Shown here in pieces: positions 1-64,000 of a stretch of DNA of 64,000 nucleotides; within the stretch, counting starts at the first letter, position 1, and every line of letters starts with the position of its first letter. Origin of the DNA: Natronosalvus vescus (GTDB taxonomy: Archaea > Halobacteriota > Halobacteria > Halobacteriales > Natrialbaceae); the NCBI RefSeq assembly GCF_023973145.1, contig NZ_CP099546.1, positions 558,001 to 622,000 of the forward strand, read 5' to 3'. The notes beneath the pieces are model-generated. The model saw only the letters and a program-made list of their open reading frames with translations. It was not told where the DNA came from and did not search any database. A program made the translations under genes and the position numbers.

Positions 1-1176
1 ACGGCCTCGGAGCAGGTGACGGCCTCGAGCGAGGAGGTGCGTTCTGCCTCCGAACAGGTGACCGAATCGGTACAGGAGATCTCGGATGGGGCTGAACGAC
101 AGAGTCAACGCCTGCAGTCGGTCAACCACGAGATGAGCGGGCTGTCGACGACGACCGAACAGATCGCGGCCTCCTCGAACCAGGTGGCCGACATCGCCGA
201 GCGGACGGCCCAGACGGGCAAACACGGGCGCAAAGCGGCCCAGGACGCGATCGAGGGCATGAACGAGATCGAAGACGAGTCCGAAACCGCCGTCACCGAC
301 ATCGAGCGCCTCGAGGCGGAGATGGAACAGATCGACGAACTGATCGAGTTCATCGGCGAGGTGGCAAAGGAGACGAACATGCTGGCGTTGAACGCCAACA
401 TCGAAGCCTCGCGCTCGAGCACCGGTGACGAGGGGTTCTCGGTCGTCGCGGGCGAGGTCAAAGAGCTCGCCGAGGAGACGAAACAGACGGCAGAGGACAT
501 CGAAACTCGCCTCGAGACAATTCAGGCGCTGACGGCGGAGACGGCCGATTCGGTGACGGGAACGAGCGAGCGCGTTGCGGCGAATCGGGATGCCATCGAA
601 GAGGCAGTTTCGGCACTCGACGAGATCGCCGAGTACGCCGAGGAGACGAATACGGGGGTCCAGGAGATTTCGGCGGCGACGGAAGAACAGGCAGCCTCCA
701 CGCAGGAGGTGGTCTCGATGACCGCCGAGGCGACGACCATCGCCGAGGAGACGACGGCCGAGAGCGAGAACGTCGCCGCGGCGGCCGAAGAACAGACCAC
801 GGCGCTGACGGAAGTCTCGCGAAGTGCGAGCGACCTGGCGAATCAGGCCACAAAGCTCTCGGAGGCGCTCGATCGGTTCGACACCGACGTCGCCGCGGTA
901 TCACTCGCCGACGACGAGGCACTTCCTGAATCGGTCACGATTGCCGCCGACACGAGCGGTGTGGACTCCCTCGAGTCGGACGTGTCGACGGTCAATCCAG
1001 CTGGCGACGCCGAGGACGTCGACGACGGCCTCGATTCTGCTGGGACTGCAGGCGGCCGCTCGAACGGATCTGATCGCGATGTGGGAACTGACTCGAGTTC
1101 GGCAGACGAGTTCGAAACGGACGGAGAGGACGTCTTCACGTTCGGCGAGCAGGGTGACGACGGCGACGACAGGTAA
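1..1176 (+). CDS. Methyl-accepting chemotaxis transducer, C-terminal signalling domain (5' partial)
   Basis: This is the cytoplasmic signalling part of a haloarchaeal transducer (Htr) that passes receptor input to CheA/CheW. The reading frame is already open at base 1, so the sensor, any membrane segments and HAMP domains lie outside the window. What is visible is a long coiled coil of heptad-like repeats rich in Glu, Ala and Ser/Thr. The hairpin tip is near bases 360-420 (ETNMLALNANIEAS) and is the CheA/CheW-binding signature of the family. Glu/Gln-rich pairs on both arms look like CheR/CheB methylation sites. The last ~100 residues form an acidic, low-complexity tail. It converges with cheR across a 355-bp gap. 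The family is certain; the signal sensed cannot be told. Confidence 0.95.
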   Translation, partial: TASEQVTASSEEVRSASEQVTESVQEISDGAERQSQRLQSVNHEMSGLSTTTEQIAASSNQVADIAERTAQTGKHGRKAAQDAIEGMNEIEDESETAVTDIERLEAEMEQIDELIEFIGEVAKETNMLALNANIEASRSSTGDEGFSVVAGEVKELAEETKQTAEDIETRLETIQALTAETADSVTGTSERVAANRDAIEEAVSALDEIAEYAEETNTGVQEISAATEEQAASTQEVVSMTAEATTIAEETTAESENVAAAAEEQTTALTEVSRSASDLANQATKLSEALDRFDTDVAAVSLADDEALPESVTIAADTSGVDSLESDVSTVNPAGDAEDVDDGLDSAGTAGGRSNGSDRDVGTDSSSADEFETDGEDVFTFGEQGDDGDDR

Positions 1177-1531
1177 TCCCTCAGACAGCGACTCCGCTTT
1201 TGTCGACGTGAGACAGGGCCTCTGATTGACCCTCTGTCATTCTTAGTAGTCACTCGGAATTTCGACGAGTGCAGAAGAGCTGCGACGTGCTCGTGAGTGA
1301 TACGAACTGCCCCAAACTCGAGTGGCGGCGGTCACGCGTCGGGTATCGATACTAACCGGTGAAGCCGGTACGAACTCTCGTAGTTACCGCCCGTCATTGC
1401 ACATTGCACACCTGATCGCCAGTCGAATCGGCGATCAGTGTGTCTCTCGTTTCGTAGTGAACGTGGAACTGTCGAGACACTCGAGCGCTACCGTCACTGC
1501 CTGAGTGTCTCAGAGCTTCCAGGAATCGCAA
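1177..1531. other. Intergenic region between convergent transducer gene and cheR
   Basis: There is no credible gene here. A 60-codon open frame on the + strand has no family signature and ends inside the 61-bp repeat at 1469-1529, which is listed separately. The rest is moderately G+C-rich DNA in which I see no promoter or RNA gene. Confidence 0.6.
1469..1529 (-). repeat. 61-bp 3'-flank element, copy A (immediately after cheR)
   Basis: This copy matches positions 17454-17514 at 52 of 61 bases without a gap, and the first 27 bases (+ strand) are identical. It contains a perfect 9-bp inverted repeat, GAGACACTC at 1474-1482 and GAGTGTCTC at 1503-1511. Read on the cheR strand it begins 2 nt after the cheR stop codon (1532-1534), the same spacing as copy B has after nadC. 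It may be a terminator or 3'-UTR hairpin, or the relic of a mobile sequence. Confidence 0.8.
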
Positions 1532-2365
1532 TCAGTTGGTACGCTCGGATGAGACCGCATCCCGCTGGTAGATTCGAAGCCGTCCCTTTCGCACGTCGAA
1601 TGCGGATTTGACGTTCGGCGGAATCGTTTCGGCCTTCCCGATCACGAGGTAGCCCCCTGAGCGAAGCGAACGGGCGATGGTCTCGAGCATGGACTGTTTG
1701 TGCTCGTTGTCGATGTAGATGAACAGGTTGCGACAGATGACGAGGTCGAACCCCGATTTCGGGCCATCGTTGATGAGATCGTGGCGTTCGAACGTGACGT
1801 TCTCGGCGACGGTACTCGTGACCTGGTAGGTCTGTGCGGCAGGATCGTGGTCGACGTACTCCTCGTACTCGGAGAGAAACGCGAGCTGGTCACCGAGGTC
1901 GACCGTTCGTGACTCCGTGTAGGTGCCGCTGCGGGCGGTCTCGAGTGCGCTCTCGCTGATGTCCGTCGCCAGGATGTGAACGTTCGATGCGTCGATCTCG
2001 TCGTCGTCGTGGGCGAGCATCGACAGCGAGTACGGCTCCCGGCCGTCGGCACACGCCGCACTCCAGACGTGGATGCTCTCGTTCTCGGCCGTCAGCCTGC
2101 GCAACACGTCGCGAATCCCCTCCCAGACGTCCGGATTCCGAAAAAAGCCGGTGACGTTGATGCTCAACGAGTCGAGGAGTGCTCGTTGTTCTGCTGTCTC
2201 GTTTCGGAGTAACTCGAAGTACTCCTCGTAGCTGTCACTGCCGGTACGACGCATCCGAGAGGAGACTCGACGATTGAGATAGCTCGTGTTGTAGTGGCTC
2301 GTGGCGAACCCGAGCTCTGCCTCGACGTATTCGAGGAGGCTGGCGAACGTCGCGTCGACGCTCAC
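1532..2365 (-). CDS. cheR: Chemotaxis protein methyltransferase CheR
   Basis: CheR transfers methyl groups from S-adenosylmethionine to glutamates of transducers, the adaptation step of archaeal chemotaxis. At 277 aa it has the normal family length. The N-terminal helical domain is followed by the SAM-binding segment (WSAACADGREPYSLS), where the family usually has a STGEEPYS-type loop, and by the FDLVICRNLFIYID strand-turn typical of CheR. The GTG start at 2363-2365 overlaps the cheD stop by 4 nt, so translation is probably coupled. It is the last gene of the leftward che operon, and its stop is followed after 2 nt by a 61-bp hairpin-forming repeat. Confidence 0.96.
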   Translation of the reverse strand: MSVDATFASLLEYVEAELGFATSHYNTSYLNRRVSSRMRRTGSDSYEEYFELLRNETAEQRALLDSLSINVTGFFRNPDVWEGIRDVLRRLTAENESIHVWSAACADGREPYSLSMLAHDDDEIDASNVHILATDISESALETARSGTYTESRTVDLGDQLAFLSEYEEYVDHDPAAQTYQVTSTVAENVTFERHDLINDGPKSGFDLVICRNLFIYIDNEHKQSMLETIARSLRSGGYLVIGKAETIPPNVKSAFDVRKGRLRIYQRDAVSSERTN

Positions 2366-2877
2366 AGCTCTGTCACTCCATCTTCGCCGTTAGCCGTTCG
2401 GACGGTAAGTGTCCCGGTTCCGGGCGTGAACTCGACCGTTCGTCCGTACTTCCCGCCGACGTCTTCGGCGAGCAGCGGGACGCCGAGTTTCTCGAGTTCC
2501 TCTTTGGCGGCGTCGACGTTTCGTTGTCCGACGCCGTCGCCGAAGCTCTCGAACTCGAACATATCGGAGCCGCCGGCGATTTTGGCTTTCACGGAGGTGT
2601 AGCTGGCCCCGCGTTCGACCATTCGGCGAAGGAGGGCCCGAATCGCCGTGTCCGCGTACTTGCCGGGTTTGATGTCGCTATTTTCGGCTGTGTCCCCGTC
2701 TGGAAGCATGACGTGAGCGAGGCCGCCGATATCCGAATCCGGGTCGTACAGCGCCACGGCCAGACAGGAGCCGAGGCCGTAGGATTTGAGCGTGTCGTCG
2801 CCTTCACTCACGACGAGTTCGGAAATACCGACCTGCACCGGCTCTGGAATACCCGGTTCGCTTCCGTACGTTTTCAT
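2362..2877 (-). CDS. cheD: Chemoreceptor glutamine deamidase CheD
   Basis: CheD deamidates receptor glutamines and, in archaea and Bacillus, binds CheC. The 171-aa product has the CheD fold signature: a YGLGSCLAVALYD segment carrying the catalytic Cys, then GGLAHVMLPD with the catalytic His, and a KIAGGSDMF strand. The ATG at 2875-2877 overlaps the stop of the double-CheC gene by 4 nt, and its own stop overlaps cheR by 4 nt. The gene therefore sits in a tight block cheC-cheC-cheD-cheR. Length and motifs are complete and nothing is unusual. Confidence 0.96.
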   Translation of the reverse strand: MKTYGSEPGIPEPVQVGISELVVSEGDDTLKSYGLGSCLAVALYDPDSDIGGLAHVMLPDGDTAENSDIKPGKYADTAIRALLRRMVERGASYTSVKAKIAGGSDMFEFESFGDGVGQRNVDAAKEELEKLGVPLLAEDVGGKYGRTVEFTPGTGTLTVRTANGEDGVTEL

Positions 2878-4115
2878 ATGTTTTCGACGTCTCCAAACTC
2901 TGCGGTCGTCGGCGTCTCGTCGATACGATCGACGTCGAGGTCGTTGAGCGCTCGCTCGAGGTCGTCCTCGTCGGGGATCGCGTACACTTCACAGTCGAAC
3001 TCGCGGCCGTCGGCGACGACGTGGGTGTCGAAGACGAACGCGAACTCCTGGTTCTCGCCGAGCTGGATGATGACTGGATCGACGGCGGCGGCCCCGATGT
3101 CGTGGATGAACTCGGGCGTCGAGTGGTCGATCGTCGTATCGAGGACGTTCGCCCAGCCGTCGAGGAAGCCACTGGCCATGATGTTTCCAAGCTCCTTGAT
3201 GGCGCTTTTCCCCATCTCGTCGAACGTCTCGCCGTCACCGTCTGTCTCCATCGGCACCATCGCGTCGACGATTTCGTGGGCGGACTTCTCGTCGAACAGA
3301 AACAGGAGGTAGCCACTTGGCGTCCCGTCGAACTCGAAGGCAACGCCGACGAGGCGTTCGTTCGAGACCGACTCCGGAATCGTCTCGAGTGAGACGAAGT
3401 TGAGCCGCCTGATCTCGACGCTGGTCTCGATGCCGGTCAGCGTCGTCGCCGTCTTGGCGACCTCCTCGGCCCCCTGTTCGGCCATTCGATCGAACCCATC
3501 GAGTTTGTCGTACTCGATCCCGTCGCTCGTACGCAGGCGCTCGAGCAGCCCAGCCATCGAGTCGCGGTTGGGGAACAGGTAATGGCTGAACCCGATCTCG
3601 TTGCCGACCGCGTTGATGTGGCTCTGAAAGAGCAAGGCGAGATCCTGTTCGCCCGGGGCTTCTTCGATGTCGCCGAAGAACGGCTCGGCCGTCGCCCCTT
3701 CGATGAATTCGGGCGTCGAAACGTCGATGACGGTCTCGAGGACGTCGGCCCAGCCATCGACGAAACCGCTGTTCATCACCTGGCCGACCTCGGTGGCCGC
3801 GCTCTTGCTCATCTCGTCGAACGCCTCGGCGTCGGCGTCGGCGATCAACATCTGGACGATTCGGAGGGCACTCTGGCGGTCGAAGACGACGACGGAGTGG
3901 CCGTCGAGGCCACCACTGAGTTCGACGCGGATGCCGACTTTGTCGGTGCCGTCTTCGAAGTCGTAGCGGATCTCCTTTCCCCGCATGAAGTTGAGCTTCG
4001 TGACGCCGACCTGGGTGTCGACGCCAGTCATCTTCGTCAGTCGACCGGCTGCCAGGCCAGCACCTTCCCGGGCCATTCGATAGAACGTTCCGAGGGCGTT
4101 GACGTCGAGTTTCAT
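2874..4115 (-). CDS. cheC: Tandem double CheC-domain protein
   Basis: This 413-aa protein consists of two CheC-like halves (about residues 1-205 and 206-413), each repeating a FDEM-KSA...SGF-DGWA-VL...STPEFI block. CheC proteins are CheY-P phosphatases and CheD partners. The second half keeps the E-x2-N active-site pair (KELGNIM). The first half has Gln where the Asn should be (TEVGQVM), so it is probably inactive or regulatory. Duplicated CheC proteins are known in haloarchaea. The gene overlaps both neighbours by 4 nt (ATGA type), and its partner directly upstream is a single-domain CheC. Which copy dephosphorylates CheY and which binds CheD cannot be decided from the sequence. Confidence 0.9.
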   Translation of the reverse strand: MKLDVNALGTFYRMAREGAGLAAGRLTKMTGVDTQVGVTKLNFMRGKEIRYDFEDGTDKVGIRVELSGGLDGHSVVVFDRQSALRIVQMLIADADAEAFDEMSKSAATEVGQVMNSGFVDGWADVLETVIDVSTPEFIEGATAEPFFGDIEEAPGEQDLALLFQSHINAVGNEIGFSHYLFPNRDSMAGLLERLRTSDGIEYDKLDGFDRMAEQGAEEVAKTATTLTGIETSVEIRRLNFVSLETIPESVSNERLVGVAFEFDGTPSGYLLFLFDEKSAHEIVDAMVPMETDGDGETFDEMGKSAIKELGNIMASGFLDGWANVLDTTIDHSTPEFIHDIGAAAVDPVIIQLGENQEFAFVFDTHVVADGREFDCEVYAIPDEDDLERALNDLDVDRIDETPTTAEFGDVENI

Positions 4116-4717
4116 GGGGTGTGCACGTCGATTCCGTTGACCATCTCGACGAACTCCTCGAGTTCTGGGAAGGCGTAGATCTCGGCTTCGATCTGGTAGC
4201 TCGGTACCGAGAGGTCGGAATCGAAGAAGAGGGCGAGATCATCGCCGCCGAGACCCGCCGTTCGGACGACAATGTCGCCGGCGGGGGCGTAGACCAGCTG
4301 GGGTGCGGCGATATCGATCGCCCGGCCGAGCACGTCGGCCCAGCCGTCGATGAAGCCACTGGCCATCATGTTCCCCATCTCCTCGACTGCACTGCGGGCC
4401 ATCTTCCCGGAGACGTTCGACATGTCGTCGACGACGTCTCGAAGCATGATCGCGGTGATCTTCTTCGCGCTCGCCTCCGGGAAGAGGATGAGGATGTGTC
4501 CGTGTGGCGGATCGAGGAGTCGGACGCGAACGCCGACGCGTTTGCCGGGCTCGAGCTGACTCTTGATGTCGTCGACGTCGATGAAGTTCGTCTTCGTGAC
4601 CTCCATCTGGGCGTCTTCGCCGGTCAGTTTGCTCATGTTGTCGGCAACGCCGTTCGTTCCGACTTTCGCCATTTCGTTGATAAAGCTCAGCTTCCGAATG
4701 TCGACCATCATCGTCAT
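4112..4717 (-). CDS. cheC: CheC-family chemotaxis protein (single domain)
   Basis: This 201-aa single CheC domain carries the motif ARSAVEEMGNMMASGF-DGWADVL...PQLVY, in which the E-x2-N pair and the following Pro of the phosphatase active site are intact. Only the second of the two pseudo-symmetric motifs seen in bacterial CheC is conserved; the first (NEMAKVG) lacks the Asn. The likely role is hydrolysis of CheY-P and/or modulation of CheD. Several Met codons cluster at the start (MTMMVD), so the true start may be up to 9 nt inside. A 115-bp gap with a G-rich run separates it from cheA. Confidence 0.92.
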   Translation of the reverse strand: MTMMVDIRKLSFINEMAKVGTNGVADNMSKLTGEDAQMEVTKTNFIDVDDIKSQLEPGKRVGVRVRLLDPPHGHILILFPEASAKKITAIMLRDVVDDMSNVSGKMARSAVEEMGNMMASGFIDGWADVLGRAIDIAAPQLVYAPAGDIVVRTAGLGGDDLALFFDSDLSVPSYQIEAEIYAFPELEEFVEMVNGIDVHTP

Positions 4718-4765
4718 TGGTTTGGATGCCTCCGTAGGTGTTCGTGCCCGCTGCTTGCCGGATGC

Positions 4766-4792
4766 GGGCGGGGGGTGTGGGTGGGGGTAGGG
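4766..4792 (+). other. G-quadruplex-type motif between cheA and cheC
   Basis: In the 115-bp gap between cheA and cheC the + strand carries GGG-C-GGGGGG-TGT-GGG-T-GGGGG-TA-GGG, more than four G-runs of at least three with loops of 1-3 nt. This fits the standard intramolecular G4 rule. The che operon is read from the other strand, so the G-runs lie on the template strand and the mRNA is C-rich here. Confidence 0.6.
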
Positions 4793-4832
4793 TGTGTCTG
4801 CATACGCTCGTGGGGTACCGTGCTGTTGGTGT

Positions 4833-7800
4833 TCATAGTGTGTTTACGTCGAGAATGTTGACGACCTCGCCACGGCCGCGAATCGTTGCACCGCTGATGC
4901 CGGGAACGCCACTCAGGAAGCCTTCGAACGGCTTGACGACGACCTCCTGTTGGCCGTGTACGGTGTCACAGCGCAGGGCGATCGGCCGACTCGAGTCGCG
5001 GATCCGAATCACCATCCCGCCGTCCGGGTCGGTGTATCGGGGCGTCTCGAGCCGACTCGAGAGGTCGAGGACCGGAACGTCCTCGGTTCCTGACGTCACC
5101 ATCGGTTCGCCATCGACGGTTTCGATGACTCTCGCATCGTCGATGTCGTGAACGGCCTTGATCGGGATCCCGAACTCCTCGCCGCCGATTTCGAAGAACA
5201 GGACGTCGGCGATCGCGACCGTCACCGGGAGTTCCATCGTGACCGTCGTCCCTTCGTTGGGGTCGCTGTCGACCGTAACGGTTCCATCCAGATTCTCGAT
5301 CGTCCGTTTGACGACGTCCATCCCGACGCCGCGGCCACTGACGTCAGTCACTTCCGTCGCGGTCGAGAGACCGGGATGGAACACCAGGTCGTAGACGTCG
5401 TCGTCGTCCATCGCGTCCGCTTCGTCGGCGTCGAGTACGTCGGCTTCGACGGCGGCCTCGCGTAACCTGGCGGGATCGAGACCACGGCCGTCGTCGCTGA
5501 TCTGGATCGTGACCCGGTCTCGAGCGCGATCGGCGGCGAGCCGGACGGTTCCCTCGCGTGGCTTGTCGGCGGCTTCTCGTTCGTCGGGCGACTCGATTCC
5601 GTGATCGACCGCGTTTCGCACGAGGTGAATCAGCGGATCGCCGATCTGGCTGAGGATACCTCGGTCGAGTTCGACGGACTCGCCGTCGATTTCGAAGCTG
5701 ACATCCTTGTCCTGGTCGCGGGCGATGTCCCGAACGGTTCGTGGCAGGCGATTGGCGACGGTCTCGAGGGGAACCAGTCGCACGTCCATCACCGTCTCCT
5801 GTAGCTCGGAGGTGATGTCCTCGAGGTCGTCGAGTTCGTGCTCGATCGTCTGTGGGTCGGCACCTTGATCGATCGTGTCCCGGAGTCGAACGCGGGAGGT
5901 CACCAGGCCTTCGACCAGATTCAAGAGTGTATCGACCTGTTCGATGTCGACGCGAACCGATTGGGTCTCGTCGGTCTCCGTATCCGATCGATCATCGGTT
6001 GCCCGGGATGGAATCGACAGCTCCGGAATCGGCAACGGTGGTACCGATTCGTAGATACGATCGGGATCGGTGCTCGCCGACTCGGTGCCAGCAGTCGACG
6101 AATCGCTGTCGAAGCCGCTCGGTTCCTCGAGGTCGAACGCGCTGTCCGTCTCGAAGGATTCCGTGGTGGGCTCGGTATCCGGAACTTCGTCGAACCCGTC
6201 GTCTTCGAAGGCGTCGTCGGTAAAGACGTCGTCCTCGACCCCTCCAGCGTCCTCGTCTTCGAAGTCGGAGGACGCTGCTGTCTCGTCGTCCTCGAAGGTG
6301 TATTCGTCGTCTGTGACAGCATTGACGTCCTCGATGTCGTTGGCATCATCGATGTCGTGGACGTCGTCGAACGACTCCTCGACGGGGTCGAACTCGCCGT
6401 CCTCCACAGTGGCGAAGTCGTCGGCCGATTCGTCGATCGCGTCGAGTCCGAAATCCGCCTCGAAATCGTCCGTCGACTCGTCGGTCGATCCGAGGGTCTC
6501 GAGGGTGATGTCGAGGGGTTCGTCTTCGTCAGTTTTGTCGACGGTTTCGTCGTCACCGATGACCTCGTCGCTGATTGTATCGCCCGGTTCGTCGACGCTG
6601 CCGTCCTCGGCCTCGTCGATATCGTCTGCGTCTCCATCATCGTCCACATGGACACTGACATCAGCATCGATGTCGCCATCACCGAAGTCGATCCCATCGA
6701 GTGCGGCAACGTCCTCAGGCTCGTCGGTTTCCGACGCCGACTCGAGTCTGGCGTCGGCTGCCGTTTCGTCCTCGAGATCGTCGAACGCGAACGCCTCGAA
6801 GTCCGCGTCGTCGGGAACGATCGTTTCGTCGTCTGCCCCTTCGCTGTCCGCTACCGCTGGGGCAACATCTTCCGGTTCCACCTCGTCACTCGACGATTCG
6901 TCGCCGATGGTCACGTCCTCGAGATCCTCGTCGATATCGAGGAAGCTGTTGTCGTCGACGTCGACGTCCTCACCGAGCAGTTCGTCCATCCCGACCTCAT
7001 CGTCGCTGTCGAACTCGTCGAACTCGAGTTCGTCGAGTTCGGCCTGCAACTCGTCGAAGCCGACCATCTCGACTTCGTCTTTCAGTTCGGCGAAAACGGC
7101 TCCGGCGTCGTCGACGTCGTCACCGTCGGATTCGTCCGCCTCGGCTGCCGATGTCGTTCCCGGCGCCACCGTATCCTGGCTCTCGGTCGCTTTCGTCTCG
7201 GCTGCCTCGTCCACGTCGCTCACATCCGTCGCTGTCGCCGCTGTCTCGTCGTCCGATGTCGTGCTTTCGCCGAGCAGATCGTCGAACGAGCCCGCATCGC
7301 CCATCTCGTCGAAGACGTCGAGATCGTCGTCCTCCACCTCCTCGACCATGGCATCGAGGTCGTCGAACTCCGAGAACTCCTCGAGCAGTTCGTCGACGGA
7401 AAGGTCGTCCGGGTCGATGTCGTGATCCGTCCCGTCGTCACCGATGTCGTCAGTGGGTTCGGCCGTGATTTCGGCTGCCGAGGTCGTCTCCGTGGCCGCC
7501 TCGAATTCGTCCGTCACATCGACGATTTCGAAGGCGGCAACCGCTTCGACTGGTTCGAGCGCGGCGGCGATCGCGTCTTCGCCAACAGCGCTTCCGAACA
7601 CGGCGTCGAAGGAGGTACCGTACTCGTCGTTCGCGATCGCCTCCTGGGAGGGATCGGTACCGATGAAGTCGAAGGCGTCGATCAGCGCTTCGACGACGAG
7701 TTGCCCGTTGTTGACGGACTCGTCGTCGACGATCGACAGTCGCACGAAAAACGCGTCGTGTTCGTCGTCCGCCGGGGCCTCGAACCGCGCGAGCACTTGC

Positions 7801-8219
7801 TCGATATCGGCCGCCGTGGGCGACGACAACGCCGTCGACTCCGCTGGGGGATCGATGTGTGATCGAAGCGCTCCGATCGTCGGCGACGGATCGCGCTCGA
7901 TCGTCTTCGACGCGGCCGCTTCCTCGAGCATCGCCTCGAGTTCGTCGACGGCATCGAAGACGGCGTCCATCACGGCTGCGGTCACCTCGATCTCGTCGCG
8001 ACGGATGCCGTCGAGGAGGTCTTCGATCGCGTGGGCGAGATCGCTCGCCCGGGTGAGTCCCATCGCACCGCAGTTTCCTTTGAGGGTATGGGCGGTACGG
8101 AAGATCTCCTCCATTGCCTCGTCGTCGTGGGGGTTTCGCTCGAGGGTGAGCAGGGAGTTGTTCAGGCTCGTGATCTGTTCGTCGCTCTCTTGAGCGAAGT
8201 CTGTCCAGTAATCAGTCAT
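4833..8219 (-). CDS. cheA: Chemotaxis histidine kinase CheA with a giant acidic linker
   Basis: CheA autophosphorylates on a His of its Hpt (P1) domain and passes the phosphate to CheY and CheB. I chose the ATG at 8217-8219 (MTDYW), the usual archaeal start, over an in-frame start 9 nt earlier. P1 covers residues ~1-105 with the phospho-acceptor His44 in AHTLKGNCG. A P2-like domain follows at ~150-240. Next come about 500 residues that are almost entirely Asp, Glu, Ser, Thr, Val and Ala. P3 dimerisation starts near residue 755, then the HATPase (NAVDHGIE, DDGRGLD, GRGVGMDVV) and the CheW-like P5 domain. The total of 1128 aa compares with the usual 650-700. The gene overlaps the cheB stop. Confidence 0.97.
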   Translation of the reverse strand: MTDYWTDFAQESDEQITSLNNSLLTLERNPHDDEAMEEIFRTAHTLKGNCGAMGLTRASDLAHAIEDLLDGIRRDEIEVTAAVMDAVFDAVDELEAMLEEAAASKTIERDPSPTIGALRSHIDPPAESTALSSPTAADIEQVLARFEAPADDEHDAFFVRLSIVDDESVNNGQLVVEALIDAFDFIGTDPSQEAIANDEYGTSFDAVFGSAVGEDAIAAALEPVEAVAAFEIVDVTDEFEAATETTSAAEITAEPTDDIGDDGTDHDIDPDDLSVDELLEEFSEFDDLDAMVEEVEDDDLDVFDEMGDAGSFDDLLGESTTSDDETAATATDVSDVDEAAETKATESQDTVAPGTTSAAEADESDGDDVDDAGAVFAELKDEVEMVGFDELQAELDELEFDEFDSDDEVGMDELLGEDVDVDDNSFLDIDEDLEDVTIGDESSSDEVEPEDVAPAVADSEGADDETIVPDDADFEAFAFDDLEDETAADARLESASETDEPEDVAALDGIDFGDGDIDADVSVHVDDDGDADDIDEAEDGSVDEPGDTISDEVIGDDETVDKTDEDEPLDITLETLGSTDESTDDFEADFGLDAIDESADDFATVEDGEFDPVEESFDDVHDIDDANDIEDVNAVTDDEYTFEDDETAASSDFEDEDAGGVEDDVFTDDAFEDDGFDEVPDTEPTTESFETDSAFDLEEPSGFDSDSSTAGTESASTDPDRIYESVPPLPIPELSIPSRATDDRSDTETDETQSVRVDIEQVDTLLNLVEGLVTSRVRLRDTIDQGADPQTIEHELDDLEDITSELQETVMDVRLVPLETVANRLPRTVRDIARDQDKDVSFEIDGESVELDRGILSQIGDPLIHLVRNAVDHGIESPDEREAADKPREGTVRLAADRARDRVTIQISDDGRGLDPARLREAAVEADVLDADEADAMDDDDVYDLVFHPGLSTATEVTDVSGRGVGMDVVKRTIENLDGTVTVDSDPNEGTTVTMELPVTVAIADVLFFEIGGEEFGIPIKAVHDIDDARVIETVDGEPMVTSGTEDVPVLDLSSRLETPRYTDPDGGMVIRIRDSSRPIALRCDTVHGQQEVVVKPFEGFLSGVPGISGATIRGRGEVVNILDVNTL

Positions 8220-9378
8220 CGGTCTCACCGTCCGTGGTAAATACGTCGATCAGGCGGTCGATAAGCGCCGGTGCGGGAACTATCTCGTCGACACAGCCGG
8301 TTTCGATCGCCTGCTGGGGGATGCCGAACACCGGACTCGTCGCTTCGTCCTGGGCGATCGTGTACCCTCCGGCGCGTTTGATCGCCCGGATGCCGGCCGC
8401 TCCGTCACGACCCATACCGGTCAGCACGACGCCACAGAGCGGGTCGTTCACGCGTGTGGCGGCGGTTTCCATCGTCACGTCGATCGCCGGACGAACGCCG
8501 TGGACGCGGTCGCCATCCTCGAGACGGACGCGGAGCGCTCCGTTGACGTTGTTAACGACCTGCAGGTGTGAGCCACCTTTAGCGATCAGTACCTCGCCGG
8601 CGCGGACGCGGTCGCCGTCACGTGCTTCGGCGACGTCGTAGGCGCTGATCGCATCGAGTCGATCGGCCAGCCGCCTAGTGAAATCGACCGGCATGTGCTG
8701 GACGATCAGTACCTTCGCCCCGAGGTCGACCGGAAGGTGGGTGAGGAGCTGCTCGATGATTCGGGGGCCGCCCGTCGATGCGCCAACGATGACGGTCGGG
8801 TTCTCGAGCACCGTGTCATCGACAAGGGTCGCTGTGTCGATGGTCGGCGTGTCCGCCTGCCGCCGAGACGAAATCGTTTGGACGCCACCGTCGTCGGTTA
8901 CGGTGCTTCCACCGCCTGACGGCGTCACCTGACGGCGCTCGGTCGCGCTCACGGCTGCTGTCGCCCGTGCGAGCGCCAGCGTCGAAATACTCGCTTCCGA
9001 GAGCTCTTCGACCTTCTCGACGACGGCGTCGGTGAGGTGCCCGATGTTCGTTCCGCCCGATCCATCCGGTTTCTGCAACACGTCCAGCGCCCCGCGTTCG
9101 AGGGCGTCGAGGGTGGCTTCGGTACCACGCTCGGTATAGGCGCTCAGCATGAGAATCGGCGTCGGCCGTCGACACATGATGTGCTCGACGGCATCAATCC
9201 CGTTCATGCCTGGCATCTCGACGTCCATCGTGATCACGTCCGGCTCGTTCGCCTCGACGAACGCGATGGCGTCTTCGCCGCTCGAGACGGTCGCGACGTC
9301 GTAGCCGGCATCTGTGAGCGCGTTACCGACGACTGTTCGGATGAACTGCGAGTCGTCGACAACGAGTACGCCCGTCAT
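8212..9378 (-). CDS. cheB: Chemotaxis response regulator / protein-glutamate methylesterase CheB
   Basis: CheB removes receptor methyl groups when phosphorylated by CheA and can deamidate glutamines. The 388-aa product has an N-terminal receiver (acidic pair D8-D9, phospho-acceptor D52 in MDVEMPGMNG). After a linker comes the methylesterase domain with its triad: Ser in VGASTGGPR (~201), His in VQHMP (~228), and Asp in TGMGRDGAAG (~323). The length is normal. Its start overlaps the cheY stop by 4 nt and its end overlaps the cheA start by 8 nt, so the three are one translational unit. Confidence 0.97.
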   Translation of the reverse strand: MTGVLVVDDSQFIRTVVGNALTDAGYDVATVSSGEDAIAFVEANEPDVITMDVEMPGMNGIDAVEHIMCRRPTPILMLSAYTERGTEATLDALERGALDVLQKPDGSGGTNIGHLTDAVVEKVEELSEASISTLALARATAAVSATERRQVTPSGGGSTVTDDGGVQTISSRRQADTPTIDTATLVDDTVLENPTVIVGASTGGPRIIEQLLTHLPVDLGAKVLIVQHMPVDFTRRLADRLDAISAYDVAEARDGDRVRAGEVLIAKGGSHLQVVNNVNGALRVRLEDGDRVHGVRPAIDVTMETAATRVNDPLCGVVLTGMGRDGAAGIRAIKRAGGYTIAQDEATSPVFGIPQQAIETGCVDEIVPAPALIDRLIDVFTTDGETDD

Positions 9379-9737
9379 GCCGCGACGACGTCAGCGAGGG
9401 CTTTCCGTACGCTGGGTTCCTCGAACGGTTTCGTGACGTAGCCGTCCGCACCAGCTTTTACGGCGAGTTTCATCTTCTCTCGTTGCCCAACACTCGTACA
9501 CATGATGACCCGCGATTTGGGGTCGAGTTTCTTGATCGCGGCCGTCGCCTTGATGCCGTTACACTTGGGCATCACGATATCCATCATGACGATGTCGGGA
9601 TTCTGTTCCTTGTACAGTTTGACTGCTTCAGCGCCGTTCGACGCCTCTCCAACGATATGGTAATCCTGCTCGAGAATCTGGCGCAGTAGATTACGCATAA
9701 AATGAGAGTCGTCTACGATGAGCACCCCTGTCGACAT
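9375..9737 (-). CDS. cheY: Chemotaxis response regulator CheY
   Basis: CheY is a stand-alone receiver that carries the signal from CheA to the archaellum switch through the archaeal adaptor CheF. The 120-aa protein has all receiver residues: D9-D10, phospho-acceptor D53 in MMDIVMPKCNG, Thr81/Ser82, and Lys103 in TKPFEE. It is the first gene of the leftward block cheY-cheB-cheA-cheC-cheC-cheD-cheR. A TATA-like box lies 35-45 nt upstream of the ATG, with a 16-bp dyad just beyond it, so the operon seems to have its own promoter separate from cheW. Confidence 0.97.
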   Translation of the reverse strand: MSTGVLIVDDSHFMRNLLRQILEQDYHIVGEASNGAEAVKLYKEQNPDIVMMDIVMPKCNGIKATAAIKKLDPKSRVIMCTSVGQREKMKLAVKAGADGYVTKPFEEPSVRKALADVVAA

Positions 9738-9772
9738 TCAGTTGTACACCAGACTCCGATAGAGATACAACT

Positions 9773-9809
9773 ACCATAAATGCTGTCTCTCGATTATCAC
9801 ACGTGATAA
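9773..9809 (-). promoter_or_regulatory. cheY operon promoter with upstream dyad
   Basis: On the minus strand a TATA-like CATTTATGG lies at 9773-9781. This places transcription start near 9750 and gives a leader of about 14 nt before the cheY ATG (9735-9737). Directly upstream, 9794-9809 is a 16-bp inverted repeat, TTATCAC-AC-GTGATAA, with perfect 7-bp arms. It sits where an activator, or a regulator contacting TFB, would bind. The dyad is certain; the function is inferred. Confidence 0.5.
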
Positions 9810-9885
9810 ACGACGGCTACACGCGGGTTTGCGGGGGTATGCGCACGTTTTCGCGTGAGCACGATCAGGAACTCACTCGCGTTTG

Positions 9886-10656
9886 TTACGCTTCTGAACC
9901 GGACGCTAACAAGAGTCTGGAGACGTCGACGACTCCGGTCGCCTCGACCACGACGGTTCGTCCCCCCTGCTCTTGCCCGTCGTCCAGATCCGATGTGGGC
10001 TCCTCGAGCAGGAACTCGTCGGCGACCACACCGTCTTCGTCGGCCGGTGTGGATGCCGCCCGACTCGTCCCGGCCGCTCCGAACTGGCGTTGACGGGTTC
10101 GTTTTCTCGAGCGGCGGCTCGATCGATCACGCCTCGGCGACGGCTTTCGCTCCCGTTCGTTTTCCTGTTCGATGAGCGCCAGTATGAGCGGGTGTTCGAT
10201 CGCGCCGCCGGCCACCGTCGGGTCGTCGACCGCGTCCGCCTCGAGGACGTTTCGGGCGGGAATCGTGTGGACGCCGAGCACCTCGTCGACGCGGATCGCG
10301 GCCGCCTGCTGATCCGTCGGCCGGTCGAAGACGACGAGTCGCTGGGTCGGCGGCGGTGACCCCTCGACCGGGAAGTGAACTCGAGCGTCGATGACCGCCG
10401 CGATCTCCCCACGCAAGTCGACCAGGCCGTCGACAGCCAGTGGCGAGCGCGGGACGCGCGTCACGTCGGCTTCGTCCGGTGGATCGGTGATGGTCTTTAC
10501 ATCGTCGACCGGGAGAGCCAGGCGGTGGTCACCGATGGCGATGAAGAGAAACCGCTCGAGTTCCTCCTCGTCGGTCTGTGTGTCGTCCGCCGACTCTCGG
10601 TCGCTCGGGTCGTCGATACTGATCCCGAGGAGTCGGTCAGGAATCTCCGGAGGCAT
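9886..10656 (-). CDS. cheW: CheW-type chemotaxis coupling protein with internal insertion
   Basis: CheW couples transducers to CheA. The 256-aa product is longer than the usual 140-170 aa. After an acidic N-tail, residues ~33-160 follow the CheW fold (FLFIAIGDHRLALPV, then DGLVDLRGEIAAVID, then VDEVLGV). The last strand and helix of the domain (VVVEATGVVDVSRLLL) come only after an insertion of about 65 residues. The first half of that insertion is Arg/Lys-rich and the second half is acidic. The insertion is odd for a halophile protein and splits the domain. The gene is oriented like the che operon but lies 148 bp upstream of cheY with its own likely promoter. Confidence 0.9.
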   Translation of the reverse strand: MPPEIPDRLLGISIDDPSDRESADDTQTDEEELERFLFIAIGDHRLALPVDDVKTITDPPDEADVTRVPRSPLAVDGLVDLRGEIAAVIDARVHFPVEGSPPPTQRLVVFDRPTDQQAAAIRVDEVLGVHTIPARNVLEADAVDDPTVAGGAIEHPLILALIEQENERERKPSPRRDRSSRRSRKRTRQRQFGAAGTSRAASTPADEDGVVADEFLLEEPTSDLDDGQEQGGRTVVVEATGVVDVSRLLLASGSEA

Positions 10657-10770
10657 TCTGGTCGACTATCTCAGCCCACCCCTAAAACATTGACTCTGTT
10701 ACAGACGACCAGCCAGTCTGAGCGATCGCTCTTGCTCGAGTGGTGTCCGCACCCGGAAGGCGAAAGGCCC

Positions 10771-10778
10771 TTAAGTAG
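10771..10778 (+). promoter_or_regulatory. TATA-like box of the SRP RNA gene
   Basis: The sequence TTAAGTAG is centred about 24 bp before the inferred 5' end of the 7S RNA (10797), the normal archaeal spacing. Confidence 0.45.
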
Positions 10779-10796
10779 TAACCGTCTATCTCAATT

Positions 10797-11101
10797 CGGA
10801 CTAGGTCGGGCAGTTAGGCCCTGCTCAGAACCCACATTATGGCCTTCAGTGGGGACCAAAGCCCGTGGGCGTCCGGTCTGACCTGCCGGGGCCCCGGGAG
10901 CTAACGTGGAAGCCTCGTCCGTCGGGGACAGCGGTCTACGATGATCGTCCGCAGGGACGTCCCATCGTCGTTAATCGGCGACAATCCATCAGGCGCGGAA
11001 GCGAGCAGTGGATCGCCGGACACCTGTCGCTCGACGGGTCGCGGGGTGGAGGAGGCAACCGGGATTCCCCCGGCAGGAACGCCGGGCAACCGCGGGGTCC
11101 G
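10797..11101 (+). ncRNA. ffs: Signal recognition particle 7S RNA
   Basis: The RNA scaffolds SRP54 and SRP19 for targeting of secretory and membrane proteins. The ends pair: CGGAC at 10797-10801 with GTCCG at 11097-11101 (helix 1). The 5' domain has the archaeal GGTCGGGCAGTTAGGCCCTGC segment. The universal helix 8 is clear at about 10989-11012, with a GGAA tetraloop at 10997-11000 inside GCGC/GC-rich stem bases, preceded by CAGG and followed by AGCAG. These match the SRP54-binding loops. The ~305-nt length is usual for haloarchaea. The exact ends are inferred from pairing and may be off by a few bases. Confidence 0.95.
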
Positions 11102-11227
11102 CATTCATATTCCATACCACTTTAACGCGAGCCACAGCAACCGGTGCTGACTCGAGTGTTCACCGTCGACTTCTGCTGAATATGCCGTGACCGTAACATC
11201 GTTGGTCCTCGAGACCACTGTCGAGCT

Positions 11228-11941
11228 ATGATCAGTCTCGAGCTATCCGTCCGCCAGGGAGACTGCCCGCTGAGCGCCGCGAGTGCGGCTCAGGACGTCG
11301 CATTCGTGACTCCCCACTGGCACTACCGCAGCGACCAGGCCCGCCTCGAGCTGCGGATGCTGGTCGCGGGCGCGAGCCGACGCGATCTCGAGTCTGCCCT
11401 CGAAACCGTTCGCGCCCACGACGCGACGACGGCCTTCGACCTGCTTGCGAAACAGGATGCGACCGCGCGTGTCCGGCTCACGATGGGGACGACTGCCGTG
11501 ATGGGGGCCGTCGTTGCCCACGACGGCTACCTCACCGGCCCGTTTCGCAACGTCGACGGCGTCGAACGCTGGGCGCTCGGCTTCGACACCGAGGCGGCGG
11601 TCGACGGCGCACTGGCAGCCCTCGAGCGAACCGACGATACGTGCGAGCTCCGCTCGAGACGGACGATCACGCCCGAAACCGCCCTCGAGGAGGTACACGC
11701 CGTCGACGCCGGTACTCGGTTGCTCGAGGCCCGGCGAAGCCTGACGCCGACCGAACGGGAGACGGTCACTCGTGCCGTCACGGCTGGCTACTACGACGTG
11801 CCACGGTCGATGACCCTTGGCGACCTGGCTGATACGCTCGAGGTGTCGGATGCGGCCGTCTCGAAGACGCTCCGCCGTGCCGAATCGAAGCTGCTGTCGG
11901 CGTCGCTCGCGGACTCGAGGCCGCCCCAGTGGCGAACGTGA
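11228..11941 (+). CDS. HTH_10 (Bat-type) DNA-binding regulator
   Basis: This 237-aa protein ends in the HTH_10 domain that defines the bacterio-opsin-activator (Bat) family: LTPTERETVTRAVTAGYY at about 175, then SMTLGDLADTLEVSDAAVSKTLRRAESKL. The N-terminal ~160 residues match the Bat-associated region found in short members, with no PAS or GAF domain ahead. It is probably a transcription factor of unknown ligand. It stands alone between the SRP RNA and an EamA transporter. The ATG at 11228 is the only sensible start. Confidence 0.88.
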   Translation: MISLELSVRQGDCPLSAASAAQDVAFVTPHWHYRSDQARLELRMLVAGASRRDLESALETVRAHDATTAFDLLAKQDATARVRLTMGTTAVMGAVVAHDGYLTGPFRNVDGVERWALGFDTEAAVDGALAALERTDDTCELRSRRTITPETALEEVHAVDAGTRLLEARRSLTPTERETVTRAVTAGYYDVPRSMTLGDLADTLEVSDAAVSKTLRRAESKLLSASLADSRPPQWRT

Positions 11942-12302
11942 TGCGGTGGGGTGAGACGGCAAATGAGATCGAGACCGACACCGAGAACGGGAAAGTGACC
12001 GACAACGAGACCGAGACTGAGACCGACAACGGGGACGGGAACGAGAACGTGAAAGAAGACGAGGGGGAGGGAGAGGGCATGAACCGAATCGAATCGACGA
12101 CAGGGATCGGTCGACCCCTGATCCACCCCTACACACTACATACCGAGGGCCCACATGATCGACTCGGACGCGAATCGACGGAGTACCCAGCAGGAACGTG
12201 GATCACCATCGAACCCAGCACCAAACTGAGAACTGACACGCTCGAGCACAGGGTTAAGATCCTAACGAGAGTACCCATGGTGGTTACCAACCGAATGCAA
12301 CC
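11942..12302. other. Intergenic region with hexameric low-complexity tract
   Basis: No credible gene is present. Bases ~11965-12077 are a purine-rich degenerate repeat with a 6-bp period. The rest leads into the EamA gene; a CCTAAC/GGTTAAG stretch near 12250-12270 could belong to its promoter, but no clear TATA box is seen. Confidence 0.55.
11965..12077. repeat. Degenerate hexanucleotide repeat tract 1
   Basis: Successive 6-bp units such as GAGACC, GAGACT, GAGACC, GACAAC, GGGGAC, GGGAAC and GAGAAC follow the pattern G-R-R/N-A-M-C. Any open frame across the tract merely encodes a Glu/Thr/Asp/Asn string. Similar tracts occur at 15586, 15691, 28251 and 51176. Confidence 0.7.
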
Positions 12303-13292
12303 GTGATCCGTCAGCTCCGTCCCGTCCGTTCGCTCGCAGTGTACGTCTTCGCCCTCGCACCTCTCGCCGCCGCTGCGTTCTGGGGCGGCCTCTACGTCGT
12401 GAGCAAGTGGGGGTTCGCCTCGATCCCGCCGGTCACGCTCGCGTTCGCTCGCGTGGCCGTCGGAGCCGCCACACTGCTGGTCGTCGTCCGGTTCGCCTAT
12501 CCCACTCGAGCGTTCTCGAGGTGGGACTGGCTCGGCTTTTTCACCCTCGGTGCGGTCGTCGCCGTCTCCATCGTCACGCAGTTTCTCGGGACGGATCTCA
12601 CGACGGCCAGCCAGGGGTCGCTGATCACGGTCTCGACGCCCGTCTTCACCGTCCTCCTCGGCGTGTTCCTCCTGGGAGAACGCCTCACCCGCCGCGTGGT
12701 GGTCGGCATCGGTCTCGCCACTATCGGCACCCTGCTCGTGCTGTCGGGCCAGTACGACCTCGGGTCGATCACCGGCGGGACGACCACCGGTATTGGCATG
12801 TTGCTCCTCGCGAGCGTCACCTGGGCCGCCTACACCGTCTTCGGCAAACCGCTGATCGAGCGCTACTCCGCGCTCGAGACCGCGACGTACTCGGCGACGG
12901 CGGCGGTGCCGATGCTCGCGCTTCTGGTACCACTCGAGTTGGCGGTGCTCGGTATCTCTCCGGGAGAATTGACGCTGTCCGTCCCGCTCGCGCTCGCGAT
13001 TGCCTACCTCGGCGTGTTCGGCACGGCAGTTGCCTGGTACCTCTGGTACAAGGGGCTTGAGTACGTCGACGCCAGCGTTGTCTCCGTGTTCTTTTTCGTC
13101 CAGCCGGTCGTCGGCGGGCTGCTCGGGGCGACGTTTCTCGGCGAATCGCTCGGCCCGCTGTTTCTTCTCGGCGGCCTCGTGATGGCCGTCGGGGTGTTCC
13201 TGATTGCCTCTACGGAATCAGCGTCGACATTGACGGCGGAAGCAGACGGTGACGATCCAGGCGCGTCGTCGGCGGTTGGAATGTCCGATTGA
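12303..13292 (+). CDS. EamA-family (DMT superfamily) transporter
   Basis: This is a 329-aa inner-membrane protein with about ten hydrophobic segments arranged as two EamA repeats. Each repeat starts with a WGGLYVVSKWG-like or WAAYTVFGKPL-like helix and ends with a helix of the FLGE(R/S)L type. Such carriers usually export or import small metabolites, and the substrate cannot be predicted. The last ~25 residues are a hydrophilic acidic tail. The GTG at 12303 is the earliest start without overlap; an internal start would cost part of helix 1. It is followed by tRNA-Leu on the same strand. Confidence 0.9.
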   Translation: MIRQLRPVRSLAVYVFALAPLAAAAFWGGLYVVSKWGFASIPPVTLAFARVAVGAATLLVVVRFAYPTRAFSRWDWLGFFTLGAVVAVSIVTQFLGTDLTTASQGSLITVSTPVFTVLLGVFLLGERLTRRVVVGIGLATIGTLLVLSGQYDLGSITGGTTTGIGMLLLASVTWAAYTVFGKPLIERYSALETATYSATAAVPMLALLVPLELAVLGISPGELTLSVPLALAIAYLGVFGTAVAWYLWYKGLEYVDASVVSVFFFVQPVVGGLLGATFLGESLGPLFLLGGLVMAVGVFLIASTESASTLTAEADGDDPGASSAVGMSD

Positions 13293-13357
13293 CCATCGTT
13301 CGAGGCGACACCGAAACGCACAACCTTCCCCGGTGGTAACTCTCGAGTGCCTTCTTT

Positions 13358-13441
13358 GCGAGGGTAGCCAAGCAGGCCAACGGCGGTGGGCTTAAGACCC
13401 GCTCTCGTAGGAGTCCGAGGGTTCAAATCCCTTCCCTCGCA
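13358..13441 (+). tRNA. tRNA-Leu (anticodon TAA)
   Basis: An 84-nt cloverleaf. The acceptor stem GCGAGGG pairs with CCCTCGC and the discriminator is A. The anticodon loop CTTAAGA gives TAA. The variable arm is long (CTCGTAGGAG region), as required for Leu, and the T-arm GGTTCAAATCC is standard. The 3' CCA is not encoded and I see no intron. Confidence 0.96.
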
Positions 13442-13514
13442 TGTGCGACGAACGTCGGTGAGCGACGAGTATACCGCACGATCGGGAGCTCTCACGATCC
13501 CTGGCCGCTCGCAA

Positions 13515-15470
13515 CTACTCGAGCGCCGGCAGCGTAAACGAGAACGTCGCTCCCTCGCCGGGTTCGGATTCCACCCAGATACGCCCGCCGTGGCGTTCGA
13601 CGATCCGTTCACACAGGGCGAGCCCGATCCCGGTACCGGCGTGTTCCTCGCGGGTATGGAGCCGCTGGAACACCTCGAAGACGGTCGCTTGATCCTCGGG
13701 TGCGATTCCGATTCCGTCGTCGCGCACCGAAATCTGCCACGTCCGTTCGCGTCGGTCGGCCGTCACGTGAATCCGTGGCGGCTCGTTTCCGCTGTAGGTG
13801 ATTGCGTTCGAAAACAGATTCTGAAATACCTGCCGCAATTGGCCGGAATCGCCCCGAACACGGGGGAGCGACTCGACCGTTACGTCGGCGTTTGACTCCT
13901 CGAGCTGGATGTGCAGATCCTCGAGCACGTCGTCGACGACTGACTCGAGTTCGACCGGTTCGAGCGGGTCGCCCTGCGTATCGACGCGCGAATACTCGAG
14001 GAGTCCATTGATCATATCCCGCATACGATCGGCACCGTCGACGGCAAACCCGAGGAACTCCTCGGCGTCGTCGTCTAACTCGTTGGCGTAGCGATGCTCG
14101 AGCAGCTGGAGATAGCTCGACACCATTCGCAGGGGTTCCTGGAGGTCGTGGGAGGCCGCATAGGCGAACTGCTCGAGTCGGCGATTCGACTCCTCGAGCT
14201 TTCGCTGGCGTTCAGCCTGCTCGGTGATGTCCTGCGCAATCGTCATTCCGGCGAACACCTCGCCGTCGTCGTCGGTGAGCGGCACCACGCGGATAATCCA
14301 CTCACGACGTGCGTACTCGCCCTCGACCGCGCTGGTCTCCCCCTCGAGTGCGTCACGGAACGCCGACTCGAGGTTCCGGCCAATGTCACCCGGCCACACG
14401 TCACGGACGTGTTTTCCCTCGACGTTGCTCGCCGAAAGCGGGAGGTCGTCGAACCCTCGGCCGGCTGCCAGGGTGTATCTGAGCTCGTCGTCGAACATGG
14501 TGACGATCCCGTTGGGAAAGTTCTCGGCGAGCGTCCGGTGGCGTTGCTCGGACTTTTTGAGCTGGCGCTCGCGCCGCTTCCGTTCGGTGATGTCCCGGTC
14601 GGAGACGATGATCGAGACGACTTCGTCGTCGCCGTTGGTAACGGGTCTGAAAACCCCGTTGAGCGTGTATTGCTCCCCGTTTGGACGGGTGAGGTCGGCC
14701 TCGAACTCAACGTACTCACCCGAGGCCGCTCGCGTGGTCCACTCCCTGACGTCACCCCTGACGTCGTCCCCGCTACCCCACCACGGCGTCTCCCAGAACG
14801 GCTCGCCGATCACGTCGTCGAGTTCGGGATCGATGTACTCCATCGCCGTCTGGTTGATGTCCATCACGGTGCCGTCCGGCTCGAGCAGTCCGACGAGGAT
14901 GTTCGGATCCTCGAAAATCGCCTCGAACCGCCGCTCGGTCTGGGCGTTCTCGATCGCTGTCGCGAGGACGTTAGCGACGCTCTGGACGAAGTTGGCGTCG
15001 TTCTCCGTAAACTCCCGTTGGTCGGTCGTGTGGACGCCCAGGACACCCCACGGCTCGTCGACCGAACCGATGATGACGCTGATTCCGCTGACGACGTCGT
15101 GATCGATGAGCAGATCGGGTCCGTAGAATCGGGCTTCCGCCTGCATATCATCGACGACGACTGGCTGCTCGCTGAGCAGTGTATAGCCCGCCTGTGAGTC
15201 CTGGTCGGTCGGTACAGTCGCTGCTCCGACGATCCCATCGTCCCATCCGACGCCGTGTCGAAGGAGGAGCGATTCCGACTGGGGGAGCAACTCGAGCACC
15301 TTCGCGTAATCGGCATCGAGCGTGTCGATGACCGCGACCGTGGCGTCCGCCATCAATCGATCGAGATCGTTCCGTTCGAGTGCTTTCACCCCGAGGTCGG
15401 CGACAACCTCCTGCTGACGAACGTAAGTTGCAACGTCTTCGTCGACGTTGCTTTGGGGGACGGAGGGCAT
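13515..15470 (-). CDS. GAF-PAS-PAS sensor histidine kinase
   Basis: This 651-aa predicted cytoplasmic kinase has a GAF domain at about residues 20-180 and two PAS domains at about 185-300 and 305-425 (DRDITERKRRERQLKKSE at the join). A HisKA domain follows with the phospho-His in YAASHDLQEPLRMVSSYLQ, then a HATPase domain with N-box QVFQNLFSNAITYSG and G-box DDGIGIAPEDQ. There are no membrane segments, so the signal is probably intracellular or redox/light type. No response regulator is adjacent, so the partner is unknown. A TATA-like box on the same strand at 15495-15502 gives an almost leaderless mRNA. The gene faces the tRNA-Leu end. Confidence 0.95.
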   Translation of the reverse strand: MPSVPQSNVDEDVATYVRQQEVVADLGVKALERNDLDRLMADATVAVIDTLDADYAKVLELLPQSESLLLRHGVGWDDGIVGAATVPTDQDSQAGYTLLSEQPVVVDDMQAEARFYGPDLLIDHDVVSGISVIIGSVDEPWGVLGVHTTDQREFTENDANFVQSVANVLATAIENAQTERRFEAIFEDPNILVGLLEPDGTVMDINQTAMEYIDPELDDVIGEPFWETPWWGSGDDVRGDVREWTTRAASGEYVEFEADLTRPNGEQYTLNGVFRPVTNGDDEVVSIIVSDRDITERKRRERQLKKSEQRHRTLAENFPNGIVTMFDDELRYTLAAGRGFDDLPLSASNVEGKHVRDVWPGDIGRNLESAFRDALEGETSAVEGEYARREWIIRVVPLTDDDGEVFAGMTIAQDITEQAERQRKLEESNRRLEQFAYAASHDLQEPLRMVSSYLQLLEHRYANELDDDAEEFLGFAVDGADRMRDMINGLLEYSRVDTQGDPLEPVELESVVDDVLEDLHIQLEESNADVTVESLPRVRGDSGQLRQVFQNLFSNAITYSGNEPPRIHVTADRRERTWQISVRDDGIGIAPEDQATVFEVFQRLHTREEHAGTGIGLALCERIVERHGGRIWVESEPGEGATFSFTLPALE

Positions 15471-15494
15471 TTAATCGCTAGATCGCACAAAACT

Positions 15495-15502
15495 GTATAA
15501 GG
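15495..15502 (-). promoter_or_regulatory. TATA box of the histidine kinase gene
   Basis: CTTATACA on the minus strand lies about 28 bp before the ATG at 15470, so the transcript is expected to be leaderless or nearly so. Confidence 0.55.
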
Positions 15503-15585
15503 GTTCTGCTGGATTTTGACACGCGCGGGATGGCTGCCGTTCCATTCCAGTCGCCGTCTCGAGTCTGCCGGTGTGGGCACAACGC

Positions 15586-15632
15586 TGAATCGGAACCGAA
15601 ACTGAAACTGAAACTGATACCGAAACCGGAAC
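15586..15632. repeat. Degenerate hexanucleotide repeat tract 2
   Basis: Units GGAACC, GAAACT (three times), GATACC, GAAACC and GGAACC run in a 6-bp register in the intergenic DNA between the histidine kinase and the small membrane protein. Confidence 0.75.
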
Positions 15633-15679
15633 CTGCAGGGCGTGGTGTTTCCCGCCCACCGCCGTTCTATCCGCTCGAG

Positions 15680-16030
15680 ATGGTCGGGGCGAACTCGGGT
15701 TCGGGTTCGGGTTCGGATCCAAATCGGAATCCGAATCGAAATTCGGATCCGGACGCGAACGCGGGCCCGAACGCAGACGACAAGCGAGCGAATGCTGCCG
15801 ATTCGACACCACAGGGGTCGCGAATCCGTGCGAACCGGACTGGGGTCGCGGTCACGGTCGTATTCGTCCTTTTCGTAGGAATCCTCCACCTGTTCGATGT
15901 CCTTGGCTCACTCCCGCCAGTTCAGGGGCTGGGAATCGAAGCCCTTCCGCTGTATCTCCTGTTTGGCGTCCTCGCGGTCGTTCTCGTCACCTGGAGCGTC
16001 GTCCGATTTGGCTCGTTTTTCACCCGGTAG
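15680..16030 (+). CDS. Small two-helix membrane protein, function unknown
   Basis: A 116-aa product starting at the ATG at 15680. Residues ~1-45 are a low-complexity Asn/Asp/Pro/Ser string written by the hexanucleotide tract in the DNA (15691-15775). Residues ~52-115 hold two strong hydrophobic helices, GVAVTVVFVLFVGILHLF and LPLYLLFGVLAVVLVTWSVV, separated by a short loop. I do not recognise the family. A start downstream of the tract is possible. The hydrophobic part looks like a real protein, but the ORF could be longer or shorter at its 5' end. Confidence 0.55.
   Translation: MVGANSGSGSGSDPNRNPNRNSDPDANAGPNADDKRANAADSTPQGSRIRANRTGVAVTVVFVLFVGILHLFDVLGSLPPVQGLGIEALPLYLLFGVLAVVLVTWSVVRFGSFFTR
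15691..15775. repeat. Degenerate hexanucleotide repeat tract 3 (within coding frame)
   Basis: Units such as GGGTTC (three times), GGATCC, GAATCC and GGACGC run in a 6-bp register. Because 6 is a multiple of 3, the frame of the small membrane protein stays open and reads out as SG, NPNR and DP dipeptide repeats. Confidence 0.75.
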
Positions 16031-16087
16031 CCTCCGTCACGAACATCCACCAACGGTCGTCGCTCGAGCGCCCGTCCACGGGAGTCG

Positions 16088-16564
16088 TCACCTCGGATTG
16101 TCGTCCCCGAGTGCTGCGATCGTCCTGGGTTTCCGGCTTCGAATAATGACGACGTCGTAGGCATCGTCCGTCGCGACACCACGGCCGACGCTGCTGACCG
16201 ACGCCACCAGGCGTCCCGCGTTTTCGCTCCCGATAAACACCAGTGTCGCCTCGAGGGTCTTGGCGAGTTTCCGAACGCGCTGGGCGATCGTCCCCGTTGG
16301 TGCGTAGCGATCGACGACCTCGTAGCGGAACTCGGTGGCTGGACACAGCGCCGTCACCGACTCCCGGAGGTGGGTGATGATCGTCTCGAGATCGAACGAT
16401 TCGTCCGTTCCGATCCACGACCGATCCCTGGCGTAGTCGGCGTTGTTCCGTGGAATTACGCTGAATGCGATGACGGGTTCCTCGAGGACGGTTCCGAACT
16501 GACTCGCCCGGACGAGTGCGGCTTCGGAAAGCGGCGAGCCATCGAATGGAACGAGCAGGGTCAT
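16088..16564 (-). CDS. Universal stress protein (UspA family)
   Basis: This 158-aa single-domain Usp starts at the ATG at 16562-16564 (MTLLVPFDGSPLSEAAL). An upstream in-frame extension exists but crosses a tandem repeat and lacks family similarity. The C-terminal nucleotide-binding part is divergent: where many members have G-x2-G-x9-G-S, this one has IGSENAGRLVASVSSVGRG, so ATP binding is uncertain. It probably responds to stress, with unknown partners. The promoter region on the same strand has a TATA box and a dyad (16588-16615). Confidence 0.85.
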   Translation of the reverse strand: MTLLVPFDGSPLSEAALVRASQFGTVLEEPVIAFSVIPRNNADYARDRSWIGTDESFDLETIITHLRESVTALCPATEFRYEVVDRYAPTGTIAQRVRKLAKTLEATLVFIGSENAGRLVASVSSVGRGVATDDAYDVVIIRSRKPRTIAALGDDNPR

Positions 16565-16587
16565 AGTCGACGGTTGCTCTCGGCACA

Positions 16588-16615
16588 GATATACCCTCCC
16601 GGTAAATCTCACCGG
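16588..16615 (-). promoter_or_regulatory. uspA promoter with CCGGT-N7-ACCGG dyad
   Basis: Minus-strand GGTATATCT at 16587-16595 is a good TATA box about 25-30 nt before the ATG at 16564, so the mRNA would be leaderless. Just upstream, the inverted repeat CCGGT (16599-16603) and ACCGG (16611-16615) with a 7-nt spacer overlaps the BRE position and could be an operator. Confidence 0.5.
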
Positions 16616-16641
16616 ACGGTGGCGATTAGCGTACCAGACCT

Positions 16642-16695
16642 GACTCGGTCGTTCGTCCAGACTCGGTCGTTCGTCCAGACTCGGTCGTTCGACCA
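16642..16695. repeat. Three tandem 18-bp repeats
   Basis: The unit GACTCGGTCGTTCGTCCA occurs at 16642-16659 and 16660-16677 exactly, and at 16678-16695 with one change (GACCA end). The repeats lie between the divergent uspA and GNAT genes. They could be a regulator array or a replication-slippage product. Confidence 0.9.
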
Positions 16696-16853
16696 GACAC
16701 CACTCGCTCGACCGAACCTGACTCGCGACAGAAGCGGACGAGTTCGGATCAGCCGACCCGCTCGAGTCGTAGAAGCCGCTACGTCGATGTCGTCGGCAGC
16801 CCACCACACGGCGATTCGATGGAGCTTTTCCCGCCGAGGTCAATCGGTCATCT

Positions 16854-17399
16854 GTGACGAGATTCGACCTCGAGATCAGGCCGGCGACGCCGACAGACGC
16901 CGCGGCCATCGCCCGGCTGTACCGACGAGCTTACCGGAGCGCGGCCGATCTCGGCTATCCCTCGCGAATGACCGAGATCGACGCCGAAACGGTCGCCGAC
17001 TGGCTCGAGCGAGATGCCACCACGCTCGTGGCGCTCGAGTCGACGACGTCGGCGTCGGTTACCAATGACGACGCCGGCAACGATGCTGGTGACGACGCGT
17101 TCGTCGGCACCGTCCGCCTGCTCGAGGAACGCGAGGAGCCGTACCTCGAGCGGTTGGCCGTCCACCCCGAGCGACAGGGTGACGGCGTCGCGACGACACT
17201 CGTCGACCGAATCGAAACGATCGCTCGTGAGCGCGGGTACGACTGCATTCAGCTGACGACCTTCGACGAACATCCGTTCCTGATCGAGTGGTACCGCTCG
17301 CGTGGGTACGAGCCCATCGAACACCACGAGACCGACGACCGTGAGTACGATTTCGTCACGATGGAGAAACCCCTTTCTGCGACGACTCCGGAACCCTGA
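16854..17399 (+). CDS. GNAT-family N-acetyltransferase
   Basis: A 181-aa acetyltransferase with a complete GNAT fold: N-terminal ATPTDAAAIARLYRRAY, central strand EEPYLERLAVHPERQGDGVATTL holding the acetyl-CoA pyrophosphate loop (RQGDGV, close to the Q/R-x2-G-x-G/A pattern), and C-terminal FLIEWYRSRGYEPIEHH. A short Asp/Asn-rich insertion sits around residue 70-80. The substrate is unknown. The GTG at 16854 is preceded by no clear ribosome-binding site. It is divergent from uspA and convergent with nadC. Confidence 0.9.
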   Translation: MTRFDLEIRPATPTDAAAIARLYRRAYRSAADLGYPSRMTEIDAETVADWLERDATTLVALESTTSASVTNDDAGNDAGDDAFVGTVRLLEEREEPYLERLAVHPERQGDGVATTLVDRIETIARERGYDCIQLTTFDEHPFLIEWYRSRGYEPIEHHETDDREYDFVTMEKPLSATTPEP

Positions 17400-17453
17400 C
17401 GCACGAAAAACGGCCAGACACCGTTCGAACGCTCGGTATGGTGACTCTTGGAT

Positions 17454-17514
17454 CTGTCGAGACACTCGAGCGCTACCGTCTCCGATCGAGTGTGTCAGGA
17501 CTTCCAAGAATCGC
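17454..17514 (-). repeat. 61-bp 3'-flank element, copy B (immediately after nadC)
   Basis: This is the second copy of the element at 1469-1529, with 52 of 61 bases identical and no gap. Read on the nadC strand it starts 2 nt after the nadC stop (17517-17519), exactly as copy A does after cheR. The stem arms can pair over 10 bp with one mismatch. Confidence 0.8.
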
Positions 17515-17516
17515 TA

Positions 17517-18344
17517 TTACACGCCAGTCCCCGTTCGAAACGACAGGTCGAGCGACGGTGCCGAGTGGGTGAGCGACCCCATCGAGATCACGTCGACGCC
17601 TGTGGCGGCGTACTCGGCTACGGTCTCGAGCGTGATCCCGCCGCTGGCCTCCGTCAACAAGCCGCCGTGGTCAGCCTGCTCGAGTGTGTCGACCGCTTCC
17701 CGAACGGTTGCCGGGGACATATTGTCGAGGAGGACGATATCGGCTCCCGCGTCGGCCGCCCGAACAGCATCGTCGACGGACTCGACTTCGACGTCGATCT
17801 TCGTTGCGAACGAGATTCGGTCGCGAAAGTGTGCCACCGCCTCCTCGAGTCCCATCTCGGCGATGTGGTTGTCCTTGATCATCACCATGTGCGAGAGGTC
17901 GAGGCGGTGGGTGTCGCCACCGCCGGCGACGACGGCGCGCTTCTCGAGGCCGCGAAGCCCAGGGGTTGTCTTTCGGGTGGCGGCAATCCGGACGTGAGCT
18001 GACTCCTCGCGGGCCACGGCGACGACCCGGGACGTGCGCGTTGCGATTCCCGAGGCGTGACCGACGAGATTCACGGCGACCCGTTCCCCCCGAAGGATGG
18101 CTCGAGCGGCCCCTTCGACCTGGAGCACCGTATCGCCAGCGTCGATCGTCGCCCCGTCCGGCACCGCCTCGAGGATGTCGACGCCGAGATACTCGAACAC
18201 AGCCCGGCCGGCCTCGAGTCCGGCGACGACGCCGGGTTCTTTGGCAACGAGTCGACCGATTGTCGTGCCCGGCACGTCATTGGTGACGTCGTGGTGGCCG
18301 AGATCCTCCTGCAGCCAGCGCTCGGTCTGTCCGTCGGCTATCAT
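17517..18344 (-). CDS. nadC: Nicotinate-nucleotide pyrophosphorylase (quinolinate phosphoribosyltransferase)
   Basis: NadC converts quinolinate and PRPP to nicotinate mononucleotide, the last step of de novo NAD precursor synthesis. The 275-aa form starts at the ATG at 18342-18344 (MIADGQTERWLQEDLGHHDVT). An earlier in-frame ATG adds 20 residues unlike the family. Visible motifs are GERVAVNLVGHASGIAT, RKTTPGLRGLEKRAVVAGGGDTHRLDLS, MIKDNHI, VEVESVDDA, LLDNMSP and EASGGI, all in the normal order. It lies 2 kb downstream of nadB in the same direction, separated by two opposite-strand genes. Confidence 0.95.
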   Translation of the reverse strand: MIADGQTERWLQEDLGHHDVTNDVPGTTIGRLVAKEPGVVAGLEAGRAVFEYLGVDILEAVPDGATIDAGDTVLQVEGAARAILRGERVAVNLVGHASGIATRTSRVVAVAREESAHVRIAATRKTTPGLRGLEKRAVVAGGGDTHRLDLSHMVMIKDNHIAEMGLEEAVAHFRDRISFATKIDVEVESVDDAVRAADAGADIVLLDNMSPATVREAVDTLEQADHGGLLTEASGGITLETVAEYAATGVDVISMGSLTHSAPSLDLSFRTGTGV

Positions 18345-18538
18345 GGGTGTCAGGTTGGCGTCCCCGCCGATAAACGACCCGTTTTCGCTGATCGCCTCGA
18401 TCACATTCTTGCCGATCCGCCCGACTCTCGGCGAGCCGATGTCGTGTTCCGGGCCGAGAGATGTTCTCGAGCGTCTTTTCGACGGGTTCGGGACAGGTGG
18501 AGGGAAAACGTTAGGTCAGTCTCGCGCCTGTGTCAGTC

Positions 18539-19690
18539 ATGCTAGATGCAATTATCACCCTGTTGGCCGATCTGTTCGAGGAGGTACCGGCCTGGCAGGC
18601 GACGCTAATCCTGGTCGGCGTCTCGGTCGCCATCGCGGTCGCCCTCGAAGTGGTCGTCCTCCGGTCGCTGTTGCGATACACCAGTCGAACGAAGACGGAG
18701 TACGACTACATCCTCGTGGGCGAACTCAGGATGCCGGTCGTGGTGACCGTGGCGCTCGCCGGGGTCTATCTGTTGACGCAGATCCCGACGGTGAACCAGA
18801 ATGTGCTCCTGACGACGGAGCAACTGGACATGTTCTTCGGTCGACCCTCGCTCTCGGTGATCATCGTCGCCTGGGCGTTCGCCGCCAACCGGGTCGTCAA
18901 CCGGTTCGTCGAGGAGGTCAAGGACAAGGGCTCGCGCTTTGACTTCGCGCCAGTCTTTTCGAACGTCTGGACGCTGGTCGTCTTCGTCGGCACGATCGGT
19001 GCGCTCATGTCAATCTGGGAGTACAGCATCACGCCGCTACTCGGGGCCGCTGGCGTCGCCGGTATCGCCGTCGGGTTCGCCGCGCGGGACACCGTCGCTA
19101 ACTTCTTCGGCGGGATCGCGCTCTACTTCGACGACACGTACAAACTCGGCGATTACATCACCCTCGACTCCGGTGAGGCCGGCACCGTCGTCAAAGTCGG
19201 CGTTCGATCGACGACGCTCATGATGCGCGACGAGGTGCTGATCACCGTCCCGAACGCTGCGCTCAACGCGTCGAAGGTTGTCAACCAGTCGGCACCCCAG
19301 CGTCGCAAACGGCTCAAGGTGCCGATCGGCGTCGCCTACGGGACGGATATCGACGATTTCGAAGCTCTCGTGCTCGAGATCGCCGAGAGCGAATCCCTGG
19401 TTCTCGAGTCGCCAAAGCCACGGATGCGGTTTCGGAGCTTCGGTGACTCGGCGCTCGAGTACGAACTCCTGTGCTGGGTCGGCTCGCCCGTCCGGGCGAA
19501 CAAGGCGCGCCACAAACTGAATCGTGCCATCTACAAAGAACTGATGAACGCGGGGATCGAGATCCCGTTCCCACAGCGGGACGTCCGGGTGATTCCAGCA
19601 GACGGCGATACGACCTCGAGTCAGGTACCGGCGGAGACTGTATTACTCGACGATCCCGACTCGAGCGGGAGCGTTCAGGCTGGGGACTAA
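18539..19690 (+). CDS. MscS-type mechanosensitive ion channel
   Basis: This 383-aa channel probably releases solutes on hypo-osmotic shock. About four hydrophobic helices occupy the first 180 residues. The pore helix TM3 is clear: a Gly/Ala-rich GAAGVAGIAVGFAARDTVANFFGGI stretch around residues 165-195, followed by the beta domain (DYITLDSGEAGTVVKVGVRSTTL) and a mixed C-terminal domain. The start could be the GTG 9 nt upstream (MSVMLD); I prefer the ATG at 18539. It sits between nadB and nadC on the opposite strand and is followed by a YhhN-family gene. Confidence 0.92.
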   Translation: MLDAIITLLADLFEEVPAWQATLILVGVSVAIAVALEVVVLRSLLRYTSRTKTEYDYILVGELRMPVVVTVALAGVYLLTQIPTVNQNVLLTTEQLDMFFGRPSLSVIIVAWAFAANRVVNRFVEEVKDKGSRFDFAPVFSNVWTLVVFVGTIGALMSIWEYSITPLLGAAGVAGIAVGFAARDTVANFFGGIALYFDDTYKLGDYITLDSGEAGTVVKVGVRSTTLMMRDEVLITVPNAALNASKVVNQSAPQRRKRLKVPIGVAYGTDIDDFEALVLEIAESESLVLESPKPRMRFRSFGDSALEYELLCWVGSPVRANKARHKLNRAIYKELMNAGIEIPFPQRDVRVIPADGDTTSSQVPAETVLLDDPDSSGSVQAGD

Positions 19691-19727
19691 GATTAAGTGC
19701 TCCTGCTCGAATCGACTCACTGACACA

Positions 19728-20363
19728 ATGAACGGCGTGCGGAACTGGCTGCCGGGAGCGATCCTGCTCACGGGCGTATTCTACATCGGCTTCGGCCCGA
19801 GCGACCCGTTGTGGCTGTCGCTCGTTTTCAAGGCACTTCCGATGGTGTTGATCATTGCCTACGCAGCCCTCCTGTTGCCACCGCAGCGACGACGGGTACA
19901 CACGTTCGTACTCGTCGGACTGGGATTCTGTGTGGTCGGCGACGTCACCCTTCACTGGTTTCTGATTGGGCTGACCGCGTTTCTCGTCGGCCACGTCTGC
20001 TACCTGGTGGGGTTTCTGACTCGAGCGCGGGCGACGCGGGCTCGGGTTGCGTCAGTCGTCCCACTCGCCCTCTTTGGCGTCGCCATCGGTGTCCCACTGC
20101 TGTCGGCGATTCAGAGCGCTGGTGACACGGAACTCCTGCTTCCGGTTGCCCTGTACATCGTGGTGATTTTGTCGATGGCCTGGGCGGCGATTCTGACCGG
20201 AAACCGGTGGGCTATCGCCGGCAGCCTGCTGTTCGTCACCTCGGATGCGATCCTCTCGTGGAATATGTTCGTTCAGGATCTGGCGTTTTCAGGGCCGGCG
20301 ATCATGGTCACCTACTACAGTGCGCAGTTTTTGATCGCTCGAAGCGTCGCTGCGTTTCGGTGA
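19728..20363 (+). CDS. YhhN/lysoplasmalogenase-family membrane protein
   Basis: A 211-aa polytopic protein with about seven to eight hydrophobic helices. It shows the YhhN pattern: GDVTLHWFLIGLTAFLVGHVCYLVGF around residues 72-97 and a late SDAILSWNMF segment. Animal members hydrolyse the vinyl-ether bond of lysoplasmalogens; the role in archaea, whose lipids are ethers, is unknown. It converges with nadB, and the stop codons are adjacent at 20361-20366. It may be cotranscribed with the MscS gene, 37 bp upstream. Confidence 0.8.
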   Translation: MNGVRNWLPGAILLTGVFYIGFGPSDPLWLSLVFKALPMVLIIAYAALLLPPQRRRVHTFVLVGLGFCVVGDVTLHWFLIGLTAFLVGHVCYLVGFLTRARATRARVASVVPLALFGVAIGVPLLSAIQSAGDTELLLPVALYIVVILSMAWAAILTGNRWAIAGSLLFVTSDAILSWNMFVQDLAFSGPAIMVTYYSAQFLIARSVAAFR

Positions 20364-21917
20364 TCAGTGCTGTGGATCAGGAGTCACGTTGTGCATGTCA
20401 TCGACCACGTGGTGACAGCCGACGGAGTCGCGGTTCTCACTCGCCGCTCGAGCGATCAAGAGCGCCGTGACGCTGGCGTTCCTGAGTTCGTAGAGGTCAC
20501 GAGCCGTTCGCGTCCGAACGTAGGCGTCGACCTCGCCTTTGAGTCGCCGGAGAATCGCGCCCGCTCGAGCGACCTCGTCGTGGGTTCGCTCGAGACCGAG
20601 AGCACCGTCCATCGTCTGCTGCAGTCTGGTGAACTTCTCCGCGGCGAACCGCGGTGGGAGGGCGGGATCGCAGTTGCGCAGGTCGGGCGCCTCGACGATT
20701 TCGGGTTCGGTCTCGAGTCCTGCGGCGTGCTCGCCGGCGCGAAGGCCCCAGACGAGTCCCTCGAGCAGGCTCGTGCTCGCCAGGCGGTTCGCGCCGTGGA
20801 CGCCGGTTCGGGAGCACTCGCCCACGGCGTATAGTCGGTCGAGTGTGGTCTGGCCCCGGTGGTCGACCTCGACGCCGCCACAGAGGAAGTGTTCGCAGGG
20901 GGCGACGGGGATTCGATCACCCTTCAGGCCGCGCTCGCGACATTTCGCGGCGAGGTCGGGGAACTCGCGCTCGAAGTCGAGCGGAGAGACGTCGAGGACG
21001 ACTTCTCCCGTTCGCTCGCGTTCCCGGGCAACGGCGCGCGCGACGACGTCCCGCGGAGCGAGTTCGGCGTCCGGGTGGTACTCGTGCATGAACCGTTCGC
21101 CGCCGGCGTTCTCGAGCAGCGCTCCCTCGCCGCGGAGGGCTTCGGAGAGGAGGAACGTGGGCTCACCCTCGTCGCCGTCTCGACCCTCGACGCTGCCATT
21201 GCCTGCATAGGCCGTCGGATGAAACTGCACGTACTCGAGGTCGGCCACCTCGGCCCCGGCGAGGGCGGCCATGGCGATGCCGTCGCCGGTCGATCCCGCG
21301 GGGTTGGTCGACCGGCCGTAGAGCGAACCGATGCCGCCGGTCGCCAGCACGGTCGTTCCGGCGTAGACCGGGTGGCCCGTCGACGACTCGTCGGTCAGCA
21401 CGCCGTGGACGCGGCCCTCGTGGGTGAGTAACTCGAGGGCCGCGGTGTCGGCGCGAATCTCGACGTTCGCGAGGCCGTCGAGGTGGTTGAGGAACGGGCG
21501 CAGGATGTGCGTTCCCGTCGAGGCGTCGACGTGGAGGATGCGCGAGTCGGAGTGGGCGGCCTCCCGGGTGTAGTCGAATTCACCCTCGCTCGTCTCGTCG
21601 AAGCCGATCTCGAGGGTCTCGAGCAGCACGTCCTCGACGGCGTCGTCGGCGTGTTCGACCAGAACGTCGACAGCGGCCGGGTCGGCGGTGCCGTCGCTGG
21701 CCTCGATAATGTCGGTTTTCAGGCGGTCGGGGTCGCCGCGGGTCGTCGAGATGCCGCCCTGGGCCCAGTCGGTGCTCGCGTCTTCGGGGCGGGTTGCTTT
21801 CGTGAGGACGAGGACGTCGGCACCCTCGCGTGCTGCCGCAAGCGCGCTCGCACAGCCGGCGATGCCGGTGCCGACGACGAGGACGTCCGCGGTGTCGGGT
21901 GTGCTGGACTCGGTCAT
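20364..21917 (-). CDS. nadB: L-aspartate oxidase
   Basis: NadB oxidises L-aspartate to iminosuccinate, which NadA uses to make quinolinate. The 517-aa flavoprotein begins with the FAD dinucleotide-binding loop (VLVVGTGIAGCASALAAAREG). It contains the family segments DWAQGGIS, LATGGIGSLYGRSTNPAGSTGDGIAMA, ARDVVARAVARE-like and LYAVGECSRTGVHGANRLASTSLLEGLVWG, and ends with the helical C-terminal cap. The length is normal. It starts 4 nt after the nadA stop, so nadA-nadB is one operon. Confidence 0.96.
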   Translation of the reverse strand: MTESSTPDTADVLVVGTGIAGCASALAAAREGADVLVLTKATRPEDASTDWAQGGISTTRGDPDRLKTDIIEASDGTADPAAVDVLVEHADDAVEDVLLETLEIGFDETSEGEFDYTREAAHSDSRILHVDASTGTHILRPFLNHLDGLANVEIRADTAALELLTHEGRVHGVLTDESSTGHPVYAGTTVLATGGIGSLYGRSTNPAGSTGDGIAMAALAGAEVADLEYVQFHPTAYAGNGSVEGRDGDEGEPTFLLSEALRGEGALLENAGGERFMHEYHPDAELAPRDVVARAVARERERTGEVVLDVSPLDFEREFPDLAAKCRERGLKGDRIPVAPCEHFLCGGVEVDHRGQTTLDRLYAVGECSRTGVHGANRLASTSLLEGLVWGLRAGEHAAGLETEPEIVEAPDLRNCDPALPPRFAAEKFTRLQQTMDGALGLERTHDEVARAGAILRRLKGEVDAYVRTRTARDLYELRNASVTALLIARAASENRDSVGCHHVVDDMHNVTPDPQH

Positions 21918-21921
21918 GGAT

Positions 21922-23055
21922 TCAGACCTCGAGCATCCGCTCGAGGGCCACCTTCGCTAACTCCTTCTCTTCGGGAGCGACCTCGATGACGTTGCGCTCT
22001 CGACCGGCGACCAGTTCCTCGAGCACCCAGGTCAGGTAGTTCGGATCGATCTGACGCATGGCGTTGCAGTCCATGCAGGCGTCGCCACAGAGGGGCACGA
22101 CCTCGACGTCGGGGTGCCAGCGCTGGAGGTGACGCGTCAGGTGGATTTCGGTGCCGATCGCCCAGGTGTCGCCGGGGTCGGCCTCCTCGACGGTACGACA
22201 AATCTCGGCGGTTGAGCCGGCCTTGTCGGCGGCCTCGACGACCTCGCGGCGGCACTCGGGGTGGACGATAACCTTCGCATCCGGGTTCGCGTCGCGAACC
22301 TGCTCGATGTGCTCGACGCGGAAGCGTTCGTGCACCTGGCAGTAGCCGTCCCAGAGGACGATGTCCGCCTCGGCGACTTTCTCGGGGTCTTTCCCCGCGG
22401 GATCCCAGGGATCCCACGTCGCGATGCGGTCTTCCATCCCGAGTCGGTGGGCGGTGTTCTCACCCAGGTGTTTGTCGGGCAGGAAGAGGACTTTGTCGCC
22501 GCGCTCGAACGCCCACTCGAAGGCGCGGTGGGCGTTCGAGGACGTACACACGAGACCGCCCTGACTCGCACAGAACGCCTTCAGGTCGGCGTAGGAGTTC
22601 ATGTACGTGATCGGGATGATGTCAGTGTCGGGGGCGGCGGCCGTGATCTCCGCCCACGCGGCGTCGACCTGGAGGGCCTCGGCCATCCCCGCCATCGGAC
22701 AGGAGGCCTCCATACTCGGCAGGATGACGGTCTGGTCGTCGTCGGTGATGATGTCCGCCGACTCGGCCATGAACGTCACGCCGCCGAAGACTACGTACTC
22801 AGCGTCGCTCTCGGCGGCTTCGACCGACAACTGGTAGGAGTCGCCCACGAAGTCGGCGTGTTCGACGATCTCCTGGCGCTGATAGTTGTGCCCCAGAATC
22901 ACCACGTCGTCACCCAGTTCCTCGAGCGCGGCCTCGATCCGCCGCGTGCGTTCGTCGGCTTCGAGCTCGCGATACCTCGGTGGTAATTGCTCGAGCGTAT
23001 CGTATTTGAAGAGACTGAGTTCGGTGTCCAGCTCCGTTGTTTCCATTGTAACCAT
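21922..23055 (-). CDS. nadA: Quinolinate synthase A
   Basis: NadA is a 4Fe-4S enzyme that condenses iminosuccinate with dihydroxyacetone phosphate to quinolinate. The 377-aa protein contains VILGHNYQRQEIVEHADFVGDSYQLS near the N-terminus, Cys residues in MEASCPMAGMAE and in CGDACMDCNAM, and the STAEICRTV and HPECRREVVE blocks, consistent with the cluster ligands. A second ATG 9 nt inside is possible. A TATA-like TTTCAATAC on the minus strand lies around 23087-23096, 32-41 nt upstream, so the mRNA is almost leaderless. It is the first gene of nadAB. Confidence 0.96.
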   Translation of the reverse strand: MVTMETTELDTELSLFKYDTLEQLPPRYRELEADERTRRIEAALEELGDDVVILGHNYQRQEIVEHADFVGDSYQLSVEAAESDAEYVVFGGVTFMAESADIITDDDQTVILPSMEASCPMAGMAEALQVDAAWAEITAAAPDTDIIPITYMNSYADLKAFCASQGGLVCTSSNAHRAFEWAFERGDKVLFLPDKHLGENTAHRLGMEDRIATWDPWDPAGKDPEKVAEADIVLWDGYCQVHERFRVEHIEQVRDANPDAKVIVHPECRREVVEAADKAGSTAEICRTVEEADPGDTWAIGTEIHLTRHLQRWHPDVEVVPLCGDACMDCNAMRQIDPNYLTWVLEELVAGRERNVIEVAPEEKELAKVALERMLEV

Positions 23056-23258
23056 TCACGTCACCTGTAGTTGCTACCACATCAGATGCAGGTATTGAAA
23101 ACATTTTTCCTTCAAAGACCACTCTCGAAAGCCATCGTGATCTCGATCGAGGTGTACTGAGCACCCGGTAGTCGGTAGCCGGTAGCCGGCCTGTTGCCGG
23201 ATCCGACCGTCACGACGGCCTGAATTGGAACTTTCGCGCTCGTCACCGTAGATGGTGT

Positions 23259-24326
23259 ATGGCACTCGAGGACACCTTCGACCACTTCACCCGACGTGAC
23301 TGGGATCGAGACGACGTCGACGGCACCGTGCGACTCGCCATCGTCGGTGTCGGCGGCTTCGCGCGCAACCGGGCGATCCCCGGTATCGAGGCGGGACAGT
23401 ACTGCGAGACGACGACTCTCGTCACGAGTTCACCGGATCGTCTCGAGGACGACCTCGTCGAGGACGTCGACCACTGCATCGATTACGACGCCTACCTCGA
23501 GGGGGAGGCCGCCGACGCTTACGACGCGGTGTACGTGGCGACGCCCAATGCCCTCCACGGAAAGTACGCCATCCCGGGCGCCGAACGGGGCAAACACGTC
23601 ATCTGTGAGAAGCCCCTCGACGTCTCGGTCGAGGCGGCCCGAGATATCGTCGACGCCTGCGAGGCAGCCGGTGTCACCCTGATGACCGCCTATCGTCTCC
23701 AGGTCGAACCGACGATCAGACGGGCACGAGACCTGGTCGAATCGGGTGCCATCGGCGACGTCGTCCAGATTCATGGCGGATTCTCTCACCCGCTGCTCGA
23801 ACACACCGGCCCCGAGACGTGGCGGCTGGATCCCGAACTCTCCGGCGGTGGCGCGCTGGTCGACCTCGGCATCTACCCGCTGAACACCATTCGGTTCGTG
23901 CTCGACTGCGATCCCGTCTGCGTCTACGCGAACGCACAGTCGGACGGGGGGCCGTTCGACGAGGTGGACAAACACGTCGCGTTCCAGTTCGTCATGTCGA
24001 CGGGCGCGACGGCATCCTGTACCGCCAGTTTCGACGCCCACGCCGCCAGTCGGCTCCAGTTCGTCGGCACCGACGGCATGATCTCCGTCTCCTCGCCCTT
24101 CGGCGGCACCGTCCCACAGGAGATGGTCGTCGAGAGCGGCGACTTACGCATGGAGTACACCGGCCCGCCGGTCGACGAGGTCAGCGAGGAGTTCGACTAC
24201 TTCGGCTGCTGTGTCCTGACGGGGACGACGCCCGAACCCGACGGCTACGACGCGCTCGCGGATCTTCGGGTGATCGAGGCGGCCTACGAGTCATACGAGT
24301 CAAGAACGGAGATTCGATTCGACTGA
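23259..24326 (+). CDS. gfo6: Gfo/Idh/MocA oxidoreductase, Gfo6-type D-xylose 1-dehydrogenase
   Basis: In haloarchaea this family oxidises D-xylose to xylonolactone with NADP, the first step of the oxidative pentose pathway. The 355-aa protein has the N-terminal Rossmann loop (VRLAIVGVGGFARNRAIPGIE), the EKP triad motif of Gfo/Idh/MocA enzymes (VICEKPLDVSVE), and GGGALVDLGIYPLNTIRFVLD in the substrate domain. Overall it closely resembles characterised haloarchaeal xylose dehydrogenases from memory, but no other xylose genes are nearby. The substrate is therefore a family-based inference; other sugar dehydrogenases are possible. Confidence 0.82.
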   Translation: MALEDTFDHFTRRDWDRDDVDGTVRLAIVGVGGFARNRAIPGIEAGQYCETTTLVTSSPDRLEDDLVEDVDHCIDYDAYLEGEAADAYDAVYVATPNALHGKYAIPGAERGKHVICEKPLDVSVEAARDIVDACEAAGVTLMTAYRLQVEPTIRRARDLVESGAIGDVVQIHGGFSHPLLEHTGPETWRLDPELSGGGALVDLGIYPLNTIRFVLDCDPVCVYANAQSDGGPFDEVDKHVAFQFVMSTGATASCTASFDAHAASRLQFVGTDGMISVSSPFGGTVPQEMVVESGDLRMEYTGPPVDEVSEEFDYFGCCVLTGTTPEPDGYDALADLRVIEAAYESYESRTEIRFD

Positions 24327-24674
24327 GTTCTCGAATTCCTCCCGTGGATCGATGCCCTCTCCTGGGCTCCTTCGGTGGCTTCGAGCGGGCAGCGACCGCG
24401 AACCCGCTCGAGCAGTTTCACGGTCGATTCGACGGTTCGTTTTCGTCCGCCGGTCTGACGTGTCGGTTGGTGAGGATCCGTTTGCCCTGGTTGTCGCTTG
24501 GAACGTCCAGTCGCGCTCTGCAGTTTTATCTCGATATCTCCCGTACTGGACAGTAGGTACTACTCGCGACGAGGGGCGGGCGCGCCCGCAGGGGGTTTTG
24601 TCCGTCTCCTCTCGCGGTAAGCGTTCGCGAGCGATTCGGCACCCCGTGAGCGCATCCGAAATAGCGAGCAACCC
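24327..24674. other. Intergenic region upstream of the metal ATPase
   Basis: No gene is seen. It contains a TATA-like TTTTAT at 24524-24529 and a short dyad at 24552-24564 (listed separately), then a G+C-rich stretch with a GCGGGCGCGCCCGC palindromic core near 24578-24591. Confidence 0.5.
24524..24564 (+). promoter_or_regulatory. Candidate promoter and operator of the metal ATPase gene
   Basis: TTTTAT at 24524-24529 resembles a TATA box, and AGTAG-GTA-CTACT at 24552-24564 is a perfect 5-bp inverted repeat at the expected transcription start. This would leave a leader of about 120 nt, long for a haloarchaeon, so the assignment is weak. Confidence 0.3.
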
Positions 24675-26993
24675 ATGACAAACCACGATTCGACGAAGAC
24701 CAACGACCGACACGACGGCCACGAGGGGAGGATCCGCTCCACCAGGCCAACTGATCAGGATTGCCCGTGTTGTCGCGTGTGCGGGTTGACCGCTGGGAAG
24801 GGCGACCCCCCTCGAGAGACGCCGACACACCACGAACACGCCTCGATGGACGAGGACGAAAAGGGCAGCGTACACGATCAGGAGATGGGCGACGAACACG
24901 TTCACGGGGTGGGCGACGAGCACGACCACGGAACGACAGAGGAACACCGAGACGATCATCGTCACGAGGCACACGTCGACCACGCCGGTCACGAAACGAT
25001 GTTCAAGCAGCGCTTTTTCGTCTGTCTCGTTCTCGCGCTCCCGGTTCTCTACTACAGTCCGATGCTCCAGGGGTGGTTCGGGTACGCCGCGATCGCGTTC
25101 ACTGGTAGTTGGCTCGTCGGCCCGCTCTTTGGCACGATCGTCTTCCTCTACGGCGGGATCCCGTTCCTTCGGATGGGCGCTGTCGAGGTGCAAAACCGCG
25201 AGCCAGGGATGATGCTGCTGATCTCGTTGGCGATCACCGTCGCGTTCGTCTACAGCGTCGCGGCGATCACGCTGGACATCGGGGAGCCGTTCTTCTGGGA
25301 ACTCGTCACGCTGGTCGTCATCTTCCTGCTCGGCCACTGGATCGAGATGCGAAGCGTCCGTCGTGCGTCGGGTGCGCTCGACGAACTGGCCGAACTGATG
25401 CCGGACACGGCCGAGCGAATGACGGAAGACGGCGACACGGAATCGGTTCGTGTCGATGACCTGCGGGAAGGCAACCTGGTGCTCGTTCGCCCAGGGGCGA
25501 ACATTCCGGCGGACGGCGTCGTCGAGGAGGGCGAGTCGAACGTCACGGAGGCGATGATCACGGGGGAGTCACGCCCGATCAAGAAAGAACCCGGGGCAGA
25601 GGTGATCGGCGGGACGACGAATCGGGACGGGAGCCTCCGTGTTCGCGTCACGGCGACCGGCGACGAAACGACGCTGTCGGGTATCATGCGTCTCGTCGAG
25701 GAGGCCCAGGAGAGTCGGTCTCGAACGCAGGTGCTCGCGGATCGGGCGGCAGGCTGGTTGTTTTACGCGGCGATAGCGGTGGCAGCGATTACCGCCGTGG
25801 CGTGGACGATCGCCGTCGGATTCGGATTGCCGGTCGTCGAGCGCGTGGTCACGGTGCTCGTCATCGCCTGTCCGCACGCGCTCGGACTCGCCGTTCCGCT
25901 GGTCGTCGCGATCAATACGTCGATGGCGGCGAAAAACGGCATGCTCGTTCGCGATCGAATCGCGATGGAGGAAGCGCGGAACCTGGACACGATCGTCTTC
26001 GACAAGACGGGAACCCTCACGGAAGGCGAGCAGGGAGTCGTCGATGTCGCCACGACGACTGACTGGGACGAAGACGAACTCCTGGCGGTGATGGCTGCAG
26101 CCGAAGCCGACTCCGAACACATGATCGCGGCGGCGATACGTGACGCGGCTCGTGAACGAGGACTTTCCGTACCCGATGTACGAGAGTTCGAGGCGCTCGA
26201 AGGACGAGGCGTCCGTGCGACGGTCGACGTGGAAGCTGCTCCAACACCCGGCGTGGACGGTGGGCCCGTACAGGACGGGGAAACGGTCTACGTCGGCGGG
26301 CCAAACCTGCTTCGCCACCTCGAGGTCGAACCCAACGCGGATCTCGAGCGGTTCGCCGACGACGCCGGTTCCCGCGGTCAGGGGGTCGTCTACCTGCTCC
26401 GAGACGAGGAGGCGGTCGGCGCCGTTGCGCTGGCCGACGTCGTTCGCGACGAGAGTTTCGACGCCATCGACGCGCTCAACTCGATGGGGATCGACGTGGC
26501 GATGTTGACCGGTGACTCCGAAGCCGTCGCCCGCGCCGTCGCCGAGGAACTCGGTATCGAGACCTACTTCGCCGAAGTTCTTCCGGACGACAAGGACACG
26601 AAAATCGTCGAGCTTCAGGAGCAAGGAAACCTGGTGGCGATGGTGGGCGACGGGGTGAACGACGCGCCGGCCCTCACGCGTGCCGACGTGGGTATCGCCA
26701 TCGGTTCGGGAACCGACGTCGCCGTGGAGGCCGCCGACGTCGTCCTCGTCGAAAACGACCCTCGAGACGTCGCCCGCCTCGTTCGATTGAGTCGGAAAAG
26801 CTACCGGAAGATGCAGGAGAACCTCGTGTGGGCGGCCGGCTACAACGTGTTCGCGCTGCCGCTCGCAGCGGGACTCCTCGCGCCGATCGGGATCCTGTTG
26901 TCCCCGGCGGTCGGCGCGATTCTCATGTCGGCCAGTACGGTGATCGTCGCCGTAAACGCCCAGCTGTTACGCCGCGTTGAGCTCTCGGCGTGA
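24675..26993 (+). CDS. copB: P1B-type metal-transporting ATPase (CopB-like, CPH class)
   Basis: This 772-aa heavy-metal pump uses ATP to move ions across the membrane. The membrane motif is C399-P400-H401 rather than CPC, the mark of the P1B-3 (CopB) class associated with Cu2+ export. The phosphorylation site is D443 in DKTGT, the actuator motif is TGES (296-299) and the hinge is GDGVND (658-663). The N-terminal ~110 residues replace a classical metal-binding domain with a Cys cluster (CPCCRVCG near 33-40) and a stretch very rich in His. Genes for a membrane HTH protein and a His-rich exported protein follow on the same strand. Silver or other soft metals are alternatives. Confidence 0.93.
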
Positions 26994-27032
26994 AGGCGAG
27001 CACATTTTACGATCCATCACCAACGTGCTCCC

Positions 27033-27629
27033 GTGAAGCGAACGCGCGCCGATGGGGTTGCTCTCATCCTGCTTAGTGTCCTCCTTCTCGCCGGAGGGCT
27101 CGTGACGTGGCAGGCCTACCGACAGTGGGTGGCCCTCGAGGAGATGGGGAACCATATGGGTATGTCCGCCACAGCAGTCCACGGCACGCACCCGCTCTGG
27201 TACCTCATTGGAACCATCGTTGTCGTTAGCGTCGTCGGTGGCGTGTACGTACTCGTTCGTGAACGACTCATCGACGAAGAGGCGACTACGGCCTCACCTG
27301 ACGCGAATAAAGGAACCTCTCGTGGGGTCGACCCGACTGACACTCCCATAACGTCTGGCCCTGCTGGTGGTCGGGCGTCGGCGAGCGACGTCCCGGATCG
27401 AGACCGACGCGTCCTCGATCTCCTCCCTGAGGACGAACGCCGTGTTCTCGAACCCGTTCTCGAGTCTCCGGGATTGACCCAGATCGCCCTCCGTGATCGG
27501 TCGAATTTTTCGAAGAGCAAAGTTAGCCAGACGGTCACCGATCTGGAGAAACGAGGGCTGTTGTATCGCGAACCGCAGGGGAGAACGTATCGCGTCTACC
27601 CCGCGGACGATCTCGCGCTGACGGGGTGA
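27033..27629 (+). CDS. Membrane-anchored MarR-like helix-turn-helix protein, putative metal sensor
   Basis: A 198-aa protein with two N-terminal hydrophobic helices (~9-27 and ~56-76) and a C-terminal winged-helix domain: RRVLEPVLESPGLTQIALRDRSNFSKSKVSQTVTDLEKRGLLYREPQGRTYRVYPA. This is the MarR-like layout of many haloarchaeal membrane-bound regulators. The ~28-residue loop between the helices would face outward and is Met/His-rich (EEMGNHMGMSATAVHGTHP), which suits copper binding. It starts (GTG) 40 bp after the metal ATPase stop, so it may be cotranscribed and could regulate it. The sensing role is inference; the domain layout is visible. Confidence 0.85.
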   Translation: MKRTRADGVALILLSVLLLAGGLVTWQAYRQWVALEEMGNHMGMSATAVHGTHPLWYLIGTIVVVSVVGGVYVLVRERLIDEEATTASPDANKGTSRGVDPTDTPITSGPAGGRASASDVPDRDRRVLDLLPEDERRVLEPVLESPGLTQIALRDRSNFSKSKVSQTVTDLEKRGLLYREPQGRTYRVYPADDLALTG

Positions 27630-27781
27630 AGCCAGGCTCCCGGATTCGGGCGTGATGAACGATCTCCTCGGAACGAAACGGTTAGATCGGTAGAGAAACG
27701 TTCTCGGACGATCTCCTCGGTGCGTTCACACCCACATCGGTAACTCCCCGTACGCGTTACTTCCACTCGAGGTATCCAATC

Positions 27782-28087
27782 ATGACGTCCAGAACGAGCG
27801 GGTTGATCGTTGCCGTCGTCGTTGTCGTCGCCCTCGTGGGTGCAGTCGGTCTGGTGAACGCAAACGCAGGCTTGGCCGACGAGCGTCCGGGTGACGGTTC
27901 GATCGTACATGCCCTCACTCACATGAGCGGTACGTTTACCGGAATGGCTGAACATTCGCACAACCACCACGACCACGACGGATCACACCACGAGACGTGC
28001 TCATCCCACGACCACGGCGCTCACCACGAATCCGGTGCACCCCACGACCACGGCGCTCACCACGCCGGTGGTGCCGACCACTGTTGA
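27782..28087 (+). CDS. Histidine-rich exported small protein
   Basis: A 101-aa protein with a typical signal or anchor sequence (residues ~8-28, cleavage plausible after NANA). The mature part has about one quarter His residues in HNHHDHDGSHHE-type runs, followed by a duplicated 12-residue unit HDHGAHHESGAP / HDHGAHHAGGAD and a final HC. In the DNA the units begin 36 bp apart (28005 and 28041). It probably binds Cu, Ni, Zn or Co outside the membrane. It lies 152 bp after the membrane HTH gene on the same strand. I do not recognise a named family. Confidence 0.75.
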   Translation: MTSRTSGLIVAVVVVVALVGAVGLVNANAGLADERPGDGSIVHALTHMSGTFTGMAEHSHNHHDHDGSHHETCSSHDHGAHHESGAPHDHGAHHAGGADHC

Positions 28088-28153
28088 GCCCGGTTCGAGC
28101 AACGGCTCGGTGAACGATCGAATCACGGCCTCCTGGCCGGATATCCGCCGATC

Positions 28154-28537
28154 CTACCGTTTGAAGTAGCGATTTCGAACGCGCTCGAGGGGGCCTGACG
28201 AGTCGTCGTTGCCTGCGGGGTCGGCGGTGTCCGACCCCGCCTCCGCCCCCGACCTCGATTTCGATTTCGATTCCGATGTCGACTGTGTCGACTCGTCGTC
28301 CGCAGCCGACCGTTGGCGACGTCGTCGCAGTCGCCGTCGGATCCAGGTGCGGGGCCCCCCGATGCGTCGAACGAAGAAGTTCGGGGCGAACAGGGCGACC
28401 AGACCGAACGCGAACAACAGGATTCCAAATGCCAGATCGCCGGATCGAAGGAAGATGGCTCCCGCGACGAACATCGGGCCGGCCATAAAGAGGCCAGCCG
28501 CTACCTGCGCCATCCACAGGATCCCCGGTCGTTTCAT
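28154..28537 (-). CDS. Small membrane protein with charged C-terminal tail, unknown function
   Basis: A 127-aa product from the ATG at 28535-28537 (MKRPGILWMAQVAAGLFM). Two hydrophobic helices lie at about 5-28 and 33-52. An Arg-rich patch (RTWIRRRLRRRRQR) follows at the membrane edge. The remaining ~60 residues are low-complexity Ser/Asp/Lys, partly written by a hexanucleotide tract at 28251-28281, and end in ERVRNRYFKR. In-frame codons extend 48 residues upstream but lack hydrophobic or conserved character. The family is not recognised; conserved haloarchaeal proteins of this layout exist. Confidence 0.65.
   Translation of the reverse strand: MKRPGILWMAQVAAGLFMAGPMFVAGAIFLRSGDLAFGILLFAFGLVALFAPNFFVRRIGGPRTWIRRRLRRRRQRSAADDESTQSTSESKSKSRSGAEAGSDTADPAGNDDSSGPLERVRNRYFKR
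28251..28281. repeat. Degenerate hexanucleotide repeat tract 4 (coding)
   Basis: GACCTC-GATTTC-GATTTC-GATTCC-GATGTC-style 6-bp units. On the coding (minus) strand they encode an alternating Ser-Lys/Glu string in the tail of the small membrane protein. Confidence 0.65.
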
Positions 28538-28743
28538 CGGGTCGACCTTCGAGGGCGGCGGTCTTGACACTCTCGACTCGTCGTCACGTCCGATGGGTGG
28601 CTCCAATCGGCCGTTCCCGGATTCTATCATCCCTCGAGACCCTGTCGCCGATGGAACTACGCCACGCCCGCTACAACCCACCGGTATGGACGTCGATGGG
28701 TACGAAACCGACCGGGTGGACGGGGTATCGAGGTGCTGACGAC

Positions 28744-29130
28744 GTGAGCTCGTGCCCCAGCGAGAACTCGCCTGCGACCCTCGTCAGGCGATACTACGCC
28801 GCTCTCGATAGCCACGACTACGACGAACTCGAGACGATCCTCGCACCCGAGTTCGTCCAGCGACGGCCGGATCGAACGTTCGAAACGCGAGCGGCGTTCG
28901 TCCGGTTCATGCGCGACGACCGTCCCACTCCCGACACGCGCCACGAACTCGAGGAACTCGTCGTCGAGGGCGACGGCGACACGGTCGTCGCGCGGGGTCG
29001 CGTGATCGACATGGAATCGACGAACGCTGACGCGCCCGGATCCACTGACTCGGACGTCCTCCTCTCGTTCGTCGACACTTTCACGGTCGAATCCGGCCGT
29101 CTCGTCCGCCTCGAGACGCGGCTCCGGTAG
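28744..29130 (+). CDS. SnoaL-like / NTF2-fold protein
   Basis: A 128-aa protein with the SnoaL/NTF2 pattern: VRRYYAALDSHDYDELETILAPEFVQRRPDRTFETRAAFVRFM, then HELEELVVEGDGDTVVARGRVI and a late FVDTFTVESGRLVRLE strand. Members are small cone-shaped barrels acting as cyclases, isomerases or binding proteins; the substrate is unknown here. I chose the GTG at 28744 because similarity begins right after it. The open frame continues ~60 codons upstream without family resemblance. Confidence 0.75.
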   Translation: MSSCPSENSPATLVRRYYAALDSHDYDELETILAPEFVQRRPDRTFETRAAFVRFMRDDRPTPDTRHELEELVVEGDGDTVVARGRVIDMESTNADAPGSTDSDVLLSFVDTFTVESGRLVRLETRLR

Positions 29131-29134
29131 CGAT

Positions 29135-29797
29135 TCAGGACTCAAACGTACCCTCCAGGCGAACTCCTTCCCACTCGAGATCACAGTCCAGGGTGTTTCG
29201 ATCCGCCGTGGCGGCCTCGTACTCCTCGCGCAGGATGGTGAACCGGTGCTGGTCGGTCACCTCGCCGTTCGGGCGCGGCGAGTGCTGGCGCAACAGCCCC
29301 TCGTGACGGCCACCGTATTTCTCGATGTACTTCTCGATCATGCGCCGGGAGGGGTCGTTTCCGGCCGCACAGGTGGTGTAGTAGGCCTCGAGGTCGTAGC
29401 TCTCGAACGTCAGTTCGATGAACACCGATGCGCGTTCCAGCCCGTACTCCCGGCCCCAGTAGGACTCGGCGAGGACGATCTCGGACACCGCCCGCCGTTC
29501 GTTCCACTCGGGGCGATAGCCGGTGATGCCGACGAGCGCCCCGTCTTCCGCTTTCGATCGCATCAGATAGCGAGCGATCTCGCGGTCTGCCCACTGCCGT
29601 TCGCACTTCTCGAGGAAGGCGGTGACCCGGTCGAGTCGGTTGAATCGGAACCACGGCATGTGCTCGGTCGCCGCCCCCTGCCAGTCCTCCCGCGTCACGA
29701 GGACGTAGCACTCGAACGGGTCGACGGTTTCGGGGATCATCGGTTCGAACACGAGGCGATCCGTCTCGATTCGCTCGGGAAAGAGTCCGTGCATCAT
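29135..29797 (-). CDS. GNAT-family N-acetyltransferase (RimJ/RimL-like)
   Basis: A 220-aa protein of the RimJ/RimL side of GNAT: IETDRLVFEPM at the start, DGALVGITGYRPEWNERRAVSEIVLAESYWGREYGLERASVFIELTF in the acetyl-CoA fold, and the late NDPSRRMIEKYIEKYGG (residues just after the Asn that is typical of these enzymes). The substrate may be a protein N-terminus or an antibiotic-like amine; neither can be told. The start is the first of two adjacent ATGs at 29795-29797. It ends 4 bp from the convergent SnoaL-like gene. Confidence 0.88.
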   Translation of the reverse strand: MMHGLFPERIETDRLVFEPMIPETVDPFECYVLVTREDWQGAATEHMPWFRFNRLDRVTAFLEKCERQWADREIARYLMRSKAEDGALVGITGYRPEWNERRAVSEIVLAESYWGREYGLERASVFIELTFESYDLEAYYTTCAAGNDPSRRMIEKYIEKYGGRHEGLLRQHSPRPNGEVTDQHRFTILREEYEAATADRNTLDCDLEWEGVRLEGTFES

Positions 29798-30076
29798 CTG
29801 TATCCGCGTATCAGTTGAATTCGTGGGGTACAATTCCTGACGGTAGTGTTCAGAAACACCGGAACGCTGAAGGGTATTTACGTTCTAGTCGGGAACGAGA
29901 TTCTGTCTCGCAACGACCAGTCCGGTGAGCGCCGCAGCTACGGATTGGTTCTTCGGAACCCGTACTCGACGTTCAGCCACGTTACGCGTAAATCGCGCCC
30001 GACCCGGTTTTATACTGCCCAATAGACACCGTTTTCGACGCCATCTAATTCGATTTCGACACCTCGAGCGTGCTGC

Positions 30077-31180
30077 TCACTCGTACACCGGCAGGCGCGC
30101 CGACCGCTCGGATCCCTCGAGGAACGGTAGCGGCTTCAGGATCGCGGGCACTTCCTCGCCGCCGACGCGAACGGACAATGTACGGCCGTCCTCCTCGAGG
30201 CCGTACTCGACCAGGGCCAGCGCGATGGGAGACTCGAACATCGGCGTTCTCGCGGCCCGGGTCACCTCGCCGACGGTGGCGTCGCCGTCGAAGATGGTTG
30301 CACCGCCCGCGGGTACCGAGTCACCCTCGAGGGTCAATCCGACCAGTTTCCGGCTCGGTTGGCCGCGATTTTCCACTCGGGAGACGACCTCCTGGCCGAC
30401 GTAACACCCCTTCTCGAAATCGAGGGCCAGCCGCAGGCCGAGAACGTTCGGGACGGTTCCCTCTAGTTCGCTCGAAAAGAGCGGGGAACCGGCCTCGAGG
30501 GTCAGCGTCTCCCAGGTTCGGTAGCCGAACGGGGCGGCGTTCAGTCCCTGGGTGGAGAGGACGTCGTGGACGTCGGCCGCATCGTCGGCGCTGCAGACGA
30601 CCTCGTAGCTCTCCTCGCCGGCCAGTCCCTCGGTTCGAATCACGCTCACGCCGGCGTCGCCCATCGACCCGCGAACGAACGAAAATCGCTCGTCGGGCGA
30701 CCCGGGGCCGGTGAGGACGCTGGCGATCTTCTCGGTCGCCGTCGGCCCGTGGACGCCGAAGACGGCGAACTCGTCGGTTGCGTCCCGGATATCGACGTCC
30801 TGGATGAACACCTTCTCCGACCAGTCGGCGGCGATGTCGGCGGCCTGATCCGGCGGGGTGAACAGCAACAGCCGTTCGCCGGCGTTGTAGACGTACAGTT
30901 CAGATTCGATCCGCCCCTGGGGGTCGAGGAGGAGGGCGTAACAGCCCTGGCCATCGGCTGCGGGAACGCGATTCGAGACGACGTTATCGACGTACTCGAG
31001 CCGATCGTCGCCCTCGACGACGAGCACGCCGTAGGCGACCTCGAGCAGTCCAACGCCGTTTCGGACGGCGCGGTGGGCCCGTTCGGGGCGTCCGTAGTGG
31101 TCGACGACGCGCCGGCCGTCGCGCTCGAGGAAGGTTGCACCGTGATCGTCGTGGATCGACTCGATGACGCTCGGCTTCAT
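30077..31180 (-). CDS. YgfZ/GcvT-family folate-binding protein
   Basis: A 367-aa protein of the aminomethyltransferase-like family. The N-terminal part resembles GcvT (VVDHYGRPERAHRAVRNGVGLLEVAYGVLVVEGDDRLEYVDNVVSN). The YgfZ signature K-G-C-Y-x-G-Q-E is present in DFEKGCYVGQEVVSRVENRG. YgfZ/IBA57 proteins help assemble or maintain Fe-S clusters in a folate-dependent way. An aminomethyltransferase role is less likely because no other glycine-cleavage genes are near. It is divergent from acs1. Confidence 0.9.
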   Translation of the reverse strand: MKPSVIESIHDDHGATFLERDGRRVVDHYGRPERAHRAVRNGVGLLEVAYGVLVVEGDDRLEYVDNVVSNRVPAADGQGCYALLLDPQGRIESELYVYNAGERLLLFTPPDQAADIAADWSEKVFIQDVDIRDATDEFAVFGVHGPTATEKIASVLTGPGSPDERFSFVRGSMGDAGVSVIRTEGLAGEESYEVVCSADDAADVHDVLSTQGLNAAPFGYRTWETLTLEAGSPLFSSELEGTVPNVLGLRLALDFEKGCYVGQEVVSRVENRGQPSRKLVGLTLEGDSVPAGGATIFDGDATVGEVTRAARTPMFESPIALALVEYGLEEDGRTLSVRVGGEEVPAILKPLPFLEGSERSARLPVYE

Positions 31181-31243
31181 ACGTGTCCTCTGGCGTCGAG
31201 CCCCTACGGGCGTTTCGGTGTCCCCGCGTGGGCCGACAGAACG

Positions 31244-31249
31244 TTTATT
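31244..31249 (+). promoter_or_regulatory. TATA box of acs1
   Basis: TTTATT lies 28-33 bp before the ATG at 31277, giving a leader of only a few nucleotides. Confidence 0.5.
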
Positions 31250-31276
31250 CCTCCTCGACCGCCTCCTTCAGCTAGA

Positions 31277-33235
31277 ATGGGAGACAGAGCGGCTGTCGAC
31301 GATGACTCGAGCGTGGACGGACGGCTGTCGCCGCCGCCGTCGTTCGTCGAACAGGCGAACGTCGGTGAGAACCTCCGCGAGGAGTTCGACCGGGAGTGGC
31401 CGGCGTGCTGGAACCGGGCCGGGGAGTGTCTCAGCTGGGAGACGCCCGCCGACTCGGTGCTCGACGATTCGGAACCGCCGTTTTATCGCTGGTTCCCCGG
31501 GGGACAGCTCAACGCCGCCTACAACTGCGTCGACCGACACCTCGAGTCCGGCCGAAAGAACCACGCGGCAATCCGCTGGGAGGGCAAAGACGGCGAACGC
31601 CGAACCTACACCTACCAGGAACTGTTCGTCGAGGTCAACGAGTGTGCGGCGGCCCTCCGCGACCTCGGGGTCGAGGAAGACGACGTCGTGACGATCTATC
31701 TCCCGATGATCCCCGAGTTGCCGATCGCGATGCTCGCGTGTGCGCGCATCGGCGCCCCTCACTCGGTCGTGTTCGCCGGGCTCTCGGCGGCCGCGCTCGC
31801 GACCCGGATGGACGCCGCCGAGAGCGACTTTCTGCTCACCTGCGACGGCTACTACCGCCGGGGTGACGCCTTCAACCAGAAACGCAAGGCGGACAACGCC
31901 GTCCTCTCCGTCGACGCCGACGTGACGACGGTCGTCGTCGACCGTCTGGGCGAGGAACTCACACACGTCCTCGGCTCGAACGAACACGATTACGACGACC
32001 TGCTCGAGACCCACGCCGGGGCGACGGTCGACCCGGTCACTCGCGACGCCGAGGACATGCTGTTCCTGATGTACACCTCGGGAACGACCGGCGAGCCGAA
32101 AGGGGTAGTACACTCGACTGGCGGCTACCTCGCCTACGCCGCCTGGACCACACGAACCGTCCTGGACGTCAAGCCCAAGGACACCTACTGGTGTGCGGCC
32201 GACATCGGCTGGATCACCGGCCACTCCTACATCGTCTACGGCCCGCTCGCACTCGGGACGACGACGGTGATGTACGAGGGTACGCCTGATTACCCGGACC
32301 GCGACCGCCTCTGGGAGCTCGTCGAACGGATGGCCGTGGACGTCTTCTACACCGCACCGACGGCAGTTCGGGCGTTCATGAAGTGGGGGACGGCGTACCC
32401 CGAGGCGCACGACCTCTCGAGTCTCCGCCTGCTCGGAACCGTCGGCGAGCCGATCAACCCGCGGGCGTGGCACTGGTATCACGAGCACATCGGCGGCGGG
32501 GAGTGCCCGATCGTCGACACCTGGTGGCAAACCGAAACCGGCGGGATCGCGATTTCGACGGTGCCGGGCGTCGACGATATGAAACCCGGCGCGGCTGGGA
32601 AGCCACTGCCCGGGATCGAGGTCGACCTGCTCGCCTCGGATGGAACGCCCGTCGATTCCGGCGAAACGGGCTACCTGACGCTCTCCCGACCGTGGCCGGG
32701 GATGGCGAAAACGCTGTACGACGGTGACGACCGCCACCTCGAGGAGTACTGGCAGCAGTTTTCAGACCCTGACGCCGGTCGCTGGCGATACGCGAGCGGG
32801 GACGCCGCCCGGATGGACGAGGACGGCTACCTGACGATTCTCGGTCGCGTCGACGACGTCATCAACATCTCCGGCCGGCGCTTCAGCACGATGGAGATCG
32901 AGTCGGCCATCGTCGGCGTCGAGGGCGTCGCCGAAGCCGCCGTCGTCGGCGGCCCCGACGGCTCGGACGTCTACGCCTACGTGAGCACCGAAAGGGGAAC
33001 CGAACCGGGTGCGGAACTCGAGGAACGAGTCCTCGCGGGCGTCGAACGGGCGATCGGTTCGATCGCGCAACCGGGAACGATCGTCTTCACGCCCGAATTG
33101 CCGAAGACGCGGTCGGGCAAGATCATGCGTCGGTTGCTCGAGGACGTGACGAACGGGGAGCCGCTCGGTGATACGAGCGCGTTACGGAATCCGGAGATCG
33201 TCGGCGAAATCCAATCGACGGTCCGTGACCAGTAG
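31277..33235 (+). CDS. acs: Acetyl-CoA synthetase (AMP-forming), copy 1
   Basis: This enzyme activates acetate to acetyl-CoA through acetyl-AMP. The 652-aa product starts at the ATG at 31277 (MGDRAAVDDDSS). The long open frame upstream runs antisense to the YgfZ-like gene and is not part of it. Motifs present are the ATP-binding MYTSGTTGEPKGVVHST, DTWWQTETGG, the GRVDDVINISGRR hinge, and PKTRSGKIMRRLL with the regulatory Lys at the end. It shares the order of residues with copy 2 (35770-37743) almost throughout, and a recombinase-like/Bat regulator lies between them. Propionate is an alternative substrate. Confidence 0.95.
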   Translation: MGDRAAVDDDSSVDGRLSPPPSFVEQANVGENLREEFDREWPACWNRAGECLSWETPADSVLDDSEPPFYRWFPGGQLNAAYNCVDRHLESGRKNHAAIRWEGKDGERRTYTYQELFVEVNECAAALRDLGVEEDDVVTIYLPMIPELPIAMLACARIGAPHSVVFAGLSAAALATRMDAAESDFLLTCDGYYRRGDAFNQKRKADNAVLSVDADVTTVVVDRLGEELTHVLGSNEHDYDDLLETHAGATVDPVTRDAEDMLFLMYTSGTTGEPKGVVHSTGGYLAYAAWTTRTVLDVKPKDTYWCAADIGWITGHSYIVYGPLALGTTTVMYEGTPDYPDRDRLWELVERMAVDVFYTAPTAVRAFMKWGTAYPEAHDLSSLRLLGTVGEPINPRAWHWYHEHIGGGECPIVDTWWQTETGGIAISTVPGVDDMKPGAAGKPLPGIEVDLLASDGTPVDSGETGYLTLSRPWPGMAKTLYDGDDRHLEEYWQQFSDPDAGRWRYASGDAARMDEDGYLTILGRVDDVINISGRRFSTMEIESAIVGVEGVAEAAVVGGPDGSDVYAYVSTERGTEPGAELEERVLAGVERAIGSIAQPGTIVFTPELPKTRSGKIMRRLLEDVTNGEPLGDTSALRNPEIVGEIQSTVRDQ

Positions 33236-33338
33236 GTTTCGCAAACTCGACTCAAACGAAATATGTCCCCCTGCTTCGATACCGAGTTCCATCGTTCAAG
33301 ACCAAAGACGATATGATATCGATCGCTCAATGGATATG

Positions 33339-33346
33339 CTTTTATT
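33339..33346 (+). promoter_or_regulatory. TATA box of the Bat-fusion regulator gene
   Basis: CTTTTATT in an AT-rich stretch lies about 24-31 bp before the ATG at 33370, implying a leaderless mRNA. Confidence 0.55.
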
Positions 33347-33369
33347 CGTAATAATTGAAACAGCGAACC

Positions 33370-35385
33370 ATGTCCGGTGGCAACGCTGAATCGGTGGCCC
33401 TGACCCCGAGACAGTACGAGGGAATCCTCAACGCCGCCGACACCTATCGCGAGGCCCTCGTCGTTCGTCTCTGTGGCGAGGTGGGGCTCCGACCCGTGGA
33501 ACTCGCTCGCTTGCGCCCCGGCGACGTCCGCCAGCTTCGAGACGATCCGCCGCGGTACGGACTCGCCGTCAGGGACGGCTCACAGGCTAACCGCGGGAAG
33601 AGCGGCGCTGACGTCGACGACAACGACGGCGACAGCACCGACGACCTGGGTTCCGAGACGACCGCTCGAATCGACCGAATCGCCTTCCTCCCGACCCACG
33701 TCGAACGCGACCTCCGGCGGTACGCAACCAGCAACGGCATCGACGAGGGCGATCGGCTCGTTCCCGTGACGGCCCGTCGTTTGCAGATGCTCGTAGCCGA
33801 GGTCACGACCCGGGCCGGCGAGGTGATCGACGATCCGATGGTCGCGTCGACCTCCTCGAGCGACCTCCGTCGGTACTTCGCCCACCGTGCGCTCGTCGCC
33901 CACGACGTGAATCCGCGGGCGGTGAAAGCCGCCGGCGGCTGGCACAGCTTCGAGGCGCTCGAGCCCTACCTGCCGGAACCGTCGCCGGACGAACTGGTCG
34001 AGGCGTTCGAACCGCTCGAGCGGCCAGTTGGGGGAACGGCCGCCCATCGACACCGTCACGTGGAAGCGCCACAGCCACGGCTCGAGGCGACTGACGGAGA
34101 TAACGTGGAGGCAGGATCCGCCGTCGAACGTCGTCACCCCGACCCCGAAACACAGCAGGCGGTCACGGCGGCGCTGCTCGAGGCGTCGACCCACGAGGCG
34201 ATCGAGGAAGCGGTCTGTGCGGCGCTCCTCGAGGGACGCGCCTACGAGTTCGCCTGGTTCGATCGAACGGCCGTCGCCGGGAACCGACGTACGTGGCGGG
34301 TCGCAGACGACCGACGATCTGCGCTGGTCGAGCAGGTGACGACGGCGCTCGAGGCGGTTGATAGGGTTCAATCTACCGACTCGGTGCAAACGGTGGATGT
34401 AGCGTACCCGGCGAATTTGGATGGTGACATCGATGCCGACATCGGCGACGCCGACGGCGACGGTGATGGCGGTGATACTGTCACCATTCACGAGAACGTC
34501 GTCGAGAGCGACGTCTTCGAGGGTCCCGTCGCGACGGTTCCGATTCGTTACGGGGACACCGTCTACGGCACGCTCGGCCTCGGCGCACATCGATCGGACG
34601 CGTTCGACGACCGGGAGCGAGCGTGGCTCGAGACCGTCGGTCGGCAGATCGGCCACGCCATCGCGGCCGTCCGGCGGCGCAACCTCTTGCTCTCCGATGC
34701 CGTCGTCGAACTCGAGTTCGTCTGTCGCGACGAGGGCTCGTTTTTCGTCGACGCCGCCGGCCGACTCGACTGCCGGTTCGAACTCGATTCGCTCATCCCC
34801 GTCGAGGAGCACACGCAACTGTACTACGTCACCGTGACCGGCGCTGGACCGGCGGCGGTGTTCGACCTCGTCGAGACCGATCCCGGCATCGACGACTGTC
34901 GCGTTATCGAGACCTACGAGGGCGGTAGCCGGCTCGAGTTCGTCGTCGAGGGCTCATCGCCGACGCTGACGCTGATGGAGTACGGCGTGACGGTTCTCGA
35001 GTCGGTCACCGATGGGGGTGCGACGACGATCACCGCCGAGTGTGCGAGCGATACCGATATCCGAACGGTCGTCGACGGCTTGCGCTCGTCGTTTCCGGGG
35101 TCGGAACTCGTCGGCAAACGCACCGTCGAACGATCAGTACAGACGGCCCGTGAGTTCCAGCACGACCTGCACAACCGCCTCACTGACCGCCAGGAAGCGG
35201 CGCTCCGGGCGGCGTACTCTGGTGGGTACTACGACTGGCCCCGGGAGAGTACGGCCGAGGAAATCGCCGACGCGATGGGCATCTCCTCGCCGACGCTTCA
35301 CAACCACCTTAGAAAGGGTCAACACGAACTCCTGCGGACGTTTTTCGATGCCTCGACCGTTGATGGCGATGCGAGGGACAGATAG
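33370..35385 (+). CDS. Regulator fusing a tyrosine-recombinase-like module to GAF, Bat and HTH_10 domains
   Basis: A 671-aa transcription factor. Residues ~10-205 resemble the catalytic domain of tyrosine recombinases: R41 in GLRPVEL, SSSDLRRYFA with R167 but Ser164 where the HxxR His is expected, then GGWH192S and Y200. With the His lost, it is more likely DNA-binding than cleaving. A GAF domain follows at ~265-440, a Bat domain at ~455-610, and HTH_10 (LTDRQEAALRAAYSGGYY, then SSPTLHNHLRKGQHEL) at ~620-660. Its position between two acs genes suggests control of acetate use. The short low-complexity Asp/Gly insertion near 355-370 is unremarkable. Confidence 0.88.
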   Translation: MSGGNAESVALTPRQYEGILNAADTYREALVVRLCGEVGLRPVELARLRPGDVRQLRDDPPRYGLAVRDGSQANRGKSGADVDDNDGDSTDDLGSETTARIDRIAFLPTHVERDLRRYATSNGIDEGDRLVPVTARRLQMLVAEVTTRAGEVIDDPMVASTSSSDLRRYFAHRALVAHDVNPRAVKAAGGWHSFEALEPYLPEPSPDELVEAFEPLERPVGGTAAHRHRHVEAPQPRLEATDGDNVEAGSAVERRHPDPETQQAVTAALLEASTHEAIEEAVCAALLEGRAYEFAWFDRTAVAGNRRTWRVADDRRSALVEQVTTALEAVDRVQSTDSVQTVDVAYPANLDGDIDADIGDADGDGDGGDTVTIHENVVESDVFEGPVATVPIRYGDTVYGTLGLGAHRSDAFDDRERAWLETVGRQIGHAIAAVRRRNLLLSDAVVELEFVCRDEGSFFVDAAGRLDCRFELDSLIPVEEHTQLYYVTVTGAGPAAVFDLVETDPGIDDCRVIETYEGGSRLEFVVEGSSPTLTLMEYGVTVLESVTDGGATTITAECASDTDIRTVVDGLRSSFPGSELVGKRTVERSVQTAREFQHDLHNRLTDRQEAALRAAYSGGYYDWPRESTAEEIADAMGISSPTLHNHLRKGQHELLRTFFDASTVDGDARDR

Positions 35386-35769
35386 GTCGTCGCGTCCCGC
35401 CGGTCACCGCACGTGTCGGTGAACGCGCCAGGCCGTCTGTGTGACCGCGGCAGTACAGTGGTACACCGTTTACTGTTCCCTCCAAGAGCGTGTGGTCGCT
35501 CGAAGCGGCCAACGCTCTTCGTGACACCAGCCGATGACTAACCATCTAGACTCACGCTCATTGGCAACTGATATCGGCCGAAAACCCATCAGATCAGTGC
35601 GGTTTTCTCGCCGATTCGGTCGGAAAACGTGACAGTCATCGACACCAAACAATTTTGTGCAGTTAAACCGAGTGTGGAACAATGGTTGAACTGATTTCAC
35701 TCGAGGACTCGATTTAGTACAGTTAGATCCTGTATTTATCCCCGTTATCTCACAGTGTTGGAGTGTACC
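35386..35769. other. Intergenic region upstream of the acs2 operon
   Basis: No gene is seen. The region is clearly less G+C-rich than its neighbours, as expected of regulatory DNA. It contains two direct copies of a GT(G/A)CAGTTA(A/G)A motif 60 bp apart and a TATA box, listed below. It also holds a loosely repeated TCGGYCGRAAAAC pair near 35576 and 35617. Confidence 0.5.
35655..35739 (+). promoter_or_regulatory. acs2 promoter with two direct 13-bp motifs
   Basis: TTGTGCAGTTAAA (35655-35667) and TAGTACAGTTAGA (35715-35727) match at 10 of 13 positions and are 60 bp apart, about six helical turns. TATTTAT at 35733-35739 is the TATA box, about 31-37 bp before the ATG at 35770. The second motif abuts the BRE/TATA, as expected for a factor contacting basal transcription proteins. 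Confidence 0.5.
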
Positions 35770-37743
<1,974 letters not shown>

Positions 37744-37800
37744 GCGATCACGCGGTTTTCACGAGTCGATTGACGACCCCCAACCCACGTGACACACCCT

Positions 37801-38220
37801 ATGACAGAGAACGACACTCATGATTCGACTGCTGCCGACGACCCGCCGGCCGTCGAACCCGACGGCGGTGTCAGAACGGACGAGTATCTCGACAAGGAAA
37901 TCAACATCTTCCGCCCGGCGACCCCGTTTATGCGCGATCACCTGAAAGTGATCTGGGGCGCCTTCATCGCCTGGATTCTCGTCGTCTTCGGTCCCGTCAC
38001 CGGCGCACTGCTGGCACCCGACCTGTTCGCCGACACGACCGTCCTCGGCGGGTTCCCGCTGCACTTCGTGCTGACGGCGATTTTCACCCCGCTCGGAGCG
38101 CTGTTGCTCTCGGTTGCCTACGCAATACAGCGCGACCGACTCGACGCGAAATACGACATCTCCCATGACGTCGATTCTCCCGATGCGGACGCCGTCGCCG
38201 CCGACGGAGGTGACCACTGA
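37801..38220 (+). CDS. DUF4212 small subunit of a sodium:solute symporter
   Basis: A 139-aa protein with a hydrophilic N-tail and two membrane helices (HLKVIWGAFIAWILVVFGPVT and FPLHFVLTAIFTPLGALLLSVAYAI). It is the small partner that accompanies SSS symporters of the acetate/pyruvate type. Its stop overlaps the start of the large subunit by one base (TGATG). It starts at the ATG at 37801, 57 bp after acs2. Confidence 0.9.
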   Translation: MTENDTHDSTAADDPPAVEPDGGVRTDEYLDKEINIFRPATPFMRDHLKVIWGAFIAWILVVFGPVTGALLAPDLFADTTVLGGFPLHFVLTAIFTPLGALLLSVAYAIQRDRLDAKYDISHDVDSPDADAVAADGGDH

Positions 38221-39950
38221 TGGCAACCCTGCTGGAGTCGTGGACGCTCGAGGTGCCTGTATCGGTTCTCGAACCGTCGGCACTCGACAGTGCGCTCGAG
38301 GTCGTTGCGCTCGAGACCGCCCTCGACGTCGGCGAGTTCAAGCTGATCCCGGCACTGACCGTGGCGGCGATGCTGGCGCTGTTCCTCGGCGTCGGCTACT
38401 TCTTCCGGGTCGCCGCCGTCGACGAGCTGTGGGTCGCTGGCCGTTCGATCGGGAGCATCGAGAACGGAATGGCCATCGGCGCCAACTGGATGTCGGCGGC
38501 GTCGTATCTCGGTGTCGCGGCTCTGGTCGCCACCGCCGGCTACTTCGGACTGGCGTACGTCGTCGGCTGGACGACTGGCTACTTCATTTTGCTCATCTTC
38601 ATGGCGGCCCAGTTCCGCCGCTTCGGGAAGTACACCGCACCCGACTTCGTCGGCGACCGGTTCTACTCCGACTGGGCACGCGGCATCGCCGCGTTCACCA
38701 CCCTCGCCATCGCGTTCACGTACGCGATCGGTCAGGCGAGCGGCATGGGGCTGATGGCCCAGTACATTTTCGGCATCTCCTACGAAGCCGGGGTCATCCT
38801 GCTGATGGGCGTTACCATCGGCTACGTCGCCCTCTCGGGGATGCTCGGGACGACGAAAAACATGGCCATCCAGTACGTCATCCTCATCGTCGCGTTCACC
38901 GTCGGCCTGTACGCGACGGGGTGGAGTCAGGGCTGGTCGACCGTCCTTCCGTACCTCGAGTTCGGCTCCGAGGTGGCCGAGGCCGCGAGTATCGAGGAAC
39001 AGTTCGTCGAACCGTTCGCGAACGCGGGCTACTACGCCTGGATCGCGCTGGCGTTCAGTTTGATCGTCGGTACCTGCGGTCTCCCCCACGTCCTCGTTCG
39101 GTTCTACACGGTGGACAACGAGCGGACGGCCCGCTGGTCGACCGTCTGGGGGCTGTTCTTCATCTGCCTGCTCTACTGGGGAACAGCCACCTACGCGGCG
39201 TGGGGCGGCCTCCTGTACGACCGTGAGGTGACAGACGGCGGCGGCTTCGCTGGCGAGGGCGGGATGTCCGGCGCTGAAGCCGACGCGCTGGTCGTGCTCA
39301 CGACCCAGCTCGCCGACCTCCCGACCTGGCTCGTCGGTCTTGTCGCGGCCGGTGCCGTCGCCGCAGCACTGGCGACGACCGCCGGGTTGTTCATTTCGGC
39401 GTCCTCGGCCGCCGCTCACGACATCTACACGAACCTCTACAAGGAGGACGCGACCCAGCGCGAACAGATGATCGTCGGCCGCGCCACGATCCTGGGCATC
39501 GGTGTGCTCGTCACGCTCATCGGGCTCAATCCACCGGCGCTCATCGGCGAACTGGTCGCGATGTCCTTCGCCATCGCGGGCACCGTCTTCTTCCCCGTGT
39601 TCTTCCTCGGACTCTGGTGGGAGAACACGACTCGAGAGGGAGCCCTCGCCGGGATGGTAACGGGAATCACCATCTCCTTCGGGGCGATCCTGAACGACAC
39701 GGCCATCCCGATGTACACCGGGTACGAGGAGGCCGTGATCCCTGCACTCGCTACCTGGCTCCCCGGAACGTCCTCGGCGCTGGTGGGCGTGCCAGTGGTC
39801 TTCGCCGCCATTATCGTCGTCTCCATCGTCACGGAGAACCCGCCACGGCAGGTCAAGCGCCTCGTCCGCCAGTGTCACAGCCCCGAGCCGATGCACCGCA
39901 TGGAATCAGCCGAAGACGCCGCCAGCGGCGGCACACCCGCAGACGACTAA
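38220..39950 (+). CDS. Sodium:solute symporter (SSS family), acetate-type large subunit
   Basis: A 576-aa carrier with about 13 membrane helices. Family segments are visible: VGYFFRVAAVDELWVAGRSIGSIENGMAIGANWMSAASYLGVAALV near the start, AQFRRFGKYTAPDFVGDRFYS, and GLPHVLVRFYTV. These are typical of SSS members paired with DUF4212 (VC_2705-like), which carry acetate, pyruvate or other monocarboxylates with Na+ or H+. Cotranscription with acs2 favours acetate. The stop is followed by UspA after 2 nt. Confidence 0.94.
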   Translation: MATLLESWTLEVPVSVLEPSALDSALEVVALETALDVGEFKLIPALTVAAMLALFLGVGYFFRVAAVDELWVAGRSIGSIENGMAIGANWMSAASYLGVAALVATAGYFGLAYVVGWTTGYFILLIFMAAQFRRFGKYTAPDFVGDRFYSDWARGIAAFTTLAIAFTYAIGQASGMGLMAQYIFGISYEAGVILLMGVTIGYVALSGMLGTTKNMAIQYVILIVAFTVGLYATGWSQGWSTVLPYLEFGSEVAEAASIEEQFVEPFANAGYYAWIALAFSLIVGTCGLPHVLVRFYTVDNERTARWSTVWGLFFICLLYWGTATYAAWGGLLYDREVTDGGGFAGEGGMSGAEADALVVLTTQLADLPTWLVGLVAAGAVAAALATTAGLFISASSAAAHDIYTNLYKEDATQREQMIVGRATILGIGVLVTLIGLNPPALIGELVAMSFAIAGTVFFPVFFLGLWWENTTREGALAGMVTGITISFGAILNDTAIPMYTGYEEAVIPALATWLPGTSSALVGVPVVFAAIIVVSIVTENPPRQVKRLVRQCHSPEPMHRMESAEDAASGGTPADD

Positions 39951-39952
39951 CG

Positions 39953-40411
39953 ATGTACGACACCATCCTCATCCCGACCGACGGTAGCGACGTAGCCGAA
40001 CACGCCATCGAACACGGCCTCGATATCGCCTCGAGATACGAGGCAGACGTCCACGCGCTGTACGTCGTCGACACCACGGCGATGGACATTTCGCTGGGCA
40101 CCGAACAGGTCGAGCGGATCCGGCGGGGCAAGTTCGGGGAGATGCCCGAGGTTCGCGAGCGAGCGGAGCGCGCCACGGGGACGGTTGCCGAGATGGGGCG
40201 CGAACGGGACGTTGCAGTCACGGAAGCGGTCGTCGCCGGCCAGCCCCACCGCCAGATTGCCAGTTACGCCGCCGATCACGACGTCGACCTGATCGTGATG
40301 GGGTCGGCCGGCCGTGGGGGCATCAAACGCGCCCTGCTCGGCAGCGTCGCCGAGCGAACCCTCCGGACGACCCACCGGCCGGTGCTGGTGGTCGACGTCC
40401 ACGACGAATAG
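39953..40411 (+). CDS. Universal stress protein (UspA family) in the acetate operon
   Basis: A 152-aa single Usp domain with the ATP-binding signature intact: MGSAGRGGIKRALLGSVAERTLRTTHRPVLVV (G-x2-G-x9-G-S). The N-terminal ILIPTDGSDVAEHAIEHGLDIA is canonical. It lies 2 nt after the symporter stop, a common haloarchaeal pairing in which Usp may modulate the transporter. It starts at the ATG at 39953. Confidence 0.93.
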   Translation: MYDTILIPTDGSDVAEHAIEHGLDIASRYEADVHALYVVDTTAMDISLGTEQVERIRRGKFGEMPEVRERAERATGTVAEMGRERDVAVTEAVVAGQPHRQIASYAADHDVDLIVMGSAGRGGIKRALLGSVAERTLRTTHRPVLVVDVHDE

Positions 40412-40430
40412 GCTCCAGCGGCAGTGCCAG

Positions 40431-40521
40431 GGTCTCGAGACCTGACGGTGCCGTCGTGATCGTCCGTTTTCGATTTCGATCCAAAAATACGAAAAGTATA
40501 GCCAATAACTACACAAGTTAT
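40431..40521 (+). other. Palindrome and AT-rich hairpin after the acetate operon
   Basis: GGTCTCGAGACC at 40431-40442 is a perfect 12-bp palindrome. At 40505-40521, ATAACT-ACACA-AGTTAT is a 6-bp stem with a 5-nt loop in an AT-rich stretch. They lie 20-110 bp after the uspA stop and could mark transcription termination, or serve the opposing gene at 40600-40812. Confidence 0.35.
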
Positions 40522-40599
40522 AGTTCATCGATATTCGTCCCCCGAAATCGTCGTCTGCCCGGGCGGGCAATCAGCGGGAAGTGACGACGACAGACCGTC

Positions 40600-40812
40600 T
40601 CAGTCCTCGGTCGCCGCCTCGAGACTCCACACGAAGCCGAAGTAGGCGACGATGCCCGCGAGCATGAACAGGTAGTACGCGAGGTCGGGCCCCTCGAGGA
40701 TGCGAAAGAGGAGATCGGCGAGGGTCACCCAGACGACGGCGAAGAGGAGGTCGGTGAGAATCCCCCAGCGCTGGTCGCGGGCGGCTGCGAGTCTGGTTCG
40801 GAGGTCGGTCAT
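40600..40812 (-). CDS. Small membrane protein (70 aa), unknown function
   Basis: The product has a charged N-tail (MTDLRTRLAAARDQRWG) and two hydrophobic helices (ILTDLLFAVVWVTLADLLF and LAYYLFMLAGIVAYFGFVW), ending in EAATED. The size and layout match small conserved haloarchaeal membrane proteins, but I cannot name a family with certainty. It stands alone between the acetate operon and the cupin gene. Confidence 0.7.
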   Translation of the reverse strand: MTDLRTRLAAARDQRWGILTDLLFAVVWVTLADLLFRILEGPDLAYYLFMLAGIVAYFGFVWSLEAATED

Positions 40813-41014
40813 CGTGTGGTTACCGCCCGCCGTTCGGGCTGTTCAGGCCGTCGAACCTGCTCGAGCCGCCCGGATTGGTCACTCTGCTCGAAGCGTTCGG
40901 ACTGTTCACGTCCGTGCGCTCGCGTACCTGTGCAACGCATGCTGGGAGGGTTCCGTGGCTGTTCGAAAAAGGGTGTCGACGCTCCGCTCCTTCGTTCCCG
41001 TACTCGATACCCGC

Positions 41015-41488
41015 TTACTCCCAGTACTCGGTATCGTCCTCGATCCGATAGTACCCCTCGAGCGACCGTTCGTCCCGACTGCCCGGCGGTGCGCCGACGT
41101 AGACCCCGAACTTGTCATCGTCGGGGTACACCGTCACGTCCGGTTCGGTCATCGTCGACAGCATGAGGTATCGAAGCGTCTCCTCGCCGTCGTTGACGAC
41201 CCGATGGCCGCCGCGTTCGTCCGCCGGGAAGGCCGCGTAGTCCCCGGACTCGAGCGCTTCGTTCCCGTCGGGCGTCCGGAGGAGGCCGCTTCCGGAGAGC
41301 ACGTACAGCGCCTCCGCGTTCGCCGTGTGGTAGTGATAGGGCCACGAGCGTTTCCCGGGCGGTAGTTCGTACAGGCTACAGCCCAGCCCCGTCGCCTCGA
41401 GCGCCCCCGAGAGTTCCTTGCGCCGAAACGTCGCCTCGCCGTGTTCGTACGTCCGCCACTCGAGTTCCGACTCGTTGACCGTTGGCAT
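41015..41488 (-). CDS. Cupin-domain protein
   Basis: A 157-aa small barrel protein. The first cupin motif is seen as GKRSWPYHYHTANAEALYVLSGSGLL (H-x-H and Glu, metal ligands) and the second as SGDYAAFPADERGGHRVVNDGEE with a further His. Members act as dioxygenases, isomerases or sugar-binding proteins. The substrate is unknown and the neighbours give no clue. I chose the ATG at 41486-41488 (MPTVNESELEW); the open frame upstream is antisense to the YihY leader. Confidence 0.87.
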   Translation of the reverse strand: MPTVNESELEWRTYEHGEATFRRKELSGALEATGLGCSLYELPPGKRSWPYHYHTANAEALYVLSGSGLLRTPDGNEALESGDYAAFPADERGGHRVVNDGEETLRYLMLSTMTEPDVTVYPDDDKFGVYVGAPPGSRDERSLEGYYRIEDDTEYWE

Positions 41489-41587
41489 GGATTCATTCCT
41501 CGTTCGGTGGCCAGGCGGTAAATCCTCGGGTCGAACATAGTGGTACACGCGCTGCATCGTTCTCGTCGTGTGCATCGATCGCCGCGG

Positions 41588-41596
41588 CTTTTTAAC
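41588..41596 (+). promoter_or_regulatory. TATA box of the YihY-family gene
   Basis: CTTTTTAAC lies 22-30 bp before the ATG at 41618, so the transcript is leaderless. Confidence 0.6.
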
Positions 41597-41617
41597 CCGG
41601 CCGTTGACGGGACGCGT

Positions 41618-42451
41618 ATGGATCGCTCGAGTGCGCTTTCGTTCGGCCGGGACGTCGTCGCCGTCTCCCGCGAGCGACAGCTTTCGGTCACATCCGCGGG
41701 GCTCGCGTATCACGTGTTCAACACGCTCGTCCCGTTCGTGATCCTCCTGCTCGTCGCGGTGACGCTCGTCGACTCACTCGAGGTCGCTCTCGAGTCGCTG
41801 GAAGCCGATATCGGACTCGAGGCGACGGGGGCGCTGGAGACTCTCGAGGGCGTGACTGGCGACGGCGCGGGTGACCGCTTGCGCGCCGCCGCAATCGCGC
41901 TCGTCGTCTTCCTCTGGAGCACCGTTCGCATGTTTCAGGCGACAAACAGCGCCTTTACGGGCGTGTACGGCTCGCGCAAGCACCAGTCGTTCCTCGAGGG
42001 GATCGTCAACACCTCGCTCATCACCGCCACGGTCGTGGTTGCAGTCACGCTGGTCGGCATCGTAGGGGTAGCGCTCTCGATCGTCGTCGACGGGACGTGG
42101 TTTGCCCTGGTCAGTCCGTTGGTGCTGTTCGGACTCCTCGTCGTCGCCTTCTTCCCCACGTACTACCTGTTTCCCGAGGCCGACGTCTCCGCGCGAGAGG
42201 TGCTGCCGGGAACGGTGTTCGCGGCAGTTACCTGGACGATTCTCGCGGTCGGCTTTCGGTTCTACGTGGTCACCGCCGACAGCGTCGCCTTGTTCGGTAT
42301 CGCCGGGGCTGTACTCCTGTTGCTTACGTGGGTCTACCTCGGCGCGCTCTGTGTCCTCGTGGGCGTCGTCGGCAACGCCGTCCTCGCGGGTCGCGTCGAC
42401 GTCGATGGGGAGTGGGTGCCGATGGAGGAGCTCTGGTCGCGGTACGTGTGA
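41618..42451 (+). CDS. YihY/virulence factor BrkB family membrane protein
   Basis: A 277-aa polytopic protein with about six helices. Family segments are SVTSAGLAYHVFNTLVPFVILLLVAV, ATNSAFTGVYGSRKHQSFLEGIVN and LFGIAGAVLLLLTWVYLGALCVLVGVVGNAVL. The family was once annotated as ribonuclease BN, now considered wrong; its function is not settled. The ATG at 41618 fits the TATA box. It ends close to, and convergent with, the Bat-type regulator gene. Confidence 0.9.
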   Translation: MDRSSALSFGRDVVAVSRERQLSVTSAGLAYHVFNTLVPFVILLLVAVTLVDSLEVALESLEADIGLEATGALETLEGVTGDGAGDRLRAAAIALVVFLWSTVRMFQATNSAFTGVYGSRKHQSFLEGIVNTSLITATVVVAVTLVGIVGVALSIVVDGTWFALVSPLVLFGLLVVAFFPTYYLFPEADVSAREVLPGTVFAAVTWTILAVGFRFYVVTADSVALFGIAGAVLLLLTWVYLGALCVLVGVVGNAVLAGRVDVDGEWVPMEELWSRYV

Positions 42452-42536
42452 GCCACCCCGTTCGTGGCCGTCTTCGCGTGCACTCGAGGCGGATTCGTCC
42501 TCCCACGCTCGCTCGAACGGGTGCACGCCGTCCGCC

Positions 42537-45500
42537 TCACCTGTCATCGCTAGCCGTGTTCTCGAACAGCAACTCGAACGCTTTTCGCTCGGCTTTTCGG
42601 AGGTGCTGGTGGAACGTCGGCGGTGCCACTCCCATCGATTCGGCGACCGCTTCGCCAGTCGACGTTCGAGGCCACTCGAAGAACCCAGCGTAGTACGCGG
42701 CTTCCAGGCAGGCGCGCTGTCGATCGGTGAGGGCTCTGACGAGGTGATGCTGCATTCGCGTTGGATCGTCGCGCGGTCGCGTGACCTGTTTCCGGCGGAG
42801 CATCTCCGCCTGTGGGTATTGTTCCGTGATGGCGTCGGTGACGCCCCGAACCTCGGCCGTTGGCGCGAGGTGGATTATCGTCTGGATGTCGCCGTCTTCG
42901 ATGACGGCCCGTTCGACGTAGCCGCCGAGGGATCCAACGGTCGAAATCACGGGCGGATCGACCATCCGAAGTTCGAACCTGGTCGAATCGTCCGCCGAAA
43001 AGGTGGTTACGCCCTTCCAGTGTGGGTGGCGCTCGACGAGGGTACTCAGGGTGTCGGTCGCATCCGGCGTTGCGTTGCCGTAAACGAGGAATTCGCCGTC
43101 GCCGAGGGGAACCGTATTCTCGAGCGTGATGGTTCCCTCCATCCCGACCGGCCTGTCGAGGTCAGCAAACGCGTCCTGGATCTGGAACTCGAGTTCGACG
43201 AGGTCGTCGCTCAACAGTGCCCGTCGTTGCTCGGCGGCGGCTATCGCGTGGCCGATGATCGTCCCGAGGCGACCGATGATCGCCGTCTCGTCGGCGTCGA
43301 ACGCGTTCAGTCGGTCGGCGTACACGCCGAGCATGCCATACACGGTTCCCTCGTGAACGATTGGAACCGACGCCATAGCAGTGAATCCGTACTCAGCCGC
43401 GGCCTCCCGCCACGGTTCGAACGATGGATCCGAGAAGACGTCCTGGATGGCCTGTGTCTCCTGTTCGCGGATGGCCGTCGCTCCGGGGCCCTCGCTCGTC
43501 GGATCGTCCGGATCCATCGAGATCGTAATCTCGTCGACGTAGCCGCGCGTCTCGGCGGTGGCACGCGGTGTGATGGTGTCGGTGGCCGCGTCGACGGCGG
43601 CCAGCCACGCGAACTCGTAGGCGTCGGCCGCCGCCAGTGCGTCACAGGCGGCCTGTTCGATCTCCCCCCGAGTCGATTGCTCGATGACGGCGTCCGTGAT
43701 CTCCCTGCTGACCTCGTTGATGCTGTTGAGCGCCGCGAGTTGTTCGCGCTGGCGCTCGAGTTCGTCTTTGTACTGCGTTCGTTCGGTAACGTTCTGTGAC
43801 ATTCCCAACGCGGCAAAGACATCGCCGTCGTCGTCGCGAACGGGAGTGAAGTTGAACTGGTACGTGTCGTCTCCAATCTCGCTCTCGAACTGTGACCGCT
43901 CGCCGTCGAGGGTCGCTTCGTAGTGTGGTATGACGACATTCGCGACCTCTTCGGGGAGCGATTCACGTAGTGAGGTTCCCTCGAGTTCCGCTGCCGTCAT
44001 ATCCGAATCACCCTCTAGCGTCCCACCGAACGCGACGTATCGAAGGCTGGAGTCTACCAGTGCGACGACGCCGTTCGGGAAGTGATCGATGAACGTTTGA
44101 TAGCGGCGTCTCGACTTCTCGAGTTCGCGCTCGCGCTCGACGCGATCACTGATGTCTCGGACGACGCCGACGTGACCGGTTTCGTCGACCTCGACCGGCA
44201 ACAGGCCGATACGACTCTCCACGACGAAGGAGGCTCCGTCGGCCCGGTAGAGTTCTTCTTCGAGGACGGCGATGTCCGTATCCCCCAATTCGAGTTCGGT
44301 CTGTTTTTCGTTCGCGATTTCGACGAAGTGATCGTCAAACGTTGTTTCCGCGTGGGCACCGAGGAGTTCCTCCCGATCGTATCCCGTCAACGACGCAAAC
44401 GCATCGTTGACCATCGTGAATCGGCGGTCGCTGTCGAGGACGTAGATTCCCTCGTCGACCGTCTCGAAGATTCGCTCGTATTGCTCTAACGTGCGCTCGC
44501 GTTGTTTCTGATCGGTGATTTCGCGGAAGTACACCGAGAGTCCGCTCTCGGACGGGTAAATGGCGTTCGAGAACCACCTGTCGATCGGATCGTAGTAGTC
44601 CTCGAAGACGGCCGGTTGCTGGGTGTCCCGCGCCTCGTACAGCGCGCGTTCGAACGGATCGGTGAGAACGACCTCGTCGCGAATGTCTTCGCCGACGGCG
44701 GACTCGTCAACCCCCAGGACGCTCGCCGCGTGGTCGTTCAGGTAGCGAAACTGCAGCCGATCGTCGAGCGCGTAGAACCCGTCGGAGATCCGCTCGAACA
44801 CCTCGTCGAGTTCGGCCTGGAGCTCGTTGCGCTGGCGCTCGAGTCGAAGCTCCATCCGTTTCAGGTCAGTCACGTCTTTCCCGGCAACGATGACTCGTTC
44901 GACCGCGCCGTCGTCGTCGAACAGTGGCGCTGCAGTGAGCGACACCCAGTGACGATTGCCGGTCGGATCCGTGTGTTGAACCAGTCGCTCGGTGATCGGC
45001 TCCCCGGTTTCGATCACGGTCGGAACCGGGTGCTCCGCCGGCGGAACCGCCTTCCCGTCGGCGTCGTAGACGTTCAAATCCTCGAACGTGACCGTCGGGA
45101 GTTCCGGCTCCTCGATTCCCAGTGCGCGTCTCGCCCGGGAGTTCATCCGCTCGAGCGACCCGTCGTCCTCGAAGACTGCAAGCCTGATCGGGGCAGTCTC
45201 CAGCAGTCGTTCCGAGAGTTCGCGCTCGCGGTGAACGGTGTCCTCGTGTTGGCGGCGATCGGTCATGTCCCGCGTTACCTTGGTGTACCCCTGCAGCGAC
45301 CCGTCCGCGTCGCGGATTGCCGTGATGGTGACGTTCGCCCAGAATAGCGAGCCGTCGGCTCGAACACGCCACCCTTCCTCCTGTATCGAGCCGCGTTCGG
45401 CGGCCGTGTTCAGGTTCGCCTCGGGAACGCCGTCGTCGCGGTTCGCCTCTGTGTAGAACGTGGCGACGTGTTTTCCGACGATGTCGTCTTTCCCGTAGCC

Positions 45501-45920
45501 TTTGATCCGTTCGGCACCAGCATTCCAGGTCTGGACGTACCCCTCCGCGTCGAGCAGGAAGATTGCGTACTCCTCGACCGCATCGACCAGTGCCTCGAAC
45601 TGGACGTGCGCGTCTCGAGGCGACCCCACTCGCGGTTCCCGATCCGTGACGTCAGTACCGGTCGATTCTGGTCGAACCGTCGACTCGCGACCCTGTTCGA
45701 CACGGGGCGTCGCCGACGGTCGCCACCAGACGCGGGCGTTTGCACCGACTTTTTTGGTTTCGAGCCAACCGTGTTCGACCAGCTGCTCCAGTCGAGCGTA
45801 GGTACCTCGATGCCCGAGGTCGTGCGATGCTGCGACGTCCGAGGTCGTGAGCGGTTCGCCACCAACCTCGAACGTCGTGAGCGTTTCCTGGAGGTGGGCA
45901 GTCAGCGGTTCCGATCCCAT
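42537..45920 (-). CDS. Large multi-PAS Bat-type regulator
   Basis: A 1127-aa soluble sensor-regulator. A winged-helix-like segment opens it (TSDVAASHDLGHRGTYARLEQLVEHGWLETK). Several PAS domains follow in series, each ending in an IT-D-R-R/E-R type boundary (TRDMTDRRQHEDT, AGKDVTDLKRME, FREITDQKQRERT, VRDISDRVERERE). Next come a GAF domain, a Bat domain and a C-terminal HTH_10 (LTDRQRACLEAAYYAGFFEWPR, then APPTFHQHLRKAERKAFELL). It probably integrates redox, light or ligand cues to control transcription directly. I chose the ATG at 45918-45920 (MGSEPLTAHLQ). Another ATG 33 nt upstream is possible. Confidence 0.92.
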   Translation of the reverse strand: MGSEPLTAHLQETLTTFEVGGEPLTTSDVAASHDLGHRGTYARLEQLVEHGWLETKKVGANARVWWRPSATPRVEQGRESTVRPESTGTDVTDREPRVGSPRDAHVQFEALVDAVEEYAIFLLDAEGYVQTWNAGAERIKGYGKDDIVGKHVATFYTEANRDDGVPEANLNTAAERGSIQEEGWRVRADGSLFWANVTITAIRDADGSLQGYTKVTRDMTDRRQHEDTVHRERELSERLLETAPIRLAVFEDDGSLERMNSRARRALGIEEPELPTVTFEDLNVYDADGKAVPPAEHPVPTVIETGEPITERLVQHTDPTGNRHWVSLTAAPLFDDDGAVERVIVAGKDVTDLKRMELRLERQRNELQAELDEVFERISDGFYALDDRLQFRYLNDHAASVLGVDESAVGEDIRDEVVLTDPFERALYEARDTQQPAVFEDYYDPIDRWFSNAIYPSESGLSVYFREITDQKQRERTLEQYERIFETVDEGIYVLDSDRRFTMVNDAFASLTGYDREELLGAHAETTFDDHFVEIANEKQTELELGDTDIAVLEEELYRADGASFVVESRIGLLPVEVDETGHVGVVRDISDRVERERELEKSRRRYQTFIDHFPNGVVALVDSSLRYVAFGGTLEGDSDMTAAELEGTSLRESLPEEVANVVIPHYEATLDGERSQFESEIGDDTYQFNFTPVRDDDGDVFAALGMSQNVTERTQYKDELERQREQLAALNSINEVSREITDAVIEQSTRGEIEQAACDALAAADAYEFAWLAAVDAATDTITPRATAETRGYVDEITISMDPDDPTSEGPGATAIREQETQAIQDVFSDPSFEPWREAAAEYGFTAMASVPIVHEGTVYGMLGVYADRLNAFDADETAIIGRLGTIIGHAIAAAEQRRALLSDDLVELEFQIQDAFADLDRPVGMEGTITLENTVPLGDGEFLVYGNATPDATDTLSTLVERHPHWKGVTTFSADDSTRFELRMVDPPVISTVGSLGGYVERAVIEDGDIQTIIHLAPTAEVRGVTDAITEQYPQAEMLRRKQVTRPRDDPTRMQHHLVRALTDRQRACLEAAYYAGFFEWPRTSTGEAVAESMGVAPPTFHQHLRKAERKAFELLFENTASDDR

Positions 45921-46157
45921 TGGCCTGTATGCAGGCTTCAAGCGTATTAACATTCCGTCGACGGAACTGACGCGGTAGATACGCGTGATGCGGCCGGAGA
46001 ATCCGTGTTGTGAAGCCCGTTTACCTCGTCTGTATTCGCGTGTTCGAAACCGCACGGACACACCAATCGAACGCACCTAATCACTTCTAGTGTCCCCTTA
46101 TGCATCTTGAGGGTTATCCCATATATGTATCAACGCTGAACGACTGCCTCCCTTACC

Positions 46158-46520
46158 ATGTCCCATACTCCAGATAACGTGGCCGAAAAACCGTCGAGCG
46201 AGTCAGAACTGAGCGCCAGTGACCGGCACGCACTCCTCACGTCGGATCGACGGCGACTGATACTCGACGTCCTCTCGGGGACGACCACCCCGATCGAACT
46301 CAAGGAACTCGCTGCTGGAATCGCCGCTCGGGAGGACGGGATCGACGCTACGGACGCGGCGATACGGAACGTACAAATCGACCTCCATCACAACCATCTC
46401 CCTTGCTTCGATGCGGCGGGACTCATCGTGTACGACGCCGACGGAACCGTCGTCGACCCGTCACCCCTCGCTGACGTCCGGTTTACCGTCCGGTTCGACG
46501 TTGGAGCAGAAGAGTCGTAA
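46158..46520 (+). CDS. Small winged-helix protein (DUF7344-like)
   Basis: A 120-aa acidic DNA-binding-type protein. The core DRHALLTSDRRRLILDVLSGTTTPIELKELAAGIAARE, followed by VQIDLHHNHLPCFDAAGLIVYDADGTVVDPSPL, is the haloarchaeal winged-helix pattern (DUF7344-like) and has a relative at 49484-49897. It is divergent from the multi-PAS regulator with a 237-bp AT-richer gap, and probably acts as a local or global regulator. A T-run at 46568-46573 after its stop may end transcription. Confidence 0.8.
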   Translation: MSHTPDNVAEKPSSESELSASDRHALLTSDRRRLILDVLSGTTTPIELKELAAGIAAREDGIDATDAAIRNVQIDLHHNHLPCFDAAGLIVYDADGTVVDPSPLADVRFTVRFDVGAEES

Positions 46521-46567
46521 CCGAGTGCTCCTCGCCTGAGTACGTCGATAGGGACGGCAGCGGTCGA

Positions 46568-46573
46568 TTTTTT
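46568..46573 (+). terminator. T-run, possible terminator
   Basis: Six consecutive T within GATTTTTTGGG, 47 bp after the stop of the small winged-helix gene. Oligo-T stretches terminate archaeal RNA polymerase. Confidence 0.3.
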
Positions 46574-46664
46574 GGGTCGGCTCTTTAGTTCGTCACAGCG
46601 TCGCGCCTCGCATCGGCGGGGCCAAAACGAAACCACCTAACCTCCGCCACCACTGGGTCGAGCT

Positions 46665-47213
46665 ATGAACGACACCCCCGAGGTCGTCGTCCTCCGTCTC
46701 GGTCATCGCCCCGGTCGGGACGAACGGATGACGACGCACGTCGGCCTGACGGCTCGAGCGCTCGGTGCCGACCGCGTGCTCTTCCCCGAGAACGCCGGCC
46801 AGTCGCTCGAGACCGTCGCGGACATTACCGACCGATTCGGCGGTCCGTTTGACGTCGACCTCACGGACTCCTCTCGCGGCGTCGTCCGGGACTGGGACGG
46901 CGTGGTCGTCCACCTCACGATGTACGGCGAGCGTGTCCAGGACGTGGAAGCCGAAATTCGGGCCGTCCATCTCGAGGATGACGAACCGCTCCTGATCGTC
47001 GTCGGCGCGGAGAAGGTTCCGTTCGACGTCTACGAGGAAGCCGACTGGAACGTCGGCGTCACCAACCAGCCCCACTCCGAGGTCGCGGGGCTGGCCGTCT
47101 TTTTGGATCGACTGCTCGAGGGTCGGGAACTCGAGCGCGAGTGGACGGATGCCGACCGGCGCGTGGTTCCGATGGAGACCGGGAAGCGGGTGGTGTCGGC
47201 GGACGAGGAGTGA
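46665..47213 (+). CDS. trm56: tRNA (cytidine(56)-2'-O)-methyltransferase
   Basis: aTrm56 methylates C56 of the tRNA T-loop, an archaea-specific modification. The 182-aa protein has the SPOUT-type pattern of the family: VVVLRLGHRPGRDERMTTHVGLTARALGA at the start, SRGVVRDWDGVVVHLTMYGERVQD in the middle and LLIVVGAEKVPFDVYEEADWNVGVTNQPHSEVAGLAVFLDRLL at the knot. It lies upstream of tfe on the same strand with a 139-bp gap, so it may be a separate transcript. Confidence 0.95.
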   Translation: MNDTPEVVVLRLGHRPGRDERMTTHVGLTARALGADRVLFPENAGQSLETVADITDRFGGPFDVDLTDSSRGVVRDWDGVVVHLTMYGERVQDVEAEIRAVHLEDDEPLLIVVGAEKVPFDVYEEADWNVGVTNQPHSEVAGLAVFLDRLLEGRELEREWTDADRRVVPMETGKRVVSADEE

Positions 47214-47352
47214 TCGGTCGGCGGACTGTTCGAGTCGCCCACGGCACTTTCGTCGCCCCTTCGAGCCGTCCGCCTCGATGCCGGCTCCACGTGAGGTAGT
47301 GCCCACCACCGAGTAACAAGACTTAATGGCCGTATGCGATTATAACAGGCTA

Positions 47353-47877
47353 ATGGCTTTTGAGGACCTGCTCGAGGATCCGGTCATCCAGAAGTACCTT
47401 CACGAGCTCGTCGGTCCAAAGGGGATGCCCGTCGCGGCGGCACCGCCGGACGGGGAGGTTACCGACGAGGAACTCGCGGAGAAGCTGGATCTCGAGCTCA
47501 ACGACGTGCGGCGAGCGCTGTTCATCCTGTACGAGAACGATCTCGCCACCTATCGTCGCCTCCGCGACGAGGACTCGGGCTGGCTCACCTACCTCTGGAC
47601 GTTCGAGTACGACAACATCCCCGAGAACCTCGAGGAGGAACTGTACCGGCTCCACGACGCCCTCGAGGATCGCCGGCAGTACGAACAGAACCACGAGTTC
47701 TACCTCTGTGAGATCTGTTCGATCCGCTTCGAGTTCGGCGAGGCGATGGACTTCGGCTTCGAGTGCCCCGAGTGTGGGTCGCCAGTGGAGTCGATGGACA
47801 ACAGCCGGCTCGTCCACGCGATGGACGACCGTCTCGATGCACTCGAGGACGAACTGAACATCGACGTGGAAGGCTAA
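47353..47877 (+). CDS. tfe: Transcription initiation factor E, alpha subunit (TFE)
   Basis: TFE helps open promoters with TBP, TFB and RNA polymerase. The 174-aa protein has the N-terminal extended winged helix (PDGEVTDEELAEKLDLELNDVRRALFILYENDLATYRRLRDEDSGWLTYLW) and a C-terminal zinc ribbon with ligands CEIC and CPEC around residues 122-145. The start is the ATG at 47353, about 29 bp after a TATA-like ACTTAATGG, so the mRNA is almost leaderless. The stop overlaps the DUF2110 start by one base, so the two are probably cotranscribed. Confidence 0.97.
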   Translation: MAFEDLLEDPVIQKYLHELVGPKGMPVAAAPPDGEVTDEELAEKLDLELNDVRRALFILYENDLATYRRLRDEDSGWLTYLWTFEYDNIPENLEEELYRLHDALEDRRQYEQNHEFYLCEICSIRFEFGEAMDFGFECPECGSPVESMDNSRLVHAMDDRLDALEDELNIDVEG

Positions 47878-48575
47878 TGGTCGTTCTGGCAACCAAAATC
47901 TACGTCGAGGGAGACGCACGCCAGCGCGCGCTCGACTCCCTGCGATCGCTCGTCGACAACGACATCGGCGACCTCGAGGTCGAGTTCGACCTGGGGATCC
48001 GCCACGACGACTTCCCCTCCGTGACCATCGAGGGCGAGGACGCCGTCGTCGCCCGCAACGTCCTCCGGGAGGAGTGGGGCGAGATCGTCCCCGACCTCGA
48101 GGCCGGGGAGACCTACGTCGGGACGCTCGAGCGCTGGGACGAGGACGGGTTCGTTCTCGATGCGGGCACGGCAGTTCGGATCCCGACCGACCAGCTAGGG
48201 CTTGGGCCCGGTTCCCCCGCACAGATCCGTGAGCGGTTCGGGTTAGTCCAGCACCTGCCGATAGAGTTCGTCTACGGCGGCGCTGATGGCGACACCGATG
48301 ACGGCGAGGATGCCCCCTCTCGCCTCAGCGACGCCGAACGCGACCACCTCTTCGAGTGGTCTCGTGGCGACGGCCGACTGAACGTCAACAGCGCGACACG
48401 CGCCGAGGTGCGAGCGACGCTAAACCGCGCCGGCCACGCCCAGGATTACGTCACGGTCGAACGTCTCGGTTTGCTCGAGCAGAGCGTGATCTGCACCGAC
48501 GACACTGATCCGCCGGGACTGCTCGCGAGTATTGGCTCGTATCTGCCCGCTGAGTTGCGCTGTGTCGTCCCCTGA
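47877..48575 (+). CDS. DUF2110-family protein
   Basis: A 232-aa archaeal protein whose start overlaps the tfe stop (TAATGG). It opens with VVLATKIYVEGDARQRALDSLRSLVDNDIGDL. In the middle it has a short S1-like or KOW-like strand block (YVGTLERWDEDGFVLDAGTAVRIP). The C-terminal part resembles a helix-hairpin-helix (RLNVNSATRAEVRATLNRAGHAQDYVTVERLG). The function is unknown; the tight link with TFE suggests a role in transcription or RNA. Confidence 0.85.
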   Translation: MVVLATKIYVEGDARQRALDSLRSLVDNDIGDLEVEFDLGIRHDDFPSVTIEGEDAVVARNVLREEWGEIVPDLEAGETYVGTLERWDEDGFVLDAGTAVRIPTDQLGLGPGSPAQIRERFGLVQHLPIEFVYGGADGDTDDGEDAPSRLSDAERDHLFEWSRGDGRLNVNSATRAEVRATLNRAGHAQDYVTVERLGLLEQSVICTDDTDPPGLLASIGSYLPAELRCVVP

Positions 48576-48590
48576 CCCTGACCCGCACCA

Positions 48591-49373
48591 ATGGACGTGA
48601 ACGTTAACCGCCGCCTCCTCCTCGCAACCGCCGTCGTCGCACTGTTGATGGTGACCGCCGGCTGTTCGATGATCTTCGGGGGCATCTCCGATGAGACGCT
48701 CGACGAAGAGCAGGACTACGACGACCTCCGGGATCGGGAGGCGAACGTCACCATCGAGGTTGGCAGCGGTGGCATTATCAGCAGTGGCGAGTTCAGAGCC
48801 GTCTACGACCTGAACGATACCGAGGAACTCTCGCTGTACCGGTCGACCTTCTACCGAGAGAACGCTCTCGACATTCGTGCCGTCCGTTACTGGTATCCGA
48901 ACGGTACGGAACTCACCGGCTCGGAGATCCACGTCGACCAGGGCCGCTCGAGCACCGAGGTACGCGTCCCCGACAGCAACGGGACGCTGGCGTTTACCGG
49001 CGACGCGGGCCAGCGAACGTTCTACCTGCCTGCCTTCGTCGACGACTCTTACGAGGTGATCCTTCCGGAGGGGTATCGAACGACGAACTACCTCTTCGGA
49101 CAGGTGAGTCCAGGCGGGTACGACCGCGAGGTGAGAGACGACCGGGAGCACCTCACCTGGGAGCACACCGGTAGCTCGCTTTCGATTCGGTTTTACCCGA
49201 GTCGGGATATTCCAATCTTTATCGGGGTACTCGTCCTGGTCACCACGCTCGGCGGTCTCGGCGTCGCCTACTACTACCGGCAGGTCAAACGGCTCGAAGA
49301 ACAGCGTAAGGAGATGGGAATCGACGTGGAGATGGATGACGACGACAGGAAGCGACCACCGCCGGGGCGCTGA
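48591..49373 (+). CDS. Membrane-anchored lipoprotein-like protein (DUF5803-like)
   Basis: A 260-aa protein with an N-terminal signal helix (RRLLLATAVVALLMVTAGCSM) that ends in a lipobox-type Cys at about residue 25, an extracellular beta-rich domain, a second membrane helix near the end (DIPIFIGVLVLVTTLGGLGVAYYY) and a charged cytoplasmic tail. Haloarchaeal relatives are usually labelled DUF5803. It follows DUF2110 after 15 bp. The function is unknown; being both lipid- and helix-anchored would fix the domain at the cell surface. Confidence 0.82.
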   Translation: MDVNVNRRLLLATAVVALLMVTAGCSMIFGGISDETLDEEQDYDDLRDREANVTIEVGSGGIISSGEFRAVYDLNDTEELSLYRSTFYRENALDIRAVRYWYPNGTELTGSEIHVDQGRSSTEVRVPDSNGTLAFTGDAGQRTFYLPAFVDDSYEVILPEGYRTTNYLFGQVSPGGYDREVRDDREHLTWEHTGSSLSIRFYPSRDIPIFIGVLVLVTTLGGLGVAYYYRQVKRLEEQRKEMGIDVEMDDDDRKRPPPGR

Positions 49374-49483
49374 TCGGACGTACCCGCTCTGGATGATGGC
49401 TCGCTCTCGTAGGGAAGGTTGTGGACACGTCCCGCCGACCAACGACCGCCGTGGCGAGACCTCGACGATATATTGTCACCCTC

Positions 49484-49897
49484 TCAGACGTTCTCTTTAA
49501 ATCCTGGCTGCTGCTCCTTCTCGAGTCGTTGACAGCCGAGTATCAGCGACTCCGGAATATCGTCGGCGACGCTGTATAAGGCTTCGAACACGATAGCGAC
49601 CTCCTCGAATTTCGGCCCGCGAGACGCAACGAAGGGGTCGTTCTCCCATTCGATGAACCCTTTGTCGGCCAACATCGGCAGGTGGCGGTGATACAGTTCC
49701 TGTCGAATCTCGTCGGGATCGCCTGGGACGTTGGGATTGATCGCACTTTCCGGGAGCGGAACGGATTGATCGGCCGGGGCGTCGAGCAGCGAGACGACGA
49801 GCTGGCGGCGCGGCTCGGCCGTGATGGCACTGAAAACTCGATCCCACCCTTCGATGGTACGGTGCCCGTTTTCGATCCGTGTGTCCAGTTCCATCAT
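49484..49897 (-). CDS. Small winged-helix protein (DUF7344-like)
   Basis: A 137-aa protein with WDRVFSAITAEPRRQLVVSLLD, then EIRQELYHRHLPMLADKGFIEWENDPFVASRG, the same winged-helix pattern as the gene at 46158. A helical C-terminal segment (FEEVAIVFEALYSVADDIPESLILGCQRLEKEQQ) follows. It is probably a transcription regulator with unknown targets. Two ATGs start it (MMEL). It stands alone between the DUF5803-like gene and purM. Confidence 0.78.
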   Translation of the reverse strand: MMELDTRIENGHRTIEGWDRVFSAITAEPRRQLVVSLLDAPADQSVPLPESAINPNVPGDPDEIRQELYHRHLPMLADKGFIEWENDPFVASRGPKFEEVAIVFEALYSVADDIPESLILGCQRLEKEQQPGFKENV

Positions 49898-50090
49898 GCC
49901 ACGTTTTTGGCATACGACCGTATAAACAGTTACCCTAACGACACGATTGATGACTGGTCAGGACGTTGCCGATTGGCGTCGAACGGGTGCGGTCTGCTCG
50001 TGCTCCACCGGCAGCACGGATCACGCTGGACTCTCCTTCGGTCTCTGGATCTCGAATGCATCCGACGGATCGTTGCAGGACTCGAGCCGA

Positions 50091-51137
50091 TCAGGACAGC
50101 GAGAGGCCGCGAATCTCGACCGAGGAACCCTCCTCGACATGACCGATGATCGCTCCGTCGGTCTCCTCGAGGAGGGTCTCGGCGTCGGCTTCCTCGAGAG
50201 CGACGATGAATCCCGTACCCATGTTGAACGTCCGGTGCATCTCCTCGTCGCTGACGTTCCCTTCCTCGGCGATGAACTCGAAAATCGGCTGGATCGGGTG
50301 AGGGTTGTCGATCACGTACGTTCGCTCACCCATCCGGAGGAGGTTCGTCCACCCACCGCCGGTGATGTGGGCCGCCGCCCGCACGTCGTGTCGGCGCATC
50401 GGCTCGAGCAGGTCGGTGTACAGTCGGGTCGGGCGAAGCAGTTCCTGGCCGATCGTGACCTCCGGGTTCAGCGGGAAGGTGTCGTCGTAGTCGTGGTTCC
50501 GGGTTACGGCTTCCCGGGCGAGGGTGAGGCCGTTCGAGTGAACGCCGTTGGAGGGAAAGCCGACCAGCACGTCACCGACGGCGGCTTCCTCCTTGAGGAT
50601 CTCGCCTTTGAGCGCGAGACCGGCACAGGTGCCCGCGAGGTCGAAGCCGGTGATGACCTCGGGCATGACCGCGGTTTCGCCGCCCAGCAGGGTGAGGTTC
50701 GCTTCCTCGAGGCCGACGGCTAACCCTTCGCCGATTTCGGCGGTCAGGTCGTCGTCGGGTTCGTCGATCGCCAGGTAGTCGACGAATGCGACCGGTTCGA
50801 CGCCCGCGGCGACGAGGTCGTTGACGTTCATCGCGATGCAGTCGATGCCGATGGTCGAGAAGTCCTCGATAGCCTCGGCAACGAGTAGCTTGGTGCCGAC
50901 GCCGTCGGTCGCTAGCGCGAGGTAGCGGTCGCCGATGTCGAGCAGGCCGGCGTACTCCGTTTTCAGGCCGCTGCCGAACGCCTCGAGTAGCGCCGCCGTC
51001 GCGTCCTCGCTGGCGTCGATGTCGACGCCGGTGTCGGCGTAGGTGAGTTCCTGACCGTCCGCGTCGTCGCCGTCGATCGCCTCGCCGGCTTCGTGTTCGT
51101 CGCCTCCCGTCGGTGGTGCCTCGCCCTCGTTGCTCAT
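50091..51137 (-). CDS. purM: Phosphoribosylformylglycinamidine cyclo-ligase
   Basis: PurM closes the imidazole ring of purines by making AIR from FGAM with ATP. The 348-aa product has an acidic N-tail and then the AIR-synthase pattern: YADTGVDIDASEDATAALLEAFGSGLKTEYAGLLDIG, LALATDGVGTKLLVAEAI, GIDCIAMNVNDLVAAGVEPVAFVDYLAID, GLEEANLTLLGGETAVMPEVI, GFPSNGVHSNGLTLARE and HITGGGW. It starts at the ATG at 51135-51137. A degenerate hexanucleotide tract separates it from the convergent-side neighbour. Confidence 0.96.
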   Translation of the reverse strand: MSNEGEAPPTGGDEHEAGEAIDGDDADGQELTYADTGVDIDASEDATAALLEAFGSGLKTEYAGLLDIGDRYLALATDGVGTKLLVAEAIEDFSTIGIDCIAMNVNDLVAAGVEPVAFVDYLAIDEPDDDLTAEIGEGLAVGLEEANLTLLGGETAVMPEVITGFDLAGTCAGLALKGEILKEEAAVGDVLVGFPSNGVHSNGLTLAREAVTRNHDYDDTFPLNPEVTIGQELLRPTRLYTDLLEPMRRHDVRAAAHITGGGWTNLLRMGERTYVIDNPHPIQPIFEFIAEEGNVSDEEMHRTFNMGTGFIVALEEADAETLLEETDGAIIGHVEEGSSVEIRGLSLS

Positions 51138-51175
51138 GCTCGAGAGAGCACGGGGCTGAGAGAAAAGAACACCGG

Positions 51176-51210
51176 TCTTCGATTTCGATTTCGTTTCCGT
51201 TTCCGATTTT
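51176..51210. repeat. Degenerate hexanucleotide repeat tract 5
   Basis: TTCGAT, TTCGAT, TTCGTT, TCCGTT and TCCGAT in 6-bp register upstream of purM. Confidence 0.7.
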
Positions 51211-51229
51211 TGGGTTCCAATTCCACCCC

Positions 51230-52147
51230 TCAGAACGGCTCCGAGAGATACGCCTTCGGCACCGCGTTCCTGACCGTCACCAGCGGGTCGACGACTTGAC
51301 TGATCTCGAGGCCGCCGACCAGGCTCGAGAACATGTACGCCTCGGTGTCGTCGAAGCCGTGTTCAGCGGCGAGCAACGCGATGGCGTCCTGATTGGCGAG
51401 TTCGCACGCCTCCTCGAGCGTCTCGGCGCTCGCGAGGGGCTTCCAAGCGTCGTCGGTCTCGACGAGGGGACGCTCGAGGGCGACGGCGGGATCGCTAACG
51501 ACCTCGAGGGTGACGTCGATCTCGGTGGCGATCTCGGAACCGGTGCCACACATCTCGCCGTCGGCCATCACCGCCTTGCAGTCGCCCATCGCGAGCATGG
51601 CGCCATCCTGAAAGACGGGGAAGTAGACGGTGTTCCCCGTCGTGATGTCGGTCGTATCGAGGTTGCCACCGTGATCGTGGGGTATCAGCGTGCTGTACCC
51701 CTCCTCGTCGTCGCGAGTAGCCACACCGATCGTGCCGATCACCGGATCGACCGGTACCTCGAGGTCGTCGAACGACAGGGTTCCGTCGTCGACCGGCGTC
51801 ATCTTCGAGCGCGGCGACTCGACATTCTCGTGGCCGTCGAGAAGCCCAAACCCGTCGATCGTCACCACGCGGCCGGCGGGTTCGGTGATCCGGATGTCGT
51901 CGATGTGGACGGCGAGGAGGTCACCCGGAGTCGCTCCGGCCACGGCGATCGGCCCCGTTGCCGCGTTGACTTCCTCGGGAACGGACTCGAGAACCTCGTC
52001 GTCGTCCATTACGGCACCCTCGAGGCTGTCCGCGGTCTCGACGGTTACCGAATCGCCGGACTCGACGGTGAGCGCGGCCTCGAGATCGGGTGTGAACTCG
52101 TAGATCTTGCTGTCCTCGTAGCCGATGGTGTGGTCGGTTCCGGACAT
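51230..52147 (-). CDS. Acetamidase/formamidase family protein
   Basis: A 305-aa hydrolase of the FmdA/AmdA family, which splits short-chain amides to ammonia and acid. Family segments are EGAVMDDDEVL, NAATGPIAVAGATPGDLLAVHIDDI, GVATRDDEEG-type turn, TLIPHDHGGNLDTTDITTGNTVYFPVFQDGAMLAMGDCKAVMADGEMCGTGSEIATEI and a late EAYMFSSLVGGLEISQVVDP. The His/Asp-rich HDHGGN and GDCKA segments are at the expected active site. It starts at the ATG at 52145-52147. The substrate is inferred only. Confidence 0.92.
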   Translation of the reverse strand: MSGTDHTIGYEDSKIYEFTPDLEAALTVESGDSVTVETADSLEGAVMDDDEVLESVPEEVNAATGPIAVAGATPGDLLAVHIDDIRITEPAGRVVTIDGFGLLDGHENVESPRSKMTPVDDGTLSFDDLEVPVDPVIGTIGVATRDDEEGYSTLIPHDHGGNLDTTDITTGNTVYFPVFQDGAMLAMGDCKAVMADGEMCGTGSEIATEIDVTLEVVSDPAVALERPLVETDDAWKPLASAETLEEACELANQDAIALLAAEHGFDDTEAYMFSSLVGGLEISQVVDPLVTVRNAVPKAYLSEPF

Positions 52148-52328
52148 AACTCGAGTGGACGGAGGGGCGCGTTCGGTATCAAACCGCATGGTTCCAGCCC
52201 GTCCGGTTCAACAGGTATCGGCGGGTGGTGAGCGGTGGCGGGTGTTCGGCCTCCGGCTTCCGCCTCTCGTCGCCAGTCTGTTGCTTCTCGTCGTTAGTCG
52301 GTCACACCTTGTCGTCGGCCGCTCACAC

Positions 52329-53027
52329 TCACCCGTCTTCGAAGGTCTCGACCAGTTCGCCGTCCTCGAGCGGATCCGGCGCGTTCGCCTCGTAGGCATC
52401 CGGCTCGAGCGTCCCCGCGTCGTCGTACGCAGCCCTGGCGACCCCGCTCTCGTCGATGGCGTAGATCACCCCACTGAAGCCGAGGTCGGCTTCCCAGACG
52501 CCGCCGTCGTCCGCACCGGCCGTCGCGCCGGCAGCGCGCAGGAAGAAGACGATCAGCACGTCCTCGTACCAGTCGAACTGCTCTCGGTTCTGGATGCTGT
52601 GACCGATCCTGAGGATGTGACTCGACCCAGCGCGCTCACACAGCACGTCGTGGGTGACGTATGCTTCGTCGAACGCCTCGAGGTACGCGATCAGGTCGGC
52701 CTCGTCGCCTGTCGCCGGCGGATCGGGGTACGGGATCGTTTCCGCCGTTTCGTACTCGTGCGTGTCGTCCGCGTACTCGACCTCGATGCGTTTCGATTCG
52801 CGCTCACACTCGGGCCGTGTCACTTCGCCGTCGAACGACTCGCGAACTGGAACACCCGACTGATCGACGAATCCGGACGACTCGTCGTCGGTCGCGTTCC
52901 CGGTGTCTGATTCGTTTCCGTTGCCACCGTCACCTCCGCTCTCGCCGCTCGAGCGACCCGCTCCGTCGTCCAGGCAACCCGCACCCGCCGCTGCACCGAG
53001 GGCTGCCAGGAGCGCTCGTCGGTTCAT
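52329..53027 (-). CDS. Tat-type lipoprotein of unknown function
   Basis: A 232-aa secreted protein. It opens with MNRRALLAALGAAAGAGCLDDG, a twin-arginine signal ending in a lipobox Cys at about residue 18. A low-complexity Ser/Gly/Asp linker follows, and then a globular part with no motif I recognise (DEADLIAYLEAFDEAYVTHDVLCERAG, then FDWYEDVLIVFFLRAAGATAG). It is probably anchored to the outer face of the membrane. It lies in the same direction as, and downstream of, the site-2 protease gene. Confidence 0.78.
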   Translation of the reverse strand: MNRRALLAALGAAAGAGCLDDGAGRSSGESGGDGGNGNESDTGNATDDESSGFVDQSGVPVRESFDGEVTRPECERESKRIEVEYADDTHEYETAETIPYPDPPATGDEADLIAYLEAFDEAYVTHDVLCERAGSSHILRIGHSIQNREQFDWYEDVLIVFFLRAAGATAGADDGGVWEADLGFSGVIYAIDESGVARAAYDDAGTLEPDAYEANAPDPLEDGELVETFEDG

Positions 53028-53109
53028 ACCTGTCCGTACGAAAACAGGTGTGAAAAAGGCGACCCAGACTGAAAGAGTGGTTTCAGCTTCCGGCGAGGGT
53101 CAATCTCGC

Positions 53110-53748
53110 TCAGAACTGCAGCCCGAACGTCAACACGAACAGCGCGAGCAACCCACCGCAGGTCGCGAACGTGACCGCGAACACCGGTTTGCTCCAGGTG
53201 AGCACCGACTTCCCGTCGAGTGGGCCGAACGGGATCATGTTGAAGGCGGCCAGAAACAGGTTGATCAGGACGCCCATGTAACCGATCCGCTCGAGGAGAC
53301 CGCTCTCGAGTGGCGACCCCAGGAACATAATCGGGAGGAAGAGGCCGGCGAGGGCGACGTTCGTGACCGGGCCGGCGACGGAGATCAGGCCGTTTTCGCG
53401 GTCGGTGATGCGCCCGCGGTGGTAGACGGCACCCGGAGCGGCGAACAGAAAGCCGACCAGGGCGCTCATCACTGCCAGAAACAGCATCTGGTAGTCCGCC
53501 CGGAACGCCGCGACCTGCCCGAAGTGAATCGCGACCACTTTGTGTGCAAGTTCGTGCAGCAGGAAGGCGACGCCGACGGTAACGAAGCTCAACCCGACCA
53601 TCGTCGCGAACCCCTCCGGTGTAGCCAGTCCGCGGTGGATCGGCGCAAGCAACAGCGCGAACGCGACGCTCAGCGTGATCCACGCGACGGCGAGGTCGAA
53701 CAGCTCCTTGTCACTGAACGAGAACGGCGACTGCTGACTGTAGCTCAC
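53110..53748 (-). CDS. Site-2-protease-like zinc metalloprotease
   Basis: A 212-aa polytopic intramembrane protease. The zinc motif HExxH is seen as LLHELAHKVVAIHFG and the second ligand motif as NMIPFGPLDGK (N-x2-P-x4-DG). There are about six helices. The GTG start at 53746-53748 (MSYSQQSPF) overlaps the TraB-family stop by 3 nt, so it is translationally coupled to that gene. The long frame upstream is antisense or TraB-overlapping and is not part of the family. Substrates are unknown; bacterial relatives cut membrane anti-sigma factors. Confidence 0.9.
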   Translation of the reverse strand: MSYSQQSPFSFSDKELFDLAVAWITLSVAFALLLAPIHRGLATPEGFATMVGLSFVTVGVAFLLHELAHKVVAIHFGQVAAFRADYQMLFLAVMSALVGFLFAAPGAVYHRGRITDRENGLISVAGPVTNVALAGLFLPIMFLGSPLESGLLERIGYMGVLINLFLAAFNMIPFGPLDGKSVLTWSKPVFAVTFATCGGLLALFVLTFGLQF

Positions 53749-55520
53749 GTGAGCACCTCGCGGATGAGCTCGAGACTGTTTCGGGCACCTTCCATGAGTT
53801 CGCCCATCAGCGCGTCCACGCCGCCGAGTTCGCCGCCGGCGAGCCACGGCAGGACGACCACCGGGAAGAGGAAGGTCGCAATCATGCTCCCGACGTTAGT
53901 CAGGGCGACGATCATGATCAGACGGAACAGCGGCACGTCGAACATCTGCTCGATTGCGTCGGTGATGGGCTGGCTCGTGTCGCCGGCGATCTCGTTCAAC
54001 GTCTGGATGTCAGTGACGTTCACCGGGCGGTGTCTGAGTTCCATGTAGCCGGCGAACCAGCCCGGTGCGAGCAGGGGGTTGATGCTGGTCAGCCAGGCGA
54101 CGGCACCGCCGACGCCGGCACTCGTCCACCGGGCTCCGGCCAGTCTGGCAAGGGTAAACGCGAACACGCCGTTGAACAGGAACCACGCCAGGAAGATCTG
54201 GAGCAAGAACACGTCACGCACGCCGGCCATCAACAGGAGGAAAAAGAAGCCGACGAATCCGATCATCACGAGGTAGCCGAGGAGCTTGGCAATCGAAAAT
54301 CGACGACCGGAGTCCGTCCCGGTGAGCGTGTCCATCGGGGGCAGCGTCTCGGGATTGGCGAGGAAGCGATCGATGCCGGCTTTGTGGCCTGCGCCGACGA
54401 CGGCGACGACGTTGTACCCCTGGGAGCGAAGCGCGTGAAGTTTGTGGGCGATAAATGCGTCTCGTTCGTCGATCAGGGCGTTTGCCCCGCGGGGGCTGAA
54501 CCGCCGGAACTCCTCCATCATCGCGGCGACCACGTCGCCGTCGGTCATCTCCTCGATGTCGATCTCCTCGACATCGTCTACCTCTGCGCTCATCGAATCG
54601 AGCAGCAGGCCAACGGTCGCGCCGACGACCACACCCACGCCGAGACCCGCGAGGCCGCCGACCGTTCCCCGGAGGGTCAGGTTACCGGCACTCTCGAGGG
54701 TACCGGCGCTAAAGGGGCCGACGAACGTCTCGGTGGCGACCAGCGCACTCATCGCGAGAACGCCGAGAATCGCCCCGGTGAGTACCCGGAGGGACGACCC
54801 GCTGAGAACCCCTCCGGTGTACTCGCCGGCGTGCTCGAGCGACGGTAAAAACAACAGACCGATGGAGAGACCGCCGACGACACCGATGCCAACGGCACCG
54901 ACGTACTGGAGGGTAGTCAGGTCAGTAACGCCCAGCGCAACGGTGCTTTCCAGGGCAAACCATGGACTCATCACGGCGCCGAAGAGGACGCCGGCGAGCA
55001 GGCCGAACACCGCTCCGAACGCGAGCGCAAGCGTTCGTGGGTCGGTAATCCCGATGGCGAGGCCCCCGACCATCTTGAGCTTCTCCGTCATCGTCAACCG
55101 CGCCCAGAATCGCTGGATAGTGACCTGGATGTCGCGGTCGACGAGGGCGACGCCGTGGCCGTTTTGTTCGGCGGCCTCGATGGCTGCTTTCATGTCCGCG
55201 CCGGGCTCGACGTCGAACTGTTCGCCCAGCCGCGACTGGACGTACGAGAGCATCCAGTAGGCTAAAAACTGAAAGACGGTGTTCCCGCTGAGGAGATCTT
55301 TGGCTTCGATGTCGTCCGGCGTCCCGCCCTGCATTTGGCGGTAGCGACCTTCGTCGAGTTCGACGGCGACCACGTCGGGGTTTTCCTGCTCGACGGTGTC
55401 GTGAACGTCCTCGACGCTGGCCTGGGAGACGTGAGCCGTGCCGAGGACGAACACGGAGCCGCGATCCCGTTCCGGGGGATTCGCCCGGTCGGAAACGGTC
55501 GCGTCACCTGCATCACTCAT
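53745..55520 (-). CDS. TraB/PrgY-family membrane protein
   Basis: A 591-aa protein. The N-terminal soluble part has the family GxxH motif (VFVLGTAHVSQASVEDV) and VVAVELDEGRY; a second GxxH (VVGAGHKAG) lies near residue 378. Most of the C-terminal half and a middle block are hydrophobic, giving eight or more helices. TraB/PrgY blocks pheromone action in Enterococcus, and related Tiki proteins are metalloproteases; the archaeal role is unknown. The start is the ATG at 55518-55520. It shares a stop/start overlap with the site-2 protease gene. Confidence 0.9.
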   Translation of the reverse strand: MSDAGDATVSDRANPPERDRGSVFVLGTAHVSQASVEDVHDTVEQENPDVVAVELDEGRYRQMQGGTPDDIEAKDLLSGNTVFQFLAYWMLSYVQSRLGEQFDVEPGADMKAAIEAAEQNGHGVALVDRDIQVTIQRFWARLTMTEKLKMVGGLAIGITDPRTLALAFGAVFGLLAGVLFGAVMSPWFALESTVALGVTDLTTLQYVGAVGIGVVGGLSIGLLFLPSLEHAGEYTGGVLSGSSLRVLTGAILGVLAMSALVATETFVGPFSAGTLESAGNLTLRGTVGGLAGLGVGVVVGATVGLLLDSMSAEVDDVEEIDIEEMTDGDVVAAMMEEFRRFSPRGANALIDERDAFIAHKLHALRSQGYNVVAVVGAGHKAGIDRFLANPETLPPMDTLTGTDSGRRFSIAKLLGYLVMIGFVGFFFLLLMAGVRDVFLLQIFLAWFLFNGVFAFTLARLAGARWTSAGVGGAVAWLTSINPLLAPGWFAGYMELRHRPVNVTDIQTLNEIAGDTSQPITDAIEQMFDVPLFRLIMIVALTNVGSMIATFLFPVVVLPWLAGGELGGVDALMGELMEGARNSLELIREVLT

Positions 55521-55672
55521 TGTCGGGTACACTCGCCGACGACTTTTACCAGTATCGAAGCGTGTCACTTTTTTGTGTGACCACCGCTGTCACTCGTGTG
55601 CGCGCCGTGTGGGCAAATAACGGGGGAGAACGACTACGAAGACTGATTGTACCGCTTCCGAAAGAGTATGCC

Positions 55673-56119
55673 ATGACCGACCTGCTCGAGACACTGATCG
55701 AAAACCGCGAGATGGTACAGCCGACTCACGCGAACAACCTCGAGACGACCCACGGTGGCAACGTCATGCTCTGGATGGACGAGATTGGGGCGATGTCAGC
55801 GATGCGCTTTTCCGGGGAAACCTGCGTGACCGCACGGGTCGATCGGATGAATTTCGAGCGGCCGATTCAGGTGGGCGACGTGGCGTTCATCTCGGCGTAC
55901 GTCTACGACGCAGGCCGAACGAGCGCGAAAGTGCGCCTTCGCACGTACCGCGAGGATCTACGAACGGGTGACCGGGAGAAGACGACCGAGTCGGTGTTCA
56001 CGTTCGTTGCGATAGACGAAGACCGCAAGCCAACGCCGGTGCCGGAGCTGACGGTGAGCACGGATCGCGGCGAGCAGTTGCGACAGGAGGCGCTCGCGTA
56101 CGATTCCGACGACCGGTGA
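55673..56119 (+). CDS. Hotdog-fold acyl-CoA thioesterase
   Basis: A 148-aa single hotdog domain of the acyl-CoA hydrolase type: VQPTHANNLETTHGGNVMLWMDEIGAMSAMRFSGETCVTARVDRMNFERPIQVGDVAFISAYVYDAGRTS. The helix starting HGGNVMLWMDE is the substrate-binding one. It hydrolyses an acyl-CoA of unknown chain length. It starts at the ATG at 55673, divergent from the TraB-family gene with a 152-bp gap. Confidence 0.92.
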   Translation: MTDLLETLIENREMVQPTHANNLETTHGGNVMLWMDEIGAMSAMRFSGETCVTARVDRMNFERPIQVGDVAFISAYVYDAGRTSAKVRLRTYREDLRTGDREKTTESVFTFVAIDEDRKPTPVPELTVSTDRGEQLRQEALAYDSDDR

Positions 56120-56195
56120 CCCTCGATCCCTGACCGCCGATCACTGGTATGGGACGACGCTGTGTAGGACGGCGGATCATCGTGCCCACTCGAGG

Positions 56196-57260
56196 TCACG
56201 CGAACCGAACCGTTTCCGTCTCCGGGTCGATCGTCAATCGGCCACCGATCGGGATCGGCACCGTCGGCCAGGTGTGGCCGAACTCGATCCCCTGCACGAC
56301 CGGGGCCTCGGGATTGTACACCCCGAACGCGTCGCTGATCGCCTCCCGCTGGCGACGACGATACTGCCTGCGCCACTCGCTGGGTCGATCCTCGCGGTGT
56401 GAGCGTGCCGGCGGCCGGCCGACCAGCACGCCCGAAAATCGCTCGAGGAGACCGCGCTCGCCCAGTGCACGGAGGACGCCGGCGACCCACTCCGGGTCGG
56501 GAATCTCTTCTGAGGTCTCGAGTGCGAGTACCGTCCCCTCGAGGGTTGTCGGCTCAGGGAGGTAGCGATCGGCCAGGAACTGCTGATCGAGAATTTCGAG
56601 ACAGCCACCCCAGACGCGCCCTGAAATGCGCGTTGAACCGCCCGACCAGTGCCAGTCGGGGCTCGGTTCCGTCTCCCGAGGTTCCTCGAGAGCGGCCGGA
56701 TCGTCCCAGTTCCCCGCCTGATCGGTGAAGCGCTCGGCTGGCTCGAGCTGGCCGATCGACTCCTCGAAGAACGCTCGTTCGGTGTACTCGATGGTGTGCT
56801 CGAACAGCGAGCCGTCCATCGCAAGTTCGCTCATCACCGACGGGCCGTAAAAGGAGATGATGCCGAGATTCCACAGGTACAGCGCGAGGTTGGTGTTGTC
56901 GCTGTAGCCAAAAAACCGAGTCGGGTTCGCCCGAAGCACCTCAGGCTCGAGGTGTCTGAGCATCCGAATCTGGTCGTTGCCACCGATGACGGCGATCACA
57001 CCCCGAATCTCCGGGTCTTCGAAGGCGTCCACGACGTCGCGGGCTCGAGCCGCCGGCTGTTCGAAGAGTTCCTCGTTCTCCATCGAGGCCGTCGGGAACT
57101 CGATTGGCTCGAGGTCGAATACGGTTCGCAGGCGCTCGAGCCCCAGTTCGTAGACGTGGGGCACCTCCGGGGCGGGGTTCGATGCCGGGGCGACGACGGC
57201 GATTCGGTCGCCACGCTCGAGCGGCGGCGGAATGACGAACTCGGATGTGGTCGTGGTCAT
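56196..57260 (-). CDS. Peptidase S66 (LD-carboxypeptidase / MccF-like)
   Basis: A 354-aa serine peptidase of family S66. It opens with PPLERGDRIAVVAPASNPAP. The nucleophile Ser is in FFGYSDNTNLALYLW, the triad Glu in TVLALETSEE, and the His in VVQGIEFGHTWP. Bacterial members cut murein tetrapeptides or inactivate microcin C; archaea lack murein, so a role in detoxifying peptides or amino-acyl conjugates is likelier. It starts at the ATG at 57258-57260. The family is clear; the substrate is unknown. Confidence 0.9.
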   Translation of the reverse strand: MTTTTSEFVIPPPLERGDRIAVVAPASNPAPEVPHVYELGLERLRTVFDLEPIEFPTASMENEELFEQPAARARDVVDAFEDPEIRGVIAVIGGNDQIRMLRHLEPEVLRANPTRFFGYSDNTNLALYLWNLGIISFYGPSVMSELAMDGSLFEHTIEYTERAFFEESIGQLEPAERFTDQAGNWDDPAALEEPRETEPSPDWHWSGGSTRISGRVWGGCLEILDQQFLADRYLPEPTTLEGTVLALETSEEIPDPEWVAGVLRALGERGLLERFSGVLVGRPPARSHREDRPSEWRRQYRRRQREAISDAFGVYNPEAPVVQGIEFGHTWPTVPIPIGGRLTIDPETETVRFA

Positions 57261-57567
57261 AGCGCTACTGTTCGCGAGCAGGACAAAATATGCTGGGTTG
57301 GTGTGGGAGGCCCTGTCAGATACTCCTACGAGCAATCGGAACCGCGGGGCACCCACCTCGAAAGCCCCACCCGAAAGGGTTGTTCGGCCGGTCGACACGG
57401 GCGGGATTGAAAGGGACTTTCGTGGCGGTAACATCGCTTTCAGCCCTGAGGGACCGTACTCTGACCATCTCCGTCGGCGTGATAGGGAGGTGCATCTCAC
57501 TGTCGGTGTGGGAGGCAGTTGCACCCGTCAGGGACGAATTGGGTCGATAGCACCCGACAACTTGATC
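57261..57567. other. Intergenic region with possible mobile-element remnants
   Basis: No gene is seen. It contains AAAGCCCCACCCG near 57360 and GGCGGGATTGAAAGG near 57400-57414, which look like pieces seen near haloarchaeal IS ends and CRISPR repeats, but neither recurs in the window. A GTGTGGGAGGC word is present twice (57300 and 57508). Confidence 0.4.
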
Positions 57568-58359
57568 CTACCGCCCTCCAGCAAGGACGCCCTCGAGTTC
57601 GGCCAACGAATCGAGCACGTACGTCGGTTCTTCTTCAACATCGGCGAGGTCGTCTCGCCCCATCACACCCGTCGTCACGAGCGCGGTACCCATCCCCGCC
57701 CGCCGGCCGAGTTCGACGTCCGTGTTCAGCCGATCGCCGACGATCAGCGTCCGTTCGGGCTCGCTCCCGAGGCGCTCGAGGGCGGCGTCGGCGGCGATCG
57801 AAGACGGTTTGCCGAGGATTGCATCGACCGACTGGCCGGCGATCGCCTCGAGCGACGCGATTATCGCCCCCGACCCGGGACTCATCCCGCCCTCGGTGGG
57901 GATCGTCACGTCCGGATCGGTGCCGTAGAAGGCGTCGGCGGCCTCGAGCGCGACGAGCGCTCGCTGGAGGTCGTCGTAGGACAGGTCGCGGTCGATCGAC
58001 CCGAGGACGACGTCGGCGGCTTCGGGGTCGTCGGTAACCGTGAGCGAGGCACCCTCGAGCACATTTCGAAGCCGACGCTCGCCGACCAGAAACACCGCGT
58101 CGTCGGGATGAGTGCGGGAGAGATACTCGGCGGAGACGGTTGCGGAGGTGAGGACGTAGTGAGGGTCGACCGCGATGTCGTGCACGGATAGCCGCTCGCC
58201 GTAGTGGGCCGCCCCGCGGGTTGGATTGTTCGAAAACAGCAGTCGATCACAGTCAGCGTCCCCTATCGCTGTCAATCCCTCGACGGCACCAGGAATGAGC
58301 CGTTCGCCACGGACGATAGTGCCGTCGACGTCGAGGATGACTGCGTCGTAGCTCGTCAT
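57568..58359 (-). CDS. HAD-superfamily hydrolase (NagD-like)
   Basis: A 263-aa phosphatase of the NagD/PGP branch. The nucleophile motif is VILDVDGTIVRG (D-x-D), motif II is LLFSNNPTRG, Lys lies in ILGKPSS, and motif IV is TLIVGDRLNTDVELGRRAGMGTALVTTGV. It hydrolyses a small phosphate ester, possibly a sugar or nucleotide phosphate. It starts at the ATG at 58357-58359. It is divergent from the gene at 58495. Confidence 0.92.
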   Translation of the reverse strand: MTSYDAVILDVDGTIVRGERLIPGAVEGLTAIGDADCDRLLFSNNPTRGAAHYGERLSVHDIAVDPHYVLTSATVSAEYLSRTHPDDAVFLVGERRLRNVLEGASLTVTDDPEAADVVLGSIDRDLSYDDLQRALVALEAADAFYGTDPDVTIPTEGGMSPGSGAIIASLEAIAGQSVDAILGKPSSIAADAALERLGSEPERTLIVGDRLNTDVELGRRAGMGTALVTTGVMGRDDLADVEEEPTYVLDSLAELEGVLAGGR

Positions 58360-58494
58360 GTCCTGAGTGAGGGTCGCCAGCGGGTTGAGCGTTCGGTTCG
58401 AGACGCTCTCACTGCCTCGACTGGTCGGCGCGATGTCCTGGGAAACCGGGTGCGCGTACGAATTCTTATTCGACACCAGGGCATAGGATCGCCC

Positions 58495-58962
58495 ATGACA
58501 CTCGAGGTCGAGGCACCCGATCCGCCGGAGCTGTCGTACGTCGATCCGAACGAGTACGAGGACGCGACCGTCGTCGGCGATCCCGACGATATCGACTACC
58601 GGCGCGAGGAACTCCAGGGATTTCTCGAGGACGGGGCCTGGGAGGAGGCGTTCGAAATCTGGCGAAAGGACGCCGACTTAGCACCCGAGGCGTTCGATAT
58701 CGCGACCGATCTCGACCTCTTCTCGCAGTTCGACTTCTTCTGGGACGATTTCGCCGACCGCGTCGGCTACCACGCGCCGGGGATTCCCGAGGACTGGCGC
58801 GAACGCGAGTATCACCCGGGACTCGACTCCTGGGGGACGGTCTCTTCGATCAACGCCGAACTCACCGAGTTCGGACAACTGGTCTGTGAGATCCTGAAAG
58901 ACGAGTACATCGACTGGGAAGCCGAGTACGAACCGCCGGAGGATCTGCCGGACTTCGACTGA
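58495..58962 (+). CDS. Conserved acidic protein of unknown function
   Basis: A 155-aa, very acidic soluble protein without signal peptide or membrane helix. It is rich in Trp and Phe within helical stretches (DGAWEEAFEIWRKDADLAPEAFDIATDLDLFSQFDFFWDDFADRVG), and ends in EDLPDFD. I do not recognise a family; coding character is supported by composition and by an undisturbed frame from a good ATG. It is divergent from the HAD gene. Confidence 0.72.
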   Translation: MTLEVEAPDPPELSYVDPNEYEDATVVGDPDDIDYRREELQGFLEDGAWEEAFEIWRKDADLAPEAFDIATDLDLFSQFDFFWDDFADRVGYHAPGIPEDWREREYHPGLDSWGTVSSINAELTEFGQLVCEILKDEYIDWEAEYEPPEDLPDFD

Positions 58963-59010
58963 TTCGGTCGATTCCCGGGGCCGTTGACAGGGTCGATCGA
59001 ACGGTTCTAC

Positions 59011-59637
59011 TCACTCGCCGGGCATTCGAGCCGCCACCGCGACGGTCTCCGGTCGGTTTCTCGCCTCGAGAATCTCGAAGCCGGCGGACTCGAGGCCATT
59101 TCGGACGTCCGCGAGGGAGAACCGTTCGTCCGTCGAGGGGCCGTCCTCGCCGTCTCCATCGGCCGACCAGTCGACGATCGCCAGGCGGCCGCCGGGGCGG
59201 AGCACGCGAGCGAGTTCGGTGAGCGCGGCGTCTTCGAAGGTCTCGAGAGCCGCCGAATCTCCTGCCTCGAGATCCTGGATCGTCGGATCGGCGTACTCGT
59301 GGTGGGTCATCGTGGAGTACGCGGCGTCGAGGTGGTCGTCGTCGAACGGGAGCGAGTCGATTCCAGCAGTCACGCAGTCGACGTTCTCGGGCAGCCCCTT
59401 TTCGCGGTAGAACCCGTGCATCGCCGCCTGCACGTCGACGGCGTAACAGGTGCCCGCGAAGGGGGCTACGTCGTCGGTGTAAAAACCGGTACCGGAGCCG
59501 AGATCCGCGACCCTCGTCTCGCTGTCAGCCTCGAGGTCGAGCATGGCCAGCAGTTCTTCGCGCGAGCAGAACCGGTACCGACCGGGATCCTCGAGTGCGT
59601 CGGCACGGTCGGTCGGGAACGTGTGAAACCCCGACAT
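59011..59637 (-). CDS. Class I SAM-dependent methyltransferase
   Basis: A 208-aa methyltransferase with motif I VADLGSGTGFYTDDVAPFA, a later DAAYSTMTHHEY (post-II) and a typical ELARVLRPGGRLAIVDW. The substrate is unknown; the ERFSLADVRNGLESAGFEI tail is like ubiquinone/menaquinone-type methyltransferases. It starts at the ATG at 59635-59637, overlapping the stop of the LLM oxidoreductase by one base (TAATG), so the two are an operon. Confidence 0.9.
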   Translation of the reverse strand: MSGFHTFPTDRADALEDPGRYRFCSREELLAMLDLEADSETRVADLGSGTGFYTDDVAPFAGTCYAVDVQAAMHGFYREKGLPENVDCVTAGIDSLPFDDDHLDAAYSTMTHHEYADPTIQDLEAGDSAALETFEDAALTELARVLRPGGRLAIVDWSADGDGEDGPSTDERFSLADVRNGLESAGFEILEARNRPETVAVAARMPGE

Positions 59638-60641
59638 TACTGAACCTCCGGGGCGACCTCGTTGCCGAGGCGTTCGATACACGTCCGCATCGCGTCGGTG
59701 TCGGTGCCGGGGTGGTAGGTGCGAAAGATCATGTGGATGTCGTTACCGAGGGCCTCTCGGTAGGTCTCGAGTTCGTCGATTACCTGCTCGGGCGTGCCGA
59801 AGATCGCCTGGTCTTTGAGTTCCCGTTTGCGGTTGGCCGACAGTTCGTCGACGGGTTCGCCGGAGAATATCTCGGCGTAGCGGCGCTGAATGTAGAGATA
59901 GCCCTCGCGCATCGTCTCCCAGGCGGCCTCGCGGGAGTCGCCGACGAAGCCGTGTTTGATCAGGTAGATGGTGAAGTCGCCGTCGATCCCCTCCGATCTT
60001 CGAACCGAGCGGATGTCCTCGACGCGTTTCTCGAGCCCGCGAAGCGAGAGCGAGGAGGGCGCACACCAGGCGTCGGCGGTGCGGGCGGCGCGACGGACGG
60101 CCGGTTTCGCCTTGCCGCCGAGCATGATCGCGATCGAGTCCTCGGGTTTGGGCGTGACGGTGACGTCCGGGGAGACGTCGTGGAAGTCGGCGTCGTATCC
60201 AAGTGGCCCGTCGCTCCAGGCCGCCCGGCAGAGTTCGACCTGTTCCTCGAGGCGGTCGACCCGTTCCTCGCGGGGAACGCCGAAGGCGTCGAACTCTCGA
60301 GGGTTCGAGCCGATGGCGAGGCCGAGGGTCAGCCGACCGCCAGAGAGGAGGTCGACCGTCGCCGCGTCCTCGGCGAGTCGAACGCCGTCGTACAGCGGCG
60401 CGAGGGCGATGCAGGTGCCGATTTCGACGTCGTCGGTGGCCGCTGCGAGCGCCCCCAGCGTGGGCATCGTCGCCGAGAGGTAGCCGTCCTCGGCGAAGTG
60501 GTGTTCGGAGACCCAGGCGCTGTCGAGGCCGGCGTCGTCGATCGTCCGCCCCAGCTCGAGCACTTCGTCGTAGAGGTCGCTCATCGACCGATCGTCGTCG
60601 GGTCGTCGCTGGCAGGTGAACAGGCCGGTGCCCAGTTGCAT
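59637..60641 (-). CDS. LLM-class flavin/F420-dependent oxidoreductase
   Basis: A 334-aa TIM-barrel enzyme of the luciferase-like/Mer family, probably using F420 or FMN. Typical pieces are LDSAWVSEHHFAEDGYLSATMPTLGALAAATDDVEIGTCIALAPLYDGVRLAEDAATVDLLSGGRLTLGLAIG and IMLGGKAKPAVRRAARTADAWC. It starts at the ATG at 60639-60641 (MQLGTGLFTCQ). It is cotranscribed with a methyltransferase. The reaction and substrate cannot be told. Confidence 0.92.
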   Translation of the reverse strand: MQLGTGLFTCQRRPDDDRSMSDLYDEVLELGRTIDDAGLDSAWVSEHHFAEDGYLSATMPTLGALAAATDDVEIGTCIALAPLYDGVRLAEDAATVDLLSGGRLTLGLAIGSNPREFDAFGVPREERVDRLEEQVELCRAAWSDGPLGYDADFHDVSPDVTVTPKPEDSIAIMLGGKAKPAVRRAARTADAWCAPSSLSLRGLEKRVEDIRSVRRSEGIDGDFTIYLIKHGFVGDSREAAWETMREGYLYIQRRYAEIFSGEPVDELSANRKRELKDQAIFGTPEQVIDELETYREALGNDIHMIFRTYHPGTDTDAMRTCIERLGNEVAPEVQ

Positions 60642-60747
60642 ACCGCAAAAATTGCGCGAGGGAGGTAAAGTCGTTTCCACACGATTGTACCCGTTTCGGG
60701 TGGCCACCTCGGCGTCACCGTGTTCCTCACTGGCATCAGTCCGGTCG

Positions 60748-61362
60748 TTAGCTCGGGTTCGCGTCGATGGTTCCGGACACGTCACTCGCTCGAGCGAGTA
60801 CGCGAGCAACCCGGATCGGCTCCGGACGGCCGCCTTCGGGGGTGAACGCCCGGACGACGCTGGCAGCCACCTCCGGCTCGAGGCCGACGGCTCGGACGTA
60901 GACCGTCTCGTTTTCAGTCGGCCCGTCGTCTTTTCCCGCCTTGTCATCCAGGTCGACCGGGTGTCGCCTCGGCAACGCGGCGTATCGCTCGAGCCGCGTC
61001 TCGAGTTCGGCCCCGGAAAACGCCTCGCGGAGTCCATCTTCGAGCCCTTCACTCGCTTCGAACGTGACCGCGAGGACGGGGAGACCCGTCCGGTCGGCGA
61101 GTTCCTCGAGGTCGAGCAGGTTGTACCAAGCCGGGGCGACCGCCCCGACGAACAGCACGCGAACGTCGGGGCGCTCGAGGGACGCCACCAGCGAGCAGAT
61201 GCGCTCGGTGGCGTCGAGTTCGCCGACGGTGCAGCGATCGAAGGCCGCACCGTCGAGGACGCGATCGGCCCTGACGACCGCGCCTGCAAGCGTGCTGTGG
61301 TCGGCATCCGGACGGTACGATTCGGCCACCCCGAGGGCTCGTGTCCCGCGCTGGACGTTCAT
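60748..61362 (-). CDS. DUF99 / UPF0215-family protein
   Basis: A 204-aa archaeal protein with the DUF99 pattern: GVAESY-type start, LAGAVVRADRVLDGAAFDRCTVGELDATERICSLVASL, VRVLFVGAVAPAWYNLLDLEELADRTGLPVLAVTFEASEGLED, and VRAVGLEPEVAASVVRAFTPEGGRPEPIRVARVLAR. The family resembles endonuclease V in fold; its function is unknown. It lies 107 bp upstream of the LLM gene in the same direction. Confidence 0.88.
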   Translation of the reverse strand: MNVQRGTRALGVAESYRPDADHSTLAGAVVRADRVLDGAAFDRCTVGELDATERICSLVASLERPDVRVLFVGAVAPAWYNLLDLEELADRTGLPVLAVTFEASEGLEDGLREAFSGAELETRLERYAALPRRHPVDLDDKAGKDDGPTENETVYVRAVGLEPEVAASVVRAFTPEGGRPEPIRVARVLARASDVSGTIDANPS

Positions 61363-61401
61363 CGCAAACGCCTCGAGCGGTGGCTCATCGTCACCAGCAA
61401 C

Positions 61402-61575
61402 TCACCCGTCGTCTTTGATCTCCTTGAGCCGATCGAGCAACTCAGAACTCGAGGCTCCGTTCTCGAATTCGATACTGCCCTGGTGGTTGGTTTCATCTGA
61501 CTGCACCGCGTCTTCATCGTCAAAATCAGCGTCTACGTCTCGTTGTTCGGATTCGTCGTAGCTGCCGAATCCCAT
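61402..61575 (-). CDS. Small acidic protein (DUF5786-like)
   Basis: A 57-aa protein starting MGFGSYDESEQRD and ending in SSSELLDRLKEIKDDG. The middle is very acidic. Short haloarchaeal proteins with this MGFGSYDES-type opening are common and labelled DUF5786. The longer frame upstream runs antisense to the MBL gene and has no such similarity. The function is unknown. Confidence 0.82.
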   Translation of the reverse strand: MGFGSYDESEQRDVDADFDDEDAVQSDETNHQGSIEFENGASSSELLDRLKEIKDDG

Positions 61576-61704
61576 GATAAAATGTAGGGACTGTACCCCA
61601 ATAAGTCCACTGGCGTCCGTCGGAACTGCTTCTGTACCCGAGCCCCTACTCCGACTCGAGGCCCCGACACCAGCGTTTTTGTCCGTCGGCACGGATCGTT
61701 CCTT

Positions 61705-62316
61705 ATGGCGGTTCACCACGTCACCGAAGACGCCGAAACGTTCACCTGCAACGCGTTTCTGGTCACCGGCGACCGACCGACGCTCGTCGACGCCGGCGCG
61801 ATGGACGGCGTCGCCGACGCCGTTCGCGAGCACACGAACGATCTCGAGGCGGTCGTCCTGACCCACCAGCACGGCGACCACGTCGCCGAACTCGAGGCCG
61901 TCGTCGACGCGTTCGATCCCGAAGTGTACGCGTTCGCCGACCACCCCCTGCGAACCCACGCCATCGAAGACGGCGACGAGGTGCAGATCGGGGACGAGTC
62001 GTTCGCGGTGATCCACACGCCGGGTCACGCCGACGATCACGTTTCGCTCGTCTCCGAGACGGCGGTGTTCAGCGGGGACGTCGTCGTCCACAACGACGGC
62101 GCGTTCGACTACGGTAGCTTTGGACGGACGGACATGGCCGGTCAGTCCCGGGAGACGCTGATCGAGAGCATCGAACGGTTGCTCGAGCGCCTTCCTAAGG
62201 GCGTCGAGCACCTGTATGCTGGTCACGGGGATGTCTTTCACGGCGACGTTCGAGACGTGATCGAGACGGCGCTCGAGCGAGCAGAAAAGCGGGAGCCGAA
62301 GTATCCGGACGAGTAA
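61705..62316 (+). CDS. MBL-fold metallo-hydrolase
   Basis: A 203-aa zinc hydrolase of the glyoxalase-II-like type. The metal motif H-x-H-x-D-H appears as VVLTHQHGDHVAELE, followed by IHTPGHADDHVSLVSETAVFSGDVV and a late YAGHGDVFHGD. The reaction may be thioester or other ester hydrolysis; the substrate is unknown. It starts at the ATG at 61705, divergent from the small acidic gene. Confidence 0.92.
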   Translation: MAVHHVTEDAETFTCNAFLVTGDRPTLVDAGAMDGVADAVREHTNDLEAVVLTHQHGDHVAELEAVVDAFDPEVYAFADHPLRTHAIEDGDEVQIGDESFAVIHTPGHADDHVSLVSETAVFSGDVVVHNDGAFDYGSFGRTDMAGQSRETLIESIERLLERLPKGVEHLYAGHGDVFHGDVRDVIETALERAEKREPKYPDE

Positions 62317-62402
62317 TCGGTTCGACGTGACCTGCCGTCGGCAATTGGTGGTGCCACCGCTCGGTGGCGACTGATTAGTGGATAGGAGAACCGAGAGATC
62401 GA

Positions 62403-62552
62403 TCAGGCTGCGCGGGCTTCCTTCGCCTTTGGGCGGAGGTTCTTGTAGCCGCACTTGCGGCACTTCTTCGCTCGCGGGGAGTTGCGAGCGTTACAGCGCA
62501 TGCAGATCATCTTCTCGAGCGTTCGTTTTTCCGCGGCGTCGAAACTGGCCAT
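62403..62552 (-). CDS. rpl40e: 50S ribosomal protein L40e
   Basis: A 49-aa zinc-ribbon protein of the large subunit: [20 protein letters not shown], then [24 protein letters not shown]. Two CxxC pairs bind zinc. The size is normal for archaea. The start is the ATG at 62550-62552; longer in-frame codons upstream are not part of the family. Confidence 0.95.
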
Positions 62553-62649
62553 ACCGTCCAATTGCCGGTGAGCCATATAACGGCTGTGATCCCACCCTGC
62601 TGGCAGCCGAAGCGGTAGCCTTACGGTTCGGTCGGCCATCGCCATGCAT

Positions 62650-62868
62650 ATGCCAGACGGCGCGCCTCCACCTCGAGCGGCCCGACTCGCTCATCGCGGG
62701 CTCCAGGCGATGGGGGTCGGATTTCTCCTGTCCGGGATCGGTGTCGCGTGGGTGCTCCTTCGGCAGGGCGCGCTCACCGTCGGGTTCGTGGCACTCCCGC
62801 CACTGTTTCTCGGAGCGATCGGACTCTCGTTGCTGGTCGCGGCCCGGCGTCGAGCGCTCGCGTGGTGA
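62650..62868 (+). CDS. Possible small membrane protein (72 aa)
   Basis: The frame from the ATG at 62650 (another at 62644) encodes two hydrophobic helices ([18 protein letters not shown] and [21 protein letters not shown]) between short Arg-rich ends. It lies between the leftward L40e and Tsr3 genes. I recognise no family; it could be real or a chance frame. Confidence 0.45.
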
Positions 62869-62919
62869 GATAAGCGGCCTCCGATCGCCCGACAATCACT
62901 CCTCGTCACCGGCCGACAG

Positions 62920-63420
62920 TCACTCGTCGGCGAGGTAGTCGTCCTGGACGGCGACGACCTCGCCCGAGTCCGCACAGTCGGCGTACCGCCTGAGCGGTTC
63001 CTCGTTGAGCGTCAGGAAGGTTTCCCCCCAGCGAAACGGCTCGAGAAGGTCGGCTGCCGCCTCTTGTTCCCCGAAAATACAGAGGGCTGATGCCAGCGCC
63101 TCCGCAGTCGTCAGTTGAAACGGTCGCCCGTAGTTGACGGGGTTAGCGGCGACGAGAAATGGCAACGCACGATGGATTCCGGGCATCGAAAACGCCGCCT
63201 CTTCGGCGGATTCCCAGGAGCAATCGAGGGCCACGATTGTGTCGAGGGCGTCGTCGGTGTCGGCGGGCGACAGCGCCTGCTCGGCGTGGGGGTTGAGCAC
63301 GACGCCGTAGGGAACCTGGCTCATCGACCGGTGAAGGATTGCCCGGTCGAAGCGCTCGAGGCGACGCGCGGTGCACTTTTTCGGGTCGTCGTCGCCCTCG
63401 TAGTAGACGTGGCACTCCAC
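62920..63420 (-). CDS. tsr3: 18S/16S rRNA aminocarboxypropyltransferase Tsr3 (DUF367)
   Basis: Tsr3 transfers the 3-amino-3-carboxypropyl group from SAM to a hypermodified uridine/pseudouridine in small-subunit rRNA. The 166-aa frame from the GTG at 63418-63420 ([25 protein letters not shown]) has family pieces [69 protein letters not shown] and [20 protein letters not shown] 15-codon longer frame upstream is possible but less like the family. It lies near L40e, as often seen in archaea. Confidence 0.9.
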
Positions 63421-63580
63421 ACCGAGAAATAGAAACCGCGTATACAAACACGTTGGTATCCGCAAGAAACGGATGCCAATATCCGTTCACGCCTGAAATT
63501 CGTTGAGAAATGCTGGAAAATGTTGATCTATTTATAACTGGTCTTGTAAATTATCCAAAATTCGAAACCGACGACGAGAC

Positions 63581-63590
63581 ATTTATATAC
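63581..63590 (+). promoter_or_regulatory. Promoter of the substrate-binding lipoprotein gene
   Basis: ATTTATATAC in AT-rich DNA (63480-63610) is a strong TATA box, 28-37 bp before the ATG at 63618. Transcription would start near 63611, leaving a leader of only a few bases. Confidence 0.65.
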
Positions 63591-63617
63591 TTTTACCCAA
63601 ACCTATTGGGTGTAGCA

Positions 63618-64000
63618 ATGGGAACACATAACACATCACGCAGAACGGTGCTCAAGGGTGCGGGGGCGGCTGGGGTAGCAGGCCTCGCAGGGTGTCTCGG
63701 TGGCGGTGACGACGACGGCAACGGAGACGTCGACGGTGCCGACGAACTCGGCGAACAATTTCCAGAGATTCACTTCCTCGTACCGACTGCAGGCGTGAAC
63801 GCGTTCCGGAACGAACTCGCCACGATGGTCGCGGAGAACTGGGAAGAAATTGGCTTCGAGGTCAATCTCGAGGAGCTCGAGTTCGGTGCGCACGTCGATC
63901 AGGCAGTCGTCCAGCAGGACTTCGACGCATCGCTCCTCGGCTGGGGTGGAACGCCGGAACGGATCGACCCGCACACGTTCATCTTCGACATGCACCACTC
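63618..64000 (+). CDS. ABC-transporter substrate-binding lipoprotein (3' partial)
   Basis: The frame opens at the ATG at 63618 and is still open at the window end (127 codons). It encodes MGTHNTSRRTVLKGAGAAGVAG, a twin-arginine signal (SRRTVLKG) followed by a lipobox CLGGG Cys. After an Asp/Gly-rich linker, the mature start (EIHFLVPTAGVNAFRNELATMVAENWEEIGFEVNLEELEF) and DASLLGWGGTPERIDPHTF resemble peptide/nickel-type (family 5) binding proteins. It probably heads a dipeptide-type ABC operon to the right. The signal is rich in twin-Arg features, as usual for haloarchaeal lipoproteins. Confidence 0.87.
   Translation, partial: MGTHNTSRRTVLKGAGAAGVAGLAGCLGGGDDDGNGDVDGADELGEQFPEIHFLVPTAGVNAFRNELATMVAENWEEIGFEVNLEELEFGAHVDQAVVQQDFDASLLGWGGTPERIDPHTFIFDMHH

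Follow-up and report, generated by a model that had tools for sequence, protein, structure and literature searches.

A degenerate tyrosine-recombinase-like domain fused to a Bat-type regulator in the acetate locus of haloarchaea: a candidate regulator with paired operators predicted in its own promoter

Why does a protein encoded in an acetate locus carry a tyrosine-recombinase-like domain in front of a Bat-type regulator? The window, i.e. the whole 64,000-nucleotide stretch of Natronosalvus vescus DNA analysed here, encodes such a fusion protein on its forward strand, in a stop-free reading frame of 671 aa from an ATG at 33370 to a stop at 35385. These limits are those given by the initial annotation, and the orthologue ATGs, which likewise lie at the start of the recombinase-like domain, agree with the start at 33370. 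The protein begins with a tyrosine-recombinase-like catalytic-fold domain (residues 1-217; 33370-34020), delimited by profile, predicted fold and orthologue starts, and continues with a GAF-like sensor domain that has a disordered insert (residues ~259-441; 34144-34692; from Pfam and relatives, the GAF_2 match being part of it), a BAT domain (residues 443-597; 34696-35160; Pfam E 7e-50) and a C-terminal HTH_10 DNA-binding domain (residues 604-655; 35179-35334; Pfam E 1.7e-19), all read from the forward strand. BAT followed by a C-terminal HTH_10 is the Bat-type layout, which bears out the earlier reading of this part as a sensor-regulator of that type; the HTH_10 domain is the best-conserved part of the fusion protein. 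A PAS domain is present in 28 of 54 relatives and is absent from the window protein (residues ~217-258).

Taken alone, the window protein gives a weak and partial Phage_integrase match (residues 11-54, E 3.9e-5, under the Pfam cut-off). This is not a chance match, since PF00589 was matched by all 54 relatives scanned (best E 5.7e-12), a family profile of 49 sequences found the archaeal XerA of the PDB (P. abyssi, E 4.4e-14), and the structure predicted by AlphaFold2 for residues 1-217 (mean pLDDT 89.8) has a tyrosine-recombinase catalytic-domain fold spanning residues 11-217. Specifically, the top structural match was XerA (5hxy; Z 18.2, rmsd 4.1, 168 aligned residues) and the P. abyssi Xer also scored highly (4a8e; Z 17.1, rmsd 2.5, 145 aligned residues), with further matches to Cre, XerH and lambda Int, while PHROGs labels the domain as integrase; structure prediction, the check suggested with the initial annotation, thus agrees with a recombinase fold. 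No core-binding (SAM-like) domain precedes the catalytic domain in the window protein or its orthologues, as judged from their starts and the predicted structure. When the model of the full-length window protein was searched with Foldseek, Thermoplasma acidophilum Ta1207 (5m86, E 9.8e-4) was among the matches.

The window protein has an incomplete version of the catalytic set R, D/E, K, H, R, H/W, Y in that the His is missing, and this loss alone would not settle whether the recombinase is inactive. Comparison of 57 fusions revealed that E44, R167 and W191 are kept in all 57, R41 in 53 and Y200 in 48, while the catalytic His at column 164 is found in two (S32, R13, G5, N3, H2) and the beta-hairpin region likewise has a Lys, at any position, in two of the 57, the Lys of the window protein in this region lying in a private insert. 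The initial annotation placed R41, S164, R167 and Y200 correctly; its H192 was not a landmark, since the His/Trp-III position is W191 and column 192 is variable (R20, Q10, E7, G6, D5), and both E44 and the loss of the beta-hairpin Lys were missing from its list. It also asked whether Ser164 is fixed while Y200 drifts, and this is not the pattern seen: column 164 has lost His without being fixed as Ser, and Y200 is mostly retained. The full set R, E, K, H, R, W, Y is kept in 32 of 32 stand-alone relatives of ~200 aa (including a few duplicates of one gene), and in a maximum likelihood tree all sampled fusions form one clade with a support of 100/100; the loss of catalytic residues thus goes with the fusion. 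Moreover, R136, R137 and M140 in the predicted recognition helix (residues 135-153; 33772-33828, forward strand) are invariant among the fusions (Q139 is kept in 55 of 57), and the stand-alone relatives have different residues at these three positions. The loss of Lys, the loss of Tyr in nine fusions and the lack of a core-binding domain, taken together, make recombination unlikely; we infer that the domain is catalytically inactive in the fusions, its degenerate fold probably being retained as a DNA-binding domain.

Scanning genome contigs with the single protein gave no match, and the relatives were recovered with a profile. In a phylum-wide sample, long fusion frames were present in 32 genomes of Halobacteria (~53 sampled) and none was seen outside this class. 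As to a viral origin, the search of viral contigs found no relative of the fused domain and one relative of the stand-alone form. In Haloferax denitrificans (L084/L147) a stop or frameshift interrupts the fusion gene downstream of the part for the recombinase-like domain, leaving a 245-aa open frame; the gene is either a pseudogene or the result of a sequencing error. The stand-alone proteins (L190-L219, L076 and L088), ~200 aa in length, belong to a large family in haloarchaea whose members consist of a tyrosine-recombinase-like catalytic domain only, with complete catalytic residues, and may be autoregulated regulators, recombinases, or both.

The initial annotation had the fusion gene flanked by acs genes, and it is. 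Upstream lies acs1, encoding an AMP-forming acetyl-CoA synthetase (31277-33235, forward strand; likely start 31277, not 30566), and downstream acs2, encoding another (35770-37743, forward strand; Pfam and start analysis), followed on the same strand by the genes for a DUF4212 small protein (37801-38220; E 3e-18), the usual partner of this symporter family, and an acetate permease-like VC_2705-family sodium/solute symporter (38220-39950). The acs1 frame runs ~237 codons upstream of its likely start, into a divergent aminomethyltransferase-like gene (30077-31180, reverse strand). Beyond the symporter are a 221-aa ORF without a Pfam match (40700-41365, forward strand), with relatives similarly placed in several loci, and, some kilobases past the acetate operon, a second BAT/HTH_10 regulator of 1179 aa with several PAS domains and one GAF domain (42537-46076, reverse strand). 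Among 137 loci picked by domain similarity and not by neighbourhood (some represent one genome twice), acs genes directly flank the fusion gene on both sides in 128; the nine exceptions comprise five contig ends (L096, L134, L150, L163 and L169), the frameshifted H. denitrificans gene counted as two loci, and two loci (L070 and L157) with no downstream acs match. The usual gene order is acs1, regulator, acs2 and symporter; in the window a DUF4212 gene precedes that of the symporter.

On plasmids of Haloferax lucentense and H. alexandrinus the annotated order is acs, "bacterio-opsin activator domain-containing protein", acs, DUF4212, VC_2705 symporter and universal stress protein, and the stretch from the first acs gene to the symporter contains no further regulator. 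The order matches that of acs8 (HVO_A0158), acs7 (HVO_A0156), HVO_A0155, ssf/actP (HVO_A0154) and uspA28, and in Haloferax the acs7-HVO_A0155-ssf-uspA28 transcript is present only on acetate (PMC7746861). In the annotated plasmids the fusion gene is thus directly upstream of the acetate-induced acs7-actP operon, and HVO_A0157 is the expected Haloferax volcanii orthologue, given its locus number and the synteny. HVO_0895, located between acs1 (HVO_0894) and acs2 (HVO_0896), was also considered and was rejected because the Haloferax order acs-regulator-acs-DUF4212-symporter-usp fits HVO_A0158 to HVO_A0154. We found no paper naming HVO_0895 or HVO_A0157 among the open-access papers searched, which does not prove that there is none.

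Dyad counting in the region upstream of the regulator gave the core TTCG-N15-CGAA, and the regulator promoters were found to carry paired palindromes of the form TTTCG-N15/16-CGAAA. In the window the distal candidate operator, TTTCGCAAACTCGACTCAAACGAAA (33237-33261), lies just past the acs1 stop and the proximal one, TTCGTAATAATTGAAACAGCGAA (33345-33367), between the TATA-like TTTTAT and the start codon (both unstranded). Across 113 distinct promoters, counts for spacers of 5 to 25 peaked at 15 (124 exact cores) and 16 (81), with no other spacer exceeding 19. One or more exact cores TTCG-N15/16-CGAA occurred in 110 of these promoters and two or more in 94, against 2-7 and 0-1 promoters, respectively, in five dinucleotide shuffles. 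The spacer class is usually the same within a promoter (two N15 in 56, two N16 in 34, few mixed). Typically the distal site is 120-200 bp upstream, close to the acs1 stop, and the proximal site ends just ahead of the start codon, downstream of the TATA-like stretch, so a protein bound to the latter should block initiation. Distances between the two sites cluster at helical-turn steps (p ~0.017, near-equal distances collapsed), which is suggestive only of helical phasing. The short core is common in the window genome (24 copies in 64 kb), and a single copy therefore means little. A genome-wide regulon could not be derived from the palindrome, since strict matches in the window genome were at about chance level except at the regulator's promoter. 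That promoter, which the initial annotation did not consider, is the strongest predicted target. Direct control of acs1, which it did propose, finds no backing: the palindrome is enriched upstream of neither acs1 nor acs2, and by eye the only conserved element upstream of acs1 is a TATA-like stretch.

The acs2 promoter has an element of its own. A box, TTTTGYACACCTAGA, adjoins the acs2 TATA, as a rule 58 bp ahead of the acs2 start; in the window it is represented by a degenerate copy with three mismatches, TTTAGTACAGTTAGA (35713-35727, forward strand), and by a second partial copy at 35653-35667. With up to three mismatches TTTTGYACACCTAGA was detected at 71 of 112 fusion loci, in no shuffle and in none of 19 genomes lacking the fusion, a co-occurrence that is confounded because most of these 19 also lack a symporter beside the acs gene. 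In 14 of 21 family genomes TTTTGYACANCTAGA is present exactly once, and wherever the location of the fusion gene is known the box lies close to it; in Halorubrum/Haloferax-type loci the box is missing or another sequence takes its place. The repeat CAGTTAAACC, noted by eye upstream of the window acs2, was discarded for lack of conservation (2 of 132). By analogy with the presumed action of Bat at the bop promoter, we propose that HTH_10 of the fusion regulator may act at the acs2 box.

Which domain reads the paired palindromes, and for what purpose, can be approached through the stand-alone relatives, which have no HTH_10. Most of the 30 distinct promoters examined for them have a 25 bp palindrome, RCGACTT-N7-AAGTCGY, ~96-118 bp upstream, and many have a second, weaker palindrome centred ~12 bp before the start; CG is found at positions 8 and 9 on either side of the dyad both in these sites and in the N15 sites of the fusions. 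In Cre the corresponding helix reads bases roughly as far from the dyad, with Arg259 as a key contact, and on alignment by eye R136 falls at the Arg259 position. Because proteins without HTH_10 share the palindrome geometry, the recombinase-like domain is the likely reader, an assignment favoured rather than proven. The reverse arrangement, in which recognition of the paired palindromes falls to the C-terminal HTH_10, leaving the recombinase-like domain as a mere scaffold for dimerisation or protein contacts, would fit a known DNA-binding domain that is also the most conserved, and fused domains can act as oligomerisation units. This arrangement is nevertheless rather unlikely in our judgement, given the layout and dyad geometry of the stand-alone sites and an invariant R136, R137 and M140 in the predicted recognition helix that is hard to square with a scaffold. 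Moreover, HTH_10 matches number 35 in the window genome, and upstream of the other 34 there is no pair and there are only three isolated core matches (gene starts estimated). If the domain were still an active recombinase, acting on the two palindromes to rearrange the promoter of its own gene, this would account for the retention of R41, E44, R167, W191 and mostly Y200 and for the two core-like sites that flank the promoter. We give this hardly any credence: Lys and His are each lost in 55 of 57 fusions and Tyr in nine, the core-binding domain is absent, and both sites are in place in 94 of 113 promoters, with no deletion or inversion product among the promoters read. The earlier idea of a recombinase fold reused for DNA binding therefore holds for the fold, the residue loss, the paired palindromes and the geometry shared with the stand-alone proteins, and the binding itself is predicted.

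The reading we favour, and consider fairly probable, is that the fusion protein is a one-component sensor-regulator of acetate use in which an N-terminal recombinase catalytic domain has been turned into a DNA-binding module. Dimers of this domain would bind the two promoter palindromes, thereby repressing the gene that encodes the regulator, and might hold the two sites together in the manner of a recombinase synapse; the GAF domain (plus PAS in many relatives) would sense an acetate-linked signal, and HTH_10 at the TATA-adjacent box would switch on the acs2-DUF4212-symporter operon. A more elaborate version, in which dead recombinase dimers on two phased palindromes form a tetramer and loop the promoter, acetate sensing by GAF is coupled to two DNA specificities, and the wider stand-alone family uses the same two-site layout, is less likely than not and is put forward tentatively. 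With respect to the acs2 operon, the gene might instead regulate itself only, with another regulator driving the acetate induction of acs2 and the symporter, as the enrichment of the palindrome at its own promoter and not at acs1 or acs2 would allow, together with the fact that no domain is tied to the acs2 box. We regard this as improbable, considering that the acs neighbourhood is kept at nearly every fusion locus across Halobacteria, that the acs2 box, where present, is unique to the fusion locus and that in the annotated Haloferax loci the fusion gene is the sole regulator from the first acs gene to the symporter. Returning to the one-component reading, the claim in the initial annotation that the protein controls acs1 and acs2 survives for the downstream operon, which it may control as judged from synteny, the locus-specific box and acetate induction in Haloferax. 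The protein would then be a concrete candidate, with predicted operators, for the regulator of acetate-specific induction in haloarchaea, including the genetically tractable model H. volcanii with its predicted HVO_A0157.

Part of this is known already, namely the architecture (fam30-04) and the existence of a recombinase-fold repressor (MrpR); not found described are the catalytic loss relative to the stand-alone proteins, the acetate locus, the paired operators and a candidate role in acetate induction. The window domain has the catalytic-domain fold in common with XerA and Cre and differs from them in that it has no core-binding domain, lacks two active-site residues, Lys and His, and forms one protein with a regulator. 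Bat, the bacterio-opsin activator, is a member of the BAT/HTH_10 family and has bop rather than acetate genes as its target. In Halobacterium salinarum it has GAF and a C-terminal helix-turn-helix (PMC3184054); its published description includes PAS/PAC and GAF and no recombinase-like domain. Badel, Da Cunha and Oberto (2021; PMC8371274) list a family, fam30-04, with Phage_integrase, BAT and HTH_10, and GAF_2 in some members. All 54 members of our set match these three domains, and the window protein almost certainly belongs to fam30-04, with SiLiX clustering taken as published; that source lists the architecture, and we found there no mention of catalytic loss, acetate locus, operators or function. 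A proven case of a recombinase-fold DNA-binding repressor that has lost catalytic residues is MrpR/YopR, the master repressor of phage SPbeta (PMC10516654). Both MrpR/YopR (8a0a, Z 12.2) and SroF of phi3T (9rgl, Z 14.7) employ a tyrosine-recombinase fold for DNA-binding repression and match the window domain structurally. In MrpR the core-binding domain, Lys and Tyr have been retained and the first Arg, the His and the His/Trp lost (PMC10516654), whereas the archaeal domain keeps both Arg and the Trp, has lost Lys and His, lacks the core-binding domain that in MrpR accompanies a degenerate catalytic domain, and is joined to GAF-BAT-HTH_10 in a regulator encoded next to metabolic genes, such that the two compare in how they may work only. 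The haloarchaeal fusions would represent, in cells and across a whole class, the conversion of an enzyme domain from mobile elements into a module of a transcription factor, and stand-alone relatives with the full catalytic set still exist for comparison.
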